From Mesorhizobium loti (GTDB lineage Bacteria; Pseudomonadota; Alphaproteobacteria; Rhizobiales; Rhizobiaceae), in NCBI RefSeq assembly GCF_013170705.1, contig NZ_CP033334.1, positions 248,001 through 312,000 of the forward strand: a stretch of DNA of 64,000 nucleotides. The letters are read 5' to 3'. Each line of letters begins with the position of its first letter. The stretch's first letter is position 1. The notes beneath the pieces are model-generated. The model saw only the letters and a list, made by a program, of their open reading frames with translations. It made no database searches and had not been told where the DNA came from. The position numbers and the translations under genes are program-made. Positions 1-64,000 of this stretch are shown piece after piece.

Positions 1-999
1 CGCCGAAATGACCGAACTGCTCGGCTGGTCGGCCGATATGGCCGCGTCCTTGAAGGCGTTGTCGGAGCCGCTATCGACAATCGACTTGTACTGCTGGTAG
101 CGGGCGCTGGCGCGAGCCGTGTCGGCCTGCGCCACGATCAGCTGGGCGTTGAGATCGGCAAGCTGCTTGTCGCTCATCAGCTGGCCATCGCTGTTGGCGG
201 ACAGGCCGTGCTCGGCCCTGAATTTCTCGACCGCGAGCGATGCCTGCTGCGAGCTTTCGCGCAGTTCCGTCAGCCGGCCCTGCAGCCAGACCGCCGCGCG
301 CTCGGTGGCGTCGAAGCTGGCATCGAGCTGATCGGCAAGATAGGCTTCGGCATAGGCCTTGGTAATCGCGGTCGCCAGTCCCGGATCCGTCGCTTGATAG
401 CCAAGCGCGATGACATAGCTTCGTCCGACACGATCCGCCCGGATTTCGCTCTGCAGCTTGAGGATGGCGTAGTCACGGCGGGACGCGGCAATCAGCGCAT
501 CGCGGGCGGCCGGGTCGAGTTTGCTGATGTCACCAAGGCCCGGCATGGGCGGGCTGGGGCGGACATACTGGATCAGGCCGCGGATCAGGCCGACGCCCTG
601 AGCAAGCGCCGACTGCGGCGGATTCATGAAGGCATCATTCTGGTCGAGCTTAAGCTTGTCGACGACCACCGCGGCAAGCCGCGTCGAGGTCAGTATCTCG
701 ATCTGGCTTAAAATGGCGGAATCGGTCTGCATGGTGGTCGACGCCGCCGAAATGTCGTCGACGATCTTGTTCAGGCCCTCGTCGATCAGCACGCTCGACA
801 CCGACACAAATTTGGGCGGCGTGGTCTGCAGATAGAGCATGCCCAGGAAAAGACCGATGGCGGCGCACACGGCAACCACCTTGGCCTGCCGCGCAGCCAT
901 GCCAAGCAGCCGCTCGATATCGATGAAGTCTTCGCCGTCTCCTGCATCCGAATTCGGCAACGGCATCCTCTTGTCGAGAGGAAAGTTGGCATAGTTCAT
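1..999 (-). CDS. exoP: ExoP/Wzc-type polysaccharide chain-length protein (partial, N-terminal part)
   Basis: Fragment cut by the left edge; the first 333 residues are visible. ExoP/Wzc proteins are inner-membrane polysaccharide co-polymerases that set chain length and help export of exopolysaccharide. Seen here: an acidic cytoplasmic tail (DGEDFIDIERLL), a first membrane segment at about residues 40-58, a Wzz-type periplasmic domain starting PPKFVSVSSVL, and a helical, coiled-coil-like stretch from about residue 220. Whether the C-terminal membrane segment and tyrosine-kinase half are present cannot be judged. It is the last gene of the leftward exoL-A-M-O-N-P run, 237 bp beyond exoN, and may have its own expression because structured repeats lie in that gap. 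The ATG at 999 fits the usual tail length; its ribosome site is weak. Confidence 0.85.
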   Translation of the reverse strand, partial: MNYANFPLDKRMPLPNSDAGDGEDFIDIERLLGMAARQAKVVAVCAAIGLFLGMLYLQTTPPKFVSVSSVLIDEGLNKIVDDISAASTTMQTDSAILSQIEILTSTRLAAVVVDKLKLDQNDAFMNPPQSALAQGVGLIRGLIQYVRPSPPMPGLGDISKLDPAARDALIAASRRDYAILKLQSEIRADRVGRSYVIALGYQATDPGLATAITKAYAEAYLADQLDASFDATERAAVWLQGRLTELRESSQQASLAVEKFRAEHGLSANSDGQLMSDKQLADLNAQLIVAQADTARASARYQQYKSIVDSGSDNAFKDAAISADQPSSSVISA

Positions 1000-1065
1000 C
1001 GTCGGTCCAATCCCAGAGCCTGTTGCGTCCCGATCATCGGGTTGAGGCTCTATCTCTTTGTTTGG

Positions 1066-1110
1066 GCACAATCTTTTCCGAAAACCGGGACTGACTTTCC
1101 GGGATCGTGC
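1066..1110. repeat. Rhizobial palindromic repeat (REP/RIME-like)
   Basis: Imperfect palindrome with outer arms GCACAATC and GATCGTGC and the inner core TTTTCCGAAAACCGG. It resembles the short palindromic elements dispersed between genes in Mesorhizobium and relatives. It lies between exoN and exoP. The family assignment is from memory of the sequence type, not a search. Confidence 0.55.
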
Positions 1111-1135
1111 CTTGGCTTGCAGTTGCCTCGATGGC

Positions 1136-1225
1136 CGGGAGCATTGCCGTGGGCAGTGCAAGCCTCATGCCAATCAGCGACGAACCTGCCGGCCCCTCGC
1201 CAACAGTCATGTGACAATGCTCCCG
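1136..1225. other. Long-range 11-bp perfect inverted repeat between exoN and exoP
   Basis: CGGGAGCATTG at 1136-1146 and its exact reverse complement CAATGCTCCCG at 1215-1225 bracket 68 bp. In RNA the arms could close a large stem just after the exoN stop codon. It could be a processing or attenuation structure, or part of a mobile repeat. No U-run follows on either strand, so it is not a simple terminator. Confidence 0.4.
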
Positions 1226-1236
1226 AAAGATGGGCA

Positions 1237-2133
1237 TTATGCGGCTTCTTCCTGGCGTTCATGCGACCGGACGAACTCCTGAAGCATCTCGAAAACCGGA
1301 CCCTTCATGTCGTTGCGTGCCAGCGCGAAGGCGATGTTGGCCTGGATGAACCCTTCCTTGGACCCGCAGTCGAACATGCGACCCAGGAAAGGCTGGGCAA
1401 AGAAAGGCTGGTCCCTCGACAGGCGGACCATGGCGTCGGTCAGCTGGATCTCGTTGCCGGCGCCTCGCTGCTGATTGCCCAGCAGCGCGAAGATCTCGGG
1501 CTGCAGGATGTAGCGGCCGTTGATGTAGAAATTCGACGGCGCGTTGGCCGGGGCCGGCTTCTCGACCATGGCCGTAACCTCGAAGCCTCCGCCGATCTCG
1601 GCGCCGCGCCCGACAATGCCGTATTTGTTGGTCTCGCTCGGATCGCAGCGCTCGACGGCGATCACATTGCCGCCCGTCTCGGCGTAGAGATCGGTGATCT
1701 CGGCCAGGCAGCCGCGACCGCCAAAGGAGACCATGTCGGGCAGAAGCAGGGCGAAAGGCTCGTTGCCGATGACTTCGCGGGCGCACCAGACGGCGTGGCC
1801 GAGGCCTTGCGGCGACTGCTGGCGGATGAAGGAGGTGGCGCCAGCCACGGGCAGCATGCTTTCGAGCGCCTCCAGCTGAGTCTTCTTGCCGGTCTGCTCC
1901 AGCGTGCCGATCAATTCCGGATGCAGGTCGAAATAGTCCTCGATGACCGCCTTGTTGCGGCCGGTCACGAACACGATGTGCTCGATGCCGGCTTCGAAGG
2001 CCTCGTCCACCGCGTATTGCACGACAGGCCTGTCGACCACGGGAAGCATTTCCTTCGGCATCGACTTGGTCGCCGGCAGGAACCGTGTTCCAAGCCCCGC
2101 CACCGGTATCACGGCCTTCCTGATTTTCTTCAT
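1237..2133 (-). CDS. exoN: UTP-glucose-1-phosphate uridylyltransferase
   Basis: Makes UDP-glucose from UTP and glucose-1-phosphate in the cytoplasm, feeding EPS glucosyltransferases and the UDP-glucose dehydrogenase at 15128. The 298-residue protein has the nucleotidyltransferase signature [20 protein letters not shown] at its N-terminus, the VVDRPVVQY and [15 protein letters not shown] motifs, and [11 protein letters not shown], as in GalU/ExoN proteins of about 295 residues. The ATG at 2133 is chosen over an in-frame upstream ATG (2169) because AGAAGGAA sits about 6 bases before it and the product begins [13 protein letters not shown] as in the family. It is fifth in the exoL-A-M-O-N-P run. 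Confidence 0.95.
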
Positions 2134-2207
2134 CGCAAATTCCTTCTGAGGAGATCGACTGCAGTCCATTCACAGGCCACGAAAAATCCCTCCATGTGCC
2201 TGCATCT

Positions 2208-3191
2208 TCACCTCCCCACCCCCACGGCAAACTGTGCCGCTACTCGTCGCAACCGCACGGCGATCGGCATGCCCATATGCCTGACCGCCGCCGGGTCGCT
2301 GAGCGCCGTCCGGATCGCCTTGAGGGGGGACCGCGCCTTGATGTGCTGGACCATCGCCAGGAAGGAGGCCGCCTTGCGCAGGCTGCGGCCGCGCCGGGCA
2401 AAGGCCGCCTGTGCTGCCTCATCCATCCGATGGGTCTGAGCGAATGCGGCGTCCGCCTTGCGCATCGCTTCGACATGATGAAGCTCGAGCACACGCGAGA
2501 TGGAGCCGCTGCGAATGTGATAGGCGTAGCCGATATCGGGCTCGACCACGCATCTAGCGCCCTTGGCCAGGGCCTCGGCAAACAGGATATAATCCTCGCC
2601 GATCCTCAGCTTCTCGTCATAGCGAAGCCGGTTCTCATCCAGGAACCGGCGCTGGAAGATCGGCTTGAGATAGCCTAGGTTGAACTTCGATTCGAAGACG
2701 ATGTTGCCGGCGATGTAGGTGGCGAGCGAAATCTCGCCCAAGCCTTCCAGATACCGCCGCGGGAACATCGCGTCCTCGACCACACCGTCCTCGCGAATGA
2801 TCTGGAGGTTATCGACGGCGATCTGCGCTTCGGCTTTTTCGGCGCGGCTGATCATGGCGGCGAGACGGCCTGGAAAGACGGCGTCGTCGGAATCGAGAAC
2901 CGCGATCCACCTGCCGCGGGCGACGTCGAGGCCGGCATTCCTGGCGCCGCCGGGACCGCGATTCCTGGCGAGCGCAACGACGCGCACGATATCCCCTGGA
3001 TAGGCCCGCGCCACATCGAGCGTGGCATCGCGCGACTGGTCGTCGACAACGATGATCTCGACGCTGACCCCCTTCTGCGCGATGGCGCTGGCGATCGCCC
3101 TATCCAGCGTCGCCTCGGCATTGTAGGCCGCGATCACAACGGAAACGTCGGGGGCTGAAACATCGGGGGTCGGGGAAACGTCAGGCTGCAC
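2208..3191 (-). CDS. exoO: ExoO-like GT2 glycosyltransferase
   Basis: Family 2 glycosyltransferase with a GT-A fold: DVSVVIAAYNAEATLDRAI at the N-terminus, VDDQSRDATL, GGARNAGLDVARG and the metal-binding AVLDSDDAVF. The C-terminal half carries NLGYLKPIFQRRFLDENRL and RIGEDYILFAEAL, typical of ExoO-type succinoglycan transferases that add a late glucose of the octasaccharide at the inner membrane. The position after exoM agrees with S. meliloti. The GTG at 3191 is preferred (327 residues) because GGAAGGGGG lies just upstream; an ATG at 3224 is in frame but lacks a ribosome site. The start overlaps exoM by 11 bp, so the two are translationally coupled. It is similar in sequence to the GT2 encoded at 18220. 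Confidence 0.85.
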   Translation of the reverse strand: MQPDVSPTPDVSAPDVSVVIAAYNAEATLDRAIASAIAQKGVSVEIIVVDDQSRDATLDVARAYPGDIVRVVALARNRGPGGARNAGLDVARGRWIAVLDSDDAVFPGRLAAMISRAEKAEAQIAVDNLQIIREDGVVEDAMFPRRYLEGLGEISLATYIAGNIVFESKFNLGYLKPIFQRRFLDENRLRYDEKLRIGEDYILFAEALAKGARCVVEPDIGYAYHIRSGSISRVLELHHVEAMRKADAAFAQTHRMDEAAQAAFARRGRSLRKAASFLAMVQHIKARSPLKAIRTALSDPAAVRHMGMPIAVRLRRVAAQFAVGVGR

Positions 3192-4131
3192 GCTTGCCCC
3201 CTTCCCCCGGCGAGGGTTGGCCATAGAGGCGGATTTCGCGGACGCCGACAAGACCGCTGACGACACCGACATGCATGATGCCGCGCAACACGCTGCGGTT
3301 CCTGCGTACCGGGCTGGCGACGACGGGAAGTGCCGCGGCGAAACAATAGGCCGCCTTCGCCGCGGCAAGGCCGACATGCTTGATCAGCCCGATGCCGCGC
3401 GCGTTGCTGCCCAGGAGGTGACCATGCGTCTGACCGACGCGGAAACGGCGCCGGCCAAGCCAGTCGAACGCAGCCCTGGCACGCGGCACCACCTCGTCCA
3501 CCCAGGCGTCTTGAGAAAAGGCGATGCGGCCGTCGGCCTTGACCATCTGATCGAAGAACTCGGTGTCCTCGCCGCCGGTCTGGCCGCGCGCCAGGCTGAA
3601 GCGGCGGCCGCGCAAGCTGTCCGATCCCATGCGCAGCAGGACGTTGCAGGTGTAGCCGGTGCGGATCTCGCCGCGCACCCACACCGGCAAGGTCGAATGG
3701 AAATCGCCGCGCCGCATCCATTCTGGCGCATCCGGGCGGTAGAGCGCCCGCACCGGGCCGAGCACGGCTGCTGCGCCGCTGTCCTCAGCCGTCGCGACCA
3801 ATTCGGCCAGCCAGCGCGGCGAGGCAGTCTCGTCATCGTCGATGAAGGCGAGGAAATCCGCCTGGCTGGCATCGAGGCAAGCATTGCGGGCGACCGAGAT
3901 GTTGCGCGCCGGCGCATGCCGGTAGCGGACCGGCAATTTCAGATCCCGCGACAGCGCCGCCACCAGGGCCTGCGCGCTTGGCGTGTCGTCATTGTCGGCG
4001 ACGATGACGCTGACATCAAACCCTGCCGGCATTTCCATGGCGGCGAGCGAGCGCAGCGTATCGGCCAGTTCCGGCCGCCGGAACGTGCACACGCCGATGT
4101 CGATGCTGCGGTTCTTGGCCTGAACCGCCAT
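3181..4131 (-). CDS. exoM: ExoM-like succinoglycan glycosyltransferase
   Basis: GT2 glycosyltransferase of 316 residues, with IDIGVCTFRRPELADTLRSL at the N-terminus, VIVADNDDTPSAQALV, and NISVARNACLDASQADFLAF followed by IDDDE as the metal/sugar-nucleotide site. These match ExoM, which adds a glucose to the lipid-linked EPS repeat. Its ATG (4131) overlaps the exoA stop by one base (TGATG), indicating coupling. An in-frame extension up to 4281 was not used because it reads through exoA. No clear membrane segment is visible, so it probably works peripherally at the inner membrane with exoA and exoO. Confidence 0.88.
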   Translation of the reverse strand: MAVQAKNRSIDIGVCTFRRPELADTLRSLAAMEMPAGFDVSVIVADNDDTPSAQALVAALSRDLKLPVRYRHAPARNISVARNACLDASQADFLAFIDDDETASPRWLAELVATAEDSGAAAVLGPVRALYRPDAPEWMRRGDFHSTLPVWVRGEIRTGYTCNVLLRMGSDSLRGRRFSLARGQTGGEDTEFFDQMVKADGRIAFSQDAWVDEVVPRARAAFDWLGRRRFRVGQTHGHLLGSNARGIGLIKHVGLAAAKAAYCFAAALPVVASPVRRNRSVLRGIMHVGVVSGLVGVREIRLYGQPSPGEGGKRAA

Positions 4132-5120
4132 CACGCCACCCCGCGTCGCGCGCCAAGGCCGAGAAGCTGCAGCCAGAAGCCGACGGACCAGCCGAAATGC
4201 ATGACCATCGCCGAGACGCCGGCAAGCGCGATGCCGGCATTGCGCTGGCGGATGGCCGTCACCAGGCCGTAGCCCAGGCATACCGCCGCCCAGACCAGCA
4301 AAGGCACAGCCGCGATCCAGTGCACGAAGGAGAAGGCAGCCAGAAGAACCACCGGGAAGACCGCCAGCGGCACCATCTGCCGGACCTTTGGAATGACGCG
4401 GTGCTTCAGCACATTCTTGGCGCGGCCACGGCCATAACCGAGATACTGGAAATAGAGACCTTTGAGCGAGGCGCGCGGGTAATAGACCATCCGCGTCTTG
4501 CCGCTCATCCAGATCTTGTAACCGGCTCGCCGCAGCCGATAGTCGAGCTCGGCATCCTCATTGTGGCTGAACGTCTCGTCATAGCCGCCAACAGCGCCGA
4601 AGGCCGAAATCCGCATCAGCGCGTGATGGCCATGGTCGACCCACTCTCCGGCGGAGAGGTGACGATGCTTGGAGCCACCGGTGCCGAGTTTCGAATTCTG
4701 CGCCGCCGCAACCGATTTCTGTACCGCGCCGCTGCCGCTGGTCAGCATCGAAACCACGACCGAATCCGCTGATGTGGCCATCGCTTCCTCAAGCAGCCGG
4801 TCACAATAATCGTCGGGATAGCCGCCATGCGCGTCGATGCGGATCAGATAGTCCGCACCCTCACCGAAAGTGCCAATGGCGAGATTGATCGCCGCGCTCT
4901 GGATGCGGCGCTTGTTGTGAAGCAGGATGACGCGCGAATCCTTCGCGGCGATCTGCTCGACAATGGCCAGCGTGCCGTCGGTGCTGCCGCCATCGGCGAC
5001 GATGATCCTGGCGCCCAGCCTTTGAGCCGCGGGCCGCAATTGATCGAGCAGCGCGCCGATATGGCTTGCCTCGTTCAGGCAGGGGATCACGATCAGGCTG
5101 GAGGGAAGCGCTTGCGTCAT
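4131..5120 (-). CDS. exoA: ExoA-like succinoglycan beta-glucosyltransferase
   Basis: GT2 enzyme of 329 residues that adds the first glucose to galactosyl-PP-lipid in the succinoglycan scheme. The N-terminal half shows LIVIPCLNEASHIGALLDQL, IIVADGGSTDGT and RIDAHGGYPDDYC (the DxD-like site). The middle shows HNEDAELDYRLRRAGYKIWM. The C-terminus has two to four hydrophobic segments (from VPLAVFPVVLLAAFSFVHWI to the end), as in ExoA, anchoring it in the inner membrane. It sits 15 bp after exoL and overlaps exoM by one base. The length and gene order match S. meliloti exoA. Confidence 0.92.
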   Translation of the reverse strand: MTQALPSSLIVIPCLNEASHIGALLDQLRPAAQRLGARIIVADGGSTDGTLAIVEQIAAKDSRVILLHNKRRIQSAAINLAIGTFGEGADYLIRIDAHGGYPDDYCDRLLEEAMATSADSVVVSMLTSGSGAVQKSVAAAQNSKLGTGGSKHRHLSAGEWVDHGHHALMRISAFGAVGGYDETFSHNEDAELDYRLRRAGYKIWMSGKTRMVYYPRASLKGLYFQYLGYGRGRAKNVLKHRVIPKVRQMVPLAVFPVVLLAAFSFVHWIAAVPLLVWAAVCLGYGLVTAIRQRNAGIALAGVSAMVMHFGWSVGFWLQLLGLGARRGVA

Positions 5121-5135
5121 CAGGCGATGTCCATC

Positions 5136-6308
5136 CTATGCCATGGCTTCAGCCGCGAGGGGTTCGCGCACGATGGTCAGGCGGCGCAATTTTTCGACCA
5201 GCGCGCTGCAGTCGCTGCGGTCGTAGCTCCATGTCCTGGGATTGCGGGCAAGCACGCGCGCCTTCAGCCTGCCGAAGCGGTGCTCTTCCATCTTGCCAAG
5301 CGCGGCCTCGAGCGCCTGGGCAGTCGGCTGGGGCAGAAGAATGCCGATATCCTGCTGGCTGAGGAACCGTCCCGTTTCCGTATGGCCCATCGAGATCGGC
5401 ACCGCCCCGAAGCGACAGCCCTCATAGAGGCGGTTGGGCAGCAGCCATTCCGAATTCTGCCCCTCTTCGAAGAAATCGATCGCCCAGGCGAAATGGACAT
5501 CCTGGTAGATCGCCGCCATGTCCTCCGGGTTGCGGTAGGGTCCGCGAAACGACAGATAAGGCTCGGCATCGACGAAGTCATGGAAATCCGGGAATTCCGA
5601 GAGCGCCGGACGGCCGCGCAGCACGACCTCGAAACGTCCATCCATGCGGCGCGTGAAATCGGCCAGCAACCGGAGCGAGCGGCGACAGCGCAGCGCCCCG
5701 AACCAGCCGATCCGCCATGGCGGGGCGACAGGCCCCTCGATCGCCTCACCCGTGCCAGGTTGGATCGCAGCTGCCTCGAAATACTTGTTCTCGACCAGTT
5801 CGACGGGGGCGGCGACCTGGCGGAAAGGTTTGAAATAATTGGCGATGAAGGCGGGCGAACTGGTCACCAGCAGCTTCACGTCGCGCGCCAGATGGCGCTC
5901 GGTGGCGCGCAACGCCTTGCCGAGGACATCGTCGCGGAGCACCAGGCGGTGGATATCGAGGCATTCATAGACGATCGGCACCTTTGCGCCGAAGGCCGAC
6001 CCAGCGCGACGGGCAAGCGCCAGCATTTCCAGATTGCGCGCTATGATGAGATCAGGCCGCGGCGCACCCCTCAGCTTCGCCCGAAGCGAAACCGTCGCTT
6101 TTGCGACCGCCGCCAGGCGCTGGGCGAATCGGCCGTCGCGCGTCGCGCCAAGGTCGATCGGCAGCAATCCTTCGATATCGGCAATCGGGGTGGCGGTGCG
6201 GCGGAAGCCCGCCAGGGTGACCTTGGCGCCACCTGTCCTGAGCATTGTGATCCGCCGGCGAACCGCCGGATCGGAGACATCGTGCACCAGGTACAAGACA
6301 TGCAGCAT
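5136..6308 (-). CDS. exoL: ExoL-like glycosyltransferase
   Basis: Protein of 390 residues with a GT4/GT-B-like layout: MLHVLYLVHDVSDPAVRRRI at the start, RPDLIIARNLEMLALARRAG and VPIVYECLDIHRLVLRDDVL in the N-terminal domain, and WRIGWFGALRCRRSLRLL plus LLPNRLYEGCRFGAVPISMG in the nucleotide-sugar domain. In S. meliloti the gene before exoA is exoL, which adds the third sugar; synteny supports the name more than any single motif. The ATG at 6308 is the first consistent with the family N-terminus. It heads the exoL-A-M-O-N-P run; a TGC-type palindrome lies 50 bp upstream and may be its operator. Confidence 0.75.
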   Translation of the reverse strand: MLHVLYLVHDVSDPAVRRRITMLRTGGAKVTLAGFRRTATPIADIEGLLPIDLGATRDGRFAQRLAAVAKATVSLRAKLRGAPRPDLIIARNLEMLALARRAGSAFGAKVPIVYECLDIHRLVLRDDVLGKALRATERHLARDVKLLVTSSPAFIANYFKPFRQVAAPVELVENKYFEAAAIQPGTGEAIEGPVAPPWRIGWFGALRCRRSLRLLADFTRRMDGRFEVVLRGRPALSEFPDFHDFVDAEPYLSFRGPYRNPEDMAAIYQDVHFAWAIDFFEEGQNSEWLLPNRLYEGCRFGAVPISMGHTETGRFLSQQDIGILLPQPTAQALEAALGKMEEHRFGRLKARVLARNPRTWSYDRSDCSALVEKLRRLTIVREPLAAEAMA

Positions 6309-6357
6309 GAAAACGCGACCGCTGTTTGACCCACCCAAGGGGAGCCTAGTACAGCTC

Positions 6358-6395
6358 TTGCTGCATCGCAACATTTTTGGTGCAGTGTAGCAAAA
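6358..6395. promoter_or_regulatory. TGC-type palindrome operator, exoL / GT4 divergent promoter region
   Basis: TTGCTGCATCGCAACA (6358-6373) followed by TTTGGTGCAGTGTAGCAAA, a second, looser TGC palindrome. The same two-part block recurs at 8197 and 9226 and, less well, at 27728. It lies 50 bp upstream of exoL and within the 481-bp divergent gap 6309-6789. The gap otherwise holds AT-rich sequence and the further TGC boxes at 6608-6733, with no gene seen. Confidence 0.6.
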
Positions 6396-6607
6396 TTAGT
6401 CACCTCTACCGCGCCGCACAAACACATCGCCTGCGGTTCACAACTCTTGAAAATGTCCGCGCAGTTGCGCCTCGCAAAAGCTATATGGGCCGCTGCGCAA
6501 GCAATTTCAGGCAATTTCAGCCATCTCGCGGCAACATGGCGATCTCACCGGGCGAGTCGCGCAGCCGCCGGCAGCCGAGATGGTGGTTAATCAATTCCTA
6601 AATAATG

Positions 6608-6733
6608 TATTGCAGTGCAACAAAAAATGATGTTGAATTCTTGCCAGGGAAGTTGGGTTTTGGAAGTTGCCAGGGGATCCCCGCCTGCAGTGTGTTGCAG
6701 CGCGGCATTTGAGTGCAGCGCTACTGCTGCACT
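6608..6733. promoter_or_regulatory. Cluster of TGC-type boxes upstream of the GT4 gene
   Basis: Contains TATTGCAGTGCAACAA (6608-6623) and then a run rich in CTGCAG/TGCAG steps, including CTGCAGTGTGTTGCAGCG and GAGTGCAGCGCTACTGCTGC, up to about 6733. This is the densest cluster of the motif in the window and ends 57 bp before the GT4 start at 6790. It may reflect cooperative binding of one repressor. Confidence 0.45.
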
Positions 6734-6789
6734 TTGGAATAGCCTGCGAATACCCCCTGATGCCACTGTGTCGATACGGGTGGTGCTGT

Positions 6790-8079
6790 ATGAGCAAGGC
6801 TCTTCGTATTGCCGTCTATGACGACAAGTATCCGACCAGCTTCGTTACACCGCGAACATCCAGGCATACGATCTTGCGACAGCGATTTCTGCCGCTGAAC
6901 CTGGTCTCGTCGAAGCTGGAAGGCGTGACGCTGATCGAACCTGCCCTGTCTGTCGACATGGTGCATGCGTTCAACCGGATACCGGTCAATTCCTCCAAAT
7001 ACATCATGTCGTTCGAATCCCATTTGCCCCGGCAATTCGCCCTTCGCAAGCGCGGGCTGGTGGCGCGTTACCTGATGTCGCGGATCACCAACCCCGGCTG
7101 CCGCCGCATCATCGCCTTGTCCCATTTTGCCCGCAGAAGCCTGCTCGCCCAGCACTCCGACCATCCAGACCTGGACCTGCTGACGAAAAAGCTGCTGGTT
7201 CGCCACCCGAACATCGTGGTGCCGGCAACGAAAGACGCGATGGCGCAAGACGTTGCCGAGGAGTTGGTGCTGACATTCATCGGCGCCCACTTTGGCCGCA
7301 AGGGCGGATGCGTGGCGGTCAAGATCGCGGAAAAGGCGGCCGAGCAAAATTTGCCAATTCGAGTGAACATCGTGTCCAGTCTCCAGGTTGGCGGCCATAT
7401 ATGGACGGATCCGACGAGCCCGGGCTTCTTCGACCCCTACATCAAGCTGCTCGAACTGCCGAACGTCCGGCATCACGGTGTGTTGCCGAACCAGGAGGTG
7501 CGACAGTTGCTGCGCAACTCGCATTTCGGCGTCCTCGCCACCTTTGGCGACACTTTCGGTTACTCGGCGCTGGAATCGATGTCCGAGCACACGCCGGTTC
7601 TTGGAACGAAGGTCTGCGCCTTGCCGGAATTCCTGGAGGATGGCGTCAACGGGATCTCATTGCCTGTGGAACTCGACGATACCGGCGACTGGTCCAGCCC
7701 GGGATACGACGCGCGTGGGGAGGCGAAATACGCACGGTATTTCCGCGATGAGGTCGAACGGCTCGCCAGCCTGGCCATCGAACGGCTGAGGCCGTATATC
7801 GGGCAACCGGCCTTGATGGCGCCGCTGCGACGCGAAGCCCGCAGGACCGCGGAGGTCATGTTCGCGGCGGAGCCGGCAGGCGCGTTTTTTGATGCGCTTT
7901 ACGATCGTGTCGCGGTGGAGAAGGCCCGCCAGCCGGCACAAATCGATCCCGCCCTCGACGTTTCGTCCCCCCAATCCCTGCCGCTTGAACCGCTTAAACC
8001 CGTGTCATTGTCGTTTGCTCCTGACCCGCAGAATGCAATGGGGCAAGTTCACCGCATTCCGACAGCCTCCGCGGCCTGA
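6790..8079 (+). CDS. GT4-family glycosyltransferase
   Basis: Protein of 429 residues, beginning MSKALRIAVYDDKYPTSFV. The C-terminal half has the GT-B acceptor/donor signature VLATFGDTFGYSALESMSEH followed by TPVLGTKVCALPEFLEDGVN, the EX7E-type motif of GT4 retaining transferases. The last 60 residues are proline-rich and probably disordered. The ATG at 6790 has GGTGG upstream; an in-frame extension to 6667 would read through the TGC-box cluster and was rejected. It is the first gene of a rightward EPS run, divergent from exoL, so a role in repeat-unit assembly or modification is inferred; donor and acceptor are unknown. No succinoglycan exo gene name could be assigned. Confidence 0.85.
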   Translation: MSKALRIAVYDDKYPTSFVTPRTSRHTILRQRFLPLNLVSSKLEGVTLIEPALSVDMVHAFNRIPVNSSKYIMSFESHLPRQFALRKRGLVARYLMSRITNPGCRRIIALSHFARRSLLAQHSDHPDLDLLTKKLLVRHPNIVVPATKDAMAQDVAEELVLTFIGAHFGRKGGCVAVKIAEKAAEQNLPIRVNIVSSLQVGGHIWTDPTSPGFFDPYIKLLELPNVRHHGVLPNQEVRQLLRNSHFGVLATFGDTFGYSALESMSEHTPVLGTKVCALPEFLEDGVNGISLPVELDDTGDWSSPGYDARGEAKYARYFRDEVERLASLAIERLRPYIGQPALMAPLRREARRTAEVMFAAEPAGAFFDALYDRVAVEKARQPAQIDPALDVSSPQSLPLEPLKPVSLSFAPDPQNAMGQVHRIPTASAA

Positions 8080-8196
8080 GCACCACTGAGAGCATTGCAA
8101 CAGAAGCTCTTTTGCCGGGCGTTGGCCCACCGATCGAGAGGGACCACTCAGCCTATTCTCGCTGCCCGCATCGCGCCGGACCCTGAAGGAAGTTTT

Positions 8197-8233
8197 TTGT
8201 TGCATCGCAACATTTTGATGAGGCGTGGCAAAA
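8197..8233. promoter_or_regulatory. TGC-type palindrome operator upstream of the GH16 gene
   Basis: TTGTTGCATCGCAACAT (8197-8213), a near-perfect palindrome, followed by GATGAGGCGTGGCAAAA, the looser second half seen at 6358 and 9226. It lies 130 bp before the GH16 start at 8363. A partial copy (GAGCATTGCAACAGAAG) sits just after the preceding gene at about 8088. Confidence 0.6.
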
Positions 8234-8362
8234 AACCGCCTCACCCGGGGTGCAAGACTCTTCAAGATGGCGCATGCCCAGCGCCACGGCGCCAAGGCCG
8301 CATCGAACGGCCGGATGGTACGTCGCCGCCGACAAGGGCAAGGCGGCCAATGGAGGCTACCG

Positions 8363-9151
8363 ATGAATTACACACGCAGAAAACTCCTGGCGCTTCTGGC
8401 TGCCTCCACGGCGGTACAATCGGTCGTCAGCCAGGCACTGGCCGAGAGCGTCGTGGCGGGAAGCGGGGACGTCGCCCTCGACAAACTTCCCGACTGGTCC
8501 GGTGTCAAACTCCAGCTTTGGAAATACTCCAATCCCTTCGCACCGTCGCAGTGGAGCGAGCCCAAACTCGGAGGCTATGACTGGAAGGCCGCCAACGTCA
8601 AAATCGTCGACGGCGCCCTTCAGCTTACCGTCAGCGAGAAAGCCTCCGCCGAGGTGATCTCGGGCAGCAATTCCGCATCCGCATCGGCGAAATGGGAGGT
8701 GGACGTAACGCTGCCGACGATGAAGCCAGGGCTGATCGCGGCGCCGCTCTGGATCTTCAACGACAAGGCTCATGAGGAGGTCGATTTCGAGATCGTCGGC
8801 ACCAGGGGATTGCAACTCACCGTCTGGGCGAACGTCGACAACCAGCACAAGGCGGTGTGGGTAAAATGGATCCTGGTTGGCGATCTCTCGGGCAAACGAT
8901 ATCGCCTCGGCCTGCAATATGAAGCCGGAAAACGGGTTGTCTTTTCCATCGATGGCAAGGAAGCCGCGGTCGTCACGCCGGCTGACACTGCCGGCGGCGC
9001 CTTTCCGAACAAGCCCATGCAGCCGTTTTTCGACCTGTGGGTAGCAGCAGGTGCCATCATGGACCCGCGCTGGGCCGGCAAATGGGAGCCGATGTCTCCG
9101 TCGGAGAGATTGGTCATGACCGTTCACGGATACAGGCGGACCGACATTTAG
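8363..9151 (+). CDS. Tat-exported GH16 family glycanase
   Basis: Predicted endo-beta-glycanase of 262 residues. The N-terminus carries a twin-arginine signal (NYTRRKLLALLAAS, then SQALA before the mature part), so it should be exported folded to the periplasm or beyond. The GH16 catalytic motif EVDFE is at about residues 139-143, in the sequence HEEVDFEIVG. GH16 enzymes such as ExoK cleave EPS to lower-mass forms. It differs strongly from the second GH16 enzyme at 16509, so the two probably have different cleavage sites. The ATG at 8363 has GGAGG seven bases upstream. Its neighbours are an EPS transferase and a flippase, and it has its own TGC operator. Confidence 0.85.
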   Translation: MNYTRRKLLALLAASTAVQSVVSQALAESVVAGSGDVALDKLPDWSGVKLQLWKYSNPFAPSQWSEPKLGGYDWKAANVKIVDGALQLTVSEKASAEVISGSNSASASAKWEVDVTLPTMKPGLIAAPLWIFNDKAHEEVDFEIVGTRGLQLTVWANVDNQHKAVWVKWILVGDLSGKRYRLGLQYEAGKRVVFSIDGKEAAVVTPADTAGGAFPNKPMQPFFDLWVAAGAIMDPRWAGKWEPMSPSERLVMTVHGYRRTDI

Positions 9152-9225
9152 ACATGAAGTAAATTTCTTGCACGGGATGCTGTCGTGCCTGGCCTCGAGG
9201 GCGGGCGCGGGCGCCGATCCGGATA

Positions 9226-9289
9226 TGCTGCATTGCAGCATTTTTGGTGCGGTGTAGCAAAAATCCACGTTTTCTGTTGCACTGCAAAA
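9226..9289. promoter_or_regulatory. Triple TGC-type operator upstream of the ExoT-like gene
   Basis: TGCTGCATTGCAGCA (9226-9240) is a perfect 15-bp palindrome and fits CTGC-N3-GCAG. It is followed by TTTGGTGCGGTGTAGCAAAA (9243-9262) and a further half-matching box TGTTGCACTGCAAAA (9275-9289). It lies upstream of the start at 9368. It is the best single example of the motif in the window. Confidence 0.65.
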
Positions 9290-9367
9290 TTATTGCCGTA
9301 GTTTGGGGTGGGTGGCGGTTGTGGATTTCGGATTCCGGAATCCGCGCAAAGATCAGGAATCCTGAAT

Positions 9368-10864
9368 TTGGAAGCCAATCCATTCGACCCGCCAGAAGGC
9401 TCGTTGCGCAAGTCGGTCGGGCGCGGCGCGGTGGTGACCGCCCTGTCGCAATCGGTGCGGGTCGCGACACAGATCATATCCGTGATCGTGCTGTCGCGGC
9501 TGCTGTCGCCGCAGGATTTCGGCGTCGTGGCGATGTGCGCGCCGGTGCTGGCCTTCATCGCGTTGTTCCAGGATTTCGGCCTGACCCAGGCGACGATCCA
9601 GAAATCGGGCATCCGGCATGAGGAGGTAAACTACCTCTTCTGGATCAATGTCGCGGTCAGTGCGATCCTGGCCTGCGTGCTCGCGGGCGCGGCACCGCTG
9701 GTCGCCGCCTTCTACAGCGAGCCGCGCGTGGCTGGGCTGGTGGCCGCGTTCGGCCTGCAGATCATGGCCTATGGGCTCGGCGCCCAGCATCTGGCGCTTT
9801 TGACGCGGCGCATGCAGTTCGGGCGCCTGGCGATCATCGATGTCGCCAGCGCCGTCGCCGGGCTGGCGGTATCGATCGCCTGGACCTTCATCGACCGTTC
9901 CTACTGGGCGCTGTTCGCCGGCACGCTGACCGGCGCGGTGCTGCCGACGCTGTGCTACTGGGCAAGCTCACGGTGGCGGCCCGGCATGCCGCGCAAGGTC
10001 GCGGGCATCGGCGAACTGATCAATTTCGGCGCTGGCATCACCGGCTTCAACTTCGCCAATTTCTTCGCCCGCAACCTCGACAACGTGCTGATCGGCAAAT
10101 ACTGGGGCGAGCAGCAACTCGGCCTTTATGACCGCGCCTACAAGCTGCTTCTGTTCCCGCTCAGCCAGATCACCAATCCGCTGTCGAAAGTCATGGTGCC
10201 GGCGCTGTCCAGGCTGAAGGACGAACCGGACCGCTATCGCAGCGCCTATCTGCGCGTCATGCCGCTGATCTTGCTGGTGGCCTTGCCCGGGGTCGCTTTC
10301 GCCACCGCCATGTCGGATGTGCTGATCCCCTTCGTGCTCGGCGAGCAGTGGCGGGCAAGCGCTTCGATCTTCCTGGCGCTCGGCTTTGCCGGGCTGCTGC
10401 AACCGCTCAACAACCCGGCGGGCTGGCTTTTCGTCAGCCAGGGCCGCTCCGGCGACTTCATGCGCTGGGGCATCATCACGGCGGTGACGTCGGTGCTCGC
10501 CTTCGCGATCGGCCTGCCCTATGGCGCGCTCGGCGTGGCAGTCGCCTATGCGGTCAGCGAATATCTGCGCACGCCGTTCCTGTGGCTCTATGTCGGCAAG
10601 AGCGGACCGCTGCGGGCCAGCCATGTGCTGCGCGCCGCGACCCCGTTCGTGCTCGGCGCGCATCTGGCGCTGGCGGCGGTCTGGCTGATCAAGCCGATGC
10701 TGCCGCAACAGCCTGTCGTCGCCCTGACCGGTGGCGCCGTTCTTGCCTACCTGATCACCATTGTGGTCGCGCTGGCCTTCGCATCCGGCCGCGAGGCCTT
10801 GCGCGAGGCCCTGAAAATGCTGCCGGCAAGGCAGCCGGCGGCAACGCCGCGCGAGGCGCAATAA
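9368..10864 (+). CDS. exoT: ExoT/Wzx-like polysaccharide flippase
   Basis: Integral membrane protein of 498 residues with about 12 to 14 hydrophobic segments, of the MOP/RfbX-like flippase family that moves lipid-linked repeat units across the inner membrane. Typical sequence: GRGAVVTALSQSVRVATQII and LSRLLSPQDFGVVAMCAPVL near the start, then FFARNLDNVLIGKYWGEQQL mid-protein and LGLYDRAYKLLLFPLSQI. The length is close to S. meliloti ExoT (about 494). The TTG at 9368 is preferred because CAGGAA precedes it; a GTG at 9308 would extend the protein by 20 unlikely residues. It is followed closely by the gene at 10918. The name rests on family and context. Confidence 0.8.
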   Translation: MEANPFDPPEGSLRKSVGRGAVVTALSQSVRVATQIISVIVLSRLLSPQDFGVVAMCAPVLAFIALFQDFGLTQATIQKSGIRHEEVNYLFWINVAVSAILACVLAGAAPLVAAFYSEPRVAGLVAAFGLQIMAYGLGAQHLALLTRRMQFGRLAIIDVASAVAGLAVSIAWTFIDRSYWALFAGTLTGAVLPTLCYWASSRWRPGMPRKVAGIGELINFGAGITGFNFANFFARNLDNVLIGKYWGEQQLGLYDRAYKLLLFPLSQITNPLSKVMVPALSRLKDEPDRYRSAYLRVMPLILLVALPGVAFATAMSDVLIPFVLGEQWRASASIFLALGFAGLLQPLNNPAGWLFVSQGRSGDFMRWGIITAVTSVLAFAIGLPYGALGVAVAYAVSEYLRTPFLWLYVGKSGPLRASHVLRAATPFVLGAHLALAAVWLIKPMLPQQPVVALTGGAVLAYLITIVVALAFASGREALREALKMLPARQPAATPREAQ

Positions 10865-10917
10865 TTTCGACGCCTTTGCCGGCTACCCAATATCCACACG
10901 AGCATCAGGTCCGATCC

Positions 10918-11940
10918 ATGCACTACCGATCGATCTCCGACATGAACGACACCATCGTCAGCAACCTTCACCGGCTGCCGGGCGACATCGACCTTGTGGT
11001 CGGCGTTCCCAGAAGCGGCGTGCTGGCGGCGACGCTGGTGAGCCTTGCCGCGAACATTCCGATGACCGACCTGGATAGCTTCCTGGAAGGCCGTGTCTAC
11101 ACGTCGGGCATCACCAAGCGCCGCGCCGCACTCGATCGCAAGGTCTCCGAGATGCGCAAGGTGCTGGTGATCGACGACAGTGTCGCCGGCGGCAATGCCA
11201 TGCGCGACGCGCGCGCCCGCATCCAGGCCGCCGGCATCGAGGCCGACTTCACCTTTGCCGCCGTGTTCGGCCTGCAGCCTCGGCATGCCGAAACCGACGT
11301 CGTCTTCGAGGTCGTGCCCCACCCGCGCATGTTCCAGTGGAATTTCATGCATCACAAATTCCTGGCGCAATGCTGCGTCGACATAGACGGGGTGCTGTGC
11401 CTCGACCCGACCGAAGCGGAAAACGACGACGGCCCGGCCTATGAAAAATTCCTCAGCGAAGCGCGCCCTCTTCATGCCCCGACCCACAGGATCGGCTGGC
11501 TGGTCACCAGCCGGCTGGAGAAATACCGCGCCCTGACCGAGGCATGGCTCGCAAGGAACGGCATCCAGTACGACCAACTGATCATGCTCGACCTGCCCAG
11601 CAAGGCGGAGCGCCAGCGGCTTGGCGCGCATGGCAGTTTCAAGGCTGATTTCTACCGCAAATCCGACGCCATCCTGTTCATCGAGAGCGAGCATGCGCAG
11701 GCGTTGAAGATCACCGAACTGTCGGGCAAGCCGGTGCTGTGCGTCGAAACGCACATGGTCAGCGTTCCCGACGCGCTGTCGCTGCCGGCGCTCGGCCAGG
11801 CAGCGCGCAACCTGCCGGCAAGGCTGCGGCAGATCAACTCTCAGGAGGGCCGCAAGGGCGCCGCCAAGGCCCTCGCCCGCGCCCTGCTTGGCGCCCGCGG
11901 CTACGAGACGCTGAAAAGCCGGGTCAAGCGCCCGGCCTGA
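10918..11940 (+). CDS. Phosphoribosyltransferase-like / HAD-like fusion protein
   Basis: Protein of 340 residues with two recognisable parts. The N-terminal part (about 1-135) is type I phosphoribosyltransferase-like: IDLVVGVPRSGVLAATLVS, and KVLVIDDSVAGGNAM, which matches the PRPP-binding loop. The central part has CVDIDGVLCLDPTE, a HAD motif I (DxDG), and later WLVTSRLEKYRALTEAWL, like HAD motif II. A sugar-phosphate or nucleotide salvage role tied to EPS precursors is possible, but I do not recognise a characterised homologue. It begins 53 bp after the flippase and is probably co-transcribed. Codon use is like its neighbours'. The ATG at 10918 has AGG upstream at loose spacing. Confidence 0.7.
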   Translation: MHYRSISDMNDTIVSNLHRLPGDIDLVVGVPRSGVLAATLVSLAANIPMTDLDSFLEGRVYTSGITKRRAALDRKVSEMRKVLVIDDSVAGGNAMRDARARIQAAGIEADFTFAAVFGLQPRHAETDVVFEVVPHPRMFQWNFMHHKFLAQCCVDIDGVLCLDPTEAENDDGPAYEKFLSEARPLHAPTHRIGWLVTSRLEKYRALTEAWLARNGIQYDQLIMLDLPSKAERQRLGAHGSFKADFYRKSDAILFIESEHAQALKITELSGKPVLCVETHMVSVPDALSLPALGQAARNLPARLRQINSQEGRKGAAKALARALLGARGYETLKSRVKRPA

Positions 11941-11986
11941 TCAACACCGTGCCAACTGCCATCGAGCAGCTTGCCGCCCGCCATGG

Positions 11987-13066
11987 CTATGCCGCCTGGC
12001 GGGCGCGCTGCCGGACCGCCCTGTCCAATATGGAGAAGAAGGTGACGAACTGGCGGTCCGGATCGAGTTCCGGACGCGCCGCGAAACCGCGCGCGAGGCT
12101 CGAGACGCGATCATATTCCTTGCTGTCGTTCCACAACCGCCTGACGGCCGCGACCCAGTCGGCGAGCGGAGCGTCATAATCCAGCACCGCGCCGCCCGGG
12201 CCGATCGCTTCGGGCAGGCCGCCGCGCCGCGAGCCAAGGACGGGGATTCCGCTGCAATGGGCCTCCGACGCGACGCGCCCCCAGGCCTCTTCCCATTTGC
12301 TGGGCGCAAGCAGGATCCTGGTGCGCCCATAGACCGTCTTCATGTCGCTGGTGCGGCTTTCCAGCGTGACATTGCCAAGCGGTGCGATCGTCTCCTCGAT
12401 GCGCGCGCGATGGTCATCCTCGAGCTTCCAGCTTTCAACGAACAGGAACGGGATCTCGGGGCAGGCGCCGGCAATGCGCACCGCCAACTCGAAACCCTTT
12501 TCCTCATAGGGATTGATCAGCGTGACAAACTGGCCCGTCGTCGGCGTGCTGTAATGCGTCGGGTTGATGGTCGGCGGGATCACCGTCGCCTCGATGCCGA
12601 ACTCCCTGCTGTAGGTGCGCGCGGTGAATTCTGAATTGGCGATGTAGAGTGCCGAGCGCAATTCGCGCAGGTCGCCGGCCAGTTCATGAAACTCGACGTT
12701 GCGCAGATACACGACCAGCGGCACGCCCTCGGCCTGCAGCGCCTTGCCGAGCGGAACCGACTTGTGGCACTGGACCACCGCCACATCCGGCTTCACGCGG
12801 TTGACCGCAAAGCCCGCCGCCTCCCAGGGGAACCACGCCCGGATCACCGGGTAGCCGGGGAAGCTGTCGACGACCGCGGGCTGGCGCAAAAGCTTCATCT
12901 TGGCGCGCGCCTTGAGGCCGAAGACGCCGTCGCCGAACAGGGCGGCAAGCACCGCGGCCTCATGCCCATGCTCGATCAGTTGTTCAGCCAGATGATGCGT
13001 GCTCGACTGGACGCCGCCGCTGAATTCCGGCGGGTAGCCATTGCCGCTTGTAAAAAGAACTTTCAT
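11987..13066 (-). CDS. GT4-family glycosyltransferase
   Basis: Protein of 359 residues beginning MKVLFTSGNGYPPEFSGGVQ, with the glycine-rich N-terminal loop of GT-B enzymes. The C-terminal domain has LLAPSKWEEAWGRVASEAHC followed by SGIPVLGSRRGGLPEAIG, the donor-site EX7E-like motif of GT4. The ATG at 13066 is preceded by AGGAGCCAGGA, a good ribosome site; an in-frame extension to 13156 overlaps the upstream gene and was rejected. It is the last gene of a leftward run (17937 to 11987) and faces the rightward run end-on at 11940. Substrate unknown. Confidence 0.85.
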   Translation of the reverse strand: MKVLFTSGNGYPPEFSGGVQSSTHHLAEQLIEHGHEAAVLAALFGDGVFGLKARAKMKLLRQPAVVDSFPGYPVIRAWFPWEAAGFAVNRVKPDVAVVQCHKSVPLGKALQAEGVPLVVYLRNVEFHELAGDLRELRSALYIANSEFTARTYSREFGIEATVIPPTINPTHYSTPTTGQFVTLINPYEEKGFELAVRIAGACPEIPFLFVESWKLEDDHRARIEETIAPLGNVTLESRTSDMKTVYGRTRILLAPSKWEEAWGRVASEAHCSGIPVLGSRRGGLPEAIGPGGAVLDYDAPLADWVAAVRRLWNDSKEYDRVSSLARGFAARPELDPDRQFVTFFSILDRAVRQRARQAA

Positions 13067-13133
13067 GATCCTGGCTCCTGGTCTTTTCGCGTTTCTTCTT
13101 GCGGCCCGATCAAGGGCCGCGTCGAAAGCCGCC

Positions 13134-13583
13134 TCAGGCATTCTGTGGCGGATCAAGCGTCGCGAACGGGTTGGTGCATGAGTGCCATCCGGTGAACCGG
13201 ATCGGATCGTCGGGCGAACTGCGCCCGGCGTAGTCCGTCAGCATATGGAATTCGGCAACGAGCCAGCGATCGAAATGCCTGAGATCGCGCCGCTTGCGCC
13301 GCGGCAGCAGCCCGCGCGCGTGGCCGAGATTCGCCTTTTCAAGCAAGGTAACGGCATCGCCCAGCTTCTCGCTCGGGAATATCCAGGGATTCCGGTTGCG
13401 GAACTCCAGCACGAACTGCTGCAGATGCTCGATGCGCATGTTCAGCCTGCCGAGATATTTTTCCAGCGTGACCCGAACCAGATCCTCGTCCGAAAACGAG
13501 GAGACGGCCGCGTAGGCAACGCCCGTCGACGCAACTCCACCTGCCAGGATGGCCAGTGCCGAGCGCCGTGTGACTTCGATCAT
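13134..13583 (-). CDS. Tat-signal small partner subunit of a GMC dehydrogenase (predicted)
   Basis: Protein of 149 residues. The N-terminus IEVTRRSALAILAGGVASTG is a twin-arginine signal. The rest is a small helical domain with no cofactor motif, ending in Pro/Asn-rich sequence. It sits 13 bp after the GMC oxidoreductase, the arrangement found for bacterial FAD-dependent sugar or gluconate dehydrogenases, where a small Tat-signal subunit escorts the flavin subunit out of the cytoplasm. The match to that family is by size, signal and position; sequence similarity was not tested. Confidence 0.6.
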   Translation of the reverse strand: MIEVTRRSALAILAGGVASTGVAYAAVSSFSDEDLVRVTLEKYLGRLNMRIEHLQQFVLEFRNRNPWIFPSEKLGDAVTLLEKANLGHARGLLPRRKRRDLRHFDRWLVAEFHMLTDYAGRSSPDDPIRFTGWHSCTNPFATLDPPQNA

Positions 13584-13596
13584 CAGCCCGCTCCTC

Positions 13597-15042
13597 TCAC
13601 GCGATCCGGCTCGCCGCCCGCAGTGACAACGCCGCCGCGGTCAGGCTCGGGTTGGCGCAGGAGCAGCTTGGGTAGGTGCTGGTGCCGACGACAACCAGGT
13701 TTCTCAACCGGTGATGGATCATGTCGCTGTCGATGACCGAGTCGGCCGGACCGGTGCCCATCCTGAGCGTGCCCTGCACATGCGATTCGGTTGGCCGGAT
13801 GCCGCGGTCGAAAAGCCTTTCGACCGGCAGCGGGGCAAGCAGCCCGGGCAATTTGTCCAGCGCCCGGGCCATGCCCTTGATCGCGTAGTCCGACGGCGCC
13901 TTGAAGGAGACAAAGGCATTGTCGTCCTCGTCGAGGGTGACGAAGTTCTCGTCATCGAGCAGGTTCTCAGTGACCACGACAAGCGGCAGCGTCTGCCGCA
14001 GACGTCCCTTCTCGGCGCGCATCCCGTGCTGCCAGCGGTTCTCGAAATAGACCAGGGCCGCCGCGTGCTCGGACCGGTGCGGACCGTCATAGAGGCCGAA
14101 ATTCAGGCCGGTGGTAATTGTGCTGCCGTCGAAATTGTCGACGCCGTCGAGATAGACCTCGAAATTCCAGCCATAGGATTCGTGCAGGCCGCGCCCGACG
14201 AATTCATCGCCCAGGCCGGAGCGCAGCATGATCGCGGCGCTCTGGATGGCATTGGCGCCGAGAATGAAGAGGTCGCCGCTGACCTGATATTGCTTGCCGT
14301 CATGGACGAAGGTGACCGAACGGACCGTACCGCCGACATGGTCGAGCCGCCGCACTTCCGCACCGAGGCAGACCGAAACGTCTGGATGCTCGAAGACGTG
14401 CATCAGGCCGTTATTGGCGGTGAATTTCGCGTCGACCGGGCACAGCCAGCAGCGTAGGTTGGCACAGCACGAGGTGCGTTGCGAGGTCGGGACCCGGGCA
14501 CGGGCGGTCGGCATGACGAAGTGCTGGTCGGGCTGGGCCGCCTTCATCATCTTGTCCGGCGTCGACATGCGATGCGGTGGTTGCGGAAACGGTTTTGAGC
14601 GCGGCAGCATCGCCGCCATGTCGGGGTCGCCCGAGATCGACATGATCTCTTCGGCATCGCAGTAGAACGGCTCGACATCGTCATAGCCGATCGGCCAGTC
14701 ATTGCCGATGCCGTAGGTGCTTTTCAGCCTGAAATCATTGGGATGGAACCGTGGCGTCTGCGCGAACCAGCAGTTGGTCCCGCCGCCCAGCCCGATCGTA
14801 TAATTCCACGGCTTGTCGGCATTGTCGGTCTTGTAGGTCGCCTCGTCGTCGACGTCGGTGTTGGCGTTCTGGTCGAGCTGCCATTCATGCGTGTTGTGGC
14901 GGCCCCACTCCAGCACCAGCATGCGCGCCTTACGCCGCTTGGCGAACTCGTGCAGGAAGAAGGCCGAACCGAAGCCGGAACCGATCGCGACAAGATCGAA
15001 ATGATCCCTGGTGATTTGCTCGGGCTTCACGTCCAGCACCAT
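13597..15042 (-). CDS. GMC-family FAD oxidoreductase with a cysteine cluster
   Basis: Protein of 481 residues. The N-terminal FAD fold has DLVAIGSGFGSAFFLHEFAK, then WNYTIGLGGGTNCWFAQTPR. The C-terminal GMC domain has HVQGTLRMGTGPADSVIDSD and STYPSCSCANPSLTAAALSL, with the usual His/Asn positions. A cysteine cluster CCANLRCWLC (Cys192, 193, 198, 201) resembles the Fe-S ligands of FAD glucose dehydrogenases (CC-x4-C-x3-C), with one residue fewer between the last two. It has no signal peptide of its own, so export with the Tat partner downstream is inferred. It oxidises an alcohol or sugar; substrate unknown. A cytochrome subunit is not present in the window. It lies between ugd and the Tat subunit in an EPS operon. 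Confidence 0.82.
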   Translation of the reverse strand: MVLDVKPEQITRDHFDLVAIGSGFGSAFFLHEFAKRRKARMLVLEWGRHNTHEWQLDQNANTDVDDEATYKTDNADKPWNYTIGLGGGTNCWFAQTPRFHPNDFRLKSTYGIGNDWPIGYDDVEPFYCDAEEIMSISGDPDMAAMLPRSKPFPQPPHRMSTPDKMMKAAQPDQHFVMPTARARVPTSQRTSCCANLRCWLCPVDAKFTANNGLMHVFEHPDVSVCLGAEVRRLDHVGGTVRSVTFVHDGKQYQVSGDLFILGANAIQSAAIMLRSGLGDEFVGRGLHESYGWNFEVYLDGVDNFDGSTITTGLNFGLYDGPHRSEHAAALVYFENRWQHGMRAEKGRLRQTLPLVVVTENLLDDENFVTLDEDDNAFVSFKAPSDYAIKGMARALDKLPGLLAPLPVERLFDRGIRPTESHVQGTLRMGTGPADSVIDSDMIHHRLRNLVVVGTSTYPSCSCANPSLTAAALSLRAASRIA

Positions 15043-15127
15043 CAGCTACAACTCCGCACAGAAATACACACCCATCGGGTCCTCGCGACCGTTCTTCGTG
15101 TCCGAGACCAGTCTCACCACTCCAGCC

Positions 15128-16459
15128 TCATGCCGCCATTCTGCCGATCGAGTGATATTCGATGCCATGGCGCGCCACGACCTTGGGATCATAAAGGTTG
15201 CGCCCGTCGAAGATGACCGGTGTGGTCAGCGCGTCCTTGAGCGCGTCGAAGGACGGCGCGCGGAAGCTCTTCCATTCGGTGGCGATGAGCAGCGCATCGG
15301 CGCCGCGCAGTGCCGCTTCCTTGGTGCCGCACAGCATCAGGTCGTCGCGCAGCCCGTAGATGGCCTGGCATTCCTGCATCGCCTCGGGATCATAGGCCTG
15401 CACGGTCGCACCGGCCTTCCACAGCGCCTCCATCAGGACGCGCGCCGGCGCCTCGCGCATGTCGTCGGTGTTGGGTTTGAAGGCCAGGCCCCACAGCGCG
15501 AAGGTCTTGCCCGCAAGATCGCCCTTGAAGTAGCGGTTCACCTTGTCGAACAGGACGGATTTCTGGTCGTTGTTGCGCTCCTCTACGGCACGCAGCAGCT
15601 TGGCGTCGAATTTGACGCCTTCGGCGGTCTTGATCAGGGCGCGGACGTCCTTGGGAAAGCACGATCCGCCATAGCCGAGGCCCGGATAGATGAAGTGATA
15701 GCCGATGCGCGGGTCGCTGCCGATGCCCTTGCGCACCTCCTCGATGTCGGCTCCGAGCTGCTCGGCCAGATTGGCCATCTCGTTCATGAAGCTGATCTTG
15801 GTCGCCAGCATGCAGTTGGCGGCGTACTTCGTGAATTCAGCGCTGCGAACGTCCATCACGATCATCTTTTCGTGGTTTCGGTTGAAGGGCGCGTAGAGCT
15901 CGCGCATCACCGCCTCGGTGTCCTCGCTGGACGTGCCGACGATGATGCGGTCGGGCTTCATGCAGTCGGAAACGGCCGAGCCTTCCTTGAGGAATTCGGG
16001 ATTGGAGGCAACGTCGAAGCTCAAGTCCTCGCGCCCTCTTGCCTTCAGCGTTTCGGCGATCCTGGCCTTTACCTTTTCACAGGTGCCGACCGGCACTGTC
16101 GACTTGCCGACGATGATCTTGGCGGTGTCCATCTCGCGGCCGATGGTCTCGGCGACCGCCAGCACATATTTCAGGTCGGCCGAACCATCCTCGCCGGGTG
16201 GCGTGCCGACCGCGATCATCTGGATTTCCCCATGCCTGACGGCGGCGGCGGCATCAGTGGTGAATTTGATGCGGCCGGCGGCGTGATTCTCCCTGACGAT
16301 GCTTTCAAGGCCCGGCTCGAAGATCGGGACGAAGCCCTGGTTGAGCCGTTCCACCTTGTGTGCATCGATGTCGACGCACACAACCTGGTGGCCGACCTCG
16401 GCAAGCACCGCCGCCTGCACGAGGCCGACATAGCCAATTCCAAACACCGTCAAATTCAT
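15128..16459 (-). CDS. ugd: UDP-glucose 6-dehydrogenase
   Basis: Oxidises UDP-glucose to UDP-glucuronate with 2 NAD+, supplying uronic acid for polysaccharide. The 443 residues have the NAD-binding [20 protein letters not shown], the substrate motif [25 protein letters not shown], and the catalytic cysteine Cys267 in [15 protein letters not shown]. Full length. The ATG at 16459 is preceded by CAGGAA. It is co-oriented with the GH16 gene 49 bp upstream and the GMC gene 85 bp downstream. Its presence suggests that the EPS made here contains glucuronate, or a uronic acid derived from it. Confidence 0.96.
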
Positions 16460-16508
16460 TCGATTTCGTTCCTGTGCAGGGCCGCGAACCGCTTTCGGTA
16501 CGGCCGGT

Positions 16509-17390
16509 TCAATTCGACGTTCCCAGCTGTTTTATAGTGCATGCGAGCGATTCAGGAAATTGACAGGGTTCGCCGAGCGCGGTGAAGGCGACGCGTTCGA
16601 CCTGCAGCGAAAGCTTGCGGCCCGGATCCGCGAACGCGCCCATCCAGCTTTTCATCGTGTCGCTGCCCCAAAAGCTGAAGAAAATCTTCTGCGCATGGCT
16701 GGGCAGCTTCGCCGGATCGGTGATGGTGTTGACCAGCTGGCCGTTCACGTACCAACGCAAACTGTCTTTCTCCCAGACGAAGGCGTAGTCGTTGAAGGCC
16801 TTGTCGGTGCCGCCGGGCACCTCGACCAGCTTCTCGTTCTTGCCCTTGCCGTCGATATAGGCGTTGACCTGCACCTTGGATGTGTCCTTGGTCAGGATCT
16901 CGAAGTCGATCTCGTCCCAAGGCTGCTTGTCGGACGGGCCGATATAGGAAAAGAAAGCCGCGTTCAGGCCGGGCCCGGTGTCGGTCTTCATCCGCGCCTC
17001 ATAGGTGCCGTAGCCGAAGCGCTGCTTGGTCTGGATCTCGCCGCACGCGAACTCGCGATCCTTCGTCTTCTGCTTCTCGAACCCCAGTGACAATACGCCG
17101 TCGGATACGCTGACCTGCCCCTTCGACCAGGTGCAATTCTGGTGACTGCCGTTCATCCAGCCGTCGGAAACGTACCAGCGTTCTCGGTTGAAACTGGTGA
17201 AATCGTCGACGAAAGAGGGAGCCGTCTCGATATTCTGTGCACGGGCGGGAATTGCCGGGAGACTGGCAAGAGCGGCCAACAGCAGCGCACCGGCCGGACC
17301 AAGCAGCCATAGGTCGGTCCGCCCGGCCTGGTGCGCGATGGCCGATGCGTCAATTGCAGTCGTGGATGTGGATTTCGAACCCGAATTCAT
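16509..17390 (-). CDS. ExoK-like GH16 endo-beta-glycanase
   Basis: Secreted glycanase of 293 residues. A hydrophobic segment at about residues 27-48 followed by PARAQ marks a Sec signal peptide or anchor with a long N-terminal arm. The catalytic motif EIDFE is at about residues 160-164 ([10 protein letters not shown]), and [20 protein letters not shown] is typical of lichenase/ExoK-type GH16. Such enzymes trim nascent EPS. The ATG at 17390 has AAAGGTGAG upstream; an in-frame ATG at 17420 is less well placed. It is co-transcribed with ugd downstream and the coiled-coil protein upstream. Unlike S. meliloti exoK it is not next to exoL. Confidence 0.85.
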
Positions 17391-17538
17391 ACCAAACTCA
17401 CCTTTGTGCTGTGTCCCCAACCCAAAGTCGACGTTTGAACCGCTTCCAAACGGGCCAACCTTGACCTCCTCATTGACCCTCCCGAATTACCTCTCCTGTC
17501 TTGCGTCGCATCCTTGCGGCAGTCCCCTGTCTCCGCGA

Positions 17539-17937
17539 TCACGCTCGGCCGGCGCCGGCGGGCCTGGAGACATCGACGGCGGCCGAATCGGACGTCCCAC
17601 CCTCGTCGAAGACCATATCCAGCGAATGACGGAGCTCCTTCATCATGCCGTTCTGGCGCGACAACGCCGCGATGCGACGCTCGCAGTTCAGGATCGACTC
17701 CGTCAGCGCGGTAACTTCGGATGAGCGCCTGCGCGAGGCAGAGCCGTTCTCCATGGCTTCGACAAGAAAGGCAGCGTTGGTGGCCGTCTTGCGGTAGCGG
17801 CTCTCCAGGCCGGTTTTCTCGGCTTCGATCTCGGCTGCAATCTGCTCGAAGAGCTTCGCCAGCCGGTCGAGCCGCGACACGTCGGCCTGCCGGTCGCGGG
17901 CAGGATCCCTTGATCTGAAGCCGAATATCGAGGCCAT
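17539..17937 (-). CDS. Small coiled-coil protein of unknown function
   Basis: I do not recognise this 132-residue protein. Start MASIFGFRSRDPARDRQADV, then an amphipathic alpha-helical region from about residue 20 to 115 (LDRLAKLFEQIAAEIEAEKT and SEVTALTESILNCERRIAAL) likely to form coiled coil, and a Gly/Ser/Ala-rich end. It has no signal peptide or membrane segment, so it is probably cytoplasmic. It is the first gene of the leftward EPS run (GH16, ugd, GMC, GT4), with CAGGAA before its ATG and a TGC-type operator about 150 bp upstream. A structural or adaptor role in EPS synthesis is only a guess. Confidence 0.65.
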   Translation of the reverse strand: MASIFGFRSRDPARDRQADVSRLDRLAKLFEQIAAEIEAEKTGLESRYRKTATNAAFLVEAMENGSASRRRSSEVTALTESILNCERRIAALSRQNGMMKELRHSLDMVFDEGGTSDSAAVDVSRPAGAGRA

Positions 17938-18084
17938 GGCTTAAATTCCTGTCATCGCCGGCTTGCGTGCCGGGCTGCTGGCCAATCCCCGCAACAGGGG
18001 CTGAAAAACTCGCACAGCATTGTCCTACTCCACTGAGGGAGAGACAGACCAATCCGATCGGGGGCCAGTTCGGTTGGTCATCTA

Positions 18085-18102
18085 TTTGCTGCACCGCAAC
18101 AT
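18085..18102. promoter_or_regulatory. TGC-type palindrome operator upstream of the coiled-coil / GH16 / ugd run
   Basis: TTTGCTGCACCGCAACAT, one mismatch from a palindrome and matching the sites at 6358 and 8197. It lies about 150 bp upstream of the start at 17937, in the 282-bp gap after the GT2 gene. The looser second half is not clearly present here. Confidence 0.55.
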
Positions 18103-18219
18103 AGACTGCCATCGTCGGAGCCGTGAGGCAACCACCCAATTCGTAAACTCATAAATCCCGTGGAAATGGTTTGCGCGGCGACGTGTTGTCGTCGGGATAA
18201 AGCGAGCAGTCCCAGTGCC

Positions 18220-19242
18220 TTACCGTTCCTTGCCGGCGCTGGTTCCGGCCATCAGGAAACGCAACGGCGGCACCTGCCTTTGCCCGGAGGCAAGACCAAC
18301 GCGACGAAACAGCGCCTCGAGCTTGTCGGAAGCCACGCCCTGGACGATCGGGACCAGGTTGGATTGGCTTGATAAGGCGTAGGCCGCGGCCGAAGCCAGC
18401 CCGCGCTCGGCCTTCACGTCGAGGAAGTTGCGCAGCCGGTATTTGTCGCGCACGTGCCGCTCGTGCCGCCGCAGCACCGCCTTGGAGCCTTCCGGCAAGC
18501 TGTCGATCGCCAACAGCGCCAGATCCGCATCGGCCAATCGCTTCAGGTCCTGCGTCTTGTGGCGGCCGCTGAGCGAATCGGCGCGCACGATGGCACCGTA
18601 GCCGCAGGAGCGGATGACCTTGAACCGCGCCCCGTGGGCGACCGCGCGGGCGTAAAGTTCGTAATCCTCGCCCAGCCGCAGGCTCTCATCGTAGCGCAAT
18701 CGGTGCCGGTCGAGGAAGGCGCGGCTGATCACGGGTTTCAGGAAGCCAAGCTCGCCTCTTTGCACGCGGCGCCTGGAGATATTGCCTTCGACGAAGCGCT
18801 CGAAGTCGAGGAATTCCGGCTCGGCGGCAAAATCCGGGGCGACGATTTTCGTCGCGTCGCTGGTCGCGTCGTCCCTGATCAACATGATGTTGTCGGCCGC
18901 GAAATCCCAATCAGCGCCGGCAAACAGGTTGCGGAACCGGCCCTCGAGGAAGAAGTCGTCGGCATCCAGAATGCTGATGAACGGCGCCTTCGAGCCGGCG
19001 ATCGCGGCATTGCGGGCGAAGGACGGGCCGCGATTGACGTCGAGGCGCATCACCGCAAGCCGGCCGCTGCCGTCGTCGGCGGAGCGGGCCACCTCGGCGG
19101 TGTTGTCGGTGGAACCGTCGTCGACGACGACGACCTCCGCCACTTCCGGTTCGCGCAACGCGGATGCGATGGCTACCGCGATCGTGCGTGCCGCGTTTTT
19201 GGCCGCGATGATCACGCAGACCTCGGATTTCGTCATCGACAT
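18220..19242 (-). CDS. GT2 glycosyltransferase (ExoO-like), next to the lasso operon
   Basis: Protein of 340 residues with a GT-A fold: SEVCVIIAAKNAARTIAVAI, VVVVDDGSTDNTAEVARSAD, GPSFARNAAIAGSKAPFISI and the DxD-type LDADDFFLEG. The C-terminal half (ELGFLKPVISRAFLDRHRLR, RLGEDYELYARAVAHGARFK) resembles the ExoO-like enzyme at 2208. The ATG at 19242 (MSMTKSEV) is used; reading further upstream would run into the nucleotidyltransferase gene. It follows that gene by 65 bp in the same direction. It may build EPS, or modify the lasso peptide together with its neighbour; the sequence alone does not decide. Confidence 0.85.
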   Translation of the reverse strand: MSMTKSEVCVIIAAKNAARTIAVAIASALREPEVAEVVVVDDGSTDNTAEVARSADDGSGRLAVMRLDVNRGPSFARNAAIAGSKAPFISILDADDFFLEGRFRNLFAGADWDFAADNIMLIRDDATSDATKIVAPDFAAEPEFLDFERFVEGNISRRRVQRGELGFLKPVISRAFLDRHRLRYDESLRLGEDYELYARAVAHGARFKVIRSCGYGAIVRADSLSGRHKTQDLKRLADADLALLAIDSLPEGSKAVLRRHERHVRDKYRLRNFLDVKAERGLASAAAYALSSQSNLVPIVQGVASDKLEALFRRVGLASGQRQVPPLRFLMAGTSAGKER

Positions 19243-19307
19243 GGGTTTTGCCTCTTGCACAGGTTTCGATCTGCCCTCGCCCTGTACGTATTCGATGCCC
19301 ATCGCCA

Positions 19308-20447
19308 TTACGGACTGGCCGGCCGTTCGAAGATGCGGCGGCTGATGTCCGCCGATGCCGCCCAGCCGGCTTCCGCCAGATAGCGGACGGGAGCCCGGCC
19401 GCACAATTCCCACAAAACGGTTCGCCGCTGCGGCCATCGCAGTGACGACAGCCATGGCGCGATGACCATGTTGAGCAGATCCTGGTTGCCGATGCGCGAC
19501 AGGATCGGCTTGGCCCGCTCCGACAAGAGCGTATCGGTGCCGCCCAACAGCACGTCGGCGGCACGCAGGCCGAGCAGCAGCGTATCGTCCAGCCCCTGGC
19601 TCACCGCCGCATCGAGAACACGACGCTGATCGGCCTCGTCGAGACGGTTGGCGCTGGCCCTGATATCGCAGACATAGCCGGCGCAGGGCTCGCGGTTGAA
19701 CAGGGCCTTGGCGACGCTGATGCAGGACAGCATCAGCGTGTCGGCGACCGACGTGAACGGCACTCCGGTGCCGGTGATCTCGACCAGCCGTTTGCGTCGC
19801 AGGAACCCGTCGGCATCGCGTGGACTGGGCGAGCCGGGCTGCTGGAGCCGATAGTGAAGGTCGACCGTGGAGGATTTCGACCCGCTTCCACGAATCATGT
19901 GCTGTTCGCCAAGGAAGCGAACCCACCAGACCGAGCGCGACTTGCCTGATACCTCGTAGCCGATCGAACGCAGCGCGTCGCGCGCCCTCGAGAACCCCGC
20001 AGGCGAAACCAGGATATCGACATCGCCCGAAGGCTTCATGAAATGGTCGTCGTAGAGCAGATGCTGCTGAAACGGGCCCTTCAGGAAGACGAAATCGATT
20101 TGCCTGTCGCGCAGCGCCTGGTGGATCGCCATCGAATCCATGAGGCAGGCGGCGTTCATCGAAACCGTCTGCCGGCGATAGGTGTCGAGCCATCGGAAAA
20201 GCTCAGCCGGCCTGTCGCCCGCGGGCGCGCGCGACAGCGCCTTCAGAACGAAGGTGGCGACTTTGTTCAGCCTGGCGATATCGGCGACGGCGGCAACGGA
20301 AAGGCCCGGCTGCGACAGATCGCCAGCCGAGGCCGCCGCGCCCGAGAAATACAACCGCAGACAGGCCTGCACATAGGCAATCTCGTCGGCGCAGTCGGCT
20401 GCGCGCAGTCGTTCATAGGAACTTTCCGGCAAGGCCATTGAGCGCAT
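19308..20447 (-). CDS. Nucleotidyltransferase-family protein (PF14907-like)
   Basis: Protein of 379 residues. The sequence FVFLKGPFQQHLLYDDHFMK followed by PSGDVDILVSPAGFSRARDA carries the LKG and DxD features (Asp142, Asp144) of the NTP_transf_5 family. Members of this family occur in Firmicute lasso clusters with a kinase; in the pseudomycoidin cluster the homologue was reported to add hexose to the phosphorylated peptide. Here the gene is divergent from a lasso operon that also has a kinase, so a tailoring role is plausible. It is followed by a GT2 gene. The ATG at 20447 has GGAG five bases upstream; an ATG at 20438 is also possible. An EPS role remains an alternative. Confidence 0.72.
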   Translation of the reverse strand: MRSMALPESSYERLRAADCADEIAYVQACLRLYFSGAAASAGDLSQPGLSVAAVADIARLNKVATFVLKALSRAPAGDRPAELFRWLDTYRRQTVSMNAACLMDSMAIHQALRDRQIDFVFLKGPFQQHLLYDDHFMKPSGDVDILVSPAGFSRARDALRSIGYEVSGKSRSVWWVRFLGEQHMIRGSGSKSSTVDLHYRLQQPGSPSPRDADGFLRRKRLVEITGTGVPFTSVADTLMLSCISVAKALFNREPCAGYVCDIRASANRLDEADQRRVLDAAVSQGLDDTLLLGLRAADVLLGGTDTLLSERAKPILSRIGNQDLLNMVIAPWLSSLRWPQRRTVLWELCGRAPVRYLAEAGWAASADISRRIFERPASP

Positions 20448-20534
20448 GGTCTCCAAAACGCGGTTTGCGCGACACGTATGCTGCAAGTGCGAAGCAAAGC
20501 ATCCTCAAAAACCTCGGCTGCGTAAAGTCTTTCC

Positions 20535-20549
20535 TTTCGCAGTGCGAAA
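20535..20549. promoter_or_regulatory. 15-bp palindrome upstream of the nucleotidyltransferase gene
   Basis: TTTCGCAGTGCGAAA is a perfect palindrome about 90 bp upstream of the start at 20447, in the 512-bp divergent gap 20448-20959. It shares the GCAGTGC centre with the TGC-type operators but has different arms. A looser TATGCTGCAAGTGCGAAGC lies at 20477-20495. The AT-rich part (about 20660-20800) holds no gene that I can see. Confidence 0.4.
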
Positions 20550-20862
20550 TTTTGCAACCAGAGCGGTTGCCTAGCCTCCCGAAGACCGTGAAAGATACGA
20601 TTGGAATTGCAACCGCCAGCGGGGCCTTGCGGTCGATCGTCACCGCGGGCCGGCTAATGGAAACATATCCTTATTTAGGGATGCCTAAAATATCATCAAC
20701 CCCACCAACTTTTTATCATAACAAAATCAATGGTTTAAAGACTTGTCATCGCAGGAGGCGGATCATTCGAGCTTCAGTCAAAAAGAGGCGAAATTTTGAG
20801 CAGCCCACGCACACATGGTGACGCCCGCAACCCTTAATTGATTAACCAGAGGTAAATCAGGC

Positions 20863-20906
20863 TTGACTCATAAATGTTGCCATGCAGCTATTGCAACGCA
20901 GCATGA
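20863..20906 (+). promoter_or_regulatory. Promoter and TGC-type operator of the lasso-peptide operon
   Basis: TTGACT (20863-20868) is a good -35 element; CTATTG at 20888-20893 is a possible -10 at a long spacing of 19. Overlapping it are TGC boxes TGTTGCCATGCAGC (20875-20888) and TTGCAACGCAGCA (20892-20904), which resemble the operators of the EPS genes. The precursor ATG is at 20960. The promoter call is tentative; the box similarity is clear to the eye. Confidence 0.45.
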
Positions 20907-20959
20907 AAGTGCTGACGGCACTCGACAGGCCGTTTCCAGTCCTCATTTTGGAGAGTAAA

Positions 20960-21112
20960 ATGGAACAGAATGTTGAAAAGCACGAGTACGAAACGCCAAG
21001 CCTGACGGTACATGGTTCCATTGAAACCATCACCCAGGGCGGTGGTGGCAGCACGGCAACCGACGCGTCGTTTCCCGCGCACACCCCAATCGGCGACCTG
21101 ACGTTCTCCTGA
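20960..21112 (+). CDS. Lasso-peptide precursor (50 residues)
   Basis: Leader of 26 residues, MEQNVEKHEYETPSLTVHGS then IETITQ, with the Y-x-x-P-x-L...G motif read by split RRE proteins and Thr at -2. The core is 24 residues: ring segment GGGGSTATD, then tail ASFPAHTPIGDLTFS. Gly1 and Asp9 would form a nine-residue macrolactam. Candidate plugs are Phe12, His15 and Phe23. By hand, the threaded core (linear minus one water) has a monoisotopic mass of about 2245.03 Da, and 2325.0 with one phosphate. The core ends in Ser, the site that HPr-kinase-like lasso kinases phosphorylate. The ATG at 20960 is used (GGAGAG upstream) rather than an in-frame ATG at 20882, which lies in the promoter. First gene of the operon. 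Confidence 0.88.
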   Translation: MEQNVEKHEYETPSLTVHGSIETITQGGGGSTATDASFPAHTPIGDLTFS

Positions 21113-21121
21113 GACCAACCT

Positions 21122-21191
21122 GATCCCGGAGGAGTGACGTTGGGCTTCCGGGATCCAAGACAATAAATGGAGCCGGGGATGAAAATCCCCG
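21122..21191 (+). terminator. Two intercistronic hairpins between precursor and B1 genes
   Basis: GATCCCGGA (21122-21130) pairs with TCCGGGATC (21147-21155). Then CGGGGAT (21174-21180) pairs with ATCCCCG (21185-21191) around a GAAA loop, followed by the pyrimidine-rich ACTTTCCCTTTT. They lie in the 135-bp gap after the precursor. They could stabilise the precursor mRNA or act as a leaky terminator, giving more precursor than enzyme. Confidence 0.55.
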
Positions 21192-21247
21192 ACTTTCCCT
21201 TTTGAACTGACGACGCGTGGACCGTGTGTTGCAAACGAGGTTTTGGG

Positions 21248-21547
21248 ATGAACTGGAACCCATCTGAACACGATTGCGTAAGTGCCACCGGGGATGCCGT
21301 GGCTTGCGAATTTGGCGAAGGCCTCGCGCTTCTCAATCTCAAATCCAATATCTACTACAGCCTCAACGGCGTCGGCGCTTTTATCTGGGAGTTGATCCAG
21401 GAGCCGAAGTCGATCGCCGATATCCGCGGCGCCGTGCTTGCGCGCTACAATGTCGACGCCGAGCGCTGCAAGGCCGACGTCGACGCATTGCTGCAAGGCC
21501 TGACCGAAAACGGACTTGCGAGGCTGCAGCATGAGGCACTCGTCTAG
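21248..21547 (+). CDS. Lasso peptide B1: PqqD-like RiPP recognition element
   Basis: Protein of 99 residues of the PqqD fold (three-strand winged helix). Sequence: EGLALLNLKSNIYYSLNGVG, AFIWELIQEPKSIADIRGAV and VDALLQGLTENGLARL. In split lasso systems this protein binds the YxxP leader motif and presents the precursor to the B2 peptidase. The ATG at 21248 has a GAGG ribosome site; it is the second gene of the operon. It overlaps the B2 start by 17 bp. Cytoplasmic. Confidence 0.9.
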   Translation: MNWNPSEHDCVSATGDAVACEFGEGLALLNLKSNIYYSLNGVGAFIWELIQEPKSIADIRGAVLARYNVDAERCKADVDALLQGLTENGLARLQHEALV

Positions 21548-22040
21548 GCAGGCTCCGCAAAAGGCCATGATCCCACGGCAAAGACCTGCGACGGAACAAA
21601 GACCCAGGCGGACGCCCCGCCGGCGTAGTTTGGCCAGGGTTCTGTCGCTGAGCGGCTCCGAGGCCCTTTTTCTCTGCCACTGCCTGCTGGTTGTCGCCGC
21701 CATCCGGCTGGGGCTGACCTTGTTCTCCTACAACCGTGTTCGTGGCATGGTGACCCGGCTCAACGCGCGCCAGTGCGCCAGTATGGGCGAATTGCGGCTC
21801 GTCGCCTGGGGCGTCGCCGCAGCTGCACGGTTCGTGCCGCGTGCCACTTGCCTTACCCAGGCACTCTCGGGTCAATACATTCTCGCACGCCAGGGCAATG
21901 CCTCCAGCATCCGCATCGGCGTCGAACGCGGCACGGGCGAGCAATTGAAGGCGCATGCCTGGCTGGTCAGCGACAACCATGTCGTGCTTGGCGGCTCCGT
22001 CGATGGCTTCGCCCATCTGGTGGACCACGGCAGCCGATGA
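21531..22040 (+). CDS. Lasso peptide B2: transglutaminase-like leader peptidase
   Basis: Cysteine protease of 169 residues that removes the leader. Catalytic features: Cys107 in RFVPRATCLTQALSGQYILA and His142 in LKAHAWLVSDNHVVLGG, with Asp148 the likely third residue. The first 40 residues are Arg-rich (RQRPATEQRPRRTPRRRSLA), an unusual basic tail; a shorter start at 21567 would still keep most of it. GAGG precedes the ATG at 21531. The gene overlaps B1 by 17 bp and the cyclase gene by 4 (ATGA). Confidence 0.9.
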   Translation: MRHSSRQAPQKAMIPRQRPATEQRPRRTPRRRSLARVLSLSGSEALFLCHCLLVVAAIRLGLTLFSYNRVRGMVTRLNARQCASMGELRLVAWGVAAAARFVPRATCLTQALSGQYILARQGNASSIRIGVERGTGEQLKAHAWLVSDNHVVLGGSVDGFAHLVDHGSR

Positions 22041-24001
22041 GCGGCGTGGCCGGAATCCTGCTGCGACAGGGACACGCGATTGCGGTCCGAGGACACACGA
22101 TCGCGGGCCGGGAATTAGCGCCCGAGGACGCCGCGACCGATATCCAGCAGATGCTGGCACGCATGCGCCACCGCGGGCCGGACGGAAACTCGTGGTGGCT
22201 GGACGGCGGCATCGCGCTTGGCCACGCCTGGCTCAACACCACGGATGAGGCCGGTCCCGGCCCGCTCACCATGGCCGGCGGCAAGCTCGCCATCACCGCC
22301 GATTGCCGGCTGGACAATCGCGACGAGCTGATGGCGAGGCTGGGTGTGCGCGACAGATCGGTCGCTGACGCAGTACTGCTGATGCGGGCCTACCTGCGCT
22401 GGGGCGAATCCTGCCCCGTCCACCTGCAGGGCGATTTCGCCTTTGCCATCTGGGATGCCGAGCGGCGGCTGCTGTTTTGCGTGCGCGACCATTTCGGGGT
22501 CAAGCCATTCTACTACCACGCCGCGGACGGGCGTTTTGCCTTTGCCTCCGAGATCGGGCCGATGCTTGGCCTCGACGGGGTCGATGCGCGCATCAGCGAG
22601 CACCGCATTTCGGGATTCCTGGCTGGACTTCCCGACGACCCGCAATCCACCCCCTACAGCGATATCTTCAGCCTGCCGGCGCGTCACAGCCTCACCGTCA
22701 CCGCGCAACATGTGATGCTGCGCCGATACTGGCAGATCGAGCCATCGACGCGGCCGCTGCGATCGGATGCGGCGGAGGAATTCGGCCATCTGTTCGCGCA
22801 ATCGGTGCGCAACCGTATGCGCGGCAGTCAGTCGACCGGCGCGATGCTGAGCGGCGGCCTCGACTCCTCCTCGATCGCCTGTGTCGCCGGCCTGCAGAAT
22901 GCCGCCGAGCGGAAACCCAGGTTGCCGACCTTCTCGCTGATTTTCGAGAAGGGCTCGCCAATGGATGAGCGGGCGTTCATCGATGCCGTGCTTGACCAGC
23001 AGAAAACCGATCCGACGCTGATCCCTGTTGGCAATTATGCACCCTTCGCCGAGTTCGAGCGGGTGCTGGAGGAGCAGGAAGGCACCTTCCTGGCGCCGGG
23101 CTTGACGCTCACCCGCAGCATATACAGGACCGCGGGAGCCAAGGGCGTGAAAGTGCTGCTCGACGGCCATGGCGGCGACGAGGTCGTTTCACAGGGCCAT
23201 GGCCATCTGCACGAGCTTGCCAATGGCCGCAGGTGGCTGGACCTTTGGCGCGAGGTTCGCAGTGCCTCCAACACCTATGGCGACAGCACGCTCGGCCTCT
23301 ATTTCCAGTTCCTGACCCTCTATGGGCCGGCATGGCGGATCGCCAGGCTGAGACAGCTGGCGAACCGGGCGCTGAACAGGATACGCAAGCCCGCGCGGAT
23401 ACAGCGCGGCCGCAGTTGGCGCGACCTGATCAATCCGGACCTGGCCAGGCGCACCGAGATCGTCGACCGTTTCCACCGGGCCGGATACATGCCGCCGGGC
23501 GTCCAGGCCAGCGACGCCTTGAGCCATCGCTGGATCTTGTTGAACGGCTATGTGCCCCACTCTTTCGAGGTGCTCGACAAGGCGGCCGCCAATTTCGGCA
23601 TCGAGCCACGGTATCCCTTCTGGGACAAGCCGCTGGTCGAATTCTGCCTGGCGCTGCCGGGCGAGGAGAAACTCAGCCACGGCTTTGGCCGCCATGTGTT
23701 GCGCAGGGCGATGGAGGGCATCCTGCCGCCGGCGGTGCAGTGGCGGCGCGACAAGATCGATTTCACCGCCAATCTGGTCAATGGCATGGTGCGCAACCAT
23801 CGCGACCTGCTGGAGCAATTGCTGGTCTCGGACGCCGGGCGCATCGCGCCCTATGTCAACCTGCCACAGGTGAGCGCCGCATATGGTCGACTGATGCGCC
23901 AGCCGGATCGGGCGGCCCCTCTCGATGTCCAGTATGTCTGGCGTTCGGCCTCGCTGTCGCTCTGGCTGCGGCAGGTCCAGCACAGCGGGAGCCCCGCATG
24001 A
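22037..24001 (+). CDS. Lasso peptide C: asparagine-synthetase-like macrolactam synthetase
   Basis: Protein of 654 residues that adenylates the ring Asp side chain and joins it to Gly1. The ATP pyrophosphatase loop SGGLDSSS is at residues 272-279 (AMLSGGLDSSSIACVAG), and LLDGHGGDEVVSQGHGH follows. The N-terminal glutaminase-like domain is present (RHRGPDGNSWWLDGGIALGH), but it begins MSGVAGIL, so the catalytic Cys2 of true asparagine synthetases is Ser; ammonia release is not needed for lasso closure. Its start overlaps B2 (ATGA) and its end overlaps the kinase gene (ATGA), a tightly coupled set. Cytoplasmic. Confidence 0.92.
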   Translation: MSGVAGILLRQGHAIAVRGHTIAGRELAPEDAATDIQQMLARMRHRGPDGNSWWLDGGIALGHAWLNTTDEAGPGPLTMAGGKLAITADCRLDNRDELMARLGVRDRSVADAVLLMRAYLRWGESCPVHLQGDFAFAIWDAERRLLFCVRDHFGVKPFYYHAADGRFAFASEIGPMLGLDGVDARISEHRISGFLAGLPDDPQSTPYSDIFSLPARHSLTVTAQHVMLRRYWQIEPSTRPLRSDAAEEFGHLFAQSVRNRMRGSQSTGAMLSGGLDSSSIACVAGLQNAAERKPRLPTFSLIFEKGSPMDERAFIDAVLDQQKTDPTLIPVGNYAPFAEFERVLEEQEGTFLAPGLTLTRSIYRTAGAKGVKVLLDGHGGDEVVSQGHGHLHELANGRRWLDLWREVRSASNTYGDSTLGLYFQFLTLYGPAWRIARLRQLANRALNRIRKPARIQRGRSWRDLINPDLARRTEIVDRFHRAGYMPPGVQASDALSHRWILLNGYVPHSFEVLDKAAANFGIEPRYPFWDKPLVEFCLALPGEEKLSHGFGRHVLRRAMEGILPPAVQWRRDKIDFTANLVNGMVRNHRDLLEQLLVSDAGRIAPYVNLPQVSAAYGRLMRQPDRAAPLDVQYVWRSASLSLWLRQVQHSGSPA

Positions 24002-25014
24002 TGCCCCGTAACCAGCCGTTCGCCACCTGCCTTGGTGAGCATCCTCCCCATGACGAGATGATGAGGGAGCGACGTTACTACCGGGCCTATGGCCTGATCG
24101 TCGCATCCGACGTGGCGTTGCCCGAACTGCAGCCGGCGGAACCGGCGGCGCCGGATATCCTGATCGCCATCGGCATGATCGACATGCCGAAGCCTTCGGC
24201 CGAGACCGCGACGATCTTCCGCTTCGAGCCGGACCGGCAATATCTGGCGTGGCATGCCGTCGGCGCCTTCCTGATCAGCGGTTCCAACCGCATCGATATC
24301 GAGCCGGCGCCCGGCGTCGACGACGCGCTGCTTGCCTTCCCGCTGCTCGGGCCGGTGATGGCATTGTTGCTGCACCAGCGCGGCCTGCTCGTCCTGCATG
24401 CCAGCGCCATCGCGGTGGCTGGGAGGGGCGCCATCTTCATGGGCGACAAGGGCGCCGGCAAGTCGACGACGGCAAGCGCACTGATCCGCGCCGGGCATGA
24501 TTTGCTTACCGATGATGTCGTGGCTATGGACCTGGCCAACCCGGTCGCGCCGATGATCGTTGCGGGCTTTCCCCAGATCAAGCTTGCCGCGGATGCCGCC
24601 GCCGCGATTTCGCTTGGCCAGGCGGAAGTGCGGCCGCAAGTGCATCCGGCGATCGGTAAGATGCAACATCGCCTGCACGGCGCCTTCTCCGGCGGCTTGG
24701 TGCCCGCGACCAGGATCTATGTCCTCGAGCGCGGCCAAAAGGCCGGGATCATGCCCTTGCCCGGTATCGCCGCCCTGCCGGCCATCATCAAATTCTCCTA
24801 TGTGACGCGGTTCGGCCGCGCGGCGCTGTCCGGCGATTTCGCGGCGCTGCATTTTCGCCAATGTTCAGCAATCGCTAACCATGTCGGCGTGTTCCGGCTG
24901 GAAGTTCCGACCGGCCTCGACAGGATTGGCGAGGCGGTGGAGCTGATCGAAGCCGACCTTTCGGTTGGCAATTTAGCCGCCGGGGAGCCGGCGGCCGGCC
25001 ATCGGCGGCGGTGA
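23998..25014 (+). CDS. Lasso peptide K: HPr-kinase-like serine kinase
   Basis: Protein of 338 residues similar to the C-terminal domain of HPr kinase. Walker A loop MGDKGAGKSTTAS at about 148-160; HASAIAVAGRGAIF just before it; LLTDDVVAMDL as the acidic motif. In lasso clusters, kinases of this type phosphorylate the C-terminal Ser of the precursor, as known for paeninodin-type systems; the precursor here ends in Ser. The N-terminal 120 residues (ERRYYRAYGLIVASDVALPE) are typical of this group. No phosphotransferase-system genes are nearby, so an HPr role is unlikely. Overlaps the cyclase by 4 bp. Confidence 0.85.
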   Translation: MMPRNQPFATCLGEHPPHDEMMRERRYYRAYGLIVASDVALPELQPAEPAAPDILIAIGMIDMPKPSAETATIFRFEPDRQYLAWHAVGAFLISGSNRIDIEPAPGVDDALLAFPLLGPVMALLLHQRGLLVLHASAIAVAGRGAIFMGDKGAGKSTTASALIRAGHDLLTDDVVAMDLANPVAPMIVAGFPQIKLAADAAAAISLGQAEVRPQVHPAIGKMQHRLHGAFSGGLVPATRIYVLERGQKAGIMPLPGIAALPAIIKFSYVTRFGRAALSGDFAALHFRQCSAIANHVGVFRLEVPTGLDRIGEAVELIEADLSVGNLAAGEPAAGHRRR

Positions 25015-25022
25015 GGGCAATC

Positions 25023-26867
25023 ATGTCGAAGTCCTCGGTCCTTCGCCTGTCGCTGTTTCGTGATGTCGCCGCGTTCGGGGCCGTTATTGCCCAGATCGGC
25101 GGGCGGCGGACCTGGACGGCGCTTCTGTTCCTCATCCTCGGCAGCCTGACGGAAGGCATCTCGATCCTGCTGCTTGTGCCGCTGCTGCACCTGGTCGGGC
25201 GCGCCGACCAGGATTTCGCGGTGCGGTTGCCGAACAACGATTTCGTGCGCTGGCTGGTGCCGGACGGAACGCTGCAGCTGACGACGGTGCTGTGCGCGCT
25301 GGTTGGACTCGTTGCCGTGCAGGCAGCATTCAACCGCTTCAAGTCGGTCTACATGGCCAGGCTTCTGTTCGATTTCATCAACCGCCTGCGCATGAACCTG
25401 TTCGAGAGCATCGGCAAGGCGCGCTGGGGCGTGTTCTCGCGCATGCGCAGCTCAGACCTCGACCATGCCCTGACCGGCGACATCGATCGCGTCCAGGGCG
25501 CCGCCTTCTCGCTGCTCATGCTGGTGCAGATCGCGGTGCTTTTGGTGGGCTATCTCGTGATCTCCATGTTCATTTCGCCGGTCATGACGGCGTTTGCGAT
25601 CGGCATCGGCATCGTGATGTTCATAGCGCTGCAGCCGTTTCGCTCGCGCGCCACAGCCTTCGGACGTGTCCTGACCAGCAATCGCCAGGATCAGTACCGG
25701 ACAGTCTCGGAATTCCTGGGCGGCATCAAGGTGGCCAAGAGCCTGAATGTCGAGGCCAGCTACTTCGCGCAGCTGCAGGCAACCCTGGAAAGGATGAAGG
25801 CCGACAACATCGACTATGTGCGCAACAGCTCGATCGGTACCGCCGTGTTCCAGGTGACGAGTGTCGTGGGCCTCAGCCTGTTCATCTACGTGGCGCTGGT
25901 CCGCTTCAACCTGTCGCTGGCCGAGATTGTCGTGCTGCTCCTGGTTTTCATGCGTATCGCGCCACGCTTCATGGATATGCAGACGCAGGCCCAGCAGGTG
26001 CTGATCAACCTGCCCGCCTATATGGCCATGCGCAGCCTGCAGGCACGCTTCGACGCCGAGCAAGAGCCGGGTCATGCCGACTTCGACGATGCCGAAAAAC
26101 TGTCGCTCGACACCGGGCTGAACATTCGCGGCGTCTCGTTTGGCTACGATGACGGCGCCGGCAAGGCGGTGGTGAGCGACATCACCTTCGGGCTTCCGGC
26201 CGGCAAGGTCACCGCCCTGATCGGGCCTTCGGGATCAGGCAAGAGCACGATCGCCGACATGTTGCTTGGCCTGCTCGAGCCGACCACCGGCAAGATCCTG
26301 GTCGACGGTGTCGAGATCAATGCCGGCAATCGCCGGCGCTGGCGCGATCAGGTGGCCTATGTGCCGCAGGACGTGTTCCTGCTGCATGACACGATCGCGG
26401 CGAACTTGCGGCTTGCCGCGCCACAGGCCAGCGACGACGCGTTATGGACCGCGCTGCGCGCCGCACATGCGGGCGAGTTCGTCGAACAGCTCGCCCAGCG
26501 GCTCGAGACCGTGGTCGGCGACCGTGGCGCGCGCCTCTCGGGTGGCGAGCGCCAGCGCATTGCACTGGCGCGCGCGCTGCTGCGCAAGCCGTCGCTGCTC
26601 ATCCTCGACGAGGCAACCAGCGCGCTCGATTGGCAGAACCAGGCGCTGATCGCCAAATCGATCGATGGATTGCGCGGCGCAATGACCATCCTGACCATAG
26701 CGCACCGGCCATCGATGATCGCCTTCGCCGATTGGGTGGTGGCAATGGAAGACGGCCGTGTGGTGGAGGTCGGACAGTATCAGCGGCTGAAGGCGAAGCC
26801 GGCGAGCCGACTGTCCAGGATGCTGTCGGGGGAACAATCGGAAACCGAACCCGCCAATGTGGCCTGA
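25023..26867 (+). CDS. Lasso peptide D: ABC exporter (TMD-NBD fusion)
   Basis: Half-transporter of 614 residues: an N-terminal domain with about six membrane segments (WTALLFLILGSLTEGISILL, LLMLVQIAVLLVGYLVISMF and others) and a C-terminal ATPase with Walker A LIGPSGSGKST, signature LSGGERQRIALARALL and Walker B LLILDEATSALDW. A homodimer would export the mature lasso peptide and give self-immunity. It is the last gene of the operon; a GTG at 25011 is in frame, but the ATG at 25023 has GAGGG upstream. It meets the leftward exoX-like gene end-on. No peptidase domain is fused. Confidence 0.9.
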   Translation: MSKSSVLRLSLFRDVAAFGAVIAQIGGRRTWTALLFLILGSLTEGISILLLVPLLHLVGRADQDFAVRLPNNDFVRWLVPDGTLQLTTVLCALVGLVAVQAAFNRFKSVYMARLLFDFINRLRMNLFESIGKARWGVFSRMRSSDLDHALTGDIDRVQGAAFSLLMLVQIAVLLVGYLVISMFISPVMTAFAIGIGIVMFIALQPFRSRATAFGRVLTSNRQDQYRTVSEFLGGIKVAKSLNVEASYFAQLQATLERMKADNIDYVRNSSIGTAVFQVTSVVGLSLFIYVALVRFNLSLAEIVVLLLVFMRIAPRFMDMQTQAQQVLINLPAYMAMRSLQARFDAEQEPGHADFDDAEKLSLDTGLNIRGVSFGYDDGAGKAVVSDITFGLPAGKVTALIGPSGSGKSTIADMLLGLLEPTTGKILVDGVEINAGNRRRWRDQVAYVPQDVFLLHDTIAANLRLAAPQASDDALWTALRAAHAGEFVEQLAQRLETVVGDRGARLSGGERQRIALARALLRKPSLLILDEATSALDWQNQALIAKSIDGLRGAMTILTIAHRPSMIAFADWVVAMEDGRVVEVGQYQRLKAKPASRLSRMLSGEQSETEPANVA

Positions 26868-26915
26868 GGCTCGATCGAGGTGTCGAGAATTCAGGTCAGG
26901 CCGGCGTTACCCGCC

Positions 26916-27191
26916 CTAATGCAGGCTGCGCCGGGCGCTGCCCAGCTTCTCGCCTTCGGGCACGTCGGGCGAGCTCAGCTTTCTTTCGGCTTCGCGTAGC
27001 CTGTCCGCAGGCGTCGGCGCGCTCCTGGCGATCATGGCATAGACAAGGATGAAATAGCCGGCCTGGATAACCGCCGCGCAGATGATGAGGCGCAGCAGCG
27101 TGGTGCCCAGCGAGGCGCCGCCAAGCCAGGACCAGGCGACGACGATCGCAAGAGCGAAAAGCATCCCAACAATGAATTTTGGAAGCGACAT
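26916..27191 (-). CDS. exoX: ExoX/SyrA-like small membrane regulator of EPS synthesis
   Basis: Protein of 91 residues with two membrane segments: FIVGMLFALAIVVAWSWLGG (about 5-24) and LLRLIICAAVIQAGYFILVY (about 31-50), then a charged cytoplasmic tail (ADRLREAERKLSSPDVPEGE). This is the layout of ExoX/SyrA proteins, short inner-membrane factors that lower EPS production, in part by acting on ExoY. In S. meliloti exoX precedes exoY-exoF-exoQ; here it is also next to exoY but in the opposite orientation. The ATG at 27191 gives the family-like start MSLPKFIVGM. Confidence 0.72.
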   Translation of the reverse strand: MSLPKFIVGMLFALAIVVAWSWLGGASLGTTLLRLIICAAVIQAGYFILVYAMIARSAPTPADRLREAERKLSSPDVPEGEKLGSARRSLH

Positions 27192-27720
27192 TACCCAACA
27201 GCCCATAAACCGGCTCGGGTCATATCCAATAATTGCCCCACCCGAGCGCCGTCCCTTGTCATGCGGGCTTGTTAAAATCACCCGCTCTCGGCCGGTTGCT
27301 TCCGACCTTTTAACCTGTCGCCACTGTGACAGGTATAATTTGCAATTCTATTAAGGCGAGCAGGAGGCGGCAAGGGCAACCGCACATATTTTTGAACGAA
27401 CTTGCGCCTTCGACTCCTTCATGCTGCAACGCACACGGCGGCATTTCACTCAACCTGCAGCCGACGAGCTTTTTCAGTACAATTCACAATATTAAGTAGT
27501 ATTTTATGTTAATAGTCGTGAGGGTCGCACCTTTCTAAAGCACTAATATGCGCCGCGTTGAGCGAACGAGTACGCCCTGCCCAAAAATCGCCCCAAAAAG
27601 GTCCGTATTTTTTTTCATTTGCCCATTTATTGTCACAAATGTGCTAAATATCCCGAAAAATGTGCATTGCTAGCTTATTATTTAGTCAATTCATGACGTG
27701 ACTATTTCAATGTGCCGGGA
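27192..27720. other. AT-rich gap upstream of exoY
   Basis: Most of the 602-bp gap 27192-27793 between exoX- and exoY-like genes. From about 27470 to 27715 it is strongly AT-rich, with a run of eight T and stretches such as TTATTATTTAGTCAATTCAT. I see no gene or RNA gene. AT-rich DNA before exoY fits binding by MucR/Ros-type zinc-finger regulators, but no defined box can be named. A lone TGC box fragment (CATGCTGCAACGCACA) is at about 27419-27434. Confidence 0.4.
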
Positions 27721-27727
27721 AATTGTG

Positions 27728-27765
27728 TGTTGCGCTGCAACATTTTTTTGATATCGTGTGGTGAA
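27728..27765. promoter_or_regulatory. TGC-type operator upstream of exoY
   Basis: TGTTGCGCTGCAACA (27728-27742), one mismatch from a palindrome, followed by TTTTTTTGATATCGTGTGG, which loosely follows the second half of the blocks at 6358 and 9226. It ends shortly before the exoY ATG at 27794, so bound protein could block transcription or translation initiation. Confidence 0.55.
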
Positions 27766-27793
27766 CCATTCGTTCAACGCATGGAGTTTCCGC

Positions 27794-28471
27794 ATGAGGG
27801 ACATTGCCAAGTCGGCCACGGCGGGCTTTTCGCAGGCTGACACCGATTTTCCGCCGCCGATCGGCGGCCTCATCAAGCGCAGCTTCGATATCGCCGGTTC
27901 GCTGGTCGGCCTGATCGCTCTCAGCCCACTGTTCGTGATGATTGCGCTGCTCGTCAAGTTTTCCGACGGTGGATCGATTTTCTATGGCCATCGGCGAATC
28001 GGGCGCGGCGGACGGATCTTTCCGTGCCTGAAATTCCGCACCATGGTCCCGGACGGCGACAAGGTGCTGGCCGCCTACCTGGCCACCAATCCGGATGCCA
28101 ATGCGGAGTGGATAGCCACCCGCAAACTGAAGAACGATCCGCGCGTCACCCGTGTCGGAGCGGTGTTGCGGAAGCTCAGCCTTGATGAACTGCCGCAGAT
28201 CATCAACATCCTGCAGGGCGACATGAGCCTTGTAGGACCTCGCCCCGTGGTGCGTGACGAGTTGGAAATCTATGGCAGTGCCGCGGTATACTATCTGAAA
28301 TCCCGGCCCGGCCTGACCGGCCTGTGGCAGGTCAGCGGCCGCAACGACGTCTCCTATGACAGCCGCGTCGCCTTCGACCGCCACTATGTCGAGAACTGGT
28401 CGCTGTTCGGCGACGTGCGCATCATCATCAAAACCGTGCCGGCCGTCTGGATGTCACGCGGCTCTTACTGA
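27794..28471 (+). CDS. exoY: Undecaprenyl-phosphate sugar-1-phosphate transferase (ExoY)
   Basis: Initiating enzyme of EPS repeat synthesis, moving galactose-1-phosphate (in the succinoglycan scheme) to the lipid carrier. The 225 residues match S. meliloti ExoY (about 226). The N-terminal membrane segment [20 protein letters not shown] is followed by the bacterial sugar transferase motif: [29 protein letters not shown] and [12 protein letters not shown]. The ATG at 27794 has GGAG eight bases upstream and is preferred to a GTG at 27758 that lies in the operator. It is followed by exoF. Confidence 0.93.
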
Positions 28472-28543
28472 CCGGCCGCCGGCACAAGGCATCCGGCGGC
28501 AAGCTCATCGGGCGATGGGGCTAAAACGGATCGGAACGTTCAG

Positions 28544-29815
28544 TTGAAAACAGACATGTTCGAAGCCTTTGGCAGCGGCCGCTTTTCCGGCCGCTATCGG
28601 CTCATGGCCACATGCCTTGCGGCGTCGCTCGCTTTTCTTCCCCGGATCGCGGCAGCAGAGGAATACCATCTCGGCTCGCAGGACAAGCTCACCATCCGCA
28701 TCGCCGAATGGCAGACCGTGGAAGGCACGTTCCGCGACTGGTCGGCGGTGAACGGCGAATACACGGTCGGACCGGGCGGAACGCTGTCGGTGCCTTTCGT
28801 CGGCGAGTTGCCGGCGGCGGGCAAGACCACGGCGGAAGTGGCGGCGGCGATCGGCGAGGCGCTGCAGCACAAGCTCGCCCTGTCGGACAAGCCCGAAGCC
28901 TCGGTCGAAATGGCGCAGTTCCGGCCATTCTACATCTCGGGCGAAGTGCAGAATCCCGGCCAATTCCCCTATGTGCCCGATCTGACGGTGCTGAAAGCGC
29001 TCAGCGTCGCCGGCGGCATCAGGCGCAACGCCGACTACGGTCCCCAGCTCGGCAAGGACCTGGTCACCGCCAAGGGCAATTTCGATATTTCCGACGACCA
29101 GCGCGTGCGGCTGCTCGTCAGGCGCGCCCGCATCGATGCGGATCTGGCCGGCAAGACGAGCTTCGAAGCGCCGAAGGAGGTCGAGGGCGACCCAAGGCTG
29201 CCGACCATCGTCAATGACGAGATGACGATCCTGACCGCCGACCAGAAGGCGCTGAAGCTGAAGCTCGAGGCGCTCGACGATCTCAAGGGTGTCCTGCAGG
29301 CCGAAATCGAATCGCTGCAGAAGAAGATCGTCAACCAGCAGAAGCAGGTCGACCTGGCGCAGCAGCAGCTCGCCAGCATCGGTCCGCTGGCGCAGAAGGG
29401 CCTGGTCGCCAATGCGCGGCTTCTGGATTCGCAGCAGTCCGTTACCGACCTGCAGGGCAAGATCCTCGACTACGAGACGGCCATCCTCACCGCCAAGCAG
29501 GCGATCAGCAAGGCGACGCAGGACGCCATCGATGCCCAGAACACGTTGAGCTCGAGCCTCGCCGCCGACCGGCAGCAGACCGAAGCCGACCTGAACGAGG
29601 CCGCGTTGAAGGTGAATATGCAGAGAGGCCTGATAGCCCAGGCCAGCGATCCCGCGACGACGGCCGCCATCACCAACGACCAGCAGCCTACCCTGCTCTA
29701 TTCGCTGGTGCGCAATGTCGACGGCAAAACCAGCGAAATCGCCGCCAAGGAAGACACGCTGGTGCTGCCCGGCGATGTAATCAAGGTCAAGCTGGCGCCA
29801 CTGGCCAGCCAATAG
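28544..29815 (+). CDS. exoF: ExoF-like polysaccharide export protein
   Basis: Periplasmic/outer-membrane-linked export protein of 423 residues. Signal peptide with cleavage around ASLAFLPRIAAA, then the polysaccharide export domain YHLGSQDKLTIRIAEWQTVE and FRPFYISGEVQNPGQFPYVP. A long coiled-coil region follows (about 210-340, e.g. QKKIVNQQKQVDLAQQQLAS), and the C-terminus ends VLPGDVIKVKLAPL. This matches ExoF (about 421 residues). The TTG at 28544 has GGAA upstream; the ATG at 28556 is an alternative. It is 72 bp after exoY, in one transcription unit. Confidence 0.9.
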   Translation: MKTDMFEAFGSGRFSGRYRLMATCLAASLAFLPRIAAAEEYHLGSQDKLTIRIAEWQTVEGTFRDWSAVNGEYTVGPGGTLSVPFVGELPAAGKTTAEVAAAIGEALQHKLALSDKPEASVEMAQFRPFYISGEVQNPGQFPYVPDLTVLKALSVAGGIRRNADYGPQLGKDLVTAKGNFDISDDQRVRLLVRRARIDADLAGKTSFEAPKEVEGDPRLPTIVNDEMTILTADQKALKLKLEALDDLKGVLQAEIESLQKKIVNQQKQVDLAQQQLASIGPLAQKGLVANARLLDSQQSVTDLQGKILDYETAILTAKQAISKATQDAIDAQNTLSSSLAADRQQTEADLNEAALKVNMQRGLIAQASDPATTAAITNDQQPTLLYSLVRNVDGKTSEIAAKEDTLVLPGDVIKVKLAPLASQ

Positions 29816-29972
29816 GATTTCGACAAAGAGCATCGAGCGGTTGCAGGCGTTTTGAAAGAAGACTGTTCTCGCTGGGCGCGCAAACCTGCTGTCCATCGAA
29901 GACCAACATTACCCTCGCTGACAATCCTGCCCGCGTGACGATACCGTCGCGGGCGAACGAAGAGATGGCGTC

Positions 29973-30530
29973 GTGAACGTCTACCGCATTCGAAGATATG
30001 TGAAGGGTTCGATCTTCACGCTCGTCTGGAAGATGAGAGGCATAAAAATCGCCGATCGGATTTCCGTGCTGGGAACGCCGCCTCACATCGCCGGAAAAGG
30101 CCGAATAGAATTTGGCTCGCTTGTTTCATTTCGGGGCTTCGGATCGCGTTCCTGGTTTCACGTGTCGAGCAAAGGCAAGCTGTCTATCGGTTCGAGATCG
30201 TTCATCAACAGTGGCGTCATGATTGATGCCGCGCTCCGTGTAAGCATCGGGAAAAACTGCCTTATTGGCGATTGCGTCGTCATCCAGGATTCCAACTATC
30301 ACGAGATCGACGAAGGCTCGGGCGTCAAGACCAAAGCCGTTCTCATCGGCGATAATGTCTGGATCGGTCGAAATTCCATCATTCTGCCCGGTGTCGAAGT
30401 TGGCGACCACAGCGTCATTGGCGCCGGATCGGTCGTCACCAAGAGCGTTCCCCCGCGAAGCCTGGCGGCAGGAAATCCTGCCCGGATCTTGCGCGAGGTC
30501 GTGGCATCCCCGGATTACATCCGTACCTGA
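29973..30530 (+). CDS. Hexapeptide-repeat acyltransferase
   Basis: Left-handed beta-helix acyltransferase of 185 residues: repeated I-G-x-x steps in ISIGKN/LIGDCVVI and VLIGDNVWIGRNSIILPGVE, VGDHSVIGAGSVVTKSV, ending SLAAGNPARILREV. The active His is probably in SNYHEIDEG. Such enzymes put acetyl or succinyl groups on sugars. It sits where S. meliloti has exoQ/exoZ, but it belongs to a different acyltransferase fold from ExoZ. The GTG at 29973 is used (AGAGATGG upstream). It lies 157 bp after exoF. Confidence 0.82.
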   Translation: MNVYRIRRYVKGSIFTLVWKMRGIKIADRISVLGTPPHIAGKGRIEFGSLVSFRGFGSRSWFHVSSKGKLSIGSRSFINSGVMIDAALRVSIGKNCLIGDCVVIQDSNYHEIDEGSGVKTKAVLIGDNVWIGRNSIILPGVEVGDHSVIGAGSVVTKSVPPRSLAAGNPARILREVVASPDYIRT

Positions 30531-30573
30531 TCCCTATAGCCGACAGCCGCTGCGCGCGCTGGTCGAAGCCGGG

Positions 30574-30670
30574 TAGAGCGGTTCGGCGTTTCACGGAATC
30601 GCAGAACCGCTCTAACTATTTGTTTTTACGCAATTCCAGGAAAACCGTTACACACTTTTCCTGGAATTGC
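30574..30670. repeat. Rhizobial RIME-like double palindrome
   Basis: Two inverted repeats in a row: TAGAGCGGTTC (30574-30584) with GAACCGCTCTA (30604-30614), and GCAATTCCAGGAAAA (30630-30644) with TTTTCCTGGAATTGC (30656-30670), the latter a perfect 15-bp arm. Both types belong to short repeats spread between genes in Rhizobiales. It lies between the convergent acyltransferase and exoQ genes and may serve as a two-way terminator. Confidence 0.7.
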
Positions 30671-30671
30671 T

Positions 30672-31952
30672 CTAGCCGGGCAATGCCGGCTTCTGCGCGC
30701 CACCGGGCTCCACGAAGCCGGCCTGAGCCCAACGCGTGCGGGTAACAGGCACGCGCGCCAGCTTGAAGTGACTGTAGTACAGCAAGAACGAGCCCATGAT
30801 ATAGGGGTTGAGGATATCGACCTCGACGAATGACCGGATCACCAACAGCACCATCACGCCGGCAAGGATCACCGGCTCGGTCTGCCATGTCCTGAAGATC
30901 ACCGCGGTGACGTGGCCGACCAGCGTGCGCAGGATAATCAGCGAAATCATCACCGCGCCAACGAAGCCAAGTTCGACGAGGGCCTCGATATAGGTGTTGT
31001 GGAAATGAAAGCCCGTGCGCGAGGTGATGTAGAATTCATTCCACAGCCGCTCTGCTTCGGCAAAACCCTGTACCCAGTAGGCGCCATAGCCGACACCAAG
31101 GATCGGAGATCGCTGCGCGGTGGTCCAACCCTGCTCCCAGAGATAGGTCCGCCCCGTAAGCGTCGAATCCTTGCCGAAGATGCCAAGCACGAAATCCATC
31201 AGACCGAGATTAAGGGCGGCAAAGACCGCCACGACCAGCAGACCCGCGCCAACGACGAAAATGACCCGGCGATACCGTCTCGACAACAGCTTGGTGGCGG
31301 CGAGAAGGGCCACCAGCGCCAACACCGCAGGGATCGAGGCTATCGACGTGGCGGAATGGGAGAGCGCCAGAAGATATGCCGACAAGATCACGACAGGCAA
31401 AGCCAGGATCAGGCTCAGACGGCCGCGCCGGTAGAAGACAAGATATACGACGCTGAAATAGATACCCAGCGAGGCGACAAACCCGATCTGGTTCTTGGAG
31501 GCGAAGGCGCCGACGAAATTATAGCTGCCGTCGAGAACGTCCTCGGAATAGGCTCCTACCTTGAGCGAGTAGAGCATGACGACGAATATGCCGATCAGCG
31601 CACCGAGCGTCAGGGTCCGCACGCTGACGGTGCGCGCGGCGACATAGGCACAGGCAATGTGGGAAAGGTACTGGACCGCCGTCCTGGCGGTGATGCCGGG
31701 TGCCTGCGACCAGAAGACGGAGAAGCAGACATAGGCCGCGAACAGCAGCGGCAGCCAGGCGCTGGACAGCTGCCGCAGGAAGCGCCGGTAGTCGACCAGG
31801 ATAAGCGGAAGCCACACGGCATAGTAGGCCAGGATCAGCACCTGGCCGAAAATGACGGAATAGGAGAACGCCCAGATCGAGACGGCTACGGCGAAGGCGC
31901 CGTAGACCGAGTTCTTCTCGGGATCGACCAGCAGGGACTTTGGAATCTTCAT
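30672..31952 (-). CDS. exoQ: ExoQ-like EPS polymerase (Wzy/O-antigen ligase family)
   Basis: Inner-membrane protein of 426 residues with about 10 to 12 hydrophobic segments. The Wzy_C-type motif FHFHNTYIEALVELGFVGAV is in the large loop near residue 310, preceded by LTGRTYLWEQGWTTAQRSPI and LGVGYGAYWVQG. ExoQ joins repeat units into high-mass polysaccharide. It is transcribed toward exoF, unlike S. meliloti where exoYFQ is one run. The ATG at 31952 gives the family-like start MKIPKSLLVDPEKN. The TGC-like box at 32043 lies upstream. Confidence 0.85.
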   Translation of the reverse strand: MKIPKSLLVDPEKNSVYGAFAVAVSIWAFSYSVIFGQVLILAYYAVWLPLILVDYRRFLRQLSSAWLPLLFAAYVCFSVFWSQAPGITARTAVQYLSHIACAYVAARTVSVRTLTLGALIGIFVVMLYSLKVGAYSEDVLDGSYNFVGAFASKNQIGFVASLGIYFSVVYLVFYRRGRLSLILALPVVILSAYLLALSHSATSIASIPAVLALVALLAATKLLSRRYRRVIFVVGAGLLVVAVFAALNLGLMDFVLGIFGKDSTLTGRTYLWEQGWTTAQRSPILGVGYGAYWVQGFAEAERLWNEFYITSRTGFHFHNTYIEALVELGFVGAVMISLIILRTLVGHVTAVIFRTWQTEPVILAGVMVLLVIRSFVEVDILNPYIMGSFLLYYSHFKLARVPVTRTRWAQAGFVEPGGAQKPALPG

Positions 31953-32042
31953 CTCAGAGTCCCGTCGACGCGACCCAAGCCCGGCAGGCCGTAAGCCGGC
32001 CGGCATATCCGCGAACAGGGGCGTGCAATAAACGGCATCTCC

Positions 32043-32057
32043 ATTGTGCAGTGCAAT
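32043..32057. promoter_or_regulatory. TGC-like box upstream of exoQ
   Basis: ATTGTGCAGTGCAAT, a weaker member of the TGC-type palindromes, about 90 bp upstream of the exoQ start on the opposite strand. It has the TGCAGTGCA centre. The arms match only partly, so the call is weak. Confidence 0.35.
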
Positions 32058-32174
32058 ATAACCTATCGCACCGTGTGCTCAATGGCAAATCCGGTCACCT
32101 TGTCTTACATCGGCGCGAATGGGGAGAGGTCAACCGGCACACAGCACGCTCGCCCGGATCAGGCGAGGAGGACG

Positions 32175-33002
32175 CTACCACAGGGCTCCGCCGGTGATCT
32201 GTATGTTTTCCATGGTGATGCCTTTGGCGAGATCCGAGCACAGGAATACCGCCAGAGCGGCTATCTCCTGAGGCTGCAGCATGCGCTGCTGCGGGTTGCC
32301 CCTGGCAATCTCGGCCATTGCTTCTTCCGCCGTGCGCCCCTTGCCCTCGCGCTCGACGACTTGCGCCACATTGCGGCGCATCAGTTCGGTCTCGACCCAG
32401 GTCGGGCTGATCATGACACAGGTGACGCCGTGCGCGGCCCCTTCCAGGGCCACGCAGCGGGTGAGGCCGAGAAGTCCGGCCTTGGAAGCGCAATAAGCGG
32501 GGTTGTCCTTCCAGCCGACGGAAGCGGCGGTCGAGCCGATGTTGACGATGCGCCCCCAGCCGCGCCCGATCATGCCGGGAAGCACGGCGCGGGTAGCGCG
32601 GAAGGCGCCGGTCAGGTTGGTGTCGACGATCTTGTCCCACAGCGCATCGGAATGGCCGCAGACCGGCTGCTCGGCGGTGGTGCCGGCGGCGTTGACCAGT
32701 ATGTCCGCAGGGCCGATGGCGGCCTCGGCTTCGGCCACGAAACGGTTGGTGATCTCACTGTCGCGGACATCGAGATGAGCGGCCTGAACCCTGTTGCCAT
32801 GGGCTGACAGGGCCGATCGCACGCGCTCGATTTCGTCGGCGCCCGGATAGTAGGCGGCATCGGATCTGCCGGTGTCCGCTGGCGCGATGTAGGAGCCGAC
32901 GGCAACATTGGCGCCGGCTTGGGCCAAGGCCGTCGCGATGGCGAAACCCATGCCCGAAAACCCGCCGGTGACGATCGCGCTGCGGCCGGAAAGGTTTGTC
33001 AT
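32175..33002 (-). CDS. Short-chain dehydrogenase/reductase linked to acetone carboxylase
   Basis: Rossmann-fold SDR of 275 residues: cofactor loop VTGGFSGMGFAIATALAQAG, NAAGTTAEQPV, catalytic Ser in IVNIGSTAASVGW and YCASK for Tyr/Lys. It ends with FLCSDLAKGITMENIQITGG. It lies 77 bp after acxC in the same direction, so it may act on the acetone/acetoacetate route, for example 2-propanol to acetone or acetoacetate to 3-hydroxybutyrate; this is inference from context. The ATG at 33002 has GGAGAAG upstream; in-frame upstream ATGs overlap acxC. Confidence 0.82.
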   Translation of the reverse strand: MTNLSGRSAIVTGGFSGMGFAIATALAQAGANVAVGSYIAPADTGRSDAAYYPGADEIERVRSALSAHGNRVQAAHLDVRDSEITNRFVAEAEAAIGPADILVNAAGTTAEQPVCGHSDALWDKIVDTNLTGAFRATRAVLPGMIGRGWGRIVNIGSTAASVGWKDNPAYCASKAGLLGLTRCVALEGAAHGVTCVMISPTWVETELMRRNVAQVVEREGKGRTAEEAMAEIARGNPQQRMLQPQEIAALAVFLCSDLAKGITMENIQITGGALW

Positions 33003-33079
33003 CGCTTGCTTCTCCGTTGGTTTGCGCAGGCAATCAGGCGCGGGAGTATTTGTCGACGCGGTTCGCGGTTTCATCTCCC

Positions 33080-33565
33080 TCAAAGAGGCTTGCCCAGCCA
33101 TTCGCGATAGAAGCCTTCCAGATCCGGTTCGAAATCGTGCACGATGGGATAGCCGGGTGCCGCCGCTTCGACCTCGTGCATGGTGCCGCACTCAGGGCAG
33201 ATGAATTCGCGAATCTCCATCCATTGCGGATCGGGGATATCGCTGTTGGGATAGATTTCGCGCAGCGATTCCTCGGTGTTGCGCACGATAATCGAAGCCT
33301 TCAGCTTCCAGTTCTTCCGGTAGTCGCCGAAGGAATGGCCGCATTCGCAGCGTGTCACCCTCTCGTCGCCGCTCTGGCAGATGAACAGATGATCCGAGAC
33401 CGGCAACAGGATCGGATCCTTCCAGCCGACGCGGTCCTGCAGCACCGCGACATATTTGAAGAAGCGGTCGTCGTCCTTGTAGGCGCTCATGACGCGCCGT
33501 GTCTGTGGCCAGGGCAGTGTGCCCGCGACCAGATCGGCAATGACTTCCTTGCTGTACGAGGTCAT
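33080..33565 (-). CDS. acxC: Acetone carboxylase gamma subunit
   Basis: Protein of 161 residues (Xanthobacter AcxC is about 168). It carries paired zinc-type cysteines: RCECGHSFGDYRKNWKLKAS and FICPECGTMHEVEAAAPGYP. It ends HDFEPDLEGFYREWLGKPL, close to the AcxC consensus as I recall it. The gamma subunit is required with AcxA and AcxB to make acetoacetate from acetone and bicarbonate with ATP. Its ATG overlaps the acxB stop (ATGA). Confidence 0.88.
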   Translation of the reverse strand: MTSYSKEVIADLVAGTLPWPQTRRVMSAYKDDDRFFKYVAVLQDRVGWKDPILLPVSDHLFICQSGDERVTRCECGHSFGDYRKNWKLKASIIVRNTEESLREIYPNSDIPDPQWMEIREFICPECGTMHEVEAAAPGYPIVHDFEPDLEGFYREWLGKPL

Positions 33566-35766
33566 GGCTTTGCTCCCGGCATGAAGATCGATTTGGCGTC
33601 GACGTTCCAGAAATCGCTGAATTCCCTGGTGAAGCGCGACGACAGCTTGATCGCGCTGGCATACATTTTCTTCACCTCGGGTGCGAAGTCGGCCTTTTCG
33701 ACACGGTGGCGTTCGGCCGCGATCCACTCCGAGACCGGCCTTGCCTGCGCGAGCCGCCTGGCGCGCATCTCGGCGCGATGACGTTTGGTGGCCTCGAGAT
33801 TGGCGACAGGATAACCCTCCTCATCCTCATCCAGCATGATGCCGAAGATGCCCTCGGCCGCTTCCTTGGTCAGATAGCCGTTCTCGACATCCATCGCCGT
33901 CTTGATCGGGTCGCGCTCCAGCACGTCGCCATAGCCGCCGCCACCATTGTAGGAATGGGTGAAGACGTCCCCGGTCTTGTGCGGGGCGGTGATGTAAGGC
34001 CCTTCCATCGTCACATGTTCGCCCTGCAGCCGCAGTTCGAGTTCCGAGCGATGCGGGTTGGTGCCGGTGTGGTGGGCGAGCGGCGCCCGCTTTTCGGCGA
34101 GTTCGAAGATGTTTGAGTCGCGCACCGCGCGATGCTTCTGGCAGGTCGGCGCCGGATAGCCGCCGCACATGCCGCCATTGTCGAACACACGGGAGGAATG
34201 CTCCGATGTAACCAGCCTGAGATGGTCGGTCTTGTTGACCAGCCATGTCGACAGAAAGGAGCAGCCGCCGCGATATTTGCCGGCGCCGCCGGAATTGGGA
34301 ACGATGGAGCGGCCGATATAGACCATCGGCATGCTTTGTTCCCAGATCTCGATGTTTCCCATGTCGGATTCAGGGTTCCAGCCGACATAGGCGGTGTCCA
34401 GCCCATCCTTGATCGCCAGCGCGCCGGAACCGGCGGCGGCACATTCGAAATGCGCCATGCCGAACAGCTTGCCGTACTGGCTGGTGCCGCCCATTTCGAT
34501 CATCGGGCTGTTGACCTGGCCGACGAAGGCTTCCTCGACAAAACCGCGGCCGATGAAGGAACGCGACAAAAGTCGCTGGAACACGCCATAGGCAGGAAGC
34601 AGCAAGGCCCATGAAGTGGCGGTCGCAACCATCTCGTTGTCGGGGTTGGTCCAGGTGCCGTGCGGCAGTTTCAGTTCGGTCGCCATCCACGCGCCGTCAT
34701 TGACCAGGCCCTCGAAATTCATGTGCTGGGTGAGCGTCACGAACATGCCGCCATCCATGCCGGCCGGCGTGCAGTTCATCGAATGGTAGCCCCAGGGCTG
34801 CGTGCCTTCGAAGTCCATGATAATCTTGCCGTCGGTGGTGATCTCCATCTCGATCGGTATGTTGTAGAGCCAGTCGGGATCGCCGAGCGGCTGGTAGCCC
34901 GGCTTGCCCTTGGTGACGTGGCCGTAGAAGGTGTGGCCGCGATAGATGCCGGGCACCGTCAGCTGGCGCGTGCGGGCGAGCTGGGCACGGCGCCCTTCTT
35001 CGATGAACTCCTTCGACACCTGCATCCAGTAGTCGAGGCCGATCTCGTCGATCAGCGCCTTGACGCTTTCGCGCATGTCGATGCAAGAGGCGACCTTGGC
35101 CTTCTCGTCGAGCACCCAGTAGATCGGCATGCGCAAATTGCGCTCGCAGCGGATGACATAGTCGCGGCGGATCTCGTCGTTCTCACCGACCTTTTCGGCG
35201 CAGACGAAAAGACCCTCGGTGAAGCGCTCCTGCGCCAGCGCCACGTCGCCGCCGGGCGTGATGCCGCCAGCCTCGAGTTCGTGGCAGACCGCGCCGGCCC
35301 AGCCAACCAGCTTGCCCGAATGGAAGATCGGCACGACGTCCATCACGTCGGGCACCTGCACCGTGCCGATGAAGGCATCGTTGTTGGCGAAGATATCACC
35401 GTCGCGGATGCAAGGGTTCTCTTCGTAGCCGTTGCGGATCATCCATTTGATGAAGCGGCTCATCGTGTGCACATGCACCATGATGCCGTTGGAGAGCGCG
35501 ATCGCATCGCCTTCCGGCGTGTAGATCGCGACGACCATTTCACCGACTTCGCGCACGCCGGGCGAAGCGGAGATGCGGCGGGCCATCTCGCGTGCCGAGA
35601 CGCAGTAGGCGCGCAGCTTGGTGTGCAATGTCTCGAACTTCAGCGGGTCCTGGTTGCGCAGCTCGAGCTCGGTGATGCCGTCATAGCAGCCGGTCTCTTC
35701 CATGAGCCGTTCGGATTCGATCAGCCGCTCGCGGATGCGCAGCGCGGAGGCGGGTTTGTCCAGCAT
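33562..35766 (-). CDS. acxB: Acetone carboxylase alpha subunit (hydantoinase B family)
   Basis: Protein of 734 residues of the HyuB/oxoprolinase-B family, in the acetone carboxylase branch as judged by its partners. Features: MARRISASPGVREVGEMVVA near the start, GGITPGGDVALAQERFTEGL mid-protein, and GTQPWGYHSMNCTPAGMDGG and FTHSYNGGGGYGDVLERDPI further on. It is slightly shorter than the characterised AcxB (about 776). The ATG at 35766 has GAGAGG upstream; the open frame continues to 35958 but that part overlaps acxA. Cytoplasmic; forms the catalytic complex with AcxA and AcxC. The gap to acxA is 13 bp. Confidence 0.87.
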   Translation of the reverse strand: MLDKPASALRIRERLIESERLMEETGCYDGITELELRNQDPLKFETLHTKLRAYCVSAREMARRISASPGVREVGEMVVAIYTPEGDAIALSNGIMVHVHTMSRFIKWMIRNGYEENPCIRDGDIFANNDAFIGTVQVPDVMDVVPIFHSGKLVGWAGAVCHELEAGGITPGGDVALAQERFTEGLFVCAEKVGENDEIRRDYVIRCERNLRMPIYWVLDEKAKVASCIDMRESVKALIDEIGLDYWMQVSKEFIEEGRRAQLARTRQLTVPGIYRGHTFYGHVTKGKPGYQPLGDPDWLYNIPIEMEITTDGKIIMDFEGTQPWGYHSMNCTPAGMDGGMFVTLTQHMNFEGLVNDGAWMATELKLPHGTWTNPDNEMVATATSWALLLPAYGVFQRLLSRSFIGRGFVEEAFVGQVNSPMIEMGGTSQYGKLFGMAHFECAAAGSGALAIKDGLDTAYVGWNPESDMGNIEIWEQSMPMVYIGRSIVPNSGGAGKYRGGCSFLSTWLVNKTDHLRLVTSEHSSRVFDNGGMCGGYPAPTCQKHRAVRDSNIFELAEKRAPLAHHTGTNPHRSELELRLQGEHVTMEGPYITAPHKTGDVFTHSYNGGGGYGDVLERDPIKTAMDVENGYLTKEAAEGIFGIMLDEDEEGYPVANLEATKRHRAEMRARRLAQARPVSEWIAAERHRVEKADFAPEVKKMYASAIKLSSRFTREFSDFWNVDAKSIFMPGAKP

Positions 35767-35779
35767 GGCGTTCGCCCTC

Positions 35780-37921
35780 TCAAGCGTGGGTGTAGTGCAG
35801 CAGCGTCCATTCATCGACATGGACACGGTCTTGCGGGTGAACGACGAGCGTTGTCGCCGGGTGTTCGATGATGGCCGGGCCGATGACCTCGTGGCCCGGC
35901 TGCAGAAGGTCCATCTCGTAGAGATTGGCCTTGTGCCAACGTCCGCCGATATAGGCATCGCGAACGCCCTTGTGGGCGGACGCCGGATCCGACTTGCCGA
36001 GCGGGCGCTTTAGCAGCACCGGCTTGACCTTGTCGGCGGTGGCGATGAGGCCGAGTTCGGTGATCGAGAAGCCGGCCTCGCCATAGCGCGAAACGCGATG
36101 GTTGACCTTGGCATAGACCGCTTCGAACTCGTCGATGACCCTGCGCATGTCTTCGGCCGAATGGATGGCCGACAGCGGCGCCATCACCTCGACGTCCTCG
36201 AGCTGGCCGGTGTAGCGCATCATCAGGAACGGCACGGTCCTGATCTTTTCGCGCGCATGGCCGTCCTCGATCATCTCGTCGACCGCCGCCTTGGTGAGGT
36301 CGTCCCAGACATTGGTGACCTTCCTGCCGAAGGCGAGCAGTTCGTCGTCGCCGGCGCGTGCGCCGATGTCGTGCTGTGTCGACACCGAATGCCGGCGCAT
36401 GAAATCGGCGGTGGTGCAGCCAAAGGCCGAGAAGGCGGCGGCGAACTGGAAGGTGATGATATCCTTGAAGCCGATGCCCCTGGAGCAACCGGCCAGATGC
36501 AGCGGACCCGAGCCGCCATAGGAGAGCAGCGTGAATTCCGAGGGATGGATGCCCTGGCCGGAGATGACGCGGCGCAACGCATTGTTGGCGTCGGCCTCCA
36601 GCATGTCGATCATGCCTTCCGCGGCCTCCTCGACACCGACGCCGAGCAGGCGTGAGCACTTTTCCTCGAAGGCGGCCCGGGCCTTCTCGACCTGCAGCAC
36701 GACCTTGCCGCCGAGGAAATAGTGGGGGTTGAGGCGGCCGAGTATGGCGTCGCAATCGGCGATGGTCGGCTCCGTGCCACCCTTGGCGAAGCAGATCGGG
36801 CCGGGGTCGGAGCCGGCGCTTTCCGGCCCCAGCGAGACTTTCTTGGTCAGCGGGTCGACCTTGAGGATCATGCCGGCGCCGGCGCCGATCGTGTCGAGAT
36901 GCAGCGTCGGGACGTTGAGCTTGAAGCGGTCCATCAGCGGCTCGTTCTCGATCCGCGTCTGGCCGCGGGTGATGACGCCCATGTCGAAGGAGGTGCCCCC
37001 CATATCCGAGCAGATCAATGAGTCGTTGCCGATCAGCTTGCCGACATAGGCCGCGCCGAGGATGCCGCCGATCGGACCGGAGATCATGGTTTCATGCAGG
37101 CGCGGGTGGTTGATGGAGGTCAGACCGCCGAAGGAGAGCAGCGTCTGCACGCCGTATTTGAAGCCGTATTTCTTCGCGACGTCCTCGATGCCCTTGAGCT
37201 GTTGGCGGCCGCGCGAGGTGGCATAGGCCTCGATCAGCACCGAGTTCAGCCGCGACTGCTCGCGGATGACGGGGCGGACCTCGTGGCTGGTGTAGACGCG
37301 GATATCGGCACCGGCGGCAGCGACCTCCTCACGACATATCTCGGCGATGCGCTTCTCGTGCACCGGATTGACATGCGAGAAGATCGTCATGATGCAGATG
37401 CCCTCGACCTTGTCGGCGATGAGCTTCCTGGCGGCGGCAACGACCTCATGTTCGTAGAGCGGCAGGATGATATCGCCGAACTGGTCGATGCGCTCGGTAA
37501 CGCCATGGGTGCGGCGGCGCGGCACAAGCGGATCGGGATGCTGGTGGGTCACCGCATGGAGGCGGTCGGCGTAGGAATAGTCGGCCCAGGCCTGCAGGCC
37601 GCGGCCCATCAGGATCATGTCCTCGAGGCCCTTGGTGGTGATCAGGCCAAGCCGGCGGCCGGTGCGCGACAACAGCGTGTTGAGCATGCCGGTGCCGGAA
37701 TAGAGCACCACGTTCACGCCCGAAAACAGCTGTTCCAGCGAGATGCCCCAGGCATCGGCCGCATCTTCCGCCGAGGCGAGGAAACCTTCGGCCTCGTTCT
37801 TCGGCGTGGTCGCGGATTTGCCGATCTTGAAGTGGCCGTCCTGATCGACAAGGATGGTGTCGGTCATGGTGCCGCCGGCGTCGATGCCGATGACGATGGG
37901 GTTGGTAGTGATCTGGTCCAC
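35780..37921 (-). CDS. acxA: Acetone carboxylase beta subunit (hydantoinase A family)
   Basis: Protein of 713 residues (AcxA about 717), HyuA family with an actin-like ATPase fold: the phosphate-1 motif VIGIDAGGTMTDTILVDQDG, then SGTGMLNTLLSRTGRRLGLI. Mid-protein it has ICSDMGGTSFDMGVITRGQT and LDTIGAGAGMILKVDPLTKK. It phosphorylates the carboxylation partners in the acetone carboxylase reaction. The GTG at 37921 is used, with GGAAGG upstream. It is the first gene of the leftward acxA-B-C-SDR unit, divergent from a LuxR-type regulator 110 bp away. Confidence 0.9.
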   Translation of the reverse strand: MDQITTNPIVIGIDAGGTMTDTILVDQDGHFKIGKSATTPKNEAEGFLASAEDAADAWGISLEQLFSGVNVVLYSGTGMLNTLLSRTGRRLGLITTKGLEDMILMGRGLQAWADYSYADRLHAVTHQHPDPLVPRRRTHGVTERIDQFGDIILPLYEHEVVAAARKLIADKVEGICIMTIFSHVNPVHEKRIAEICREEVAAAGADIRVYTSHEVRPVIREQSRLNSVLIEAYATSRGRQQLKGIEDVAKKYGFKYGVQTLLSFGGLTSINHPRLHETMISGPIGGILGAAYVGKLIGNDSLICSDMGGTSFDMGVITRGQTRIENEPLMDRFKLNVPTLHLDTIGAGAGMILKVDPLTKKVSLGPESAGSDPGPICFAKGGTEPTIADCDAILGRLNPHYFLGGKVVLQVEKARAAFEEKCSRLLGVGVEEAAEGMIDMLEADANNALRRVISGQGIHPSEFTLLSYGGSGPLHLAGCSRGIGFKDIITFQFAAAFSAFGCTTADFMRRHSVSTQHDIGARAGDDELLAFGRKVTNVWDDLTKAAVDEMIEDGHAREKIRTVPFLMMRYTGQLEDVEVMAPLSAIHSAEDMRRVIDEFEAVYAKVNHRVSRYGEAGFSITELGLIATADKVKPVLLKRPLGKSDPASAHKGVRDAYIGGRWHKANLYEMDLLQPGHEVIGPAIIEHPATTLVVHPQDRVHVDEWTLLHYTHA

Positions 37922-38031
37922 GGGTCGCCTTCCCTCTTCGAGAATGACCGCAGGCTAGATTCGATCGCGCGGATCGCGCCATATGCCTAAAGGCACAATG
38001 ACGGGCGGGGACTCGTCACCGACAAAGAGGC

Positions 38032-38811
38032 ATGCGCATGGGCAATATCTGGGCGCCGCTCGCAAGGGCGATCGCCGCCACCGGCACGGACAAGCATGTC
38101 GACTGCCTGATCGATCTGATCGGCGCCGACATCGATCACGACCTTGTCACGGTGACGCGCTACTCGACGACCCGGACACCGGAATTCGTCAAGCACCGGC
38201 GCTTCTCCGACGAGATGGTCCAACGCTATCTCGCCAGCTACTACGTCTTCGACCCGTTCTATGCCTCCTGGCGGCGCGAGCGCCGATTGGGCATCATGCC
38301 GTTGAAGCGGTTTGCCGACGACGAGGCGAAGCGCGGCCAGTACATAGCCGGCTTCCTGACGCAATCGGAGATCTGCGACGAGGTCGGCATCATGCTCGCC
38401 GATGGCGGCGACTGGTGCCTCGGCATCTTCCTCGACCGATCGACCAGCGCGTTCAAGGAAAGCGAGATCGCCCTTCTGGACGAGCGGCTGCCGGTGTTCG
38501 AGGCACTGCACGCGCTCGACATCAAGGCGCGCGGACGAGCGTTCCTTCGCACGTCGGCGCCAACCGGTCCAGGCGCCTCACCCAGGCAGGAGCCGACCAT
38601 CCCGACGAGCCTTTGGCCGGAACTGTCGCTGCGCGAGCGCGAGCTGGTGCAGCTGATCCTGGCCGGCCATCCGACGGCCAACATCGCCGAGCGCCTCGGC
38701 ATCACCGTCGGCACCGTCAAGAACCACCGCCGGCGCATCTATGAGAAGCTCGACATCACCACCGAGCGGGAATTGTTCCTGCAGTTTTTCCAGCACCGGG
38801 CCGACCGGTAG
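38032..38811 (+). CDS. LuxR-family transcriptional regulator, divergent from acx
   Basis: Regulator of 259 residues. The C-terminal LuxR helix-turn-helix spans about 195-255: LSLRERELVQLILAGHPTAN, IAERLGITVGTVKNHRRRIY. The N-terminal two thirds (HDLVTVTRYSTTRTPEFVKH, DGGDWCLGIFLDRSTSAF) look like a GAF/autoinducer-type sensor domain, but the ligand cannot be told. It is divergent from acxA with a 110-bp shared gap, so it probably controls acetone carboxylase. Known acx operons often use a sigma-54 activator instead. The ATG at 38032 has AAAGAGG very close; the ATG at 38038 is better spaced. Confidence 0.85.
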   Translation: MRMGNIWAPLARAIAATGTDKHVDCLIDLIGADIDHDLVTVTRYSTTRTPEFVKHRRFSDEMVQRYLASYYVFDPFYASWRRERRLGIMPLKRFADDEAKRGQYIAGFLTQSEICDEVGIMLADGGDWCLGIFLDRSTSAFKESEIALLDERLPVFEALHALDIKARGRAFLRTSAPTGPGASPRQEPTIPTSLWPELSLRERELVQLILAGHPTANIAERLGITVGTVKNHRRRIYEKLDITTERELFLQFFQHRADR

Positions 38812-38929
38812 CCGGCCTCCAATGTCTGCGCCAAGTGGCCTCCGGTGCCGCCGAAACGATCCGATCACGCGCCTCAAAATTCCACTTGCGGAACCGCGCC
38901 GTCCCGGCTTAGTCTCGGCGTTGCGCAGA

Positions 38930-38950
38930 AAATGAAATTTAATTCCATTT
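38930..38950. promoter_or_regulatory. IclR-type palindrome upstream of the E1 gene
   Basis: AATGAAATTTAATTCCATT with flanking A and T (21 bp). It is nearly the reverse complement of the site at 53998-54018 and resembles the IclR-type box TGGAAATNATTTCCA. It lies 103 bp upstream of the E1 start at 39054. Confidence 0.65.
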
Positions 38951-39018
38951 ACCTGCCGAACCCCGAAGGCCAGTGTCGTGCCGAGAAAATCGTCTGATAC
39001 GATCGACTGAGACAATAT

Positions 39019-39033
39019 TTGATATATCATCTA
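39019..39033. promoter_or_regulatory. GntR-type operator upstream of the E1 gene
   Basis: TTGATATATCATCTA, matching the sites at 42967 and 45056 (read on the other strand) at 13 or more of 15 positions. It ends 20 bp before the E1 start at 39054, where it could block initiation. Confidence 0.6.
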
Positions 39034-39053
39034 CCGAAACGGAACTAGCATAC

Positions 39054-41228
39054 ATGGTTCAGCAGACAGCGATCCAGCCATCAGCGCCCTGGTTGCGGCT
39101 CGACGTCGACGAGTCCGACTGGAACGCCGCCGAGGTCTCGAACCTCGTGCGCTGGTATCACCAGATGCTGCTCATCCGCCGTTTCGAGGAAAAGGTGCTC
39201 GACCTCGCCAATGCCGGACTGGTGCACGGTCCCGCACACGCAAGCATCGGGCAGGAAGCGACGGCGGTCGGCGCCATGTCGATGCTTGGCACCGGCGACC
39301 GCATCAACGGTACGCATCGCGCCCATCATCAGGTGCTGGCCAAGCTCGTCAACGCACAGACACCGGCCGGGTTCAACCCGCTGCACGACGCTTTCAGTGC
39401 GGACATGCAGGGATCCGTGCGGGGCCTGATGGCCGAGATCATGGGGCTCAACGCGGGTTACTGCGGCGGCCGCGGCGGCTCGATGCATATGCGCGACGAT
39501 GCTTCCGGCATTCCCGGCACCAGCGCCATCATCGGCGGCAACCTGCCACATGCGGCGGGCTATGCGCTGGCCGACAAGCTGCTCGGCACCGGCAACATTT
39601 CGGTCGCCTTCTTCGGCGACGGAACGATGATGGCCGGACCGGCCTATGAGGCGATGAACATCGCCGCGCTCTACCGGCTGCCGGTGATCTTCTTCGCCGA
39701 GAACAACTTTTATGCCGTCTCCACCCATGTCAACGAACAGACGCGCGAGACGCGGCTGGCGTCACGTGGCCCGATGCTGGGCTTTCGCGGCATCGAATGC
39801 GACGGCATGGATGTGGTGGCGGTCCATCACGCCATGCGCGAGGCGCGCCGGGTGATCGAGGAAGACGGCGGGCCTGTGCTGGTCGAGGCGATTTGCTACC
39901 GTTTCCTGCACCAGAGCGGCGCGCGGCCGGGCAGCGAGTTCGGCTATCGCACACGCGCCGAGGAGGACGTCTGGAAAGCGCGCGACCCGCTCGCGACGAT
40001 GGCCGCGCGGCTGAAGACGATGGGCATCCTCGATGCCTCCGACCTCGCCACGCTCGACCAGCGCGTCATGGAGGTGGTCAACACCGCCGCCGACTCGCTG
40101 ACCGAAATGAGCGGCAACGCGCTGCGCATTCCCGACCATCTGTGGCCAAGCCCCGATGAAGTCGACGACCAGATCCGCGGCGACCTTTCGGAACTCAGGG
40201 ACGAACGCTTCCTGGAGATCGAGGATGTGCCGCCGGCCGAGACCAGGCCGGTCAAGTTCATGGTTGCCGCATCGGACGTGATCGCGCGCGCCATGGAGCA
40301 GGACCCGCGCATCATCATCATGGGCGAGGATGTGCATCGGCTGCGCGGCGGCGTCTCGGGCGCCACCAAGGGCGCGCTGGAGCGGTGGCCTGAGCGCGTG
40401 CTGGCGATGCCGATCGCCGAGAACGGTTTCGTCGGCGTGGCGCTGGGCGCGGCCCTGTGCGGCCTGCGGCCGATCGTCGAGATCATGTTCGGCGACTTCT
40501 GCCTGGTCGCCGCCGACCAGCTTTTCAATGCGGTCAGCAAGGTGCGGCACATGTTCGGCGGCGGCTTCCCGGTACCGATCGTGGTCAGGGTGCGCGTCTC
40601 GCCGCACACCGGCTACGGCTCGCAGCATTCGGGCGATCCGTCCGGGCTGTTCGCACTCTATCCCGGTTGGCGCATCGTCGCGCCGACGACGCCCTTCGAC
40701 TATGTCGGCCTGATGAATTCGGCGCTGAAATGCGATGACCCGGTCGTCGTCATCGAGCATGTCGAACTGTTCCCGAGCGAGGGGCCCGTTCCGACCGATG
40801 ACCGAGACTATTGCGTTCGGCTCGGCAAGGCGAAGATCGTCAGGCCAGGCAGTGCCTGCACTTTGCTCACCTCGGCCAGCATGGTGTCCGTTGCCAGGCA
40901 GGTGGCCGAGGAGACCGGCGTCGATGCCGAGATCATCGACCTGCGCAGCCTCGACCCGACCGGGCTCGACTGGCAGCTGGTGGAAGCCTCCATCCGCAAG
41001 ACCAACCGTGTCGCCGTCGTCGAGCAGGTACAGCGCGGACTGTCGCTCGGCGGACGGCTGACACAGGAGATTCAGGACCGCGTGTTCGACTATCTCGACC
41101 ACCAGGTCCTGCATGTGACGGGCAGCCTTTCGGCTCCCGTCGTATCGGCCCCGCTCAACCGGGCCGCACTGGGCGGCGCTGACAAGCTCAAGGCCGCTCT
41201 TCGATCCCTCACCGGCGTGAGCGGGTAG
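39054..41228 (+). CDS. Fused E1 alpha-beta thiamine-diphosphate dehydrogenase
   Basis: Protein of 724 residues joining both E1 subunits of a 2-oxoacid (or acetoin-type) dehydrogenase. The alpha half has the thiamine-diphosphate motif FFGDGTMMAGPAYEAMNIAA ... FFAENNFYAVS (GDG at about 188-190, NN at about 217). The beta half starts near 370: FMVAASDVIARAMEQDPRII and MGEDVHRLRGGVSGATKGAL, ending with a transketolase-C-like domain (GSACTLLTSASMVSVARQVA). No E2 or normal E3 gene is near. The ATG at 39054 gives MVQQTAIQP; an upstream in-frame start would cover the operators. First gene of the island, with the importer binding protein 48 bp after it. Confidence 0.9.
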   Translation: MVQQTAIQPSAPWLRLDVDESDWNAAEVSNLVRWYHQMLLIRRFEEKVLDLANAGLVHGPAHASIGQEATAVGAMSMLGTGDRINGTHRAHHQVLAKLVNAQTPAGFNPLHDAFSADMQGSVRGLMAEIMGLNAGYCGGRGGSMHMRDDASGIPGTSAIIGGNLPHAAGYALADKLLGTGNISVAFFGDGTMMAGPAYEAMNIAALYRLPVIFFAENNFYAVSTHVNEQTRETRLASRGPMLGFRGIECDGMDVVAVHHAMREARRVIEEDGGPVLVEAICYRFLHQSGARPGSEFGYRTRAEEDVWKARDPLATMAARLKTMGILDASDLATLDQRVMEVVNTAADSLTEMSGNALRIPDHLWPSPDEVDDQIRGDLSELRDERFLEIEDVPPAETRPVKFMVAASDVIARAMEQDPRIIIMGEDVHRLRGGVSGATKGALERWPERVLAMPIAENGFVGVALGAALCGLRPIVEIMFGDFCLVAADQLFNAVSKVRHMFGGGFPVPIVVRVRVSPHTGYGSQHSGDPSGLFALYPGWRIVAPTTPFDYVGLMNSALKCDDPVVVIEHVELFPSEGPVPTDDRDYCVRLGKAKIVRPGSACTLLTSASMVSVARQVAEETGVDAEIIDLRSLDPTGLDWQLVEASIRKTNRVAVVEQVQRGLSLGGRLTQEIQDRVFDYLDHQVLHVTGSLSAPVVSAPLNRAALGGADKLKAALRSLTGVSG

Positions 41229-41276
41229 AGCTGATGCATTGCCACAAAGATCCGACAAGAAAATGGGAGAACTGAC

Positions 41277-42875
41277 ATGAACATCCTACCGAGAACCAGG
41301 ACCAGAGCGACGATGCTGGCGGCCGTGCTTATGGCCACCAGCGCCTTCTGGGCGCCGTCGACCTTCGCTCAGGACCAGAAGCCGCTGGTCATCGCGCGCA
41401 ACATCGACCTCAACTCGCTCGATCCGCACCGCGCCTTCTGCGATACCTGCCAGATCTACAATTCCAGCGTCTACGAATCGCTGCTGACGCTGGACAAGGA
41501 CAACAAGCTGGTCCCGCTCTTGGCCTCCAAGTGGGAAGGCAATGCCGACCAGACCAGCTTCACCTTCACGCTCGACCCGGCCGCCAAGTTCTCCGACGGT
41601 TCGCCAGTCGAAGCCAAGGACGTGAAATGGTCGTGGGAGCGGCTGAAGAACCTCAAGGGCAGCGCCTCGTTCCTGATGGACAATGTCGCCTCGATCGAGA
41701 CACCGGACGCGCATACGGTCGTCGTCAAGATGGTGGCGCCGAGTTCGGAATTCCTCAACATCGCGGCGGCGCCCTATACGGCTGTCGTCAACAGCAAGGT
41801 TGCTTCCGAGGCCGGTGCCAAGGCCGGTGCGGACGCCTCGACCACGGACAATGCCGAGGCCTGGTTCCTGGCGCATTCGGCCGGCAGCGCGCCGTTCGTG
41901 CTGAAATCCTATGAGCCCAACTCGGAAGTGCGCCTGGTGCGCAACGACAAGTACTGGCGCAAGGCGCCGGCACTGAGCGAAGTCGTCATCCGCCAGACCA
42001 AGGACGCTGTGGCGCAGGCGCAGATGCTGCAGAGCGGCACCGCCGACATCGCCATGCAGATCGACCCGGATACCGCCAAGACGATGACGGGCAGCGACGT
42101 CAAGATCGAGACCGTGCCGTCCTACAACTTCATCTATGTCGCGCTGTCACCTGGCGCCAAGGCCAACAAGGTGCCGTTGACGCCCGAGGTGCGCGAGGCG
42201 ATCTCGCTTGCGCTCGACCGCCCGAGCATCCTCGACTTCACCATCGGCTCCGAGGGCCAGCTGATCAGTGCACCGATCCCGCTCGGCTTCCCCGGCGGCT
42301 CGGGCTTCGAGGCGCAGCCCTATGATCTTGCCAAGGCAAAGGAGCTGCTGGCCAAGGCCGGCCATGCCGACGGCTTCGAGATGGAAGCGGCGTTCCCGGG
42401 CATGAACGTCTATGGCGTCGACCTGTCGCTCCTGATGCAGAAGGTCCAGCAGGACCTGGCCAAGGTCAACATCAAGCTCGATCTGCAGCCGATCCCCTTC
42501 GCCAACTGGCGCGAGCGGATCAACGGCGACGGCATCCCGATGACCGCGGTGTTCTACGCGCCGGACTATTACGGCACCTCGCAGTACATCGAGTATTTCG
42601 CCATGACCAAGGGCAGCCCGTGGGCGCGGCGCGCCGGCGCGGAACGCGAGCCTTCGGTGCTCAACCCGAAGGAGTCCGAGCTCTACAAGGCGGCGCTCGC
42701 CGCGAGCGGCGACGAGGCCGCCAAGCTCTGGCACCAAGCCGGCGAGGAGATGATCAAGGACAGGGTCATCCTGCCGCTGGTCAGCCCGAACCTGATCCTG
42801 GCCTACAAGTCCGACGTCAAGGGCGTGCGCTACAGCGCCTGCTGCAACCTGCCGCTGGCCGAACTCAGCCACTGA
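41277..42875 (+). CDS. Peptide-type ABC importer substrate-binding protein (SBP_bac_5)
   Basis: Periplasmic binding protein of 532 residues. Sec signal with cleavage near SAFWAPSTFA; the mature part starts QDQKPLVIARNIDLNSLDPH. Family 5 features: VYESLLTLDKDNKLVPLLAS, FSDGSPVEAKDVKWSWERLK and VREAISLALDRPSILDFTIG. It belongs with the ATPases and permeases at 49924-53896, although it is separated from them by several genes. Family members bind peptides, but also opines, sugars or other amines, so the ligand is open. ATG at 41277 with GGGAG upstream. A strong terminator follows. Confidence 0.9.
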   Translation: MNILPRTRTRATMLAAVLMATSAFWAPSTFAQDQKPLVIARNIDLNSLDPHRAFCDTCQIYNSSVYESLLTLDKDNKLVPLLASKWEGNADQTSFTFTLDPAAKFSDGSPVEAKDVKWSWERLKNLKGSASFLMDNVASIETPDAHTVVVKMVAPSSEFLNIAAAPYTAVVNSKVASEAGAKAGADASTTDNAEAWFLAHSAGSAPFVLKSYEPNSEVRLVRNDKYWRKAPALSEVVIRQTKDAVAQAQMLQSGTADIAMQIDPDTAKTMTGSDVKIETVPSYNFIYVALSPGAKANKVPLTPEVREAISLALDRPSILDFTIGSEGQLISAPIPLGFPGGSGFEAQPYDLAKAKELLAKAGHADGFEMEAAFPGMNVYGVDLSLLMQKVQQDLAKVNIKLDLQPIPFANWRERINGDGIPMTAVFYAPDYYGTSQYIEYFAMTKGSPWARRAGAEREPSVLNPKESELYKAALAASGDEAAKLWHQAGEEMIKDRVILPLVSPNLILAYKSDVKGVRYSACCNLPLAELSH

Positions 42876-42886
42876 GCGAAAAGATG

Positions 42887-42918
42887 ACGGGGAGGCGCAT
42901 GGTCGCCTCCCCGTTTCT
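42887..42918 (+). terminator. Rho-independent-like terminator after the binding-protein gene
   Basis: ACGGGGAGGCG (42887-42897) and CGCCTCCCCGT (42904-42914) form an 11-bp stem with a 6-base loop, then TTTCT. It lies just after the stop codon at 42875 and separates the E1/binding-protein unit from the aminotransferase. Confidence 0.8.
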
Positions 42919-42966
42919 CCACCCTGGAAGATCGGAACATCCTGCGCTTCCAGTATCCAGAATTAA

Positions 42967-42981
42967 TATATGATATATCAA
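42967..42981. promoter_or_regulatory. GntR-type operator before the aminotransferase
   Basis: TATATGATATATCAA; its reverse complement is TTGATATATCATATA. It abuts an ATG at 42981 and lies 17 bp before the preferred ATG at 42999, so bound protein would cover the start region. Confidence 0.6.
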
Positions 42982-42998
42982 TGAGCGGAGACCTCGCC

Positions 42999-44228
42999 AT
43001 GCCTTCCCTGATCAACTCCAAGGACCAGCTGCTGCGCGAGCGCGCGGCCTCGGTCATTCCGGGCGGCATGTGGGGGCACATGTCCACGCGCTATCTCGGC
43101 TCCGCCTATCCGCAATTCTTCGAGCGCGCCGACGGCTGCAGGGTCTGGGATGTCGACGGGCGCGAATACATCGACCTGATGTGCAGTTGGGGTCCCAACA
43201 TCCTCGGCCATCACCATCGCGTGGTCGAGGAAGCGGCGGCGCGGCAACGCAGCCTGGGCGACGCCATGAACGGCCCGGGCGAAGTGCTGGTCGAACTCGC
43301 CGAACTGCTGGTCAAGACCGTGGCGCATGCCGACTGGGCGATGCTGCAGAAGAACGGCACCGACGCCACCACGGCCTGCGTCACCATCGCGCGCGCCGGC
43401 ACCGGCCGGCGCAAGGTGCTGGTGGCGCGCGGCTCCTATCACGGCGCGGTGCCGTGGTGCACGCCCTCGCTCGCCGGCGTCACCGCCGAGGATCGCGCCC
43501 ACCTGATCCATTTCGACTACAATGACGTTGCCAGCCTGGAAGCCGCCGTCGAGCAGGCCGGCAACGATCTTGCCGCCGTTGTCGTCACCGCCTTCCGGCA
43601 CGATATCGCCCGCGACCAGGAACTGCCGACCGCCGCCTTCGCCAAGCGCGCGCGGGAACTCACCACGGCCGCCGACGCGGCACTGATCGTCGACGACGTC
43701 CGTGCCGGGTTCCGCATCGATCTCGCCGGGAGCTGGGAGCCCCTCGGCGTGCGGCCGGATCTTTCCGCCTTCTCGAAGGCTATCGCCAATGGCTATCCGC
43801 TGGCCGCCATCACCGGCACGGACCGGTTCCGCGAGGCCGCGACAAAAGTCTATGTGACGGGCTCGTTCTGGTATGGCGCCGTCGCCATGGCCGCGGCGAT
43901 CGCCACCATCAAGACGCTGCGCGACACCAATGCGATCGCCAGCATGAATGCCGCCGGTGAGAGGTTGCGCTCCGGCCTTGACGCTGCCGCCAGGAAGCAT
44001 GGCCTTTTGCTTCGCCAGACCGGGCCAGTGTCGATGCCGATGGTGCTGTTCGACGGCGATGCCGAATTCAGTAAGGCCGATGCCTTCTGCTCGGCGGCCT
44101 TGCGCGAAGGTGCCTATTTCCATCCCCGGCACAATATGTTCCTGAGCGCCGCGCACACCGCCGGGGACGTCGACCTTGCGCTTCACGCCGCCGATGCCGG
44201 CATGGCCGCGGCCGCGCAGGTGGCATGA
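42999..44228 (+). CDS. Class III aminotransferase (glutamate-1-semialdehyde aminomutase-like)
   Basis: PLP enzyme of 409 residues. Lys in AFSKAIANGYPLAAITGTDR binds PLP; before it DAALIVDDVRAGFRIDLAGS, and GSYHGAVPWCTPSLAG for the phosphate region. The family includes GSA aminomutases and aminotransferases acting on omega or beta amino groups; its start (DQLLRERAASVIPGGMWGHM) is GSA-like. It is unlikely to be the housekeeping hemL, given its island context. The ATG at 42999 has GCGGAG upstream and is preferred over the ATG at 42981, which touches the operator. Confidence 0.85.
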   Translation: MPSLINSKDQLLRERAASVIPGGMWGHMSTRYLGSAYPQFFERADGCRVWDVDGREYIDLMCSWGPNILGHHHRVVEEAAARQRSLGDAMNGPGEVLVELAELLVKTVAHADWAMLQKNGTDATTACVTIARAGTGRRKVLVARGSYHGAVPWCTPSLAGVTAEDRAHLIHFDYNDVASLEAAVEQAGNDLAAVVVTAFRHDIARDQELPTAAFAKRARELTTAADAALIVDDVRAGFRIDLAGSWEPLGVRPDLSAFSKAIANGYPLAAITGTDRFREAATKVYVTGSFWYGAVAMAAAIATIKTLRDTNAIASMNAAGERLRSGLDAAARKHGLLLRQTGPVSMPMVLFDGDAEFSKADAFCSAALREGAYFHPRHNMFLSAAHTAGDVDLALHAADAGMAAAAQVA

Positions 44229-44262
44229 GCCGGTGCCGATGCGTTTGGGGAGAAAGGATCGC

Positions 44263-45000
44263 TCAGCCGGCCGCCGAGACCAGGCGGCCGTTCTGCGCGG
44301 CGCGGCGCAGTTCCTCAGGCGTGACCGAACCGTCGTTCAGCCTTTCCAGAACCTTGACCAGCAGCCGGCCGCCTTCGATCATGTCCTGCTGGATGCCCTT
44401 GCGCACACCGTTCTCGTCGCGTGCGCGCAGCGCGTCGAGTATGTCGAGATGACGGTGCCGGCCGTCATAGGTCGGCCTGGCGTTCGGGTACTGGTAGTTG
44501 ACCAGCGGGCCGTTGCGCAGCCAGATGCCCTCGATGATGGCGAGCAGTTCCGGCATGCCCGCCGCCTGGTAGATCGAGTGGTGGAATTCCCAATTGTCGC
44601 GGACGGCCTCGAACCAGCGGCCATTGTCCTCGTCGTCGATCAGCCTCTCATGCACCGCCGTCAGACGGTCGATCTCGCGCGGCTCGATGCGCGTTGTCGC
44701 TGCGGCGCCGGCCATGCCTTCGAGATGCAGGCGGATGCTGCGCAGCTCCAGATATTGGGCGAGCGACAGCTGGGCGACGGTGATCGACCGGCCCGCCTCC
44801 ATCTCCAGGCCCTTTTCACGGACCAGTTGCATCAACGCCTCGCGCACCGGCGTTTCGGAAACCTGAAGACTGGCGGCGAGGTCGCGGATCTTGAAGCGAT
44901 GGCCGGGCCAGAAACGGCCCTCCATCATGGCGCGGCGCAGCTCTTCGTAGACGCGTGTCGTCAGATTGTCGCGCGCGATCGGCGCGATGGAAGCAGTCAC
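44263..45000 (-). CDS. GntR-family (FCD-type) transcriptional regulator
   Basis: Regulator of 245 residues. N-terminal winged helix: LTTRVYEELRRAMMEGRFWP, FKIRDLAASLQVSETPVREA. The C-terminal domain is FCD-like (LAQYLELRSIRLHLEGMAGA, NWEFHHSIYQAAGMPELLAI), where such proteins bind small acids through a metal site. The GTG at 45000 has GGAG upstream; extending to 45096 would put the operator at 45056 inside the coding region. It faces the aminotransferase tail-to-tail and is divergent from the kinase gene. Probably controls the sites at 39019, 42967 and 45056. Confidence 0.87.
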   Translation of the reverse strand: MTASIAPIARDNLTTRVYEELRRAMMEGRFWPGHRFKIRDLAASLQVSETPVREALMQLVREKGLEMEAGRSITVAQLSLAQYLELRSIRLHLEGMAGAAATTRIEPREIDRLTAVHERLIDDEDNGRWFEAVRDNWEFHHSIYQAAGMPELLAIIEGIWLRNGPLVNYQYPNARPTYDGRHRHLDILDALRARDENGVRKGIQQDMIEGGRLLVKVLERLNDGSVTPEELRRAAQNGRLVSAAG

Positions 45001-45055
45001 ATCCAGTCTCCGTCCTTGCAGGGCCGCAGGCGTCGCCTGAGTCGAGCGGGCTGTG

Positions 45056-45070
45056 TATATGATATCACAA
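45056..45070. promoter_or_regulatory. GntR-type operator in the gntR / kinase divergent promoter
   Basis: TATATGATATCACAA (reverse complement TTGTGATATCATATA) matches the consensus at 13 of 15 positions. It is 55 bp from the GntR start and 46 bp from the kinase start, in the 116-bp gap, as expected for self-control plus control of the kinase. Confidence 0.55.
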
Positions 45071-45116
45071 GCCGCCTGACCATCGACGTCGGACACGCAA
45101 AAATGAGACGAAGCGC

Positions 45117-46493
45117 ATGACCGCCTCGACGCCTTCCCTGTTGTTCGGCGCCATTGCCGACGATCTGACCGGCGGCACCGAACTGGCGTCGATGCTGGTG
45201 GCCAGGGGCATTCCGACCGGCTGCACGGTCGGGCTCGAAGCGGCGATCCCGTCGGGCAATCTTGCCCATGTGATCCTGCTGAAAACCCGCGTCATCGCTG
45301 CCGGCGACGCGGTGCGCCAGGTGCTCGAGGCCGCCGACCGACTGGCCGAAGCGGGCGCGCGGCAGATCTTCTTCAAATATTGCGCCACCTTCGATTCCAC
45401 GCCGGCCGGCAATATCGGCCCCTGCGCGGAAGCGCTGCTCGAACGGCTGGGCGGCGGCGTGACGCTGTTTGCACCGGCGTTGTGCGAGACCGGCCGCACG
45501 GTCTACCAGGGGCATATGTTCGGCGCTGCGCAATTGCTGGCCGAATCGCCCAAGCGCTTCGATCCGCTGACACCGATGACGGATTCCAACCTGGTCCGCG
45601 TGCTGCAGGCGCAAAGCAGGGGCAAGGCAGGGCTGGTGCCCTGGCTCACCATCGATGCCGGCCCGGAAGCCATCCGCGACGCCGTGCGGGAGAAAAGCGC
45701 GCGCGGCGAGACGCTGCTGGTCACCGACACGCTCCGCGAGCGCGACCTGGCGGCGATCGCGCAAGCCGCCTTCGACTTGCCGCTGATGACCGGCAACTCC
45801 TCGGTCGTGGCGCATCTGCCACCGGCCTGGATGTCACACGGGCTGCTGAGCCGAGACGATCTCGTTGCGGCCAGCCTGCCGGCAGTCAATGGTCCGGCGG
45901 CGGTGCTGGCCGGCAGTGTCGCCGATCGCACCATCGAACAGCTCGAACGCTTCGCGCAAAACAATCCGGTGCTGACGATCGATCTCGCCGAGGCTTTTCG
46001 CGGCAAGGATGTCATCGCGCAAGCGCGCGCCTTTGCAGGACGGCATCTGCCCGGTGCGATGATCGCGATCGCCACGACCGCACCGCAGGCGACGGTCGAG
46101 ACGCTGCAGCAGGCGCATGGCCGCGACGTGGTGGCGGCGCGGGCGGAAGAGATACTGGCCGGGATTGCGCAAATCCTGGTGCGCGATCTCGGCGTGCGGC
46201 GGCTGGTCGTCGCCGGCGGCGAGACGGCCGGCTCGGTGGTCAAGGCGCTCGGCATCATCCGCATCGCCATGGGCGCCTATGAAGGCCCCGGCCTGTCGCG
46301 CGCCATCGCCGACGTCCCCGGCCTGCCCGACGATCCGCTGGCGCTGATGCTGAAATCCGGGAAGCTCGGCGGCACCTACATCTTCGCCGACGTGCTGCGG
46401 GACATGACGCGAGCCACCACCATCGCGCCCGCGATCGACACATGGCCGCCGGCAAAGCCAACCATCGAGCCAAGGACTGGAAAGACTTCGTGA
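45117..46493 (+). CDS. otnK: Four-carbon acid sugar kinase (DUF1537/OtnK family)
   Basis: Kinase of 458 residues. N-terminal FGAIADDLTGGTELASMLVA with the conserved ADDLTG; FFKYCATFDSTPAGNIGPCA, also conserved. The C-terminal nucleotide-binding part has VRRLVVAGGETAGSVVKALG, ending LMLKSGKLGGTYIFADVLRD. Characterised relatives phosphorylate erythronate, threonate or 3-oxo-tetronate. Its stop overlaps the aldolase ATG by one base. ATG at 45117. The pairing with an OtnC-like aldolase is the classic arrangement, but the usual dehydrogenase (LtnD/PdxA2-type) was not found in the window. Confidence 0.87.
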   Translation: MTASTPSLLFGAIADDLTGGTELASMLVARGIPTGCTVGLEAAIPSGNLAHVILLKTRVIAAGDAVRQVLEAADRLAEAGARQIFFKYCATFDSTPAGNIGPCAEALLERLGGGVTLFAPALCETGRTVYQGHMFGAAQLLAESPKRFDPLTPMTDSNLVRVLQAQSRGKAGLVPWLTIDAGPEAIRDAVREKSARGETLLVTDTLRERDLAAIAQAAFDLPLMTGNSSVVAHLPPAWMSHGLLSRDDLVAASLPAVNGPAAVLAGSVADRTIEQLERFAQNNPVLTIDLAEAFRGKDVIAQARAFAGRHLPGAMIAIATTAPQATVETLQQAHGRDVVAARAEEILAGIAQILVRDLGVRRLVVAGGETAGSVVKALGIIRIAMGAYEGPGLSRAIADVPGLPDDPLALMLKSGKLGGTYIFADVLRDMTRATTIAPAIDTWPPAKPTIEPRTGKTS

Positions 46494-47131
46494 TGGATAC
46501 CGAGACCGCACGCGCCAAACTGATCGCCGCGACCGAGACGCTGGACGCCAGCGGGATGAATGTCGGCACCACGGGCAATATCAGCGTGCGCACGGCAGGC
46601 GGCATGCTGATCACGCCGACGGGAATTGCCACGAGCGCGCTGCGGCCGGAACAGATGGTGGCGATGCGGCTCGACGGATCCTGGGAGGGCGCCTTCAAGC
46701 CGTCGAGCGAATGGGAGATGCATGCCGAGATCTACAAGGCCTTCCCGGAGGCCGGCGCCGTGGTGCATGCCCATCCCGACCATTGCGTGGCGCTGTCCTG
46801 CCTGCGCGAGGGACTGCCGCTGTTCCACTACATGGTGGCGGGTTTCGGCGGCGACGATGTGCGCTGTTCGGACTATGCGCTGTTTGCGTCAAGCGAACTG
46901 GCCAAGGTGGCTGTTGTGGCGCTCAAGGACCGCAATGCCTGCCTGCTCGCCAATCACGGCATGATCGCCTTCGCCGGCGATCTCGACACGGCGCTGATCC
47001 GCACCATCAAGCTCGAAACCCTGGCACGGCAATATCTGCTCGCACGCGGCGCCGGCACGCCGGTGCTGATCGAGGGCAGCGAGCTTGCAGCCATTCGTGG
47101 GCGCTACAAGACGTACGGCCAGCAGAAGTAA
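46493..47131 (+). CDS. otnC: Class II aldolase/decarboxylase (OtnC-like)
   Basis: Protein of 212 residues with the class II aldolase zinc site: VVHAHPDHCVALSCL and LLANHGMIAFAGDLDTAL for the His ligands. In the 3-oxo-tetronate route this enzyme decarboxylates the phosphorylated acid to dihydroxyacetone phosphate. The N-terminus has SGMNVGTTGNISVRTAGGML (NISVR loop). It overlaps otnK by one base (TGATG). An upstream in-frame ATG at 46442 lies inside otnK and is not used. The aldehyde dehydrogenase gene meets it end-on. Confidence 0.85.
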   Translation: MDTETARAKLIAATETLDASGMNVGTTGNISVRTAGGMLITPTGIATSALRPEQMVAMRLDGSWEGAFKPSSEWEMHAEIYKAFPEAGAVVHAHPDHCVALSCLREGLPLFHYMVAGFGGDDVRCSDYALFASSELAKVAVVALKDRNACLLANHGMIAFAGDLDTALIRTIKLETLARQYLLARGAGTPVLIEGSELAAIRGRYKTYGQQK

Positions 47132-47156
47132 CCGGTCCGGTCTTTCCTGTAATTGC

Positions 47157-48593
47157 TCAGTCGACCTGCAGATGCGAGACGAACTTCGAGTTCAGATAGC
47201 TCTCCAGAGCATCGGTGCCGCCTTCGGTGCCGTTGCCGGAATCGTTGATGCCGCCGAACGGCACCTCCGGCAGCGCCAGGCCATAATGGTTGATCGACAC
47301 CATGCCGCTGGCAATGCCCGACGACATCTTCGCGGCACTTGCCGCCGAGCGGGTGAAGCCATAGGCGGCGAGCCCATAATTCAGCCGGTTGGCTTCGGCC
47401 AGAGCCTCGTCCAGTCCACTCACCGGCGTCATCAGCGCCAGCGGGCCGAACGGCTCCTCGTTCATGGCTCGGGCGTCGGTGCCGACGCCAGACAGGATGG
47501 TCGGCTCGAAGAAATAGCCTGAATTGCCGATGCGCTTGCCGCCGGTGACGAGTTCGGCGCCTTTCTGCACGGCGTCGTGGACCAGTTCTTCCATCGCCTG
47601 GACACGGCGAGGATTGGCGAGCGGCCCCATGGTCGTGCCTTCGGCGAAGCCATCGCCGACCTTGATCCGGCTTGTCGCCTCGGCGAAGCGGCCGACGAAA
47701 TCGTCATAGACGGCGCGATCGACGAGGAAGCGTGTCGGCGCGACGCAGATCTGGCCGGCATTGCGGAATTTCGACGCCACCATCACGCGGGCGGCGCGGT
47801 CGAGGTCGGCGTCGGGCAGGACGATGACCGGCGCGTGACCGCCCAATTCCATCGTCGCGCGTTTCATGTGCAGGCCGGCGAGCGACGCCAGTTGCTTGCC
47901 GACAGGCGTCGAACCGGTGAAGGAGATCTTGCGGATCACCGGATGCGGGATGAGATAGGCCGAGATTTCCGACGGCGTGCCGTAGACGAGGTTCAAGACC
48001 CCGTCGGGCAGGCCGGCATCGACAAAGGCGCGCACCAGTTCGGCGGGCGAAGCCGGCGTTTCTTCCGGTCCCTTGATGATGATCGAGCAACCGGCTGCAA
48101 GAGCGGCGGACAGTTTGCGCACCGCCTGGTTGAGCGGGAAATTCCACGGCGTGAAGGCGGCGACCGGGCCGACGGGCTCCTTGACCACCGACTGGCTGAC
48201 GCCCTCGAGGCGCGCCGGCACGATGCGGCCATAGGCGCGGCGCGCTTCCTCGGCGAACCAGTCGATGATGTCGGCGGCGGCGAACGCTTCCATGCGCGAT
48301 TCGGCAATCGGCTTGCCTTGCTCCAGGGTCATCAGCGTCGCGATATGTTCGTTGCGCTCGCGCAGGATGTCCGCGGCCTTGCGCATCAGCCTGGAGCGGT
48401 CGAAAGGCGAGACACGCCGCCAGGCGTCGAACCCCTTCGCGGCGGCGGCGAGCGCTTCGTCGAGATCGTCGATGCCTGCATGGGCGAGCGAACCAAGCTC
48501 GGCCTCCGTCGCCGGATTGATCACGGGCATTGTGCGGCCGCCGCGAGCCGGGCGCCACGAGCCGTCTATGTGGAGACGGACGTCAGGATACAT
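47157..48593 (-). CDS. NAD(P)-dependent aldehyde dehydrogenase (succinate-semialdehyde type)
   Basis: Full-length ALDH of 478 residues. Catalytic Cys283 in FRNAGQICVAPTRFL and Glu249 in KRATMELGGHAPVI; cofactor region FTPWNFPLNQAVRKLSAALA. NGPFG-like EEPFGPLALM, and near the end INHYGLALPEVPFGGINDSG, point to the succinate-semialdehyde dehydrogenase subgroup. Substrate by context: a semialdehyde from the aminotransferase. It is followed by nothing on its strand until the aldolase end; the CaiB gene lies 18 bp upstream in the same direction. Confidence 0.88.
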   Translation of the reverse strand: MYPDVRLHIDGSWRPARGGRTMPVINPATEAELGSLAHAGIDDLDEALAAAAKGFDAWRRVSPFDRSRLMRKAADILRERNEHIATLMTLEQGKPIAESRMEAFAAADIIDWFAEEARRAYGRIVPARLEGVSQSVVKEPVGPVAAFTPWNFPLNQAVRKLSAALAAGCSIIIKGPEETPASPAELVRAFVDAGLPDGVLNLVYGTPSEISAYLIPHPVIRKISFTGSTPVGKQLASLAGLHMKRATMELGGHAPVIVLPDADLDRAARVMVASKFRNAGQICVAPTRFLVDRAVYDDFVGRFAEATSRIKVGDGFAEGTTMGPLANPRRVQAMEELVHDAVQKGAELVTGGKRIGNSGYFFEPTILSGVGTDARAMNEEPFGPLALMTPVSGLDEALAEANRLNYGLAAYGFTRSAASAAKMSSGIASGMVSINHYGLALPEVPFGGINDSGNGTEGGTDALESYLNSKFVSHLQVD

Positions 48594-48611
48594 GGCAGGC
48601 TCCGTGAAAGG

Positions 48612-49883
48612 TCAGGCGGGAACAGGCTCGGCGGCGGGCGTGTAGATGCCTATGGCACCGGAGCCGGCCAGTTGGTCGATGGCCTCGGGGCCGTAGCCGA
48701 GGATGTCGGCCAGTACAGAGGCTGTGTTCTGGCCGAGCATCGGCGGCGCCGTGAAGTCGGCCGTCAGCTGTGCCGCCAGTCCTTGCGCCGGGCGCACCAT
48801 GGCGACGGAACCCAGATGCGGATGCGGCAAGGTCTGGACGAGGCCGCGCTCGCGGACATTGGGGCTGTCGAAAACTTCCGGTATCGACTTCACCGTACCG
48901 GCCGGCACGCTGGCCGCGGCACAGGCCGCCATCCAATGGTCGCGCGGTTTGGCTCTGAAGACCTTCGCCAATTCGGGGATCAGCGCTTCGCGATTGGTGG
49001 CCCGCGCTCCTGCCTTGATGAAGCGCGGGTCCTTTGCCAGATGCGGCAAGCCGACGACCTTTTCGCACAGCGCGGCGAATTGCTTGTCATTGCCGACCGC
49101 CAACGCAAAGCCGCCATCGGAGGCTTCGAATATCTGGTAGGGCACAACAGTCGGATGCGCGTTGCCGTAGCGGGCGACCTCGCGGCCGGTGTTGAGGTAG
49201 CCGCTGCCGACATTGATCAAGAGGCTGAGCGCGCAGTCGATCAGCGACAGGTCGAGGAACTGGCCCTTGCCCGTGGTGGTGCGTTCATAAAGGGCAGCCA
49301 GGATCGACTGCGTCGCGACCATGCCGCAGACGACGTCGGTGATGGCGACGCCGACGCGCATCGGCTCGCCGTCGCTCTCGCCGGTGATGGCCATCAGGCC
49401 GCTTTCGGCCTGCATGACGAAGTCATAGCCGGGCCGGCCGGCGTCGGGCCCAGTCTGGCCATAGCCGGAGATCGAGCAGTAAATCAGGCGCGGATTGGAC
49501 GCGCTGAGCTCCTGGAAGCCGACGCCAAGACGGTCCGCCGTGCCGGAGCGGAAATTCTCGACGACGATGTCGGCCTTGGCCGCCAGTTCACGTACGATCG
49601 CCAGTCCTTCAGGGCTTTTCATGTCGAGCGCGATGCTCTGCTTGCCGCGATTGGCGCAGAGATAATAGGTCGAGACGCCCTTGTAGCTTGGCACCGACCA
49701 CGCCCTGGTGTCGTCGCCGCCATCGATGTTCTCGATCTTCCAGACCTCGGCGCCGAGATCGGCAAGGCTCATCGTTGCCCACGGACCGGCAAGCACACGC
49801 GAGAGGTCGAGCACCTTGATGCCTTCGAGTGGCAGGCGCGGACGGCTTGCCTGGCCGGCATCCCTGGAGTGGTCTTCAGTCAC
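48612..49883 (-). CDS. CaiB/BaiF family (class III) CoA-transferase
   Basis: Protein of 423 residues. N-terminal [20 protein letters not shown] and [20 protein letters not shown] are the family start; the catalytic Asp is in [40 protein letters not shown] follows. It moves CoA between carboxylic acids without ATP. GTG at 49883 has AAGGA at good spacing; the TTG at 49889 is a close alternative. Leftward, between the importer ATPase and the aldehyde dehydrogenase, implying that the imported compound is activated as a CoA ester. Confidence 0.87.
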
Positions 49884-49923
49884 GATCAAAATCCTTTGCG
49901 GCGGCGGCTGGCCTTACGGCCCG

Positions 49924-50964
49924 TCAGACAGCCTTGAAGGCGTTGACGGGTTCCGGAAAATGGCAGGCGACGCGGTGCTTTTCGCCTGATGGTCCGAGCG
50001 GCGGTTCGACGGACGCGCAAATCGCCTGCGCCTTGAAGCAGCGTGTGCGGAAACGGCAGCCCGATGGCGGATTGAGCGGGCTCGGCACGTCGCCCGATAG
50101 CACGATCCGCTCGCGCTTGCGCTCCTTCTGCGGGTCGGCGAGCGGCACCGCCGACAGAAGCGCTTGTGTGTAGGGATGCAGGGACCGGGAGTAGAGCTCG
50201 GCCGCCGGCGCGATCTCGACGATCTTGCCGAGATACATCACGGCGACATGATGCGAGATATGGCGCACGACCGAAAGATCGTGGGCGATGAACAGATAGG
50301 ACGTGCCGAAGGATTGCTGGATATCCCTGAGCAAATTGAGCACGCCGGCCTGCACCGAAACATCGAGCGCCGAGACAGGCTCGTCAAGGATCACAACCTG
50401 CGGGTTGAGCGCGAGCGCGCGGGCGATGACGACACGCTGGCGCTGGCCGCCGGAGAGCTCATGCGGATAGCGGCGGCCGTGCTCGGGATTGAGCCGCACC
50501 AGTTCGAGCAGTTCGGCGACGCGCGCGCGACGGTCGGCCTTCGACATGTCGCTCATGCGCAGCGGTTCGGCGATGTTGTCGGAGATGCGCATGCGCGGAT
50601 GCAGCGAACCGTACGGATCCTGGAAGACGAGCTGGATGTAACGCCGCATCAGGCGCATGTCCTCGTGGTTCAGCGCCAGAAGGTTCTGGCCGCGGAACCA
50701 GCTTTCGCCGCTGGTCGGCTCGATCAGCCGCATCAGGCAGCGCCCGAGCGTCGACTTGCCGCAACCGGATTCGCCGACGAGGCCCAGCGTTTCGCCGGGC
50801 GCCACGTCGAAGGAGACATCGGCAACCGCCCGCACATGGGCAATTGCACGGTCGAAGACGAGGCCGCCGCGAACCGGGAAATCCTTGACCAGATGACGAA
50901 CCGACAGTGCAGCTTCAGGCGCAGGCTTGGTTTCGGCTTGAATTTGTTCCGCTGCTGCGCTCAT
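49924..50964 (-). CDS. Peptide-type ABC importer ATPase (DppF/OppF-like)
   Basis: Cytoplasmic ATPase of 346 residues. Walker [19 protein letters not shown], signature [20 protein letters not shown] and Walker [17 protein letters not shown]; the OppF C-terminal region with [20 protein letters not shown] (Cys-containing) ends the protein. Second ATPase of the importer; starts within the other ATPase gene's end by 4 bp (ATGA). Energises uptake with the DppD-like protein for the binding protein at 41277. Confidence 0.92.
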
Positions 50965-52037
50965 GGGGCCACGCTTCCAGTCTCCAGGCTAGCCGCCCCC
51001 AGCGCAGCGCTGTGGAAGGGCGGCAAGGTGGTCGAGAAATGGCAGGCCGAGAAGCGGCCGCCAATATCATGCAGCGGCGGATCCTCGATCCGGCAGCGCG
51101 CCTCGGCATGGATGCAGCGCGGATGGAAGGCGCAGCCGCCGGGCAGACGGCCGAGCGCGGGCGGCGATCCGTCGATGGAGAACAGCCGCTCGCGGCTTTC
51201 CTCAAGATTGGGGATCGAGGCAATGAGGCCGCGCGTGTAGGGGTGGCGCGGATCGGCGAACAGATCCGACACATCAGCCTGCTCGACGACACGGCCGGAA
51301 TAGACCACCGCGACCCGGTCGGCATGGCCGGCGACGACGCCGAGATCATGGGTGATCAGCACCAGGCCGAGGCCGAGCCGCTCCTGCAGCGAACGCAGCA
51401 CCGCCAGGATCTGCGCCTGCACGGTCACGTCGAGCGCCGTGGTCGGCTCGTCGGCGATCAAGAGATCAGGATCGTTGGCCACGGCCATGGCGATGACGGC
51501 ACGCTGGCGCATGCCGCCGGAGAATTCATGCGGATACTGGTTGACCCGGCGCTCCGGCTGCGGGATCGACACAAGATTGAGCAATTCGACCGCGCGCGCC
51601 ATGGCCTGCTTGTGGGTCAGGCGCTGATGCAGCCTGACCGCCTCGGCGATCTGGGCGCCGACCGTCATGACCGGATTGAGCGAGGACAGCGGGTCCTGGA
51701 AGATCATGGCGATGCGCGCGCCCCTGATCTTGCGCATTTCGCGAGCCGGCTTGCCGACCAGTTCTTCCCCCTTGAACCGGACGGAGCCGGTGACGACCGC
51801 GTTTTTCGAGGTCAGGCCGAGAGCGGCAAGCATGCCGACCGATTTTCCCGAACCGGACTCGCCGACAATGCCGACCACCTCGCCCTTGGCGACGTCGAGG
51901 TCGATGCCGCGCACCGCCTCGAACTGGCTGCCCGCCTTGCGGAACCCGACCCGCAGGCCGCGAATGGAGAGCAGCGGCTCGCGCTCGCCTGGCTTGTCGA
52001 CCGCGCCGGAGCGCGCTGAAGATAGCTGTGCGCTCAT
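50961..52037 (-). CDS. Peptide-type ABC importer ATPase (DppD/OppD-like)
   Basis: ATPase of 358 residues. Walker [21 protein letters not shown], signature [20 protein letters not shown], Walker [17 protein letters not shown]; a typical OppD C-terminal oligopeptide domain with [20 protein letters not shown]. Its ATG is 3 bp after the permease gene; its end overlaps the DppF-like gene by 4 bp. The residues between the signature and Walker B are standard; nothing unusual seen. Confidence 0.92.
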
Positions 52038-52040
52038 CGC

Positions 52041-52883
52041 CTAGTCCGACCTTGGATCGAGAATGTCGCGCAGGCCGTCGCCGATGAAGTTGAAGCCGAG
52101 CACGATGGTGAGGATGGCGACGCCGGGGCCGAAGGCGATCCACCACTGATAGAAATGCACGGCGCCGTCGGAGATCATCGATCCCCATTCGGGCGTCGGC
52201 GGCGTGGCGCCGAGGCCGATGAAGCTGAGCGATGCGGCAAGCAGCACGACCTGGCCGAGATCCATGGTCGCGCTGATCAGCACCGGCGTCCAGCAGAGCG
52301 GCAATATATGCGTGAACAGGACGCGGCTTGGCCTGGCGCCGGCGGCGATCGCCGCTTCGACATGCTCGCGCTCCTTAACCTCCAGCACCTGCGCCCGCAT
52401 CAGCCGGGCATAGACTGGCCACCAGACCAGCACCATGGCGATGGCCGCATTGCCGAGGCCCGGCCCGAGCGAGGCCGCGACGGCCATGGCGAGCAGCATT
52501 GGCGGGAAGGACAAGGTGATGTCGACAAGCCGCATGATCGCCGCGCCCGTCAGGCCGCCGACGAAGCCGGAAATGGCGCCGAGCAGCGAGCCTATGACCA
52601 CGGCGGAGACGACGACCAGAACCGCGATCGGCAGCGAATGCGCCGCTCCGTGCAAGGTGCGGGCCAACACGTCGCGGCCGAGCGCATCGGTGCCCAGCCA
52701 GTGCGCCCAGCTCGGCGGCTGCAGGCGGCGCGCGACCATTTCGAGTGGATCGAACCGCACCACCAGATTGGCGAACACGGTCATGAACAGCCAGAACAGG
52801 ATGACGACCGTGCCGATGACCAGCGGCGCGGTCAGCCATTCGGGAATGCCGGCGGAGCGTGATTTGGTGACGACGGCCGACAT
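52041..52883 (-). CDS. Peptide-type ABC importer permease (DppC-like)
   Basis: Inner-membrane permease of 280 residues with about six hydrophobic segments (PLVIGTVVILFWLFMTVFAN first). The EAA loop reads HVEAAIAAGARPSRVLFTHI. The start MSAVVTKSRSAGIPEW at 52883 overlaps the upstream permease stop by one base (TGATG). Characteristic WLGTDALGRDVLARTLHGAA is the DppC signature. The open frame continues upstream to 53294, but that part overlaps the other permease and was not used. Confidence 0.92.
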   Translation of the reverse strand: MSAVVTKSRSAGIPEWLTAPLVIGTVVILFWLFMTVFANLVVRFDPLEMVARRLQPPSWAHWLGTDALGRDVLARTLHGAAHSLPIAVLVVVSAVVIGSLLGAISGFVGGLTGAAIMRLVDITLSFPPMLLAMAVAASLGPGLGNAAIAMVLVWWPVYARLMRAQVLEVKEREHVEAAIAAGARPSRVLFTHILPLCWTPVLISATMDLGQVVLLAASLSFIGLGATPPTPEWGSMISDGAVHFYQWWIAFGPGVAILTIVLGFNFIGDGLRDILDPRSD

Positions 52884-53896
52884 CAGCTCAACCTCACCCG
52901 CGGATTGGCCACGACATAGAGGATGTCGGTGACGAGGTTGGTGACCAGGAAGGCGAGGCCGCCGACGATGGTGACGCCGATGATCGCCGGGAAGTCGAGC
53001 GCGCGGGCCGCCTCCACGGCATAGGAGCCCATGCCGGGCCAGGAAAAGATGGTCTCGGTCAGCACCGCGCCGGTGATCAAATAGGCGAAGGAATAGCCGA
53101 TGACGGTGAGGGTCGGCACCATGGTGTTGCGCAGCGCATGCACGATGACGACGCGGAATTCGCTTGCGCCCTTGGCGCGTGCGGTGAGCACGAATTCGCG
53201 GCTCATCACATCGAGCATGTTGGCGCGCACCAGCCGGGAGATGGTTCCAGACACCGTCCAGCCGAGCACGAAAGCCGGCAACAGCAGGTGCCACACCGCG
53301 TCCTTGAAGACGGCGAGGTCGCCGGCCAGCAGCGAATCGATGGTCAGGAATCCGGTGACGCCGGGCGGCAGCGGCAGCCGGGCGTCGAGCCGGCCAGGCC
53401 CCGGCAGCCAGTTGAGCATGACCGAGAAGATGAACAGCAGGCCAAGGCCGGACCAGAACACCGGCAGTGAAGAGCCGAACAAGGCGAACAGCCGCGCGCC
53501 ATGGTCGATCAGGCTGTTGCGGAAATAGGCGGCCAGCACGCCAAGCACGATGCCGAGCGTGGTGCCGAAGATCATGGCGGCGAAGACCAGTTCCAGCGTT
53601 GCCGGCAGGCGGTAGAGAATATCAGTGCCGACATTGCGCTTGGTGATGAAGGATGTGCCGAGGTCGCCGCTCATCAGATTGCCGAGATATATCATATAGC
53701 GCTCGGGCAGAGGACGATCCAAACCCCAGCGCGCCTTGGCGGCGGCGACCACTTCGGGATTGCTCATCTGCTGTTCGGCGACGATTGCCGTCAGCGGATC
53801 GCCCTTGGTCACCGTGGTGATCAGAAAAGCGATGGTGACGATGCCAAGCACCAGGAACGGCATCGCGATAAGCCGGCGCAAAATATAGCGGGACAC
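52883..53896 (-). CDS. Peptide-type ABC importer permease (DppB-like)
   Basis: Inner-membrane permease of 337 residues. Start VSRYILRRLIAMPFLVLGIV, then LDRPLPERYMIYLGNLMSGD and LGTSFITKRNVGTDILYRLP, all typical of DppB. The EAA loop reads LTARAKGASEFRVVIVHALR. The GTG at 53896 with GAAGG upstream is used; the frame stays open to 54955, but the extra part overlaps the IclR gene on the other strand and is not coding-like. First gene of the leftward importer run, divergent from iclR. A GntR-like site (GAGATATATCATATA, 53684-53698) falls inside the coding region. Confidence 0.92.
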   Translation of the reverse strand: MSRYILRRLIAMPFLVLGIVTIAFLITTVTKGDPLTAIVAEQQMSNPEVVAAAKARWGLDRPLPERYMIYLGNLMSGDLGTSFITKRNVGTDILYRLPATLELVFAAMIFGTTLGIVLGVLAAYFRNSLIDHGARLFALFGSSLPVFWSGLGLLFIFSVMLNWLPGPGRLDARLPLPPGVTGFLTIDSLLAGDLAVFKDAVWHLLLPAFVLGWTVSGTISRLVRANMLDVMSREFVLTARAKGASEFRVVIVHALRNTMVPTLTVIGYSFAYLITGAVLTETIFSWPGMGSYAVEAARALDFPAIIGVTIVGGLAFLVTNLVTDILYVVANPRVRLS

Positions 53897-53964
53897 GTGG
53901 CTACCTTCACAAGGACGGGCTTCGTAAGATGGCACAAGGCGCTGGAAGATGCCATCGAGGGGGC

Positions 53965-53997
53965 ATATTGACAGGCTGCAAAAGCCGCTGTCAATAT
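53965..53997. promoter_or_regulatory. Large inverted repeat in the importer / iclR divergent promoter
   Basis: ATATTGACAG (53965-53974) and CTGTCAATAT (53988-53997) are perfect arms around a 13-bp spacer. Each arm contains a TTGACA, facing rightward at 53968-53973 and leftward at 53994-53989, so the element could hold two symmetrical outward promoters. It directly abuts the IclR-type box at 53998. Confidence 0.55.
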
Positions 53998-54018
53998 AAA
54001 TGGAATTTAATTTCATTT
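53998..54018. promoter_or_regulatory. IclR-type palindrome in the importer / iclR divergent promoter
   Basis: AATGGAATTTAATTTCATT with flanking A and T. It is nearly the reverse complement of the site at 38930-38950, differing at the centre. It lies 65 bp before the IclR start and about 100 bp before the importer start on the other strand. Confidence 0.65.
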
Positions 54019-54082
54019 TTGACTGCACCGCGCCGGCGAAACCGGCCCGACAGGTGGGCACTCCGCCAGAAAGACCGCCAGC

Positions 54083-54892
54083 GTGCGCAAGCGAGCGACC
54101 CGGGACGAGACGGAAGTTGACGGCGAAGGCGCGCAGCTTTCGACGTCGCTGGTGCGTGGGCTCGGCATCCTGCGCGCCTTCCGGCCAGGCGACACCTCGC
54201 TTGGCAACCAGGACATCATCGCGCGCACCGGACTGCCCAAGGCCACGGTCTCGCGCATCACCTACACACTCAGCGCACTGGGTTACCTGCTCTATGACAA
54301 GGAGCTCGGCCGTTACAGCCTGGGTCCGGCGACCGTGGCGCTCGGCTATTCGGCACTGAGCTCCAGCGCCGTCGTGCACATAGCAAGGCCGCTGATGCAG
54401 CCGCTGGCCGACCTGACCGGTGCGGCGGTGGCGATCGGCACGCGCGACAGCCTCAACATGGTCTATCTCGCCAATTGCCGGTCGGAGAGCCTGGTCACGC
54501 TGCGGCTCAATCCGGGTTCCTATCTGCCGATCTGGAAGACCTCGATGGGGCTGGCCTATGCGGCGGGACTTCTGCCCGAGGAGCGGCCCAGCCTGGTACG
54601 GGCGCTGCAAGAGGCCGAGCCCGACAAGGCAGCGATGATCGCCACGGCGATCGAGGAGGCGATCGACCAGTACGCCCGGCTTGGCTACGTGACCTCGTTC
54701 GGCGCCTGGCACAGCTATATCCACGCGGTCGGCGTGCCGTTTCGCCCGCGAGACGGCTCGCCGCTGGTCGCCATCACTTGCGGCGGTATCGGCGAGATCA
54801 TCACCGAGCAACGCGCACATGCCGAAATAGGACCGGCGCTGGTGGCGATGGTGGAAGCGCTGCGCCGAGAGCTTGAGGGAACTCCGGCCTGA
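54083..54892 (+). CDS. IclR-family transcriptional regulator
   Basis: Regulator of 269 residues. N-terminal helix-turn-helix at about 20-80 (LVRGLGILRAFRPGDTSLGN, RTGLPKATVSRITYTLSALG). The C-terminal effector domain has LTGAAVAIGTRDSLNMVYLA, IWKTSMGLAYAAGLLPEERP and a final PLVAITCGGIGEIITEQRAH. IclR proteins bind small acids. The GTG at 54083 is used. Divergent from the ABC importer, with its presumed operators in the gap; the SDR gene follows. Confidence 0.88.
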   Translation: MRKRATRDETEVDGEGAQLSTSLVRGLGILRAFRPGDTSLGNQDIIARTGLPKATVSRITYTLSALGYLLYDKELGRYSLGPATVALGYSALSSSAVVHIARPLMQPLADLTGAAVAIGTRDSLNMVYLANCRSESLVTLRLNPGSYLPIWKTSMGLAYAAGLLPEERPSLVRALQEAEPDKAAMIATAIEEAIDQYARLGYVTSFGAWHSYIHAVGVPFRPRDGSPLVAITCGGIGEIITEQRAHAEIGPALVAMVEALRRELEGTPA

Positions 54893-55000
54893 TCCGCATT
54901 GGCCCAGAGAATGGGGCCTCCATGCCGGCTTGAACTTGCCTGGCCGTGACCTCACAGTCGCCGCGGCCGATCAAGCCGGTTGCGGACAAGGGAGAAGCAA

Positions 55001-55747
55001 ATGAACTTCGCGGGGCGCTTCGACGGTCGGACGGCTGTCATCACGGGCGGTGCCTCGGGCATCGGCCTGGCGGTCGCGCAAAGGATCGTCGCGGAAGGCG
55101 GACGCTCCAGCGTCTGGGACCGCGATCCGGCCCAGATCGAACAGGCGAAGATCATCATCCCTGGCCTGCATGGCGTTGCCATTGACGTCGCCGATGCCAC
55201 CGGCGTCGAAGGCGCCGCCGCACGGACCATCGAGGCTCTTGGCGGCGTCGACATCCTGATCACCAGCGCGGCCATCACCGGGCCGAACATGACGACCTGG
55301 GCCTATTCGGCCGAGGATTGGCAGAAGGTCATCGACATCAACATCAATGGCGTCTTCTACTGCAACAAGGCGCTGGTGCCGCACATGCTCGAGCGCAATT
55401 ATGGCCGCATCGTCAACATTGCCTCGATCGCCGGCAAGGAAGGCAATCCCAATGCCTCCGCCTACAGCACTTCAAAGGCGGCGGTGATCGGCCTGACCAA
55501 GTCGCTCGGCAAGGAACTGGCCAAGACCAAGGTGACGGTGAATTGCGTGACGCCGGCGGCGGTGCGCACCGCGATCTTCAAGCAGATGAGCCAGGAGCAC
55601 ATCGACTTCATGCTGTCCAAGATACCGATGGCGCGCTTCGGCGAGGTCGAGGAGGTGGCGGCACTGATCTGCTGGATCGCCTCGGAGGAGTGCTCGTTCA
55701 CGACGGCCGCCGTGTTCGACGTCTCCGGCGGCCGCGCCACCTATTGA
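55001..55747 (+). CDS. Short-chain dehydrogenase/reductase
   Basis: SDR of 248 residues: cofactor loop VITGGASGIGLAVAQRIVAE, SAAITGPNM, catalytic Ser in IVNIASIAGKEGNPNAS and Tyr/Lys in AYSTSKAAVIGL. Ends FTTAAVFDVSGGRATY. ATG at 55001 with AGGGAGAAG upstream. It follows iclR by 108 bp and is likely part of the same catabolic island, oxidising a hydroxy-acid or sugar-acid; substrate not visible. A GC-rich CCGGCC/GGCCGG hairpin follows at 55764-55777. Confidence 0.85.
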   Translation: MNFAGRFDGRTAVITGGASGIGLAVAQRIVAEGGRSSVWDRDPAQIEQAKIIIPGLHGVAIDVADATGVEGAAARTIEALGGVDILITSAAITGPNMTTWAYSAEDWQKVIDININGVFYCNKALVPHMLERNYGRIVNIASIAGKEGNPNASAYSTSKAAVIGLTKSLGKELAKTKVTVNCVTPAAVRTAIFKQMSQEHIDFMLSKIPMARFGEVEEVAALICWIASEECSFTTAAVFDVSGGRATY

Positions 55748-55984
55748 GCCTGATCGAAACATCCCGGCCCTGGCCGGTGCGACTACAATTCCGCGTGACG
55801 AGGCAACGATCGGAACCGGACAGGCGTATAATAGCTGCCGATTGAACGGGGCGGTGACACAACAGGGTTTGCGGGAAAGCCATGACACGACGAGACAGCC
55901 CGGCAAGGCCGATCAGCCATTGCCGCCATACCGGCACCGTGCGATCGACGGAAACATTGACCATCAGGCTGGAGTTTGCATCGT

Positions 55985-57334
55985 TTGCCTGACGCAGATC
56001 CTGCCGCATTGTCCGATGACGAGCTTCTGGACCGCTACCAGCGCGCCGCCTTCGGCTATTTCCTGGAGAATGTGAACTCCGACAACGGTTTGGTCGCCGA
56101 TACGTCGCGGCCGAACTCGCCGGCCAGCATCGCTGTCGTTGGTTTCGCCCTGTCCTGTTATCCGATCGGCGTCGAGCGCGGCTGGATGTCGCACATGGCG
56201 GCAGCGGAGCTGACGCTCGCGGCGCTGCGTTTCTTCTCGGCCAGCCCGCAAGGCGGCGGCGACGACGTCACCGGCCACAAGGGTTTCTACTACCATTTTC
56301 TCGACATGCGGACCGGGCTGCGCGTCTGGCGCTGCGAACTGTCGATGGTGGACACCGCCCTGCTGATGGCCGGTATCCTGGTGGCCGGCGCCTATTTCTC
56401 CGGCGATAATGAACAGGAAGCCGAAATCCGGCACCTGGCCGAAGCGCTCTACCGGCGCGTCGATTGGCGGTGGGCGCAAGGCAGCAGTCCGACCCTGCGG
56501 CAGGGCTGGAAGCCGAAGAGCGGTTTTCTGCATTATGGCTGGGAGGGCTACAACGAGGCGACCATCCTTTACGTGCTGTCCATGGCCTCGCCGGACAACC
56601 CAACCTCCGACGACAGCTACGAGGCCTGGACGGCGACCTACCAGTGGGAGAACATCTACGGCCATGACGTGCTCTATGGCGGGCCGTTGTTCATGCACCA
56701 GTTCTCGCACGCCTGGATCGATTTCGCCGGCATCCGCGACGCCTTCATGCGCGAGAAGAATTCCGACTATTTCGAAAACAGCCGCCGCTCGACATACCTC
56801 CATCGGGACTATGCCCGCCACAACCCCTATGGTTTCGACGGCTACGGCGAGAACCTTTGGGGCCTCTCGGCGGGAGACGGGCCCGGGGGCTTTCGCGCCA
56901 GTGTCGAGCGACGGAGGCATCGGTTTTCCGGCTATGCCGCACGCGGCGCTCCCTTCGGGCCGGATGATGGCACGATCGCGCCCTGGTCCTATCCGGCATC
57001 GCTGCCTTTCGCGCCGGACATCTGCCTGGCAGCGATGCGTCATCTCGGTGAGCGCTATCCCGAGGTGATCGAGAATTTCCGGCTGCCCAGCGGATTCAAT
57101 CCGACCTTGGCCAACCGGCGAAAATTCGGCCGCAACGGCTGGGTATCGGAAGGCCATTACGGGCTGGACCAGGGCATCGTGGTGATGATGATCGAGAACC
57201 ACCGCTCGCGCCTGATCTGGGAACTGATGCGGTCCAATCCGCACATTCGCCGCGGCCTGGGAAAAGCAGGCTTCACCGGCGGCTGGCTGGCGCGGTCGGC
57301 AGGCTCCGCCTCAGGGGCCTACGATGCCGCGTGA
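55985..57334 (+). CDS. Glucoamylase-like protein (PF10091-type)
   Basis: Protein of 449 residues with the (alpha/alpha)6 glucoamylase-like domain: RYQRAAFGYFLENVNSDNGL, SIAVVGFALSCYPIGVERGW, GFYYHFLDMRTGLRVWRCEL and GWEGYNEATILYVLSMASPD. This domain is also found at the end of cyclic beta-1,2-glucan synthases. No signal peptide is seen. TTG at 55985 is preferred, with GGAG nine bases before; a TTG at 55976 would be too close. It overlaps the flavin oxidoreductase gene by 11 bp, so the two are made together. A TATAAT at 55827-55832 in the upstream gap could be a -10 box. Confidence 0.78.
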   Translation: MPDADPAALSDDELLDRYQRAAFGYFLENVNSDNGLVADTSRPNSPASIAVVGFALSCYPIGVERGWMSHMAAAELTLAALRFFSASPQGGGDDVTGHKGFYYHFLDMRTGLRVWRCELSMVDTALLMAGILVAGAYFSGDNEQEAEIRHLAEALYRRVDWRWAQGSSPTLRQGWKPKSGFLHYGWEGYNEATILYVLSMASPDNPTSDDSYEAWTATYQWENIYGHDVLYGGPLFMHQFSHAWIDFAGIRDAFMREKNSDYFENSRRSTYLHRDYARHNPYGFDGYGENLWGLSAGDGPGGFRASVERRRHRFSGYAARGAPFGPDDGTIAPWSYPASLPFAPDICLAAMRHLGERYPEVIENFRLPSGFNPTLANRRKFGRNGWVSEGHYGLDQGIVVMMIENHRSRLIWELMRSNPHIRRGLGKAGFTGGWLARSAGSASGAYDAA

Positions 57335-58853
57335 ACGGACAAAGGCCGCCAGCTTCCCGGTCGACCGCAACGACGTCGAGTTGATCCGGAGCGCGCATCC
57401 GCCGCATTGGAAGAACCCTACCCCCGACGGTCCCTACAATCTCGTCGTCATCGGCGCCGGGCCGGCGGGGCTGACCGCGGCGCGTGACGCGGCAAGCCTC
57501 GGCGCGAAAGTCGCGCTGATCGAGCGTTGGCTGATCGGCGGTGCGTGCGTCAATGTCGGCGGCATTCCGTCAAAGTCGATCATCCGCACGGCCAGGCTCT
57601 ATGCCGACATGCGCGATGCCGAGAATTTCGGCGGCGACACGCCCGAGCATCTTCAGGCCGACTTCGAGCGGGCCATGACGCGGATGCGACAGATCCGGCA
57701 GCGGATAAGCGGCGCGGATTCGGCCGCGGCCATCGCGGCCGAAGGCATCGACCTCTATTTCGGCGAGGCCCGCTTCGCAGGGCCGGATACGGTGGCGGTC
57801 GCGGACAGGACGCTGCATTTCAAGAAGGCATTGGTCGCGACAGGCGCGCATCCGAGCGGGCCGGCGATTCCAGGACTCGCCGAGGCCGGCTACCTCGACA
57901 ATGAGAGCATGTTCAACCTCACGCAACGTCCTGAGCGGCTGCTGGTCATCGGCGGCGGGCCGCTTGGCTGCGAGACGGCGCAGGCCTTTTGCCTGCTCGG
58001 CGCGAACGTTATCCTGGCGCAGAACGATCCGATGTTCCTGCCCGGCGAGGAACGAGACGCCGCGCAGATCCTTTCGGACGCGCTGGCGCGCGAGGGGATC
58101 GAGGTGCGCCTGAACACCGAAGTGGTGGCGGTGCGGACAGAGGGCGGCAAGAAGCTCGCCGACCTGATGCGGGATGGTGACACGACGACGATTTCCGTCG
58201 ACGAGATCATCACCGGCGTCGGCCGTTCGCCCAATGTCGAAGGCCTCGGCCTGGCACACGCCGGGGTGGCGTATGACGCCAACGGCATCAAGGTGGACGA
58301 TCACCTGAGAACCACGAATCCGAACATCTACGCGGCGGGCGATGTGTGCCTCGAATACAAGTTCACCCATACCGCCGAAGCCACGGCGCGCATTGTCGTG
58401 CGCAATGCGCTGTTTCGCGGGCGCGAAAGGCTGAGCGAACTCGTCGTTCCCTGGTGCACCTATACCGACCCGGAGATCGCCCATGTCGGTCTCTATCCGA
58501 TCGAAGCGCGCCGCAACGGCATTCCGGTCAAGACCTATACGGTGCTGATGCATGACGTCGCCCGTGCCGTTATGGACGGGGAAGAAGAGGGGTTCGTCAA
58601 GATCCATGTCAGGGAAGGATCCGACCGTATACTGGGAGCGACTGTCGTCGCCAGCCATGCCGGCGAGATGATCAACGCAGTGACGCTCGCCATCAGGTCG
58701 GGCATGGGATTGCACGCCCTGGCCGATGTCATTCATCCCTTCCCGACGCAGGCGCAAGGTATCAAGATGGCGGGCGATGCCTACAGGCGGACCCGGTTCA
58801 CCTCCTTGCGCAGGCGCCTGGCGGTGCGCTGGCTGGCTTGGTCCAGGCGTTGA
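57324..58853 (+). CDS. Mercuric-reductase-like flavin oxidoreductase lacking one redox cysteine
   Basis: Protein of 509 residues of the class I pyridine nucleotide-disulfide family: FAD motif NLVVIGAGPAGLTAARDAAS, NAD motif RLLVIGGGPLGCETAQAFCL, FAD-site IYAAGDVCLEYKFTHTAEAT, and HPFPTQAQGIKMAG at the C-terminal interface. The redox motif reads GGACVNVGGIPSKSII: Cys75 is there but the second Cys (C-x4-C) is Gly80. Disulfide chemistry as in lipoamide or mercuric reductase is therefore unlikely, and a different acceptor is expected. The ATG at 57324 overlaps the glucoamylase-like gene. No mer genes nearby. Confidence 0.85.
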   Translation: MPRERTKAASFPVDRNDVELIRSAHPPHWKNPTPDGPYNLVVIGAGPAGLTAARDAASLGAKVALIERWLIGGACVNVGGIPSKSIIRTARLYADMRDAENFGGDTPEHLQADFERAMTRMRQIRQRISGADSAAAIAAEGIDLYFGEARFAGPDTVAVADRTLHFKKALVATGAHPSGPAIPGLAEAGYLDNESMFNLTQRPERLLVIGGGPLGCETAQAFCLLGANVILAQNDPMFLPGEERDAAQILSDALAREGIEVRLNTEVVAVRTEGGKKLADLMRDGDTTTISVDEIITGVGRSPNVEGLGLAHAGVAYDANGIKVDDHLRTTNPNIYAAGDVCLEYKFTHTAEATARIVVRNALFRGRERLSELVVPWCTYTDPEIAHVGLYPIEARRNGIPVKTYTVLMHDVARAVMDGEEEGFVKIHVREGSDRILGATVVASHAGEMINAVTLAIRSGMGLHALADVIHPFPTQAQGIKMAGDAYRRTRFTSLRRRLAVRWLAWSRR

Positions 58854-58970
58854 ACCTCGCGGCCACCGAGGGCTCGGGGCGGAAGTATTCAGAAATATAC
58901 GGTGCTTGACGAAAGCCTTGTTCAGCTCAACAAGGTGGCGCCGATGCTTGTGGTCACGGAATCGTTGTGA

Positions 58971-60245
58971 ATGCCGTCTGAATTGGGGCCTCTGCCCGGA
59001 ACAACGCCCCGGGCGTCCGCTTTGAGCGGCTCAGGCGCGCGGCCGGCTGTCGGCTCGCCCGAGCGGGCGGCCCCGAAGCGTACGCTGATCGTGTCGCATG
59101 ACCCGGCCTTTCCACCGGCTTCGGGTGCGGATCTGAGAAACTACCGCAAGGCTGAAGCGGCCGCCAGGTTCGGCCCGGTCTGCCTGGTCTCGGTACGACC
59201 GAAGACAGAAGGGAACGTGCCAGATCCATTGATCCGCGTAGAGGCCCTGTCGGCAGAGGGAGAGCCCCGCACGGCCTCGATCGGTTGGTGGCGCTCAAGG
59301 GCGGAGAATCGCATTCCGCGTTCCGCCCTGACGCGGCTTAAGACGCTCATCGGTGAATTCCGCCCGGACACTATCGTCATCGAGAGCATCAGCCTGTTCA
59401 AGCTGATGCGGCCTCTCAGACCGCTGGCGGAGCAGCTCATTCTCGACATGCACAATGTCGAATCCGACCTGGCCGGGCAGATCAGGCATCTCAGCACCAA
59501 GCGAACCGCGGCTGCATTCGGCGTCAGGCTCCTTGAGAGGAAGGCACTATCCCTTGTCGACAGGGTATGGGTCTGCTCGAACCTGGATCGCCAGAAGCTG
59601 ATGGCGCTTTGCCGGCACAAAATTCCGATCCACGTCGTTCCGAACGGAATTCCGCAAGCCGGCAATGGTCCCGGGCACCTGCCTGCCGAGCCGTCAACCG
59701 GCAACGGCTTTCCGGTGATCGTTTTCATCGGCCATCTCGCCTATCCCCCAAACGTCGATGCCGCGCAGCGATTGGCCAATGTCATATTGCCTCGCATCCG
59801 AAACGCACTGCCGGGTGCCAGGCTCGTCCTGGCTGGACGCACCCCAAGACCGGAGGTGCGGGCACTGGCCGGATTGCCTGGTGTGGAGCTCATCGAGGAT
59901 CCCGCGGATGTCGCGCCACTGTTGTCCAGCGCGCATCTCACCATCGTCCCGCTGACGGCCGGCGGCGGCACACGCATCAAGATACTGGAAGCAATGGCCG
60001 CGGGCGTGCCGGTGGTCGCCACGCCGATCGCGGCCGAAGGTCTGGACCTGGTGGAAAATGACGAGGTGCTGCTGTCTCACTCCGACGAAACGCTTGCCGA
60101 GACGGCCATCGAACTCTGTCTCGACCCCGAACGCAGGGCACGGCAACGCCTTCGCGCGTATCAGGCCGTGTGGGCAAGGTTCGGCCCGCAAGCGATAGCC
60201 GATGCCGTTCGCGACGGGCTTGGACTAAACGGTGCGACCATATGA
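58971..60245 (+). CDS. GT4-family glycosyltransferase
   Basis: Protein of 424 residues. A 35-residue Pro/Ala-rich lead precedes LIVSHDPAFPPASGADLRNY, the GT-B N-terminal loop. The donor domain has VIVFIGHLAYPPNVDAAQRL and LTAGGGTRIKILEAMAAGVP, the G-G-G-T-R-I-K and E motifs of GT4. Substrate unknown. ATG at 58971; a GTG three bases earlier is possible. Its stop overlaps the next gene's ATG (ATGA), so the two transferases are a coupled pair, separate from the exo region. Confidence 0.87.
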   Translation: MPSELGPLPGTTPRASALSGSGARPAVGSPERAAPKRTLIVSHDPAFPPASGADLRNYRKAEAAARFGPVCLVSVRPKTEGNVPDPLIRVEALSAEGEPRTASIGWWRSRAENRIPRSALTRLKTLIGEFRPDTIVIESISLFKLMRPLRPLAEQLILDMHNVESDLAGQIRHLSTKRTAAAFGVRLLERKALSLVDRVWVCSNLDRQKLMALCRHKIPIHVVPNGIPQAGNGPGHLPAEPSTGNGFPVIVFIGHLAYPPNVDAAQRLANVILPRIRNALPGARLVLAGRTPRPEVRALAGLPGVELIEDPADVAPLLSSAHLTIVPLTAGGGTRIKILEAMAAGVPVVATPIAAEGLDLVENDEVLLSHSDETLAETAIELCLDPERRARQRLRAYQAVWARFGPQAIADAVRDGLGLNGATI

Positions 60246-61816
60246 TCCCGCCGATCCTGCACCAGACTTGGAAGACCGACAGCGTTCCCGCACGCTTCCA
60301 GGCGTATGCCGAGAGCTGGAAACAGTACAATCCGCACTGGACGGTGATGTTCTGGAGCGACCGGATGCTGCTCGAATTCGTGGCCGGGAACTACCCTGAT
60401 TTCCTGCCAATGTTCTGCGGCTACACGAACGGCGTGCAGCGCTCGGATGCGGCCCGCTACATGCTGCTGCATCATTTTGGCGGGGTCTATGCCGACATCG
60501 ACTGCGAATGCGTCGCGGCCTTCGATCCGATCATGGACGAGAGCCGTGTCGTGCTGTGCAAGGAGCCGGCCTCGCATGCGGCCGTCCAGGCGGATTTCCG
60601 GGGCCTGCCCTATCTCCTGTTCAACGGGACGATGGCGAGCCCGCCCCGTCATCCGTTCTGGATGCATCTCCTGTCGATGATGCCCGGGCTCGCCGGCGCC
60701 AAGGACGTGCTCGACGCGACCGGTCCTTGCCTTTTGACCTCCGCCCAGCGTGGCTACAGCGATCAGGCGGCCTTCGCCATCCACCCTTCCGGACTGTTCG
60801 CGCCGGTGACGTCTGTTGGCAACACGGAGCGCGAGGCCGGCGACGATACGGCGCCGCTTTCGATCCATCACTGGGCCGGCACATGGTGGACCCCGGAGCC
60901 GCCGCCGAGATGGACAACCAAGCTTCGCAACCGGGCCTATCGGCTTCGATATCACCTGACGCGCGGTGCGTATCTGGATGAGGCCGCGGCAAAAGCCAGC
61001 GTCGACAAGGCTGTCCTCTCGGCACCGCCGCCCCCGGGCGGCAATATTGCCGTTCTGGTGCCGCTTCGCGATGCCGCCGACCTTATCCAACCTTTTCTCG
61101 ATACGCTGGACGGGCTCGACTATCCCAAGGACAGGATCAAGCTGGTCTTCTGCGAAGGCGACAGCCTGGACGGGAGTTGGGAGCGGCTACAGGCCGCGAC
61201 GGCGGGACTGGCCGGCAAATATCGCGACATCGTGCTTCTGCAGCGACAGGTCGGCACCAGGCTCGACAGGGCAAAGCGGGCAAAGCCTCGCATGCAACGC
61301 GTCAGGCGCGGCGCGATCGCCAAGGTGCGGAACTACCTGATCGATCACGGGCTGAAGGAAGACGACGACTGGGCGTTGTGGATCGATATCGACGTCTGGC
61401 GTTTTCCCCGCGATGCGCTGAACCAGTTGATCGCCACCGGGCATCGCATCGCGGTGCCCAACTGCGTGAAGGTCGCCAATGGCGGCAGCTTCGACCTGAA
61501 CAGCTTCATCATCAGGCGGCAGATCAAGGATTATCGCTACTACCGCGAGATACGCGGCGGCCTTCACCAGCCTCCGGCGCAGACACCAAGTCGATATCAT
61601 CTCAGTGATGTCAGGCATCTCGACATCATCGGCCTGGACGCGGTCGGCGGAACGATGCTGCTGGTCGATGCCGCCTTGCATCGCGGCGGCCTTCGCTTCC
61701 CTGAAATTCCCTATCGCGACCTGATCGAGACCGAAGCTTTTGGCGTGCTCGCCAACGATCTCGGCATCAGGCCGGTCGGCCTGCCGAAGCTGGAGATACT
61801 ACACGTCCCCTGGTGA
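60242..61816 (+). CDS. Bifunctional glycosyltransferase: GT32 (OCH1-like) fused to Anp1 (GT62)-like domain
   Basis: Protein of 524 residues in two halves. The first (about 1-250) is GT32-like: IPPILHQTWKTDSVPARFQA, SDAARYMLLHHFGGVYADID with the DxD site, and HHWAGTWW. The second (about 280-524) resembles the eukaryotic Anp1/GT62 mannosyltransferase domain: NIAVLVPLRDAADLIQPFLD, RRGAIAKVRNYLIDHGLKED, DDWALWIDIDVWRFPRDALN with another DxD. Fusion of these two is uncommon. The ATG at 60242 overlaps the preceding GT4 stop; the frame is open further upstream but there overlaps that gene. Substrates unknown; mannose or galactose donors are usual for both families. Confidence 0.78.
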   Translation: MIPPILHQTWKTDSVPARFQAYAESWKQYNPHWTVMFWSDRMLLEFVAGNYPDFLPMFCGYTNGVQRSDAARYMLLHHFGGVYADIDCECVAAFDPIMDESRVVLCKEPASHAAVQADFRGLPYLLFNGTMASPPRHPFWMHLLSMMPGLAGAKDVLDATGPCLLTSAQRGYSDQAAFAIHPSGLFAPVTSVGNTEREAGDDTAPLSIHHWAGTWWTPEPPPRWTTKLRNRAYRLRYHLTRGAYLDEAAAKASVDKAVLSAPPPPGGNIAVLVPLRDAADLIQPFLDTLDGLDYPKDRIKLVFCEGDSLDGSWERLQAATAGLAGKYRDIVLLQRQVGTRLDRAKRAKPRMQRVRRGAIAKVRNYLIDHGLKEDDDWALWIDIDVWRFPRDALNQLIATGHRIAVPNCVKVANGGSFDLNSFIIRRQIKDYRYYREIRGGLHQPPAQTPSRYHLSDVRHLDIIGLDAVGGTMLLVDAALHRGGLRFPEIPYRDLIETEAFGVLANDLGIRPVGLPKLEILHVPW

Positions 61817-62797
61817 AGCGGCGGCCTGCCGAAGCGCCTGCCTGAGCGGCTCCAGACAGGTTTGCGGGCGCAAGCGCTCCCAGACATGGTTCGGGTCCGT
61901 CAGATGAGCGACCTTGTCGATCCAGCGTTGCGGCGCTTCTGGATCCCTGACCTCGTGCCAATCCTCGACAATGATGACAGGCAGGCCTTCGTAGAGGGGG
62001 TCCATCGGCGATGTCTTGGTTACCACGATGCAGCCGAGATAGAGCAGTTCCCATGTCCGGTGGCAGTCCAGGCCGTTTCCCGTGGTCGAGAGCACGAGCG
62101 GGTATTGCGCATACAGCTCCCAGATCGCGCGCTGCGACACGCGTTTCCCGAGGAAATCGACATGTGGGCATCCATCCAGGGCATCAAGCACCTCTCGACG
62201 CTGGCTGGAGCCCCTGCTGATGCTGAAATCGCAGAACACCCTGGGTGGACGGCGATCCGCATCCCCCTGCCGGCCGCGCAGGGTCTGCAAATACCGCACC
62301 ATGCCGGCGGGCGTGGCAAGGGAACGTGGCGTATGAAGGTCCAGCCCGATCGGAAACGGCTTGATCCTCGGATGGTCGCTGTCGCAATTCTGGCTGTACC
62401 AGGACACCAGATAGGGGTTGGCGAGAAGCCGCTCGACGGTATCTCTTGCCAGGTCCGATGGCACCGAGGCATCGCCGTCGGTGGTCAGCAGGATGAAGGG
62501 CGCCTTGATGGTCGGCAGGGCCACCCGGGTGAACGTGTCGAGATCGCAGGTTCGCGAAACCCTGGCCAAGGTGCTCAGCCGAACCCAGACGATGCCGTAC
62601 GCGCCGCCATAGTGGTCGCGGAAAAAGGCCTCGCCCTGGGTCGATTCGGTCGATGCGCAGCGATACCAGTCGGGCCCGGCGAAGTCACAGAAATGCGCGA
62701 TCCCTTGCGACCACAGCACGGGAGGAACGCTGAAGAATCTCAGCGCCTTGGAATACACAGCCTTTTTGCGTTTTGCCCACCAACGCTTCATTCCCAT
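61799..62797 (-). CDS. Protein of unknown function, possibly an exostosin-like transferase
   Basis: Protein of 332 residues. No family is certain. Sequence DCHRTWELLYLGCIVVTKTS plus MDPLYEGLPVIIVEDWHEVR resembles the C-terminal part of exostosin-type glycosyltransferases, where conserved Glu/Asp in the donor site follow GxVPV-like turns; FILLTTDGDASVPSDLARDT and FPIGLDLHTPRSL fit that too. The start MGMKRWWAKRKK is very basic, without a signal peptide. It converges with the bifunctional transferase, with an 18-bp overlap of the coding ends. It probably belongs to the same glycan locus. Confidence 0.6.
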   Translation of the reverse strand: MGMKRWWAKRKKAVYSKALRFFSVPPVLWSQGIAHFCDFAGPDWYRCASTESTQGEAFFRDHYGGAYGIVWVRLSTLARVSRTCDLDTFTRVALPTIKAPFILLTTDGDASVPSDLARDTVERLLANPYLVSWYSQNCDSDHPRIKPFPIGLDLHTPRSLATPAGMVRYLQTLRGRQGDADRRPPRVFCDFSISRGSSQRREVLDALDGCPHVDFLGKRVSQRAIWELYAQYPLVLSTTGNGLDCHRTWELLYLGCIVVTKTSPMDPLYEGLPVIIVEDWHEVRDPEAPQRWIDKVAHLTDPNHVWERLRPQTCLEPLRQALRQAAASPGDV

Positions 62798-62900
62798 CGG
62801 GAACGCTTAGCGCAGACGCGGTGGCGGCTGCAATGTCCTGCCGCTCCATACCCACAAGCCATGCGAGGGCCCGCGCTTCACCCCTTGGACACACCAGTCC

Positions 62901-63476
62901 TCAGGCGTGCAATTCCCGCGAAATCGGCGGGCCGACCGAAAATCCGGAGAATGTGACTTCGAAACCCTCGCGCTGTGGCGAGCAGCACATCATGCCGACA
63001 TCGACCGTCTTCGAGATCGGGAAATAGGCGAGCCGCACCGGCTTCCAGCGACCGTCCGAAGCATCCAGATACTGGACGCGGATCGCCTCGCCATGGCGGG
63101 TCAGGCGGATGCTGACGCCATTGGAACCGGCATGAATGGCCACCAGCGACCAGTCCGATGTGTCGTTGGTGACCACGACGGAGAAATAGGCGAGGCCGTC
63201 GGTGTATTCGATGCCGGCCTTGATCCAGTGCGTCTCGCTCAGCCGGACCATCAGGCCGGCCTGGTCATACAGCACCTTGTAGTCGCCCTTGACGGTGACT
63301 TCGGCGGTGAAATCGCCCTCGACTTGCCGATGCAGGAAGTGGCCATTGTCGCGCCAGAAACCGTAGAAGGTCTCGCGCCAGAAATCGGTCTCCTTGCCGG
63401 TGCGCACGCGCACCGCATCGCCGTCGATGGCGTGATGCGGCGGGGGATTGAGCCAGGTCAGGTCCTGCAATGCCAT
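62901..63476 (-). CDS. DUF1349 domain protein
   Basis: Protein of 191 residues of the DUF1349 (YesU-like, concanavalin-fold) family: RETFYGFWRDNGHFLHRQVE, YDQAGLMVRLSETHWIKAGI and EYTDGLAYFSVVVTNDTSDW. Its role is not known; the fold suggests carbohydrate binding. No signal peptide. ATG at 63476. It follows the aldehyde dehydrogenase gene in the same direction, with a strong hairpin between them, so it may be expressed separately or at a lower level. Confidence 0.78.
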   Translation of the reverse strand: MALQDLTWLNPPPHHAIDGDAVRVRTGKETDFWRETFYGFWRDNGHFLHRQVEGDFTAEVTVKGDYKVLYDQAGLMVRLSETHWIKAGIEYTDGLAYFSVVVTNDTSDWSLVAIHAGSNGVSIRLTRHGEAIRVQYLDASDGRWKPVRLAYFPISKTVDVGMMCCSPQREGFEVTFSGFSVGPPISRELHA

Positions 63477-63503
63477 TGCCTCGTGCCGGTTCCGTGGTGA
63501 AGG

Positions 63504-63528
63504 TGCGCCGGCCCGACAGGCCGGCGCA
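63504..63528 (-). terminator. Hairpin between aldehyde dehydrogenase and DUF1349 genes
   Basis: TGCGCCGGCC (63504-63513) and GGCCGGCGCA (63519-63528) form a perfect 10-bp stem with a 5-base loop. There is no U-run, so it is a strong pause or processing structure rather than a textbook terminator. It lies in the 55-bp gap. Confidence 0.6.
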
Positions 63529-63531
63529 TCA

Positions 63532-64000
63532 TCAGCCCGCGAATGTATAGGCGGTCTTCACCGTGGTGTAGAACTCCGTGGCATAACGGCCCTGTTCGCG
63601 CGGGCCGTAGCTCGAGCCCTTGCGGCCGCCGAAGGGAACATGGAAATCGACACCCGCCGTCGGCAAGTTGACCATGACCATGCCCGCTTCCGAATTGCGC
63701 TTGAAGTGGGTCGCGTGTTTGAGGCTCGACGTGCAGATGCCCGACGTCAGCCCGAAGGGCGTGTCGTTGGCGACGGCAAGCGCCTCGTCGTAGTCCTTGA
63801 CGCGGATGACGCTGGCGACCGGGCCAAAAATCTCCTCGCGCGAACTGCGCATGGCGTTGGTTGCCTCGGTCAGCAGCGCGGGGCTGAGGTAGAAGCCCGG
63901 CGTCTTGCGGTCGAGCCGTTCGCCGCCGAAGGCGAGCGTTGCGCCTTCCCTGACGCCGATGGCGATATAATCCTCGTCCTGCTTCAGCTGCGTGGCGTCG
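63532..64000 (-). CDS. Aldehyde dehydrogenase, probably 2-oxoglutarate semialdehyde type (partial, C-terminal end)
   Basis: Only about 155 C-terminal residues are inside the window; the gene runs off the right edge. Seen: ATLAFGGERLDRKTPGFYLS, then SSREEIFGPVASVIRVKDYD and FGLTSGICTSSLKHATHFKR, and the end NLPTAGVDFHVPFGGRKGSS followed by YGPREQGRYATEFYTTVKTA. This end is typical of 2-oxoglutarate semialdehyde dehydrogenases of sugar-acid pathways. The catalytic Cys lies outside. It is not the same gene type as the ALDH at 47157. Confidence 0.8.
   Translation of the reverse strand, partial: DATQLKQDEDYIAIGVREGATLAFGGERLDRKTPGFYLSPALLTEATNAMRSSREEIFGPVASVIRVKDYDEALAVANDTPFGLTSGICTSSLKHATHFKRNSEAGMVMVNLPTAGVDFHVPFGGRKGSSYGPREQGRYATEFYTTVKTAYTFAG

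What the first reader, a model, noticed from the sequence alone, without database searches (positions are those of the whole stretch)
20960..26867. Complete six-gene lasso-peptide operon with a core I cannot match to a named lasso peptide
Directly seen: a 50-residue precursor, then PqqD-like B1, transglutaminase-like B2, asparagine-synthetase-like C, HPr-kinase-like K and ABC exporter D, coupled by overlaps. Family knowledge: the leader motif Y-x-x-P-x-L...G, Thr at -2, Gly1 and an acidic residue at ring position 7-9 are the class II signature; here Asp is at position 9. Inference: ring GGGGSTATD, tail ASFPAHTPIGDLTFS, threaded mass about 2245.03 Da. Four glycines at the start of the ring and a polar tail are unusual.
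Basis: partly seen in the sequence, partly recalled or inferred. Interest (0 to 1): 0.9.

Follow-up and report, generated by a model that had tools for sequence, protein, structure and literature searches.

The report
Phospho-lasso peptide operon in Mesorhizobium
A Mesorhizobium genome carries a complete gene set for a knot-shaped (lasso) peptide that is probably tagged with phosphate, and the set is kept across most of the genus inside a locus for surface sugar polymers, so its unknown role could be tested there.

Summary
The operon is real, at the stated coordinates, and is a class II lasso cluster: precursor A, B1, B2, cyclase C, HPr-kinase-like K, exporter D. Curated models already cover precursor and cyclase, and 11 of 39 close homologues already bear a lasso name, so the kind is known. 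No named core I saw has these letters; paeninodin shares the plan (nine-residue ring ending in Asp, C-terminal Ser, kinase). Four starting glycines are not unprecedented (felipeptin A2).

The six-gene boundary is too small. A divergent nucleotidyltransferase (N, 19308-20486, minus) occurs in the same 103 of 146 Mesorhizobium genomes as A and C, plus one genome whose contig ends before A would be reached. In 25 genomes without the operon, the flanking glycosyltransferase and sugar transferase lie 1.2-1.5 kb apart, not 8.1-8.7 kb, and 11 of 25 keep a remnant of D. So a seven-gene module sits in an exopolysaccharide locus and was lost as a unit.

Most likely K phosphorylates the C-terminal Ser, N decorates that phosphate (as in pseudomycoidin), B1/B2/C form the lasso, D exports it. 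Selection is purifying; function is unknown.

The parts
20960..21112 (+). A: lasso precursor, 50 aa; leader 1-26 with YxxPxL..G and T at -2; predicted core GGGGSTATDASFPAHTPIGDLTFS
   Evidence: (NF033528, NF033521 over cut-off)
21122..21155 (+). first hairpin between A and B1
   Evidence: 6 consensus pairs, 4 with a two-sided change
21169..21198 (+). second, stronger hairpin between A and B1, terminator- or processing-like
   Evidence: 12 consensus pairs, 4 with a two-sided change
21224..21547 (+). B1: PqqD-like RiPP recognition element; true start probably ATG 21248
   Evidence: PF05402; TbiB1, TfuB1 and other lasso RREs; 8 of 78 relatives have a stop before residue 9 of the longer reading
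21516..22040 (+). B2: transglutaminase-like leader peptidase (start may be ATG 21531 or later)
   Evidence: NF033537, PF13471; C112, H147, D170 in 79 of 79
22037..24001 (+). C: asparagine-synthetase-like lasso cyclase; Ser, not Cys, at residue 2
   Evidence: SGGLDSS in 79 of 79
24001..25014 (+). K: HPr-kinase-like peptide kinase
   Evidence: H133, K154, D171, D172 in 79 of 79
25011..26867 (+). D: ABC exporter, MsbA-like
19308..20486 (-). N: NTP_transf_5 nucleotidyltransferase, divergent from A, same module; true start uncertain, at or after residue 17 (20438)
   Evidence: PF14907 112.2 bits, cut-off 31.2; with C in 103 of 103 genomes; 15 of 76 relatives have a stop at residues 16-20 of the longer reading
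18220..19278 (-). GT2 glycosyltransferase: left edge of the surrounding polysaccharide locus, not part of the module
   Evidence: kept when the module is absent
27758..28471 (+). ST: sugar transferase (Bac_transf, WbaP-like): right edge of the locus, not part of the module
   Evidence: kept when the module is absent
28544..29815 (+). PE: polysaccharide export protein (Poly_export, SLBB)

Best explanation
A seven-gene biosynthetic module for a class II, C-terminally phosphorylated lasso peptide, embedded in an exopolysaccharide locus. B1 binds the leader; K phosphorylates the C-terminal Ser24 of the precursor; N (NTP_transf_5) probably adds a hexose or nucleotide to that phosphate; B2 cuts after Gln(-1); C activates Asp9 and closes a nine-residue Gly1-Asp9 ring round the tail; D exports the product. 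Shown: gene order, families, conserved catalytic residues, invariant Ser24 and D9 in the operon panel, and joint presence/absence of N with A and C. Inferred: every chemical step, ring size, threading, the substrate of N, and any link to the polysaccharide.
For: Curated models over cut-off for A, B2 and C, family hits for B1, K, D, N. T(-2), G1, D9, F12, P13, T16, P17, T22, F23, S24 in 75 of 75 close precursors; C-terminal Ser in 78 of 78 relatives. K residues H133/K154/D171/D172 in 79 of 79, spaced 21, 17 and 1 as in BsfK H148/K169/D186/D187, whose alanine variants lost solubility or activity to varying degrees (PMC10368454 passages). B2 C112/H147/D170 in 79 of 79; N residues D155, D157, D209 in at least 97% of 77 rows. 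No stop inside A or C in 78 relatives; stops in B1, B2, K, D, N matches lie only near the ends. A and C are in the same 103 of 146 genomes, N in those plus G271, whose 4181-base contig ends 137 bases upstream of N. Absence looks like deletion of the whole module: GT2 and ST are 1153-1538 bp apart in 25 of 25 negatives counted, 8092-8692 in 75 positives; a D remnant (E below 0.01) in 11 of 25; no match to A, B1, B2, C or K at E 0.01 or better in any. Presence/absence needs at least 5 changes on a GT2+ST+PE tree. The same order occurs at 40-64% identity in two genomes of another family of the same order (L129, L130).
Against: No product, mass or expression datum exists. Sulfitobacter L003 has a K-like gene with the four residues, but its precursor ends LTTP, not Ser. 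In Paracoccus L004 N and GT2 lie some 3-6 kb from A in another arrangement. Phosphorylation could be elsewhere: BsfK acts on ring Ser3, and T16 and T22 are as invariant here as S24. K only just passes its Pfam cut-off. In 2 of 103 genomes (G200, G227) C is matched in two pieces, and in G278 N is. The co-occurrence test ignores phylogeny; independent events are few.
Confidence: 0.8

Rival explanations
1. A plain kinase-type lasso operon (A-B1-B2-C-K-D): the nucleotidyltransferase is a polysaccharide gene that merely travels with it, and the product is phosphorylated but not further decorated.
For: N is on the opposite strand and beside a GT2. This genome has three NTP_transf_5 genes. Proteobacterial clusters with a kinase (SyanK) are described without mention of N in the passages I saw.
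Against: N is present in 103 of 103 operon genomes and 1 of 43 others, while GT2 and ST stay behind. N genes are part of other kinase-type lasso clusters: psmN and bsfN.
Confidence: 0.15
2. A decaying operon that no longer makes a product in most strains.
For: Absent in 43 of 146 genomes; C matched in two pieces in 2 of 103; deletion remnants.
Against: Leader pN/pS 0.029 and whole precursor 0.133 in 75 precursors; catalytic residues kept in 79 of 79; no stop inside A or C in 78 relatives.
Confidence: 0.05
3. A secreted antibacterial weapon (bacteriocin-like lasso peptide) under diversifying selection.
For: The ring varies more than the leader (pN/pS 0.386 against 0.029); an exporter is present; some lasso peptides are antibacterial (recalled).
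Against: No region has pN/pS near 1; T-F-S ends 75 of 75 precursors; the operon is syntenic and genus-wide rather than patchy. I made no search for immunity genes.
Confidence: 0.15

Closest known systems
Paeninodin (Paenibacillus dendritiformis; PadeK type)
   Same: Class II, nine-residue ring ending in Asp (AGPGTSTPD), C-terminal Ser, HPr-kinase-like K; paeninodins often co-localise with capsule loci in Bacilli (PMC13381572 sections 6 and 12; core from table passage of PMC12427821).
   Different: Paeninodin-like precursors nearly always carry WxxP (PMC13381572 passage), here YxxP (YETP). No paeninodin model is among the 3 NCBIfam hits of A. The paper calls paeninodins restricted to Bacillota, with at least 102 gains and losses in Bacilli; here the operon is genus-wide and syntenic in an alphaproteobacterium.
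Pseudomycoidin (Bacillus pseudomycoides; psm cluster with psmK and psmN)
   Same: Kinase plus nucleotidyltransferase; PsmK phosphorylates the C-terminal Ser, PsmN is needed for one or two hexoses on it (review passages PMC9266682).
   Different: Core AGPGKRLVDQVFEDEDEQGALHHS shares only the plan. Here N is divergent from A. I did not compare the N sequences with PsmN.
Bsf cluster (Bradymonas sediminis)
   Same: Same seven gene kinds A, B1, B2, C, D, K, N; YxxPxL leader; same K residues and spacing (PMC10368454 passages).
   Different: Bsf has Ile at -2, phosphorylates ring Ser3 and ends in Asp; here Thr at -2 and C-terminal Ser. The bsf cluster is described as bordered by an FG-GAP gene and ribosomal proteins.
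NCBIfam NF033528 (lasso_cyano) precursors with NF033535 cyclases
   Same: A and C pass both curated cut-offs; a Nostoc plasmid precursor aligns over 92% at 47.8% identity.
   Different: Host is an alphaproteobacterium; I made no tree of the family.
Linear polyphosphorylated peptides (LPP, Bacilli)
   Same: RRE, HprK-like kinase, NTP transferase, MsbA-like exporter, capsule loci (PMC13381572).
   Different: LPP clusters lack a cyclase and use a SipW-like signal peptidase; here C and B2 are present.

Membership tests
Lasso peptide biosynthetic cluster (class II) | Precursor with YxxPxL..G leader and Thr at -2 | tested here: met
Lasso peptide biosynthetic cluster (class II) | Core starting with a small residue and Asp/Glu at position 7-9; no Cys in the core | tested here: met
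   G1 and D9 in 75 of 75 close precursors; no Cys in any core of the window, L017-L094, L003, L004
Lasso peptide biosynthetic cluster (class II) | RRE protein B1, peptidase B2 with Cys-His-Asp, cyclase C | tested here: met
   (triad identity recalled from the family, residues counted here)
Lasso peptide biosynthetic cluster (class II) | Threaded, isopeptide-closed product | not testable with these tools
   needs MS/MS or NMR
Phosphorylated lasso peptides (kinase type) | HPr-kinase-like K with His-Lys-Asp-Asp | tested here: met
   79 of 79; motif from PMC9266682 and PMC10368454 passages
Phosphorylated lasso peptides (kinase type) | C-terminal Ser in the precursor (not so in Bsf) | tested here: met
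   78 of 78 relatives and the window; plasmid relative L003 ends in Pro
Phosphorylated lasso peptides (kinase type) | Phosphate on the peptide | not testable with these tools
   needs MS
Paeninodin family (Bacillota clade) | WxxP leader motif | tested here: not met
   YETP in the window; Y10 and P13 invariant in alignment A1 of 40
Paeninodin family (Bacillota clade) | B1 in the paeninodin clade of the RRE tree | not tested
   no RRE tree built
Pseudomycoidin/Bsf type (kinase plus nucleotidyltransferase) | Nucleotidyltransferase gene belonging to the cluster | tested here: met
   PF14907; 103 of 103 with, 1 of 43 without
Pseudomycoidin/Bsf type (kinase plus nucleotidyltransferase) | Hexose on the phosphate (pseudomycoidin) | not testable with these tools
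   needs MS
LPP (linear polyphosphorylated peptides) | No macrolactam cyclase | tested here: not met
   C is present and passes NF033535

The most novel reading that the evidence does not exclude
The Mesorhizobium lasso peptide is not a weapon but a working part of the cell's surface polysaccharide: its phosphoserine is linked by the nucleotidyltransferase to a sugar of the neighbouring exopolysaccharide pathway, so that a knotted peptide caps, anchors or regulates the polymer.
Probability: 0.1. Interest if true: 0.88.

Novelty: new member of a known kind. Interest (0 to 1): 0.45.

Why it matters
The biological role of paeninodins and LPPs is stated to be unknown, and a link to biofilm is a stated but untested idea (PMC13381572, section 12). 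In Bacilli the clusters are patchy. Here is an alphaproteobacterial lineage in which a comparable module is inherited in place through most of a genus known for nitrogen-fixing plant symbionts (recalled), with relatives that have lost the module while the flanking polysaccharide genes remain. That gives a natural comparison and a clean deletion target for asking what such a peptide does to surface polysaccharide, biofilm or nodulation.

Tried and rejected
Class-wide search with the cyclase model NF033535 matched 245 of 385 genomes but only 1 over cut-off (the window's own); the rest I take to be asparagine-synthetase relatives, so I used the B2 model instead. Of 53 regions fetched round B2 hits, only L129 and L130 share the full arrangement, and L129 is probably the same record as L093 (equal contig length). 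I therefore do not claim that lasso operons in general sit in polysaccharide loci. My regular expression for other precursors in those regions gave many ORFs that look like chance and was not used. Rfam: 0 matches in 18000-30000 at gathering scores. The promoter scan gave one weak site near A, overlapping its start. PDB sequence search: 0 relatives of N at E 1 or better. A precursor for the second, cyclase-less cassette was sought by conservation and leader motif and not found. Metanodin (PMC12670498 passages) was looked at and is not close.
Full report
What is there. Curated models recognise the precursor (NF033528, NF033521), B2 (NF033537) and C (NF033535) over cut-off; Pfam recognises B1 (PF05402), K (PF07475, just over cut-off) and D; N at 19308-20486 on the minus strand is NTP_transf_5 (PF14907, 112.2 bits). 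Solved relatives of B1 include the lasso RREs TbiB1 and TfuB1; the 4 solved matches of K are HPr kinases; N has no solved match at E 1 or better.

Who has it. The named precursor homologues are Mesorhizobium or partial records, and 11 of the 39 found carry a name with 'lasso'. The window lies in a 6.87-Mb single-contig genome. In 146 genomes of the same genus, A is found in 106; three of these (G189, G236, G292) are weak matches elsewhere, leaving 103. C is found in the same 103. N is found in those 103 plus G271, a 79%-complete genome whose 4181-base contig ends 137 bases upstream of the N match. GT2 is found in 138 and the sugar transferase ST in 140, with cut-offs of 1e-60. In a drawn sample of 151 genomes of the family, A occurred in 3, in 2 of 109 genera.

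A discrete module. In 75 positives with both flanks (window and L017-L093) GT2 and ST are 8092-8692 bp apart; in the 25 negatives that keep an ST at 85% identity or more they are 1153-1538 bp apart. The other 18 of 43 negatives lack such an ST; I fetched three of them (L203-L205) and did not count them here. In 11 of the 25 a remnant of the 3' part of D is found at E below 0.01 (9 below 0.001), strongest in L190 (79% over 77 residues, E 3e-32); L187 keeps a remnant of the start of N (57% over 43 residues, E 2e-7), L190 a doubtful one (E 0.01); nothing like A, B1, B2, C or K was found at E 0.01 in any of the 25; 13 of 25 show no remnant of D or N. On a FastTree tree of GT2+ST+PE (103 rows: 76 with, 27 without) presence/absence needs at least 5 changes; 15 negatives form one group, while L187 and L197 lie among positives. 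So the module is best read as old in much of the genus and deleted several times, N going with the operon each time. Fisher's test (5e-36) ignores phylogeny; the tree gives the fairer weight.

Precursor evolution. In 75 precursors the leader has pN/pS 0.029, the ring 0.386, the middle 0.209, the last six residues 0.167. These rows are Mesorhizobium plus three records named only Rhizobiales, Hyphomicrobiales or bacterium. G1, D9, F12, P13, A14, T16, P17, T22, F23 and S24 never vary there; ring positions 2, 3, 5 and 8 vary most. In the wider set position 1 can also be Ala or His. This is purifying selection with a looser ring. One metagenomic homologue (P0038) has a quite different ring segment without Asp9; I did not pursue it.

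Mechanism. K keeps four residues pointed out as important in BsfK, with identical spacing. The reviews, seen in passages, state that PadeK phosphorylates the C-terminal Ser of the precursor rather than the threaded peptide, that ThcoK and SyanK polyphosphorylate it, that this Ser is extremely conserved where a homologous kinase gene is present, and that PsmN is needed for one or two hexoses on it (PMC9266682; PMC8498205). S24 is the C-terminus in 78 of 78 relatives, so S24 is the best candidate, although T16 and T22 are equally invariant, BsfK uses a ring Ser, and Sulfitobacter L003, with a K-like gene, ends in Pro. Ring closure G1-D9 follows from T(-2) and from Asp9 being the only acidic residue at 7-9. 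C has Ser instead of Cys at residue 2, so it probably lacks glutaminase activity (inference from asparagine synthetase B, recalled).

Context. GT2, ST, a polysaccharide export protein and, across the left edge of the window, a Wzc-like exopolysaccharide transport protein (TIGR01005) mark a polysaccharide locus. The whole arrangement recurs at 40-64% identity in two genomes of another family of the same order (L129, L130), without a GT2 match in M. denitrificans L094, and rearranged in a Paracoccus plasmid L004. A 2026 paper reports that paeninodin-like clusters with HprK-like kinases and NTP transferases co-localise with capsule loci of Bacilli, together with cyclase-less LPP clusters, that both are restricted to Bacillota and patchy, and that their role is unknown (PMC13381572: sections 6 and 12 read, passages of the rest seen). 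The present locus shows a like association in Alphaproteobacteria, inherited in place. It is not a paeninodin by the leader test (YxxP).

A second cassette. About 30 kb upstream in the same genome, beyond the Wzc-like gene, lies a B1-B2-K set with another NTP_transf_5 gene beside it and no cyclase or precursor found. Similar sets occur in 7 of 13 fetched order-level regions outside the genus. Of 20 operon-positive genomes searched 16 have a second B2, 15 of them on the same contig as the first; of 25 negatives, 4 have a B2 about 17-22 kb from the GT2-ST site, 4 others have one elsewhere, and 17 have none. So the cassette is itself often absent where the operon is, which may be shared ancestry. 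It looks like an alphaproteobacterial counterpart of LPP with B2 in place of the signal peptidase; this is inference.

Literature. Searches pairing lasso peptide or lassopeptide with Mesorhizobium, rhizobia, exopolysaccharide and related words showed, in the rows listed (25 of 71, 25 of 184), no title or abstract start about this operon; the rows hold no mention of lasso peptides and say nothing. I saw passages of one paper that names both (PMC9332814), which concerns a cyanobacterium. The library lacks most subscription journals, and earlier genome-mining catalogues (recalled) very probably contain these clusters.

Verdict. An ordinary kind of cluster with an unusually informative distribution. 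Interest 0.45.

Noticed in passing
L013:6075-8992 (own genome, about 7-10 kb before the window): B1-B2-HPrK-like set plus NTP_transf_5, without cyclase or visible precursor, in the same polysaccharide region; similar sets in L126, L131, L132, L133, L135, L136, L137. Possible counterpart of linear polyphosphorylated peptides.
   Followed up: partly
window 21110-21223: Two hairpins between A and B1; 18 consensus pairs, 8 with at least one two-sided change, in 20 chosen sequences of 79; up to 6 of 20 sequences break a pair. Perhaps raises A expression over the enzymes.
   Followed up: partly
window 20820-20959: Region upstream of A is strongly conserved between species, including a TTGACTCA stretch and GCAGC/GCTGC palindromic stretches (9 Mesorhizobium sequences shown); regulator unknown.
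   Followed up: no
G189:C63, G236:C1:4.81 Mb, G292:C49: Three genomes without this operon have a weak precursor match about 2.2 kb from a B2 gene elsewhere, so probably a different lasso cluster.
   Followed up: no
P0038: Metagenomic precursor homologue with normal leader and LTFS tail but an unrelated hydrophobic ring segment lacking Asp9; frameshift pair, error or real variant.
   Followed up: no
L003 (Sulfitobacter indolifex plasmid pDSM14862_d): Lasso-like precursor with no listed gene, ending LTTP, beside a rearranged cluster with a K-like gene; an exception to the C-terminal Ser rule.
   Followed up: no
L012 (G000:C1:448763-449353): Third NTP_transf_5 gene of the genome, inside a 629-aa open frame; not examined.
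   Followed up: no
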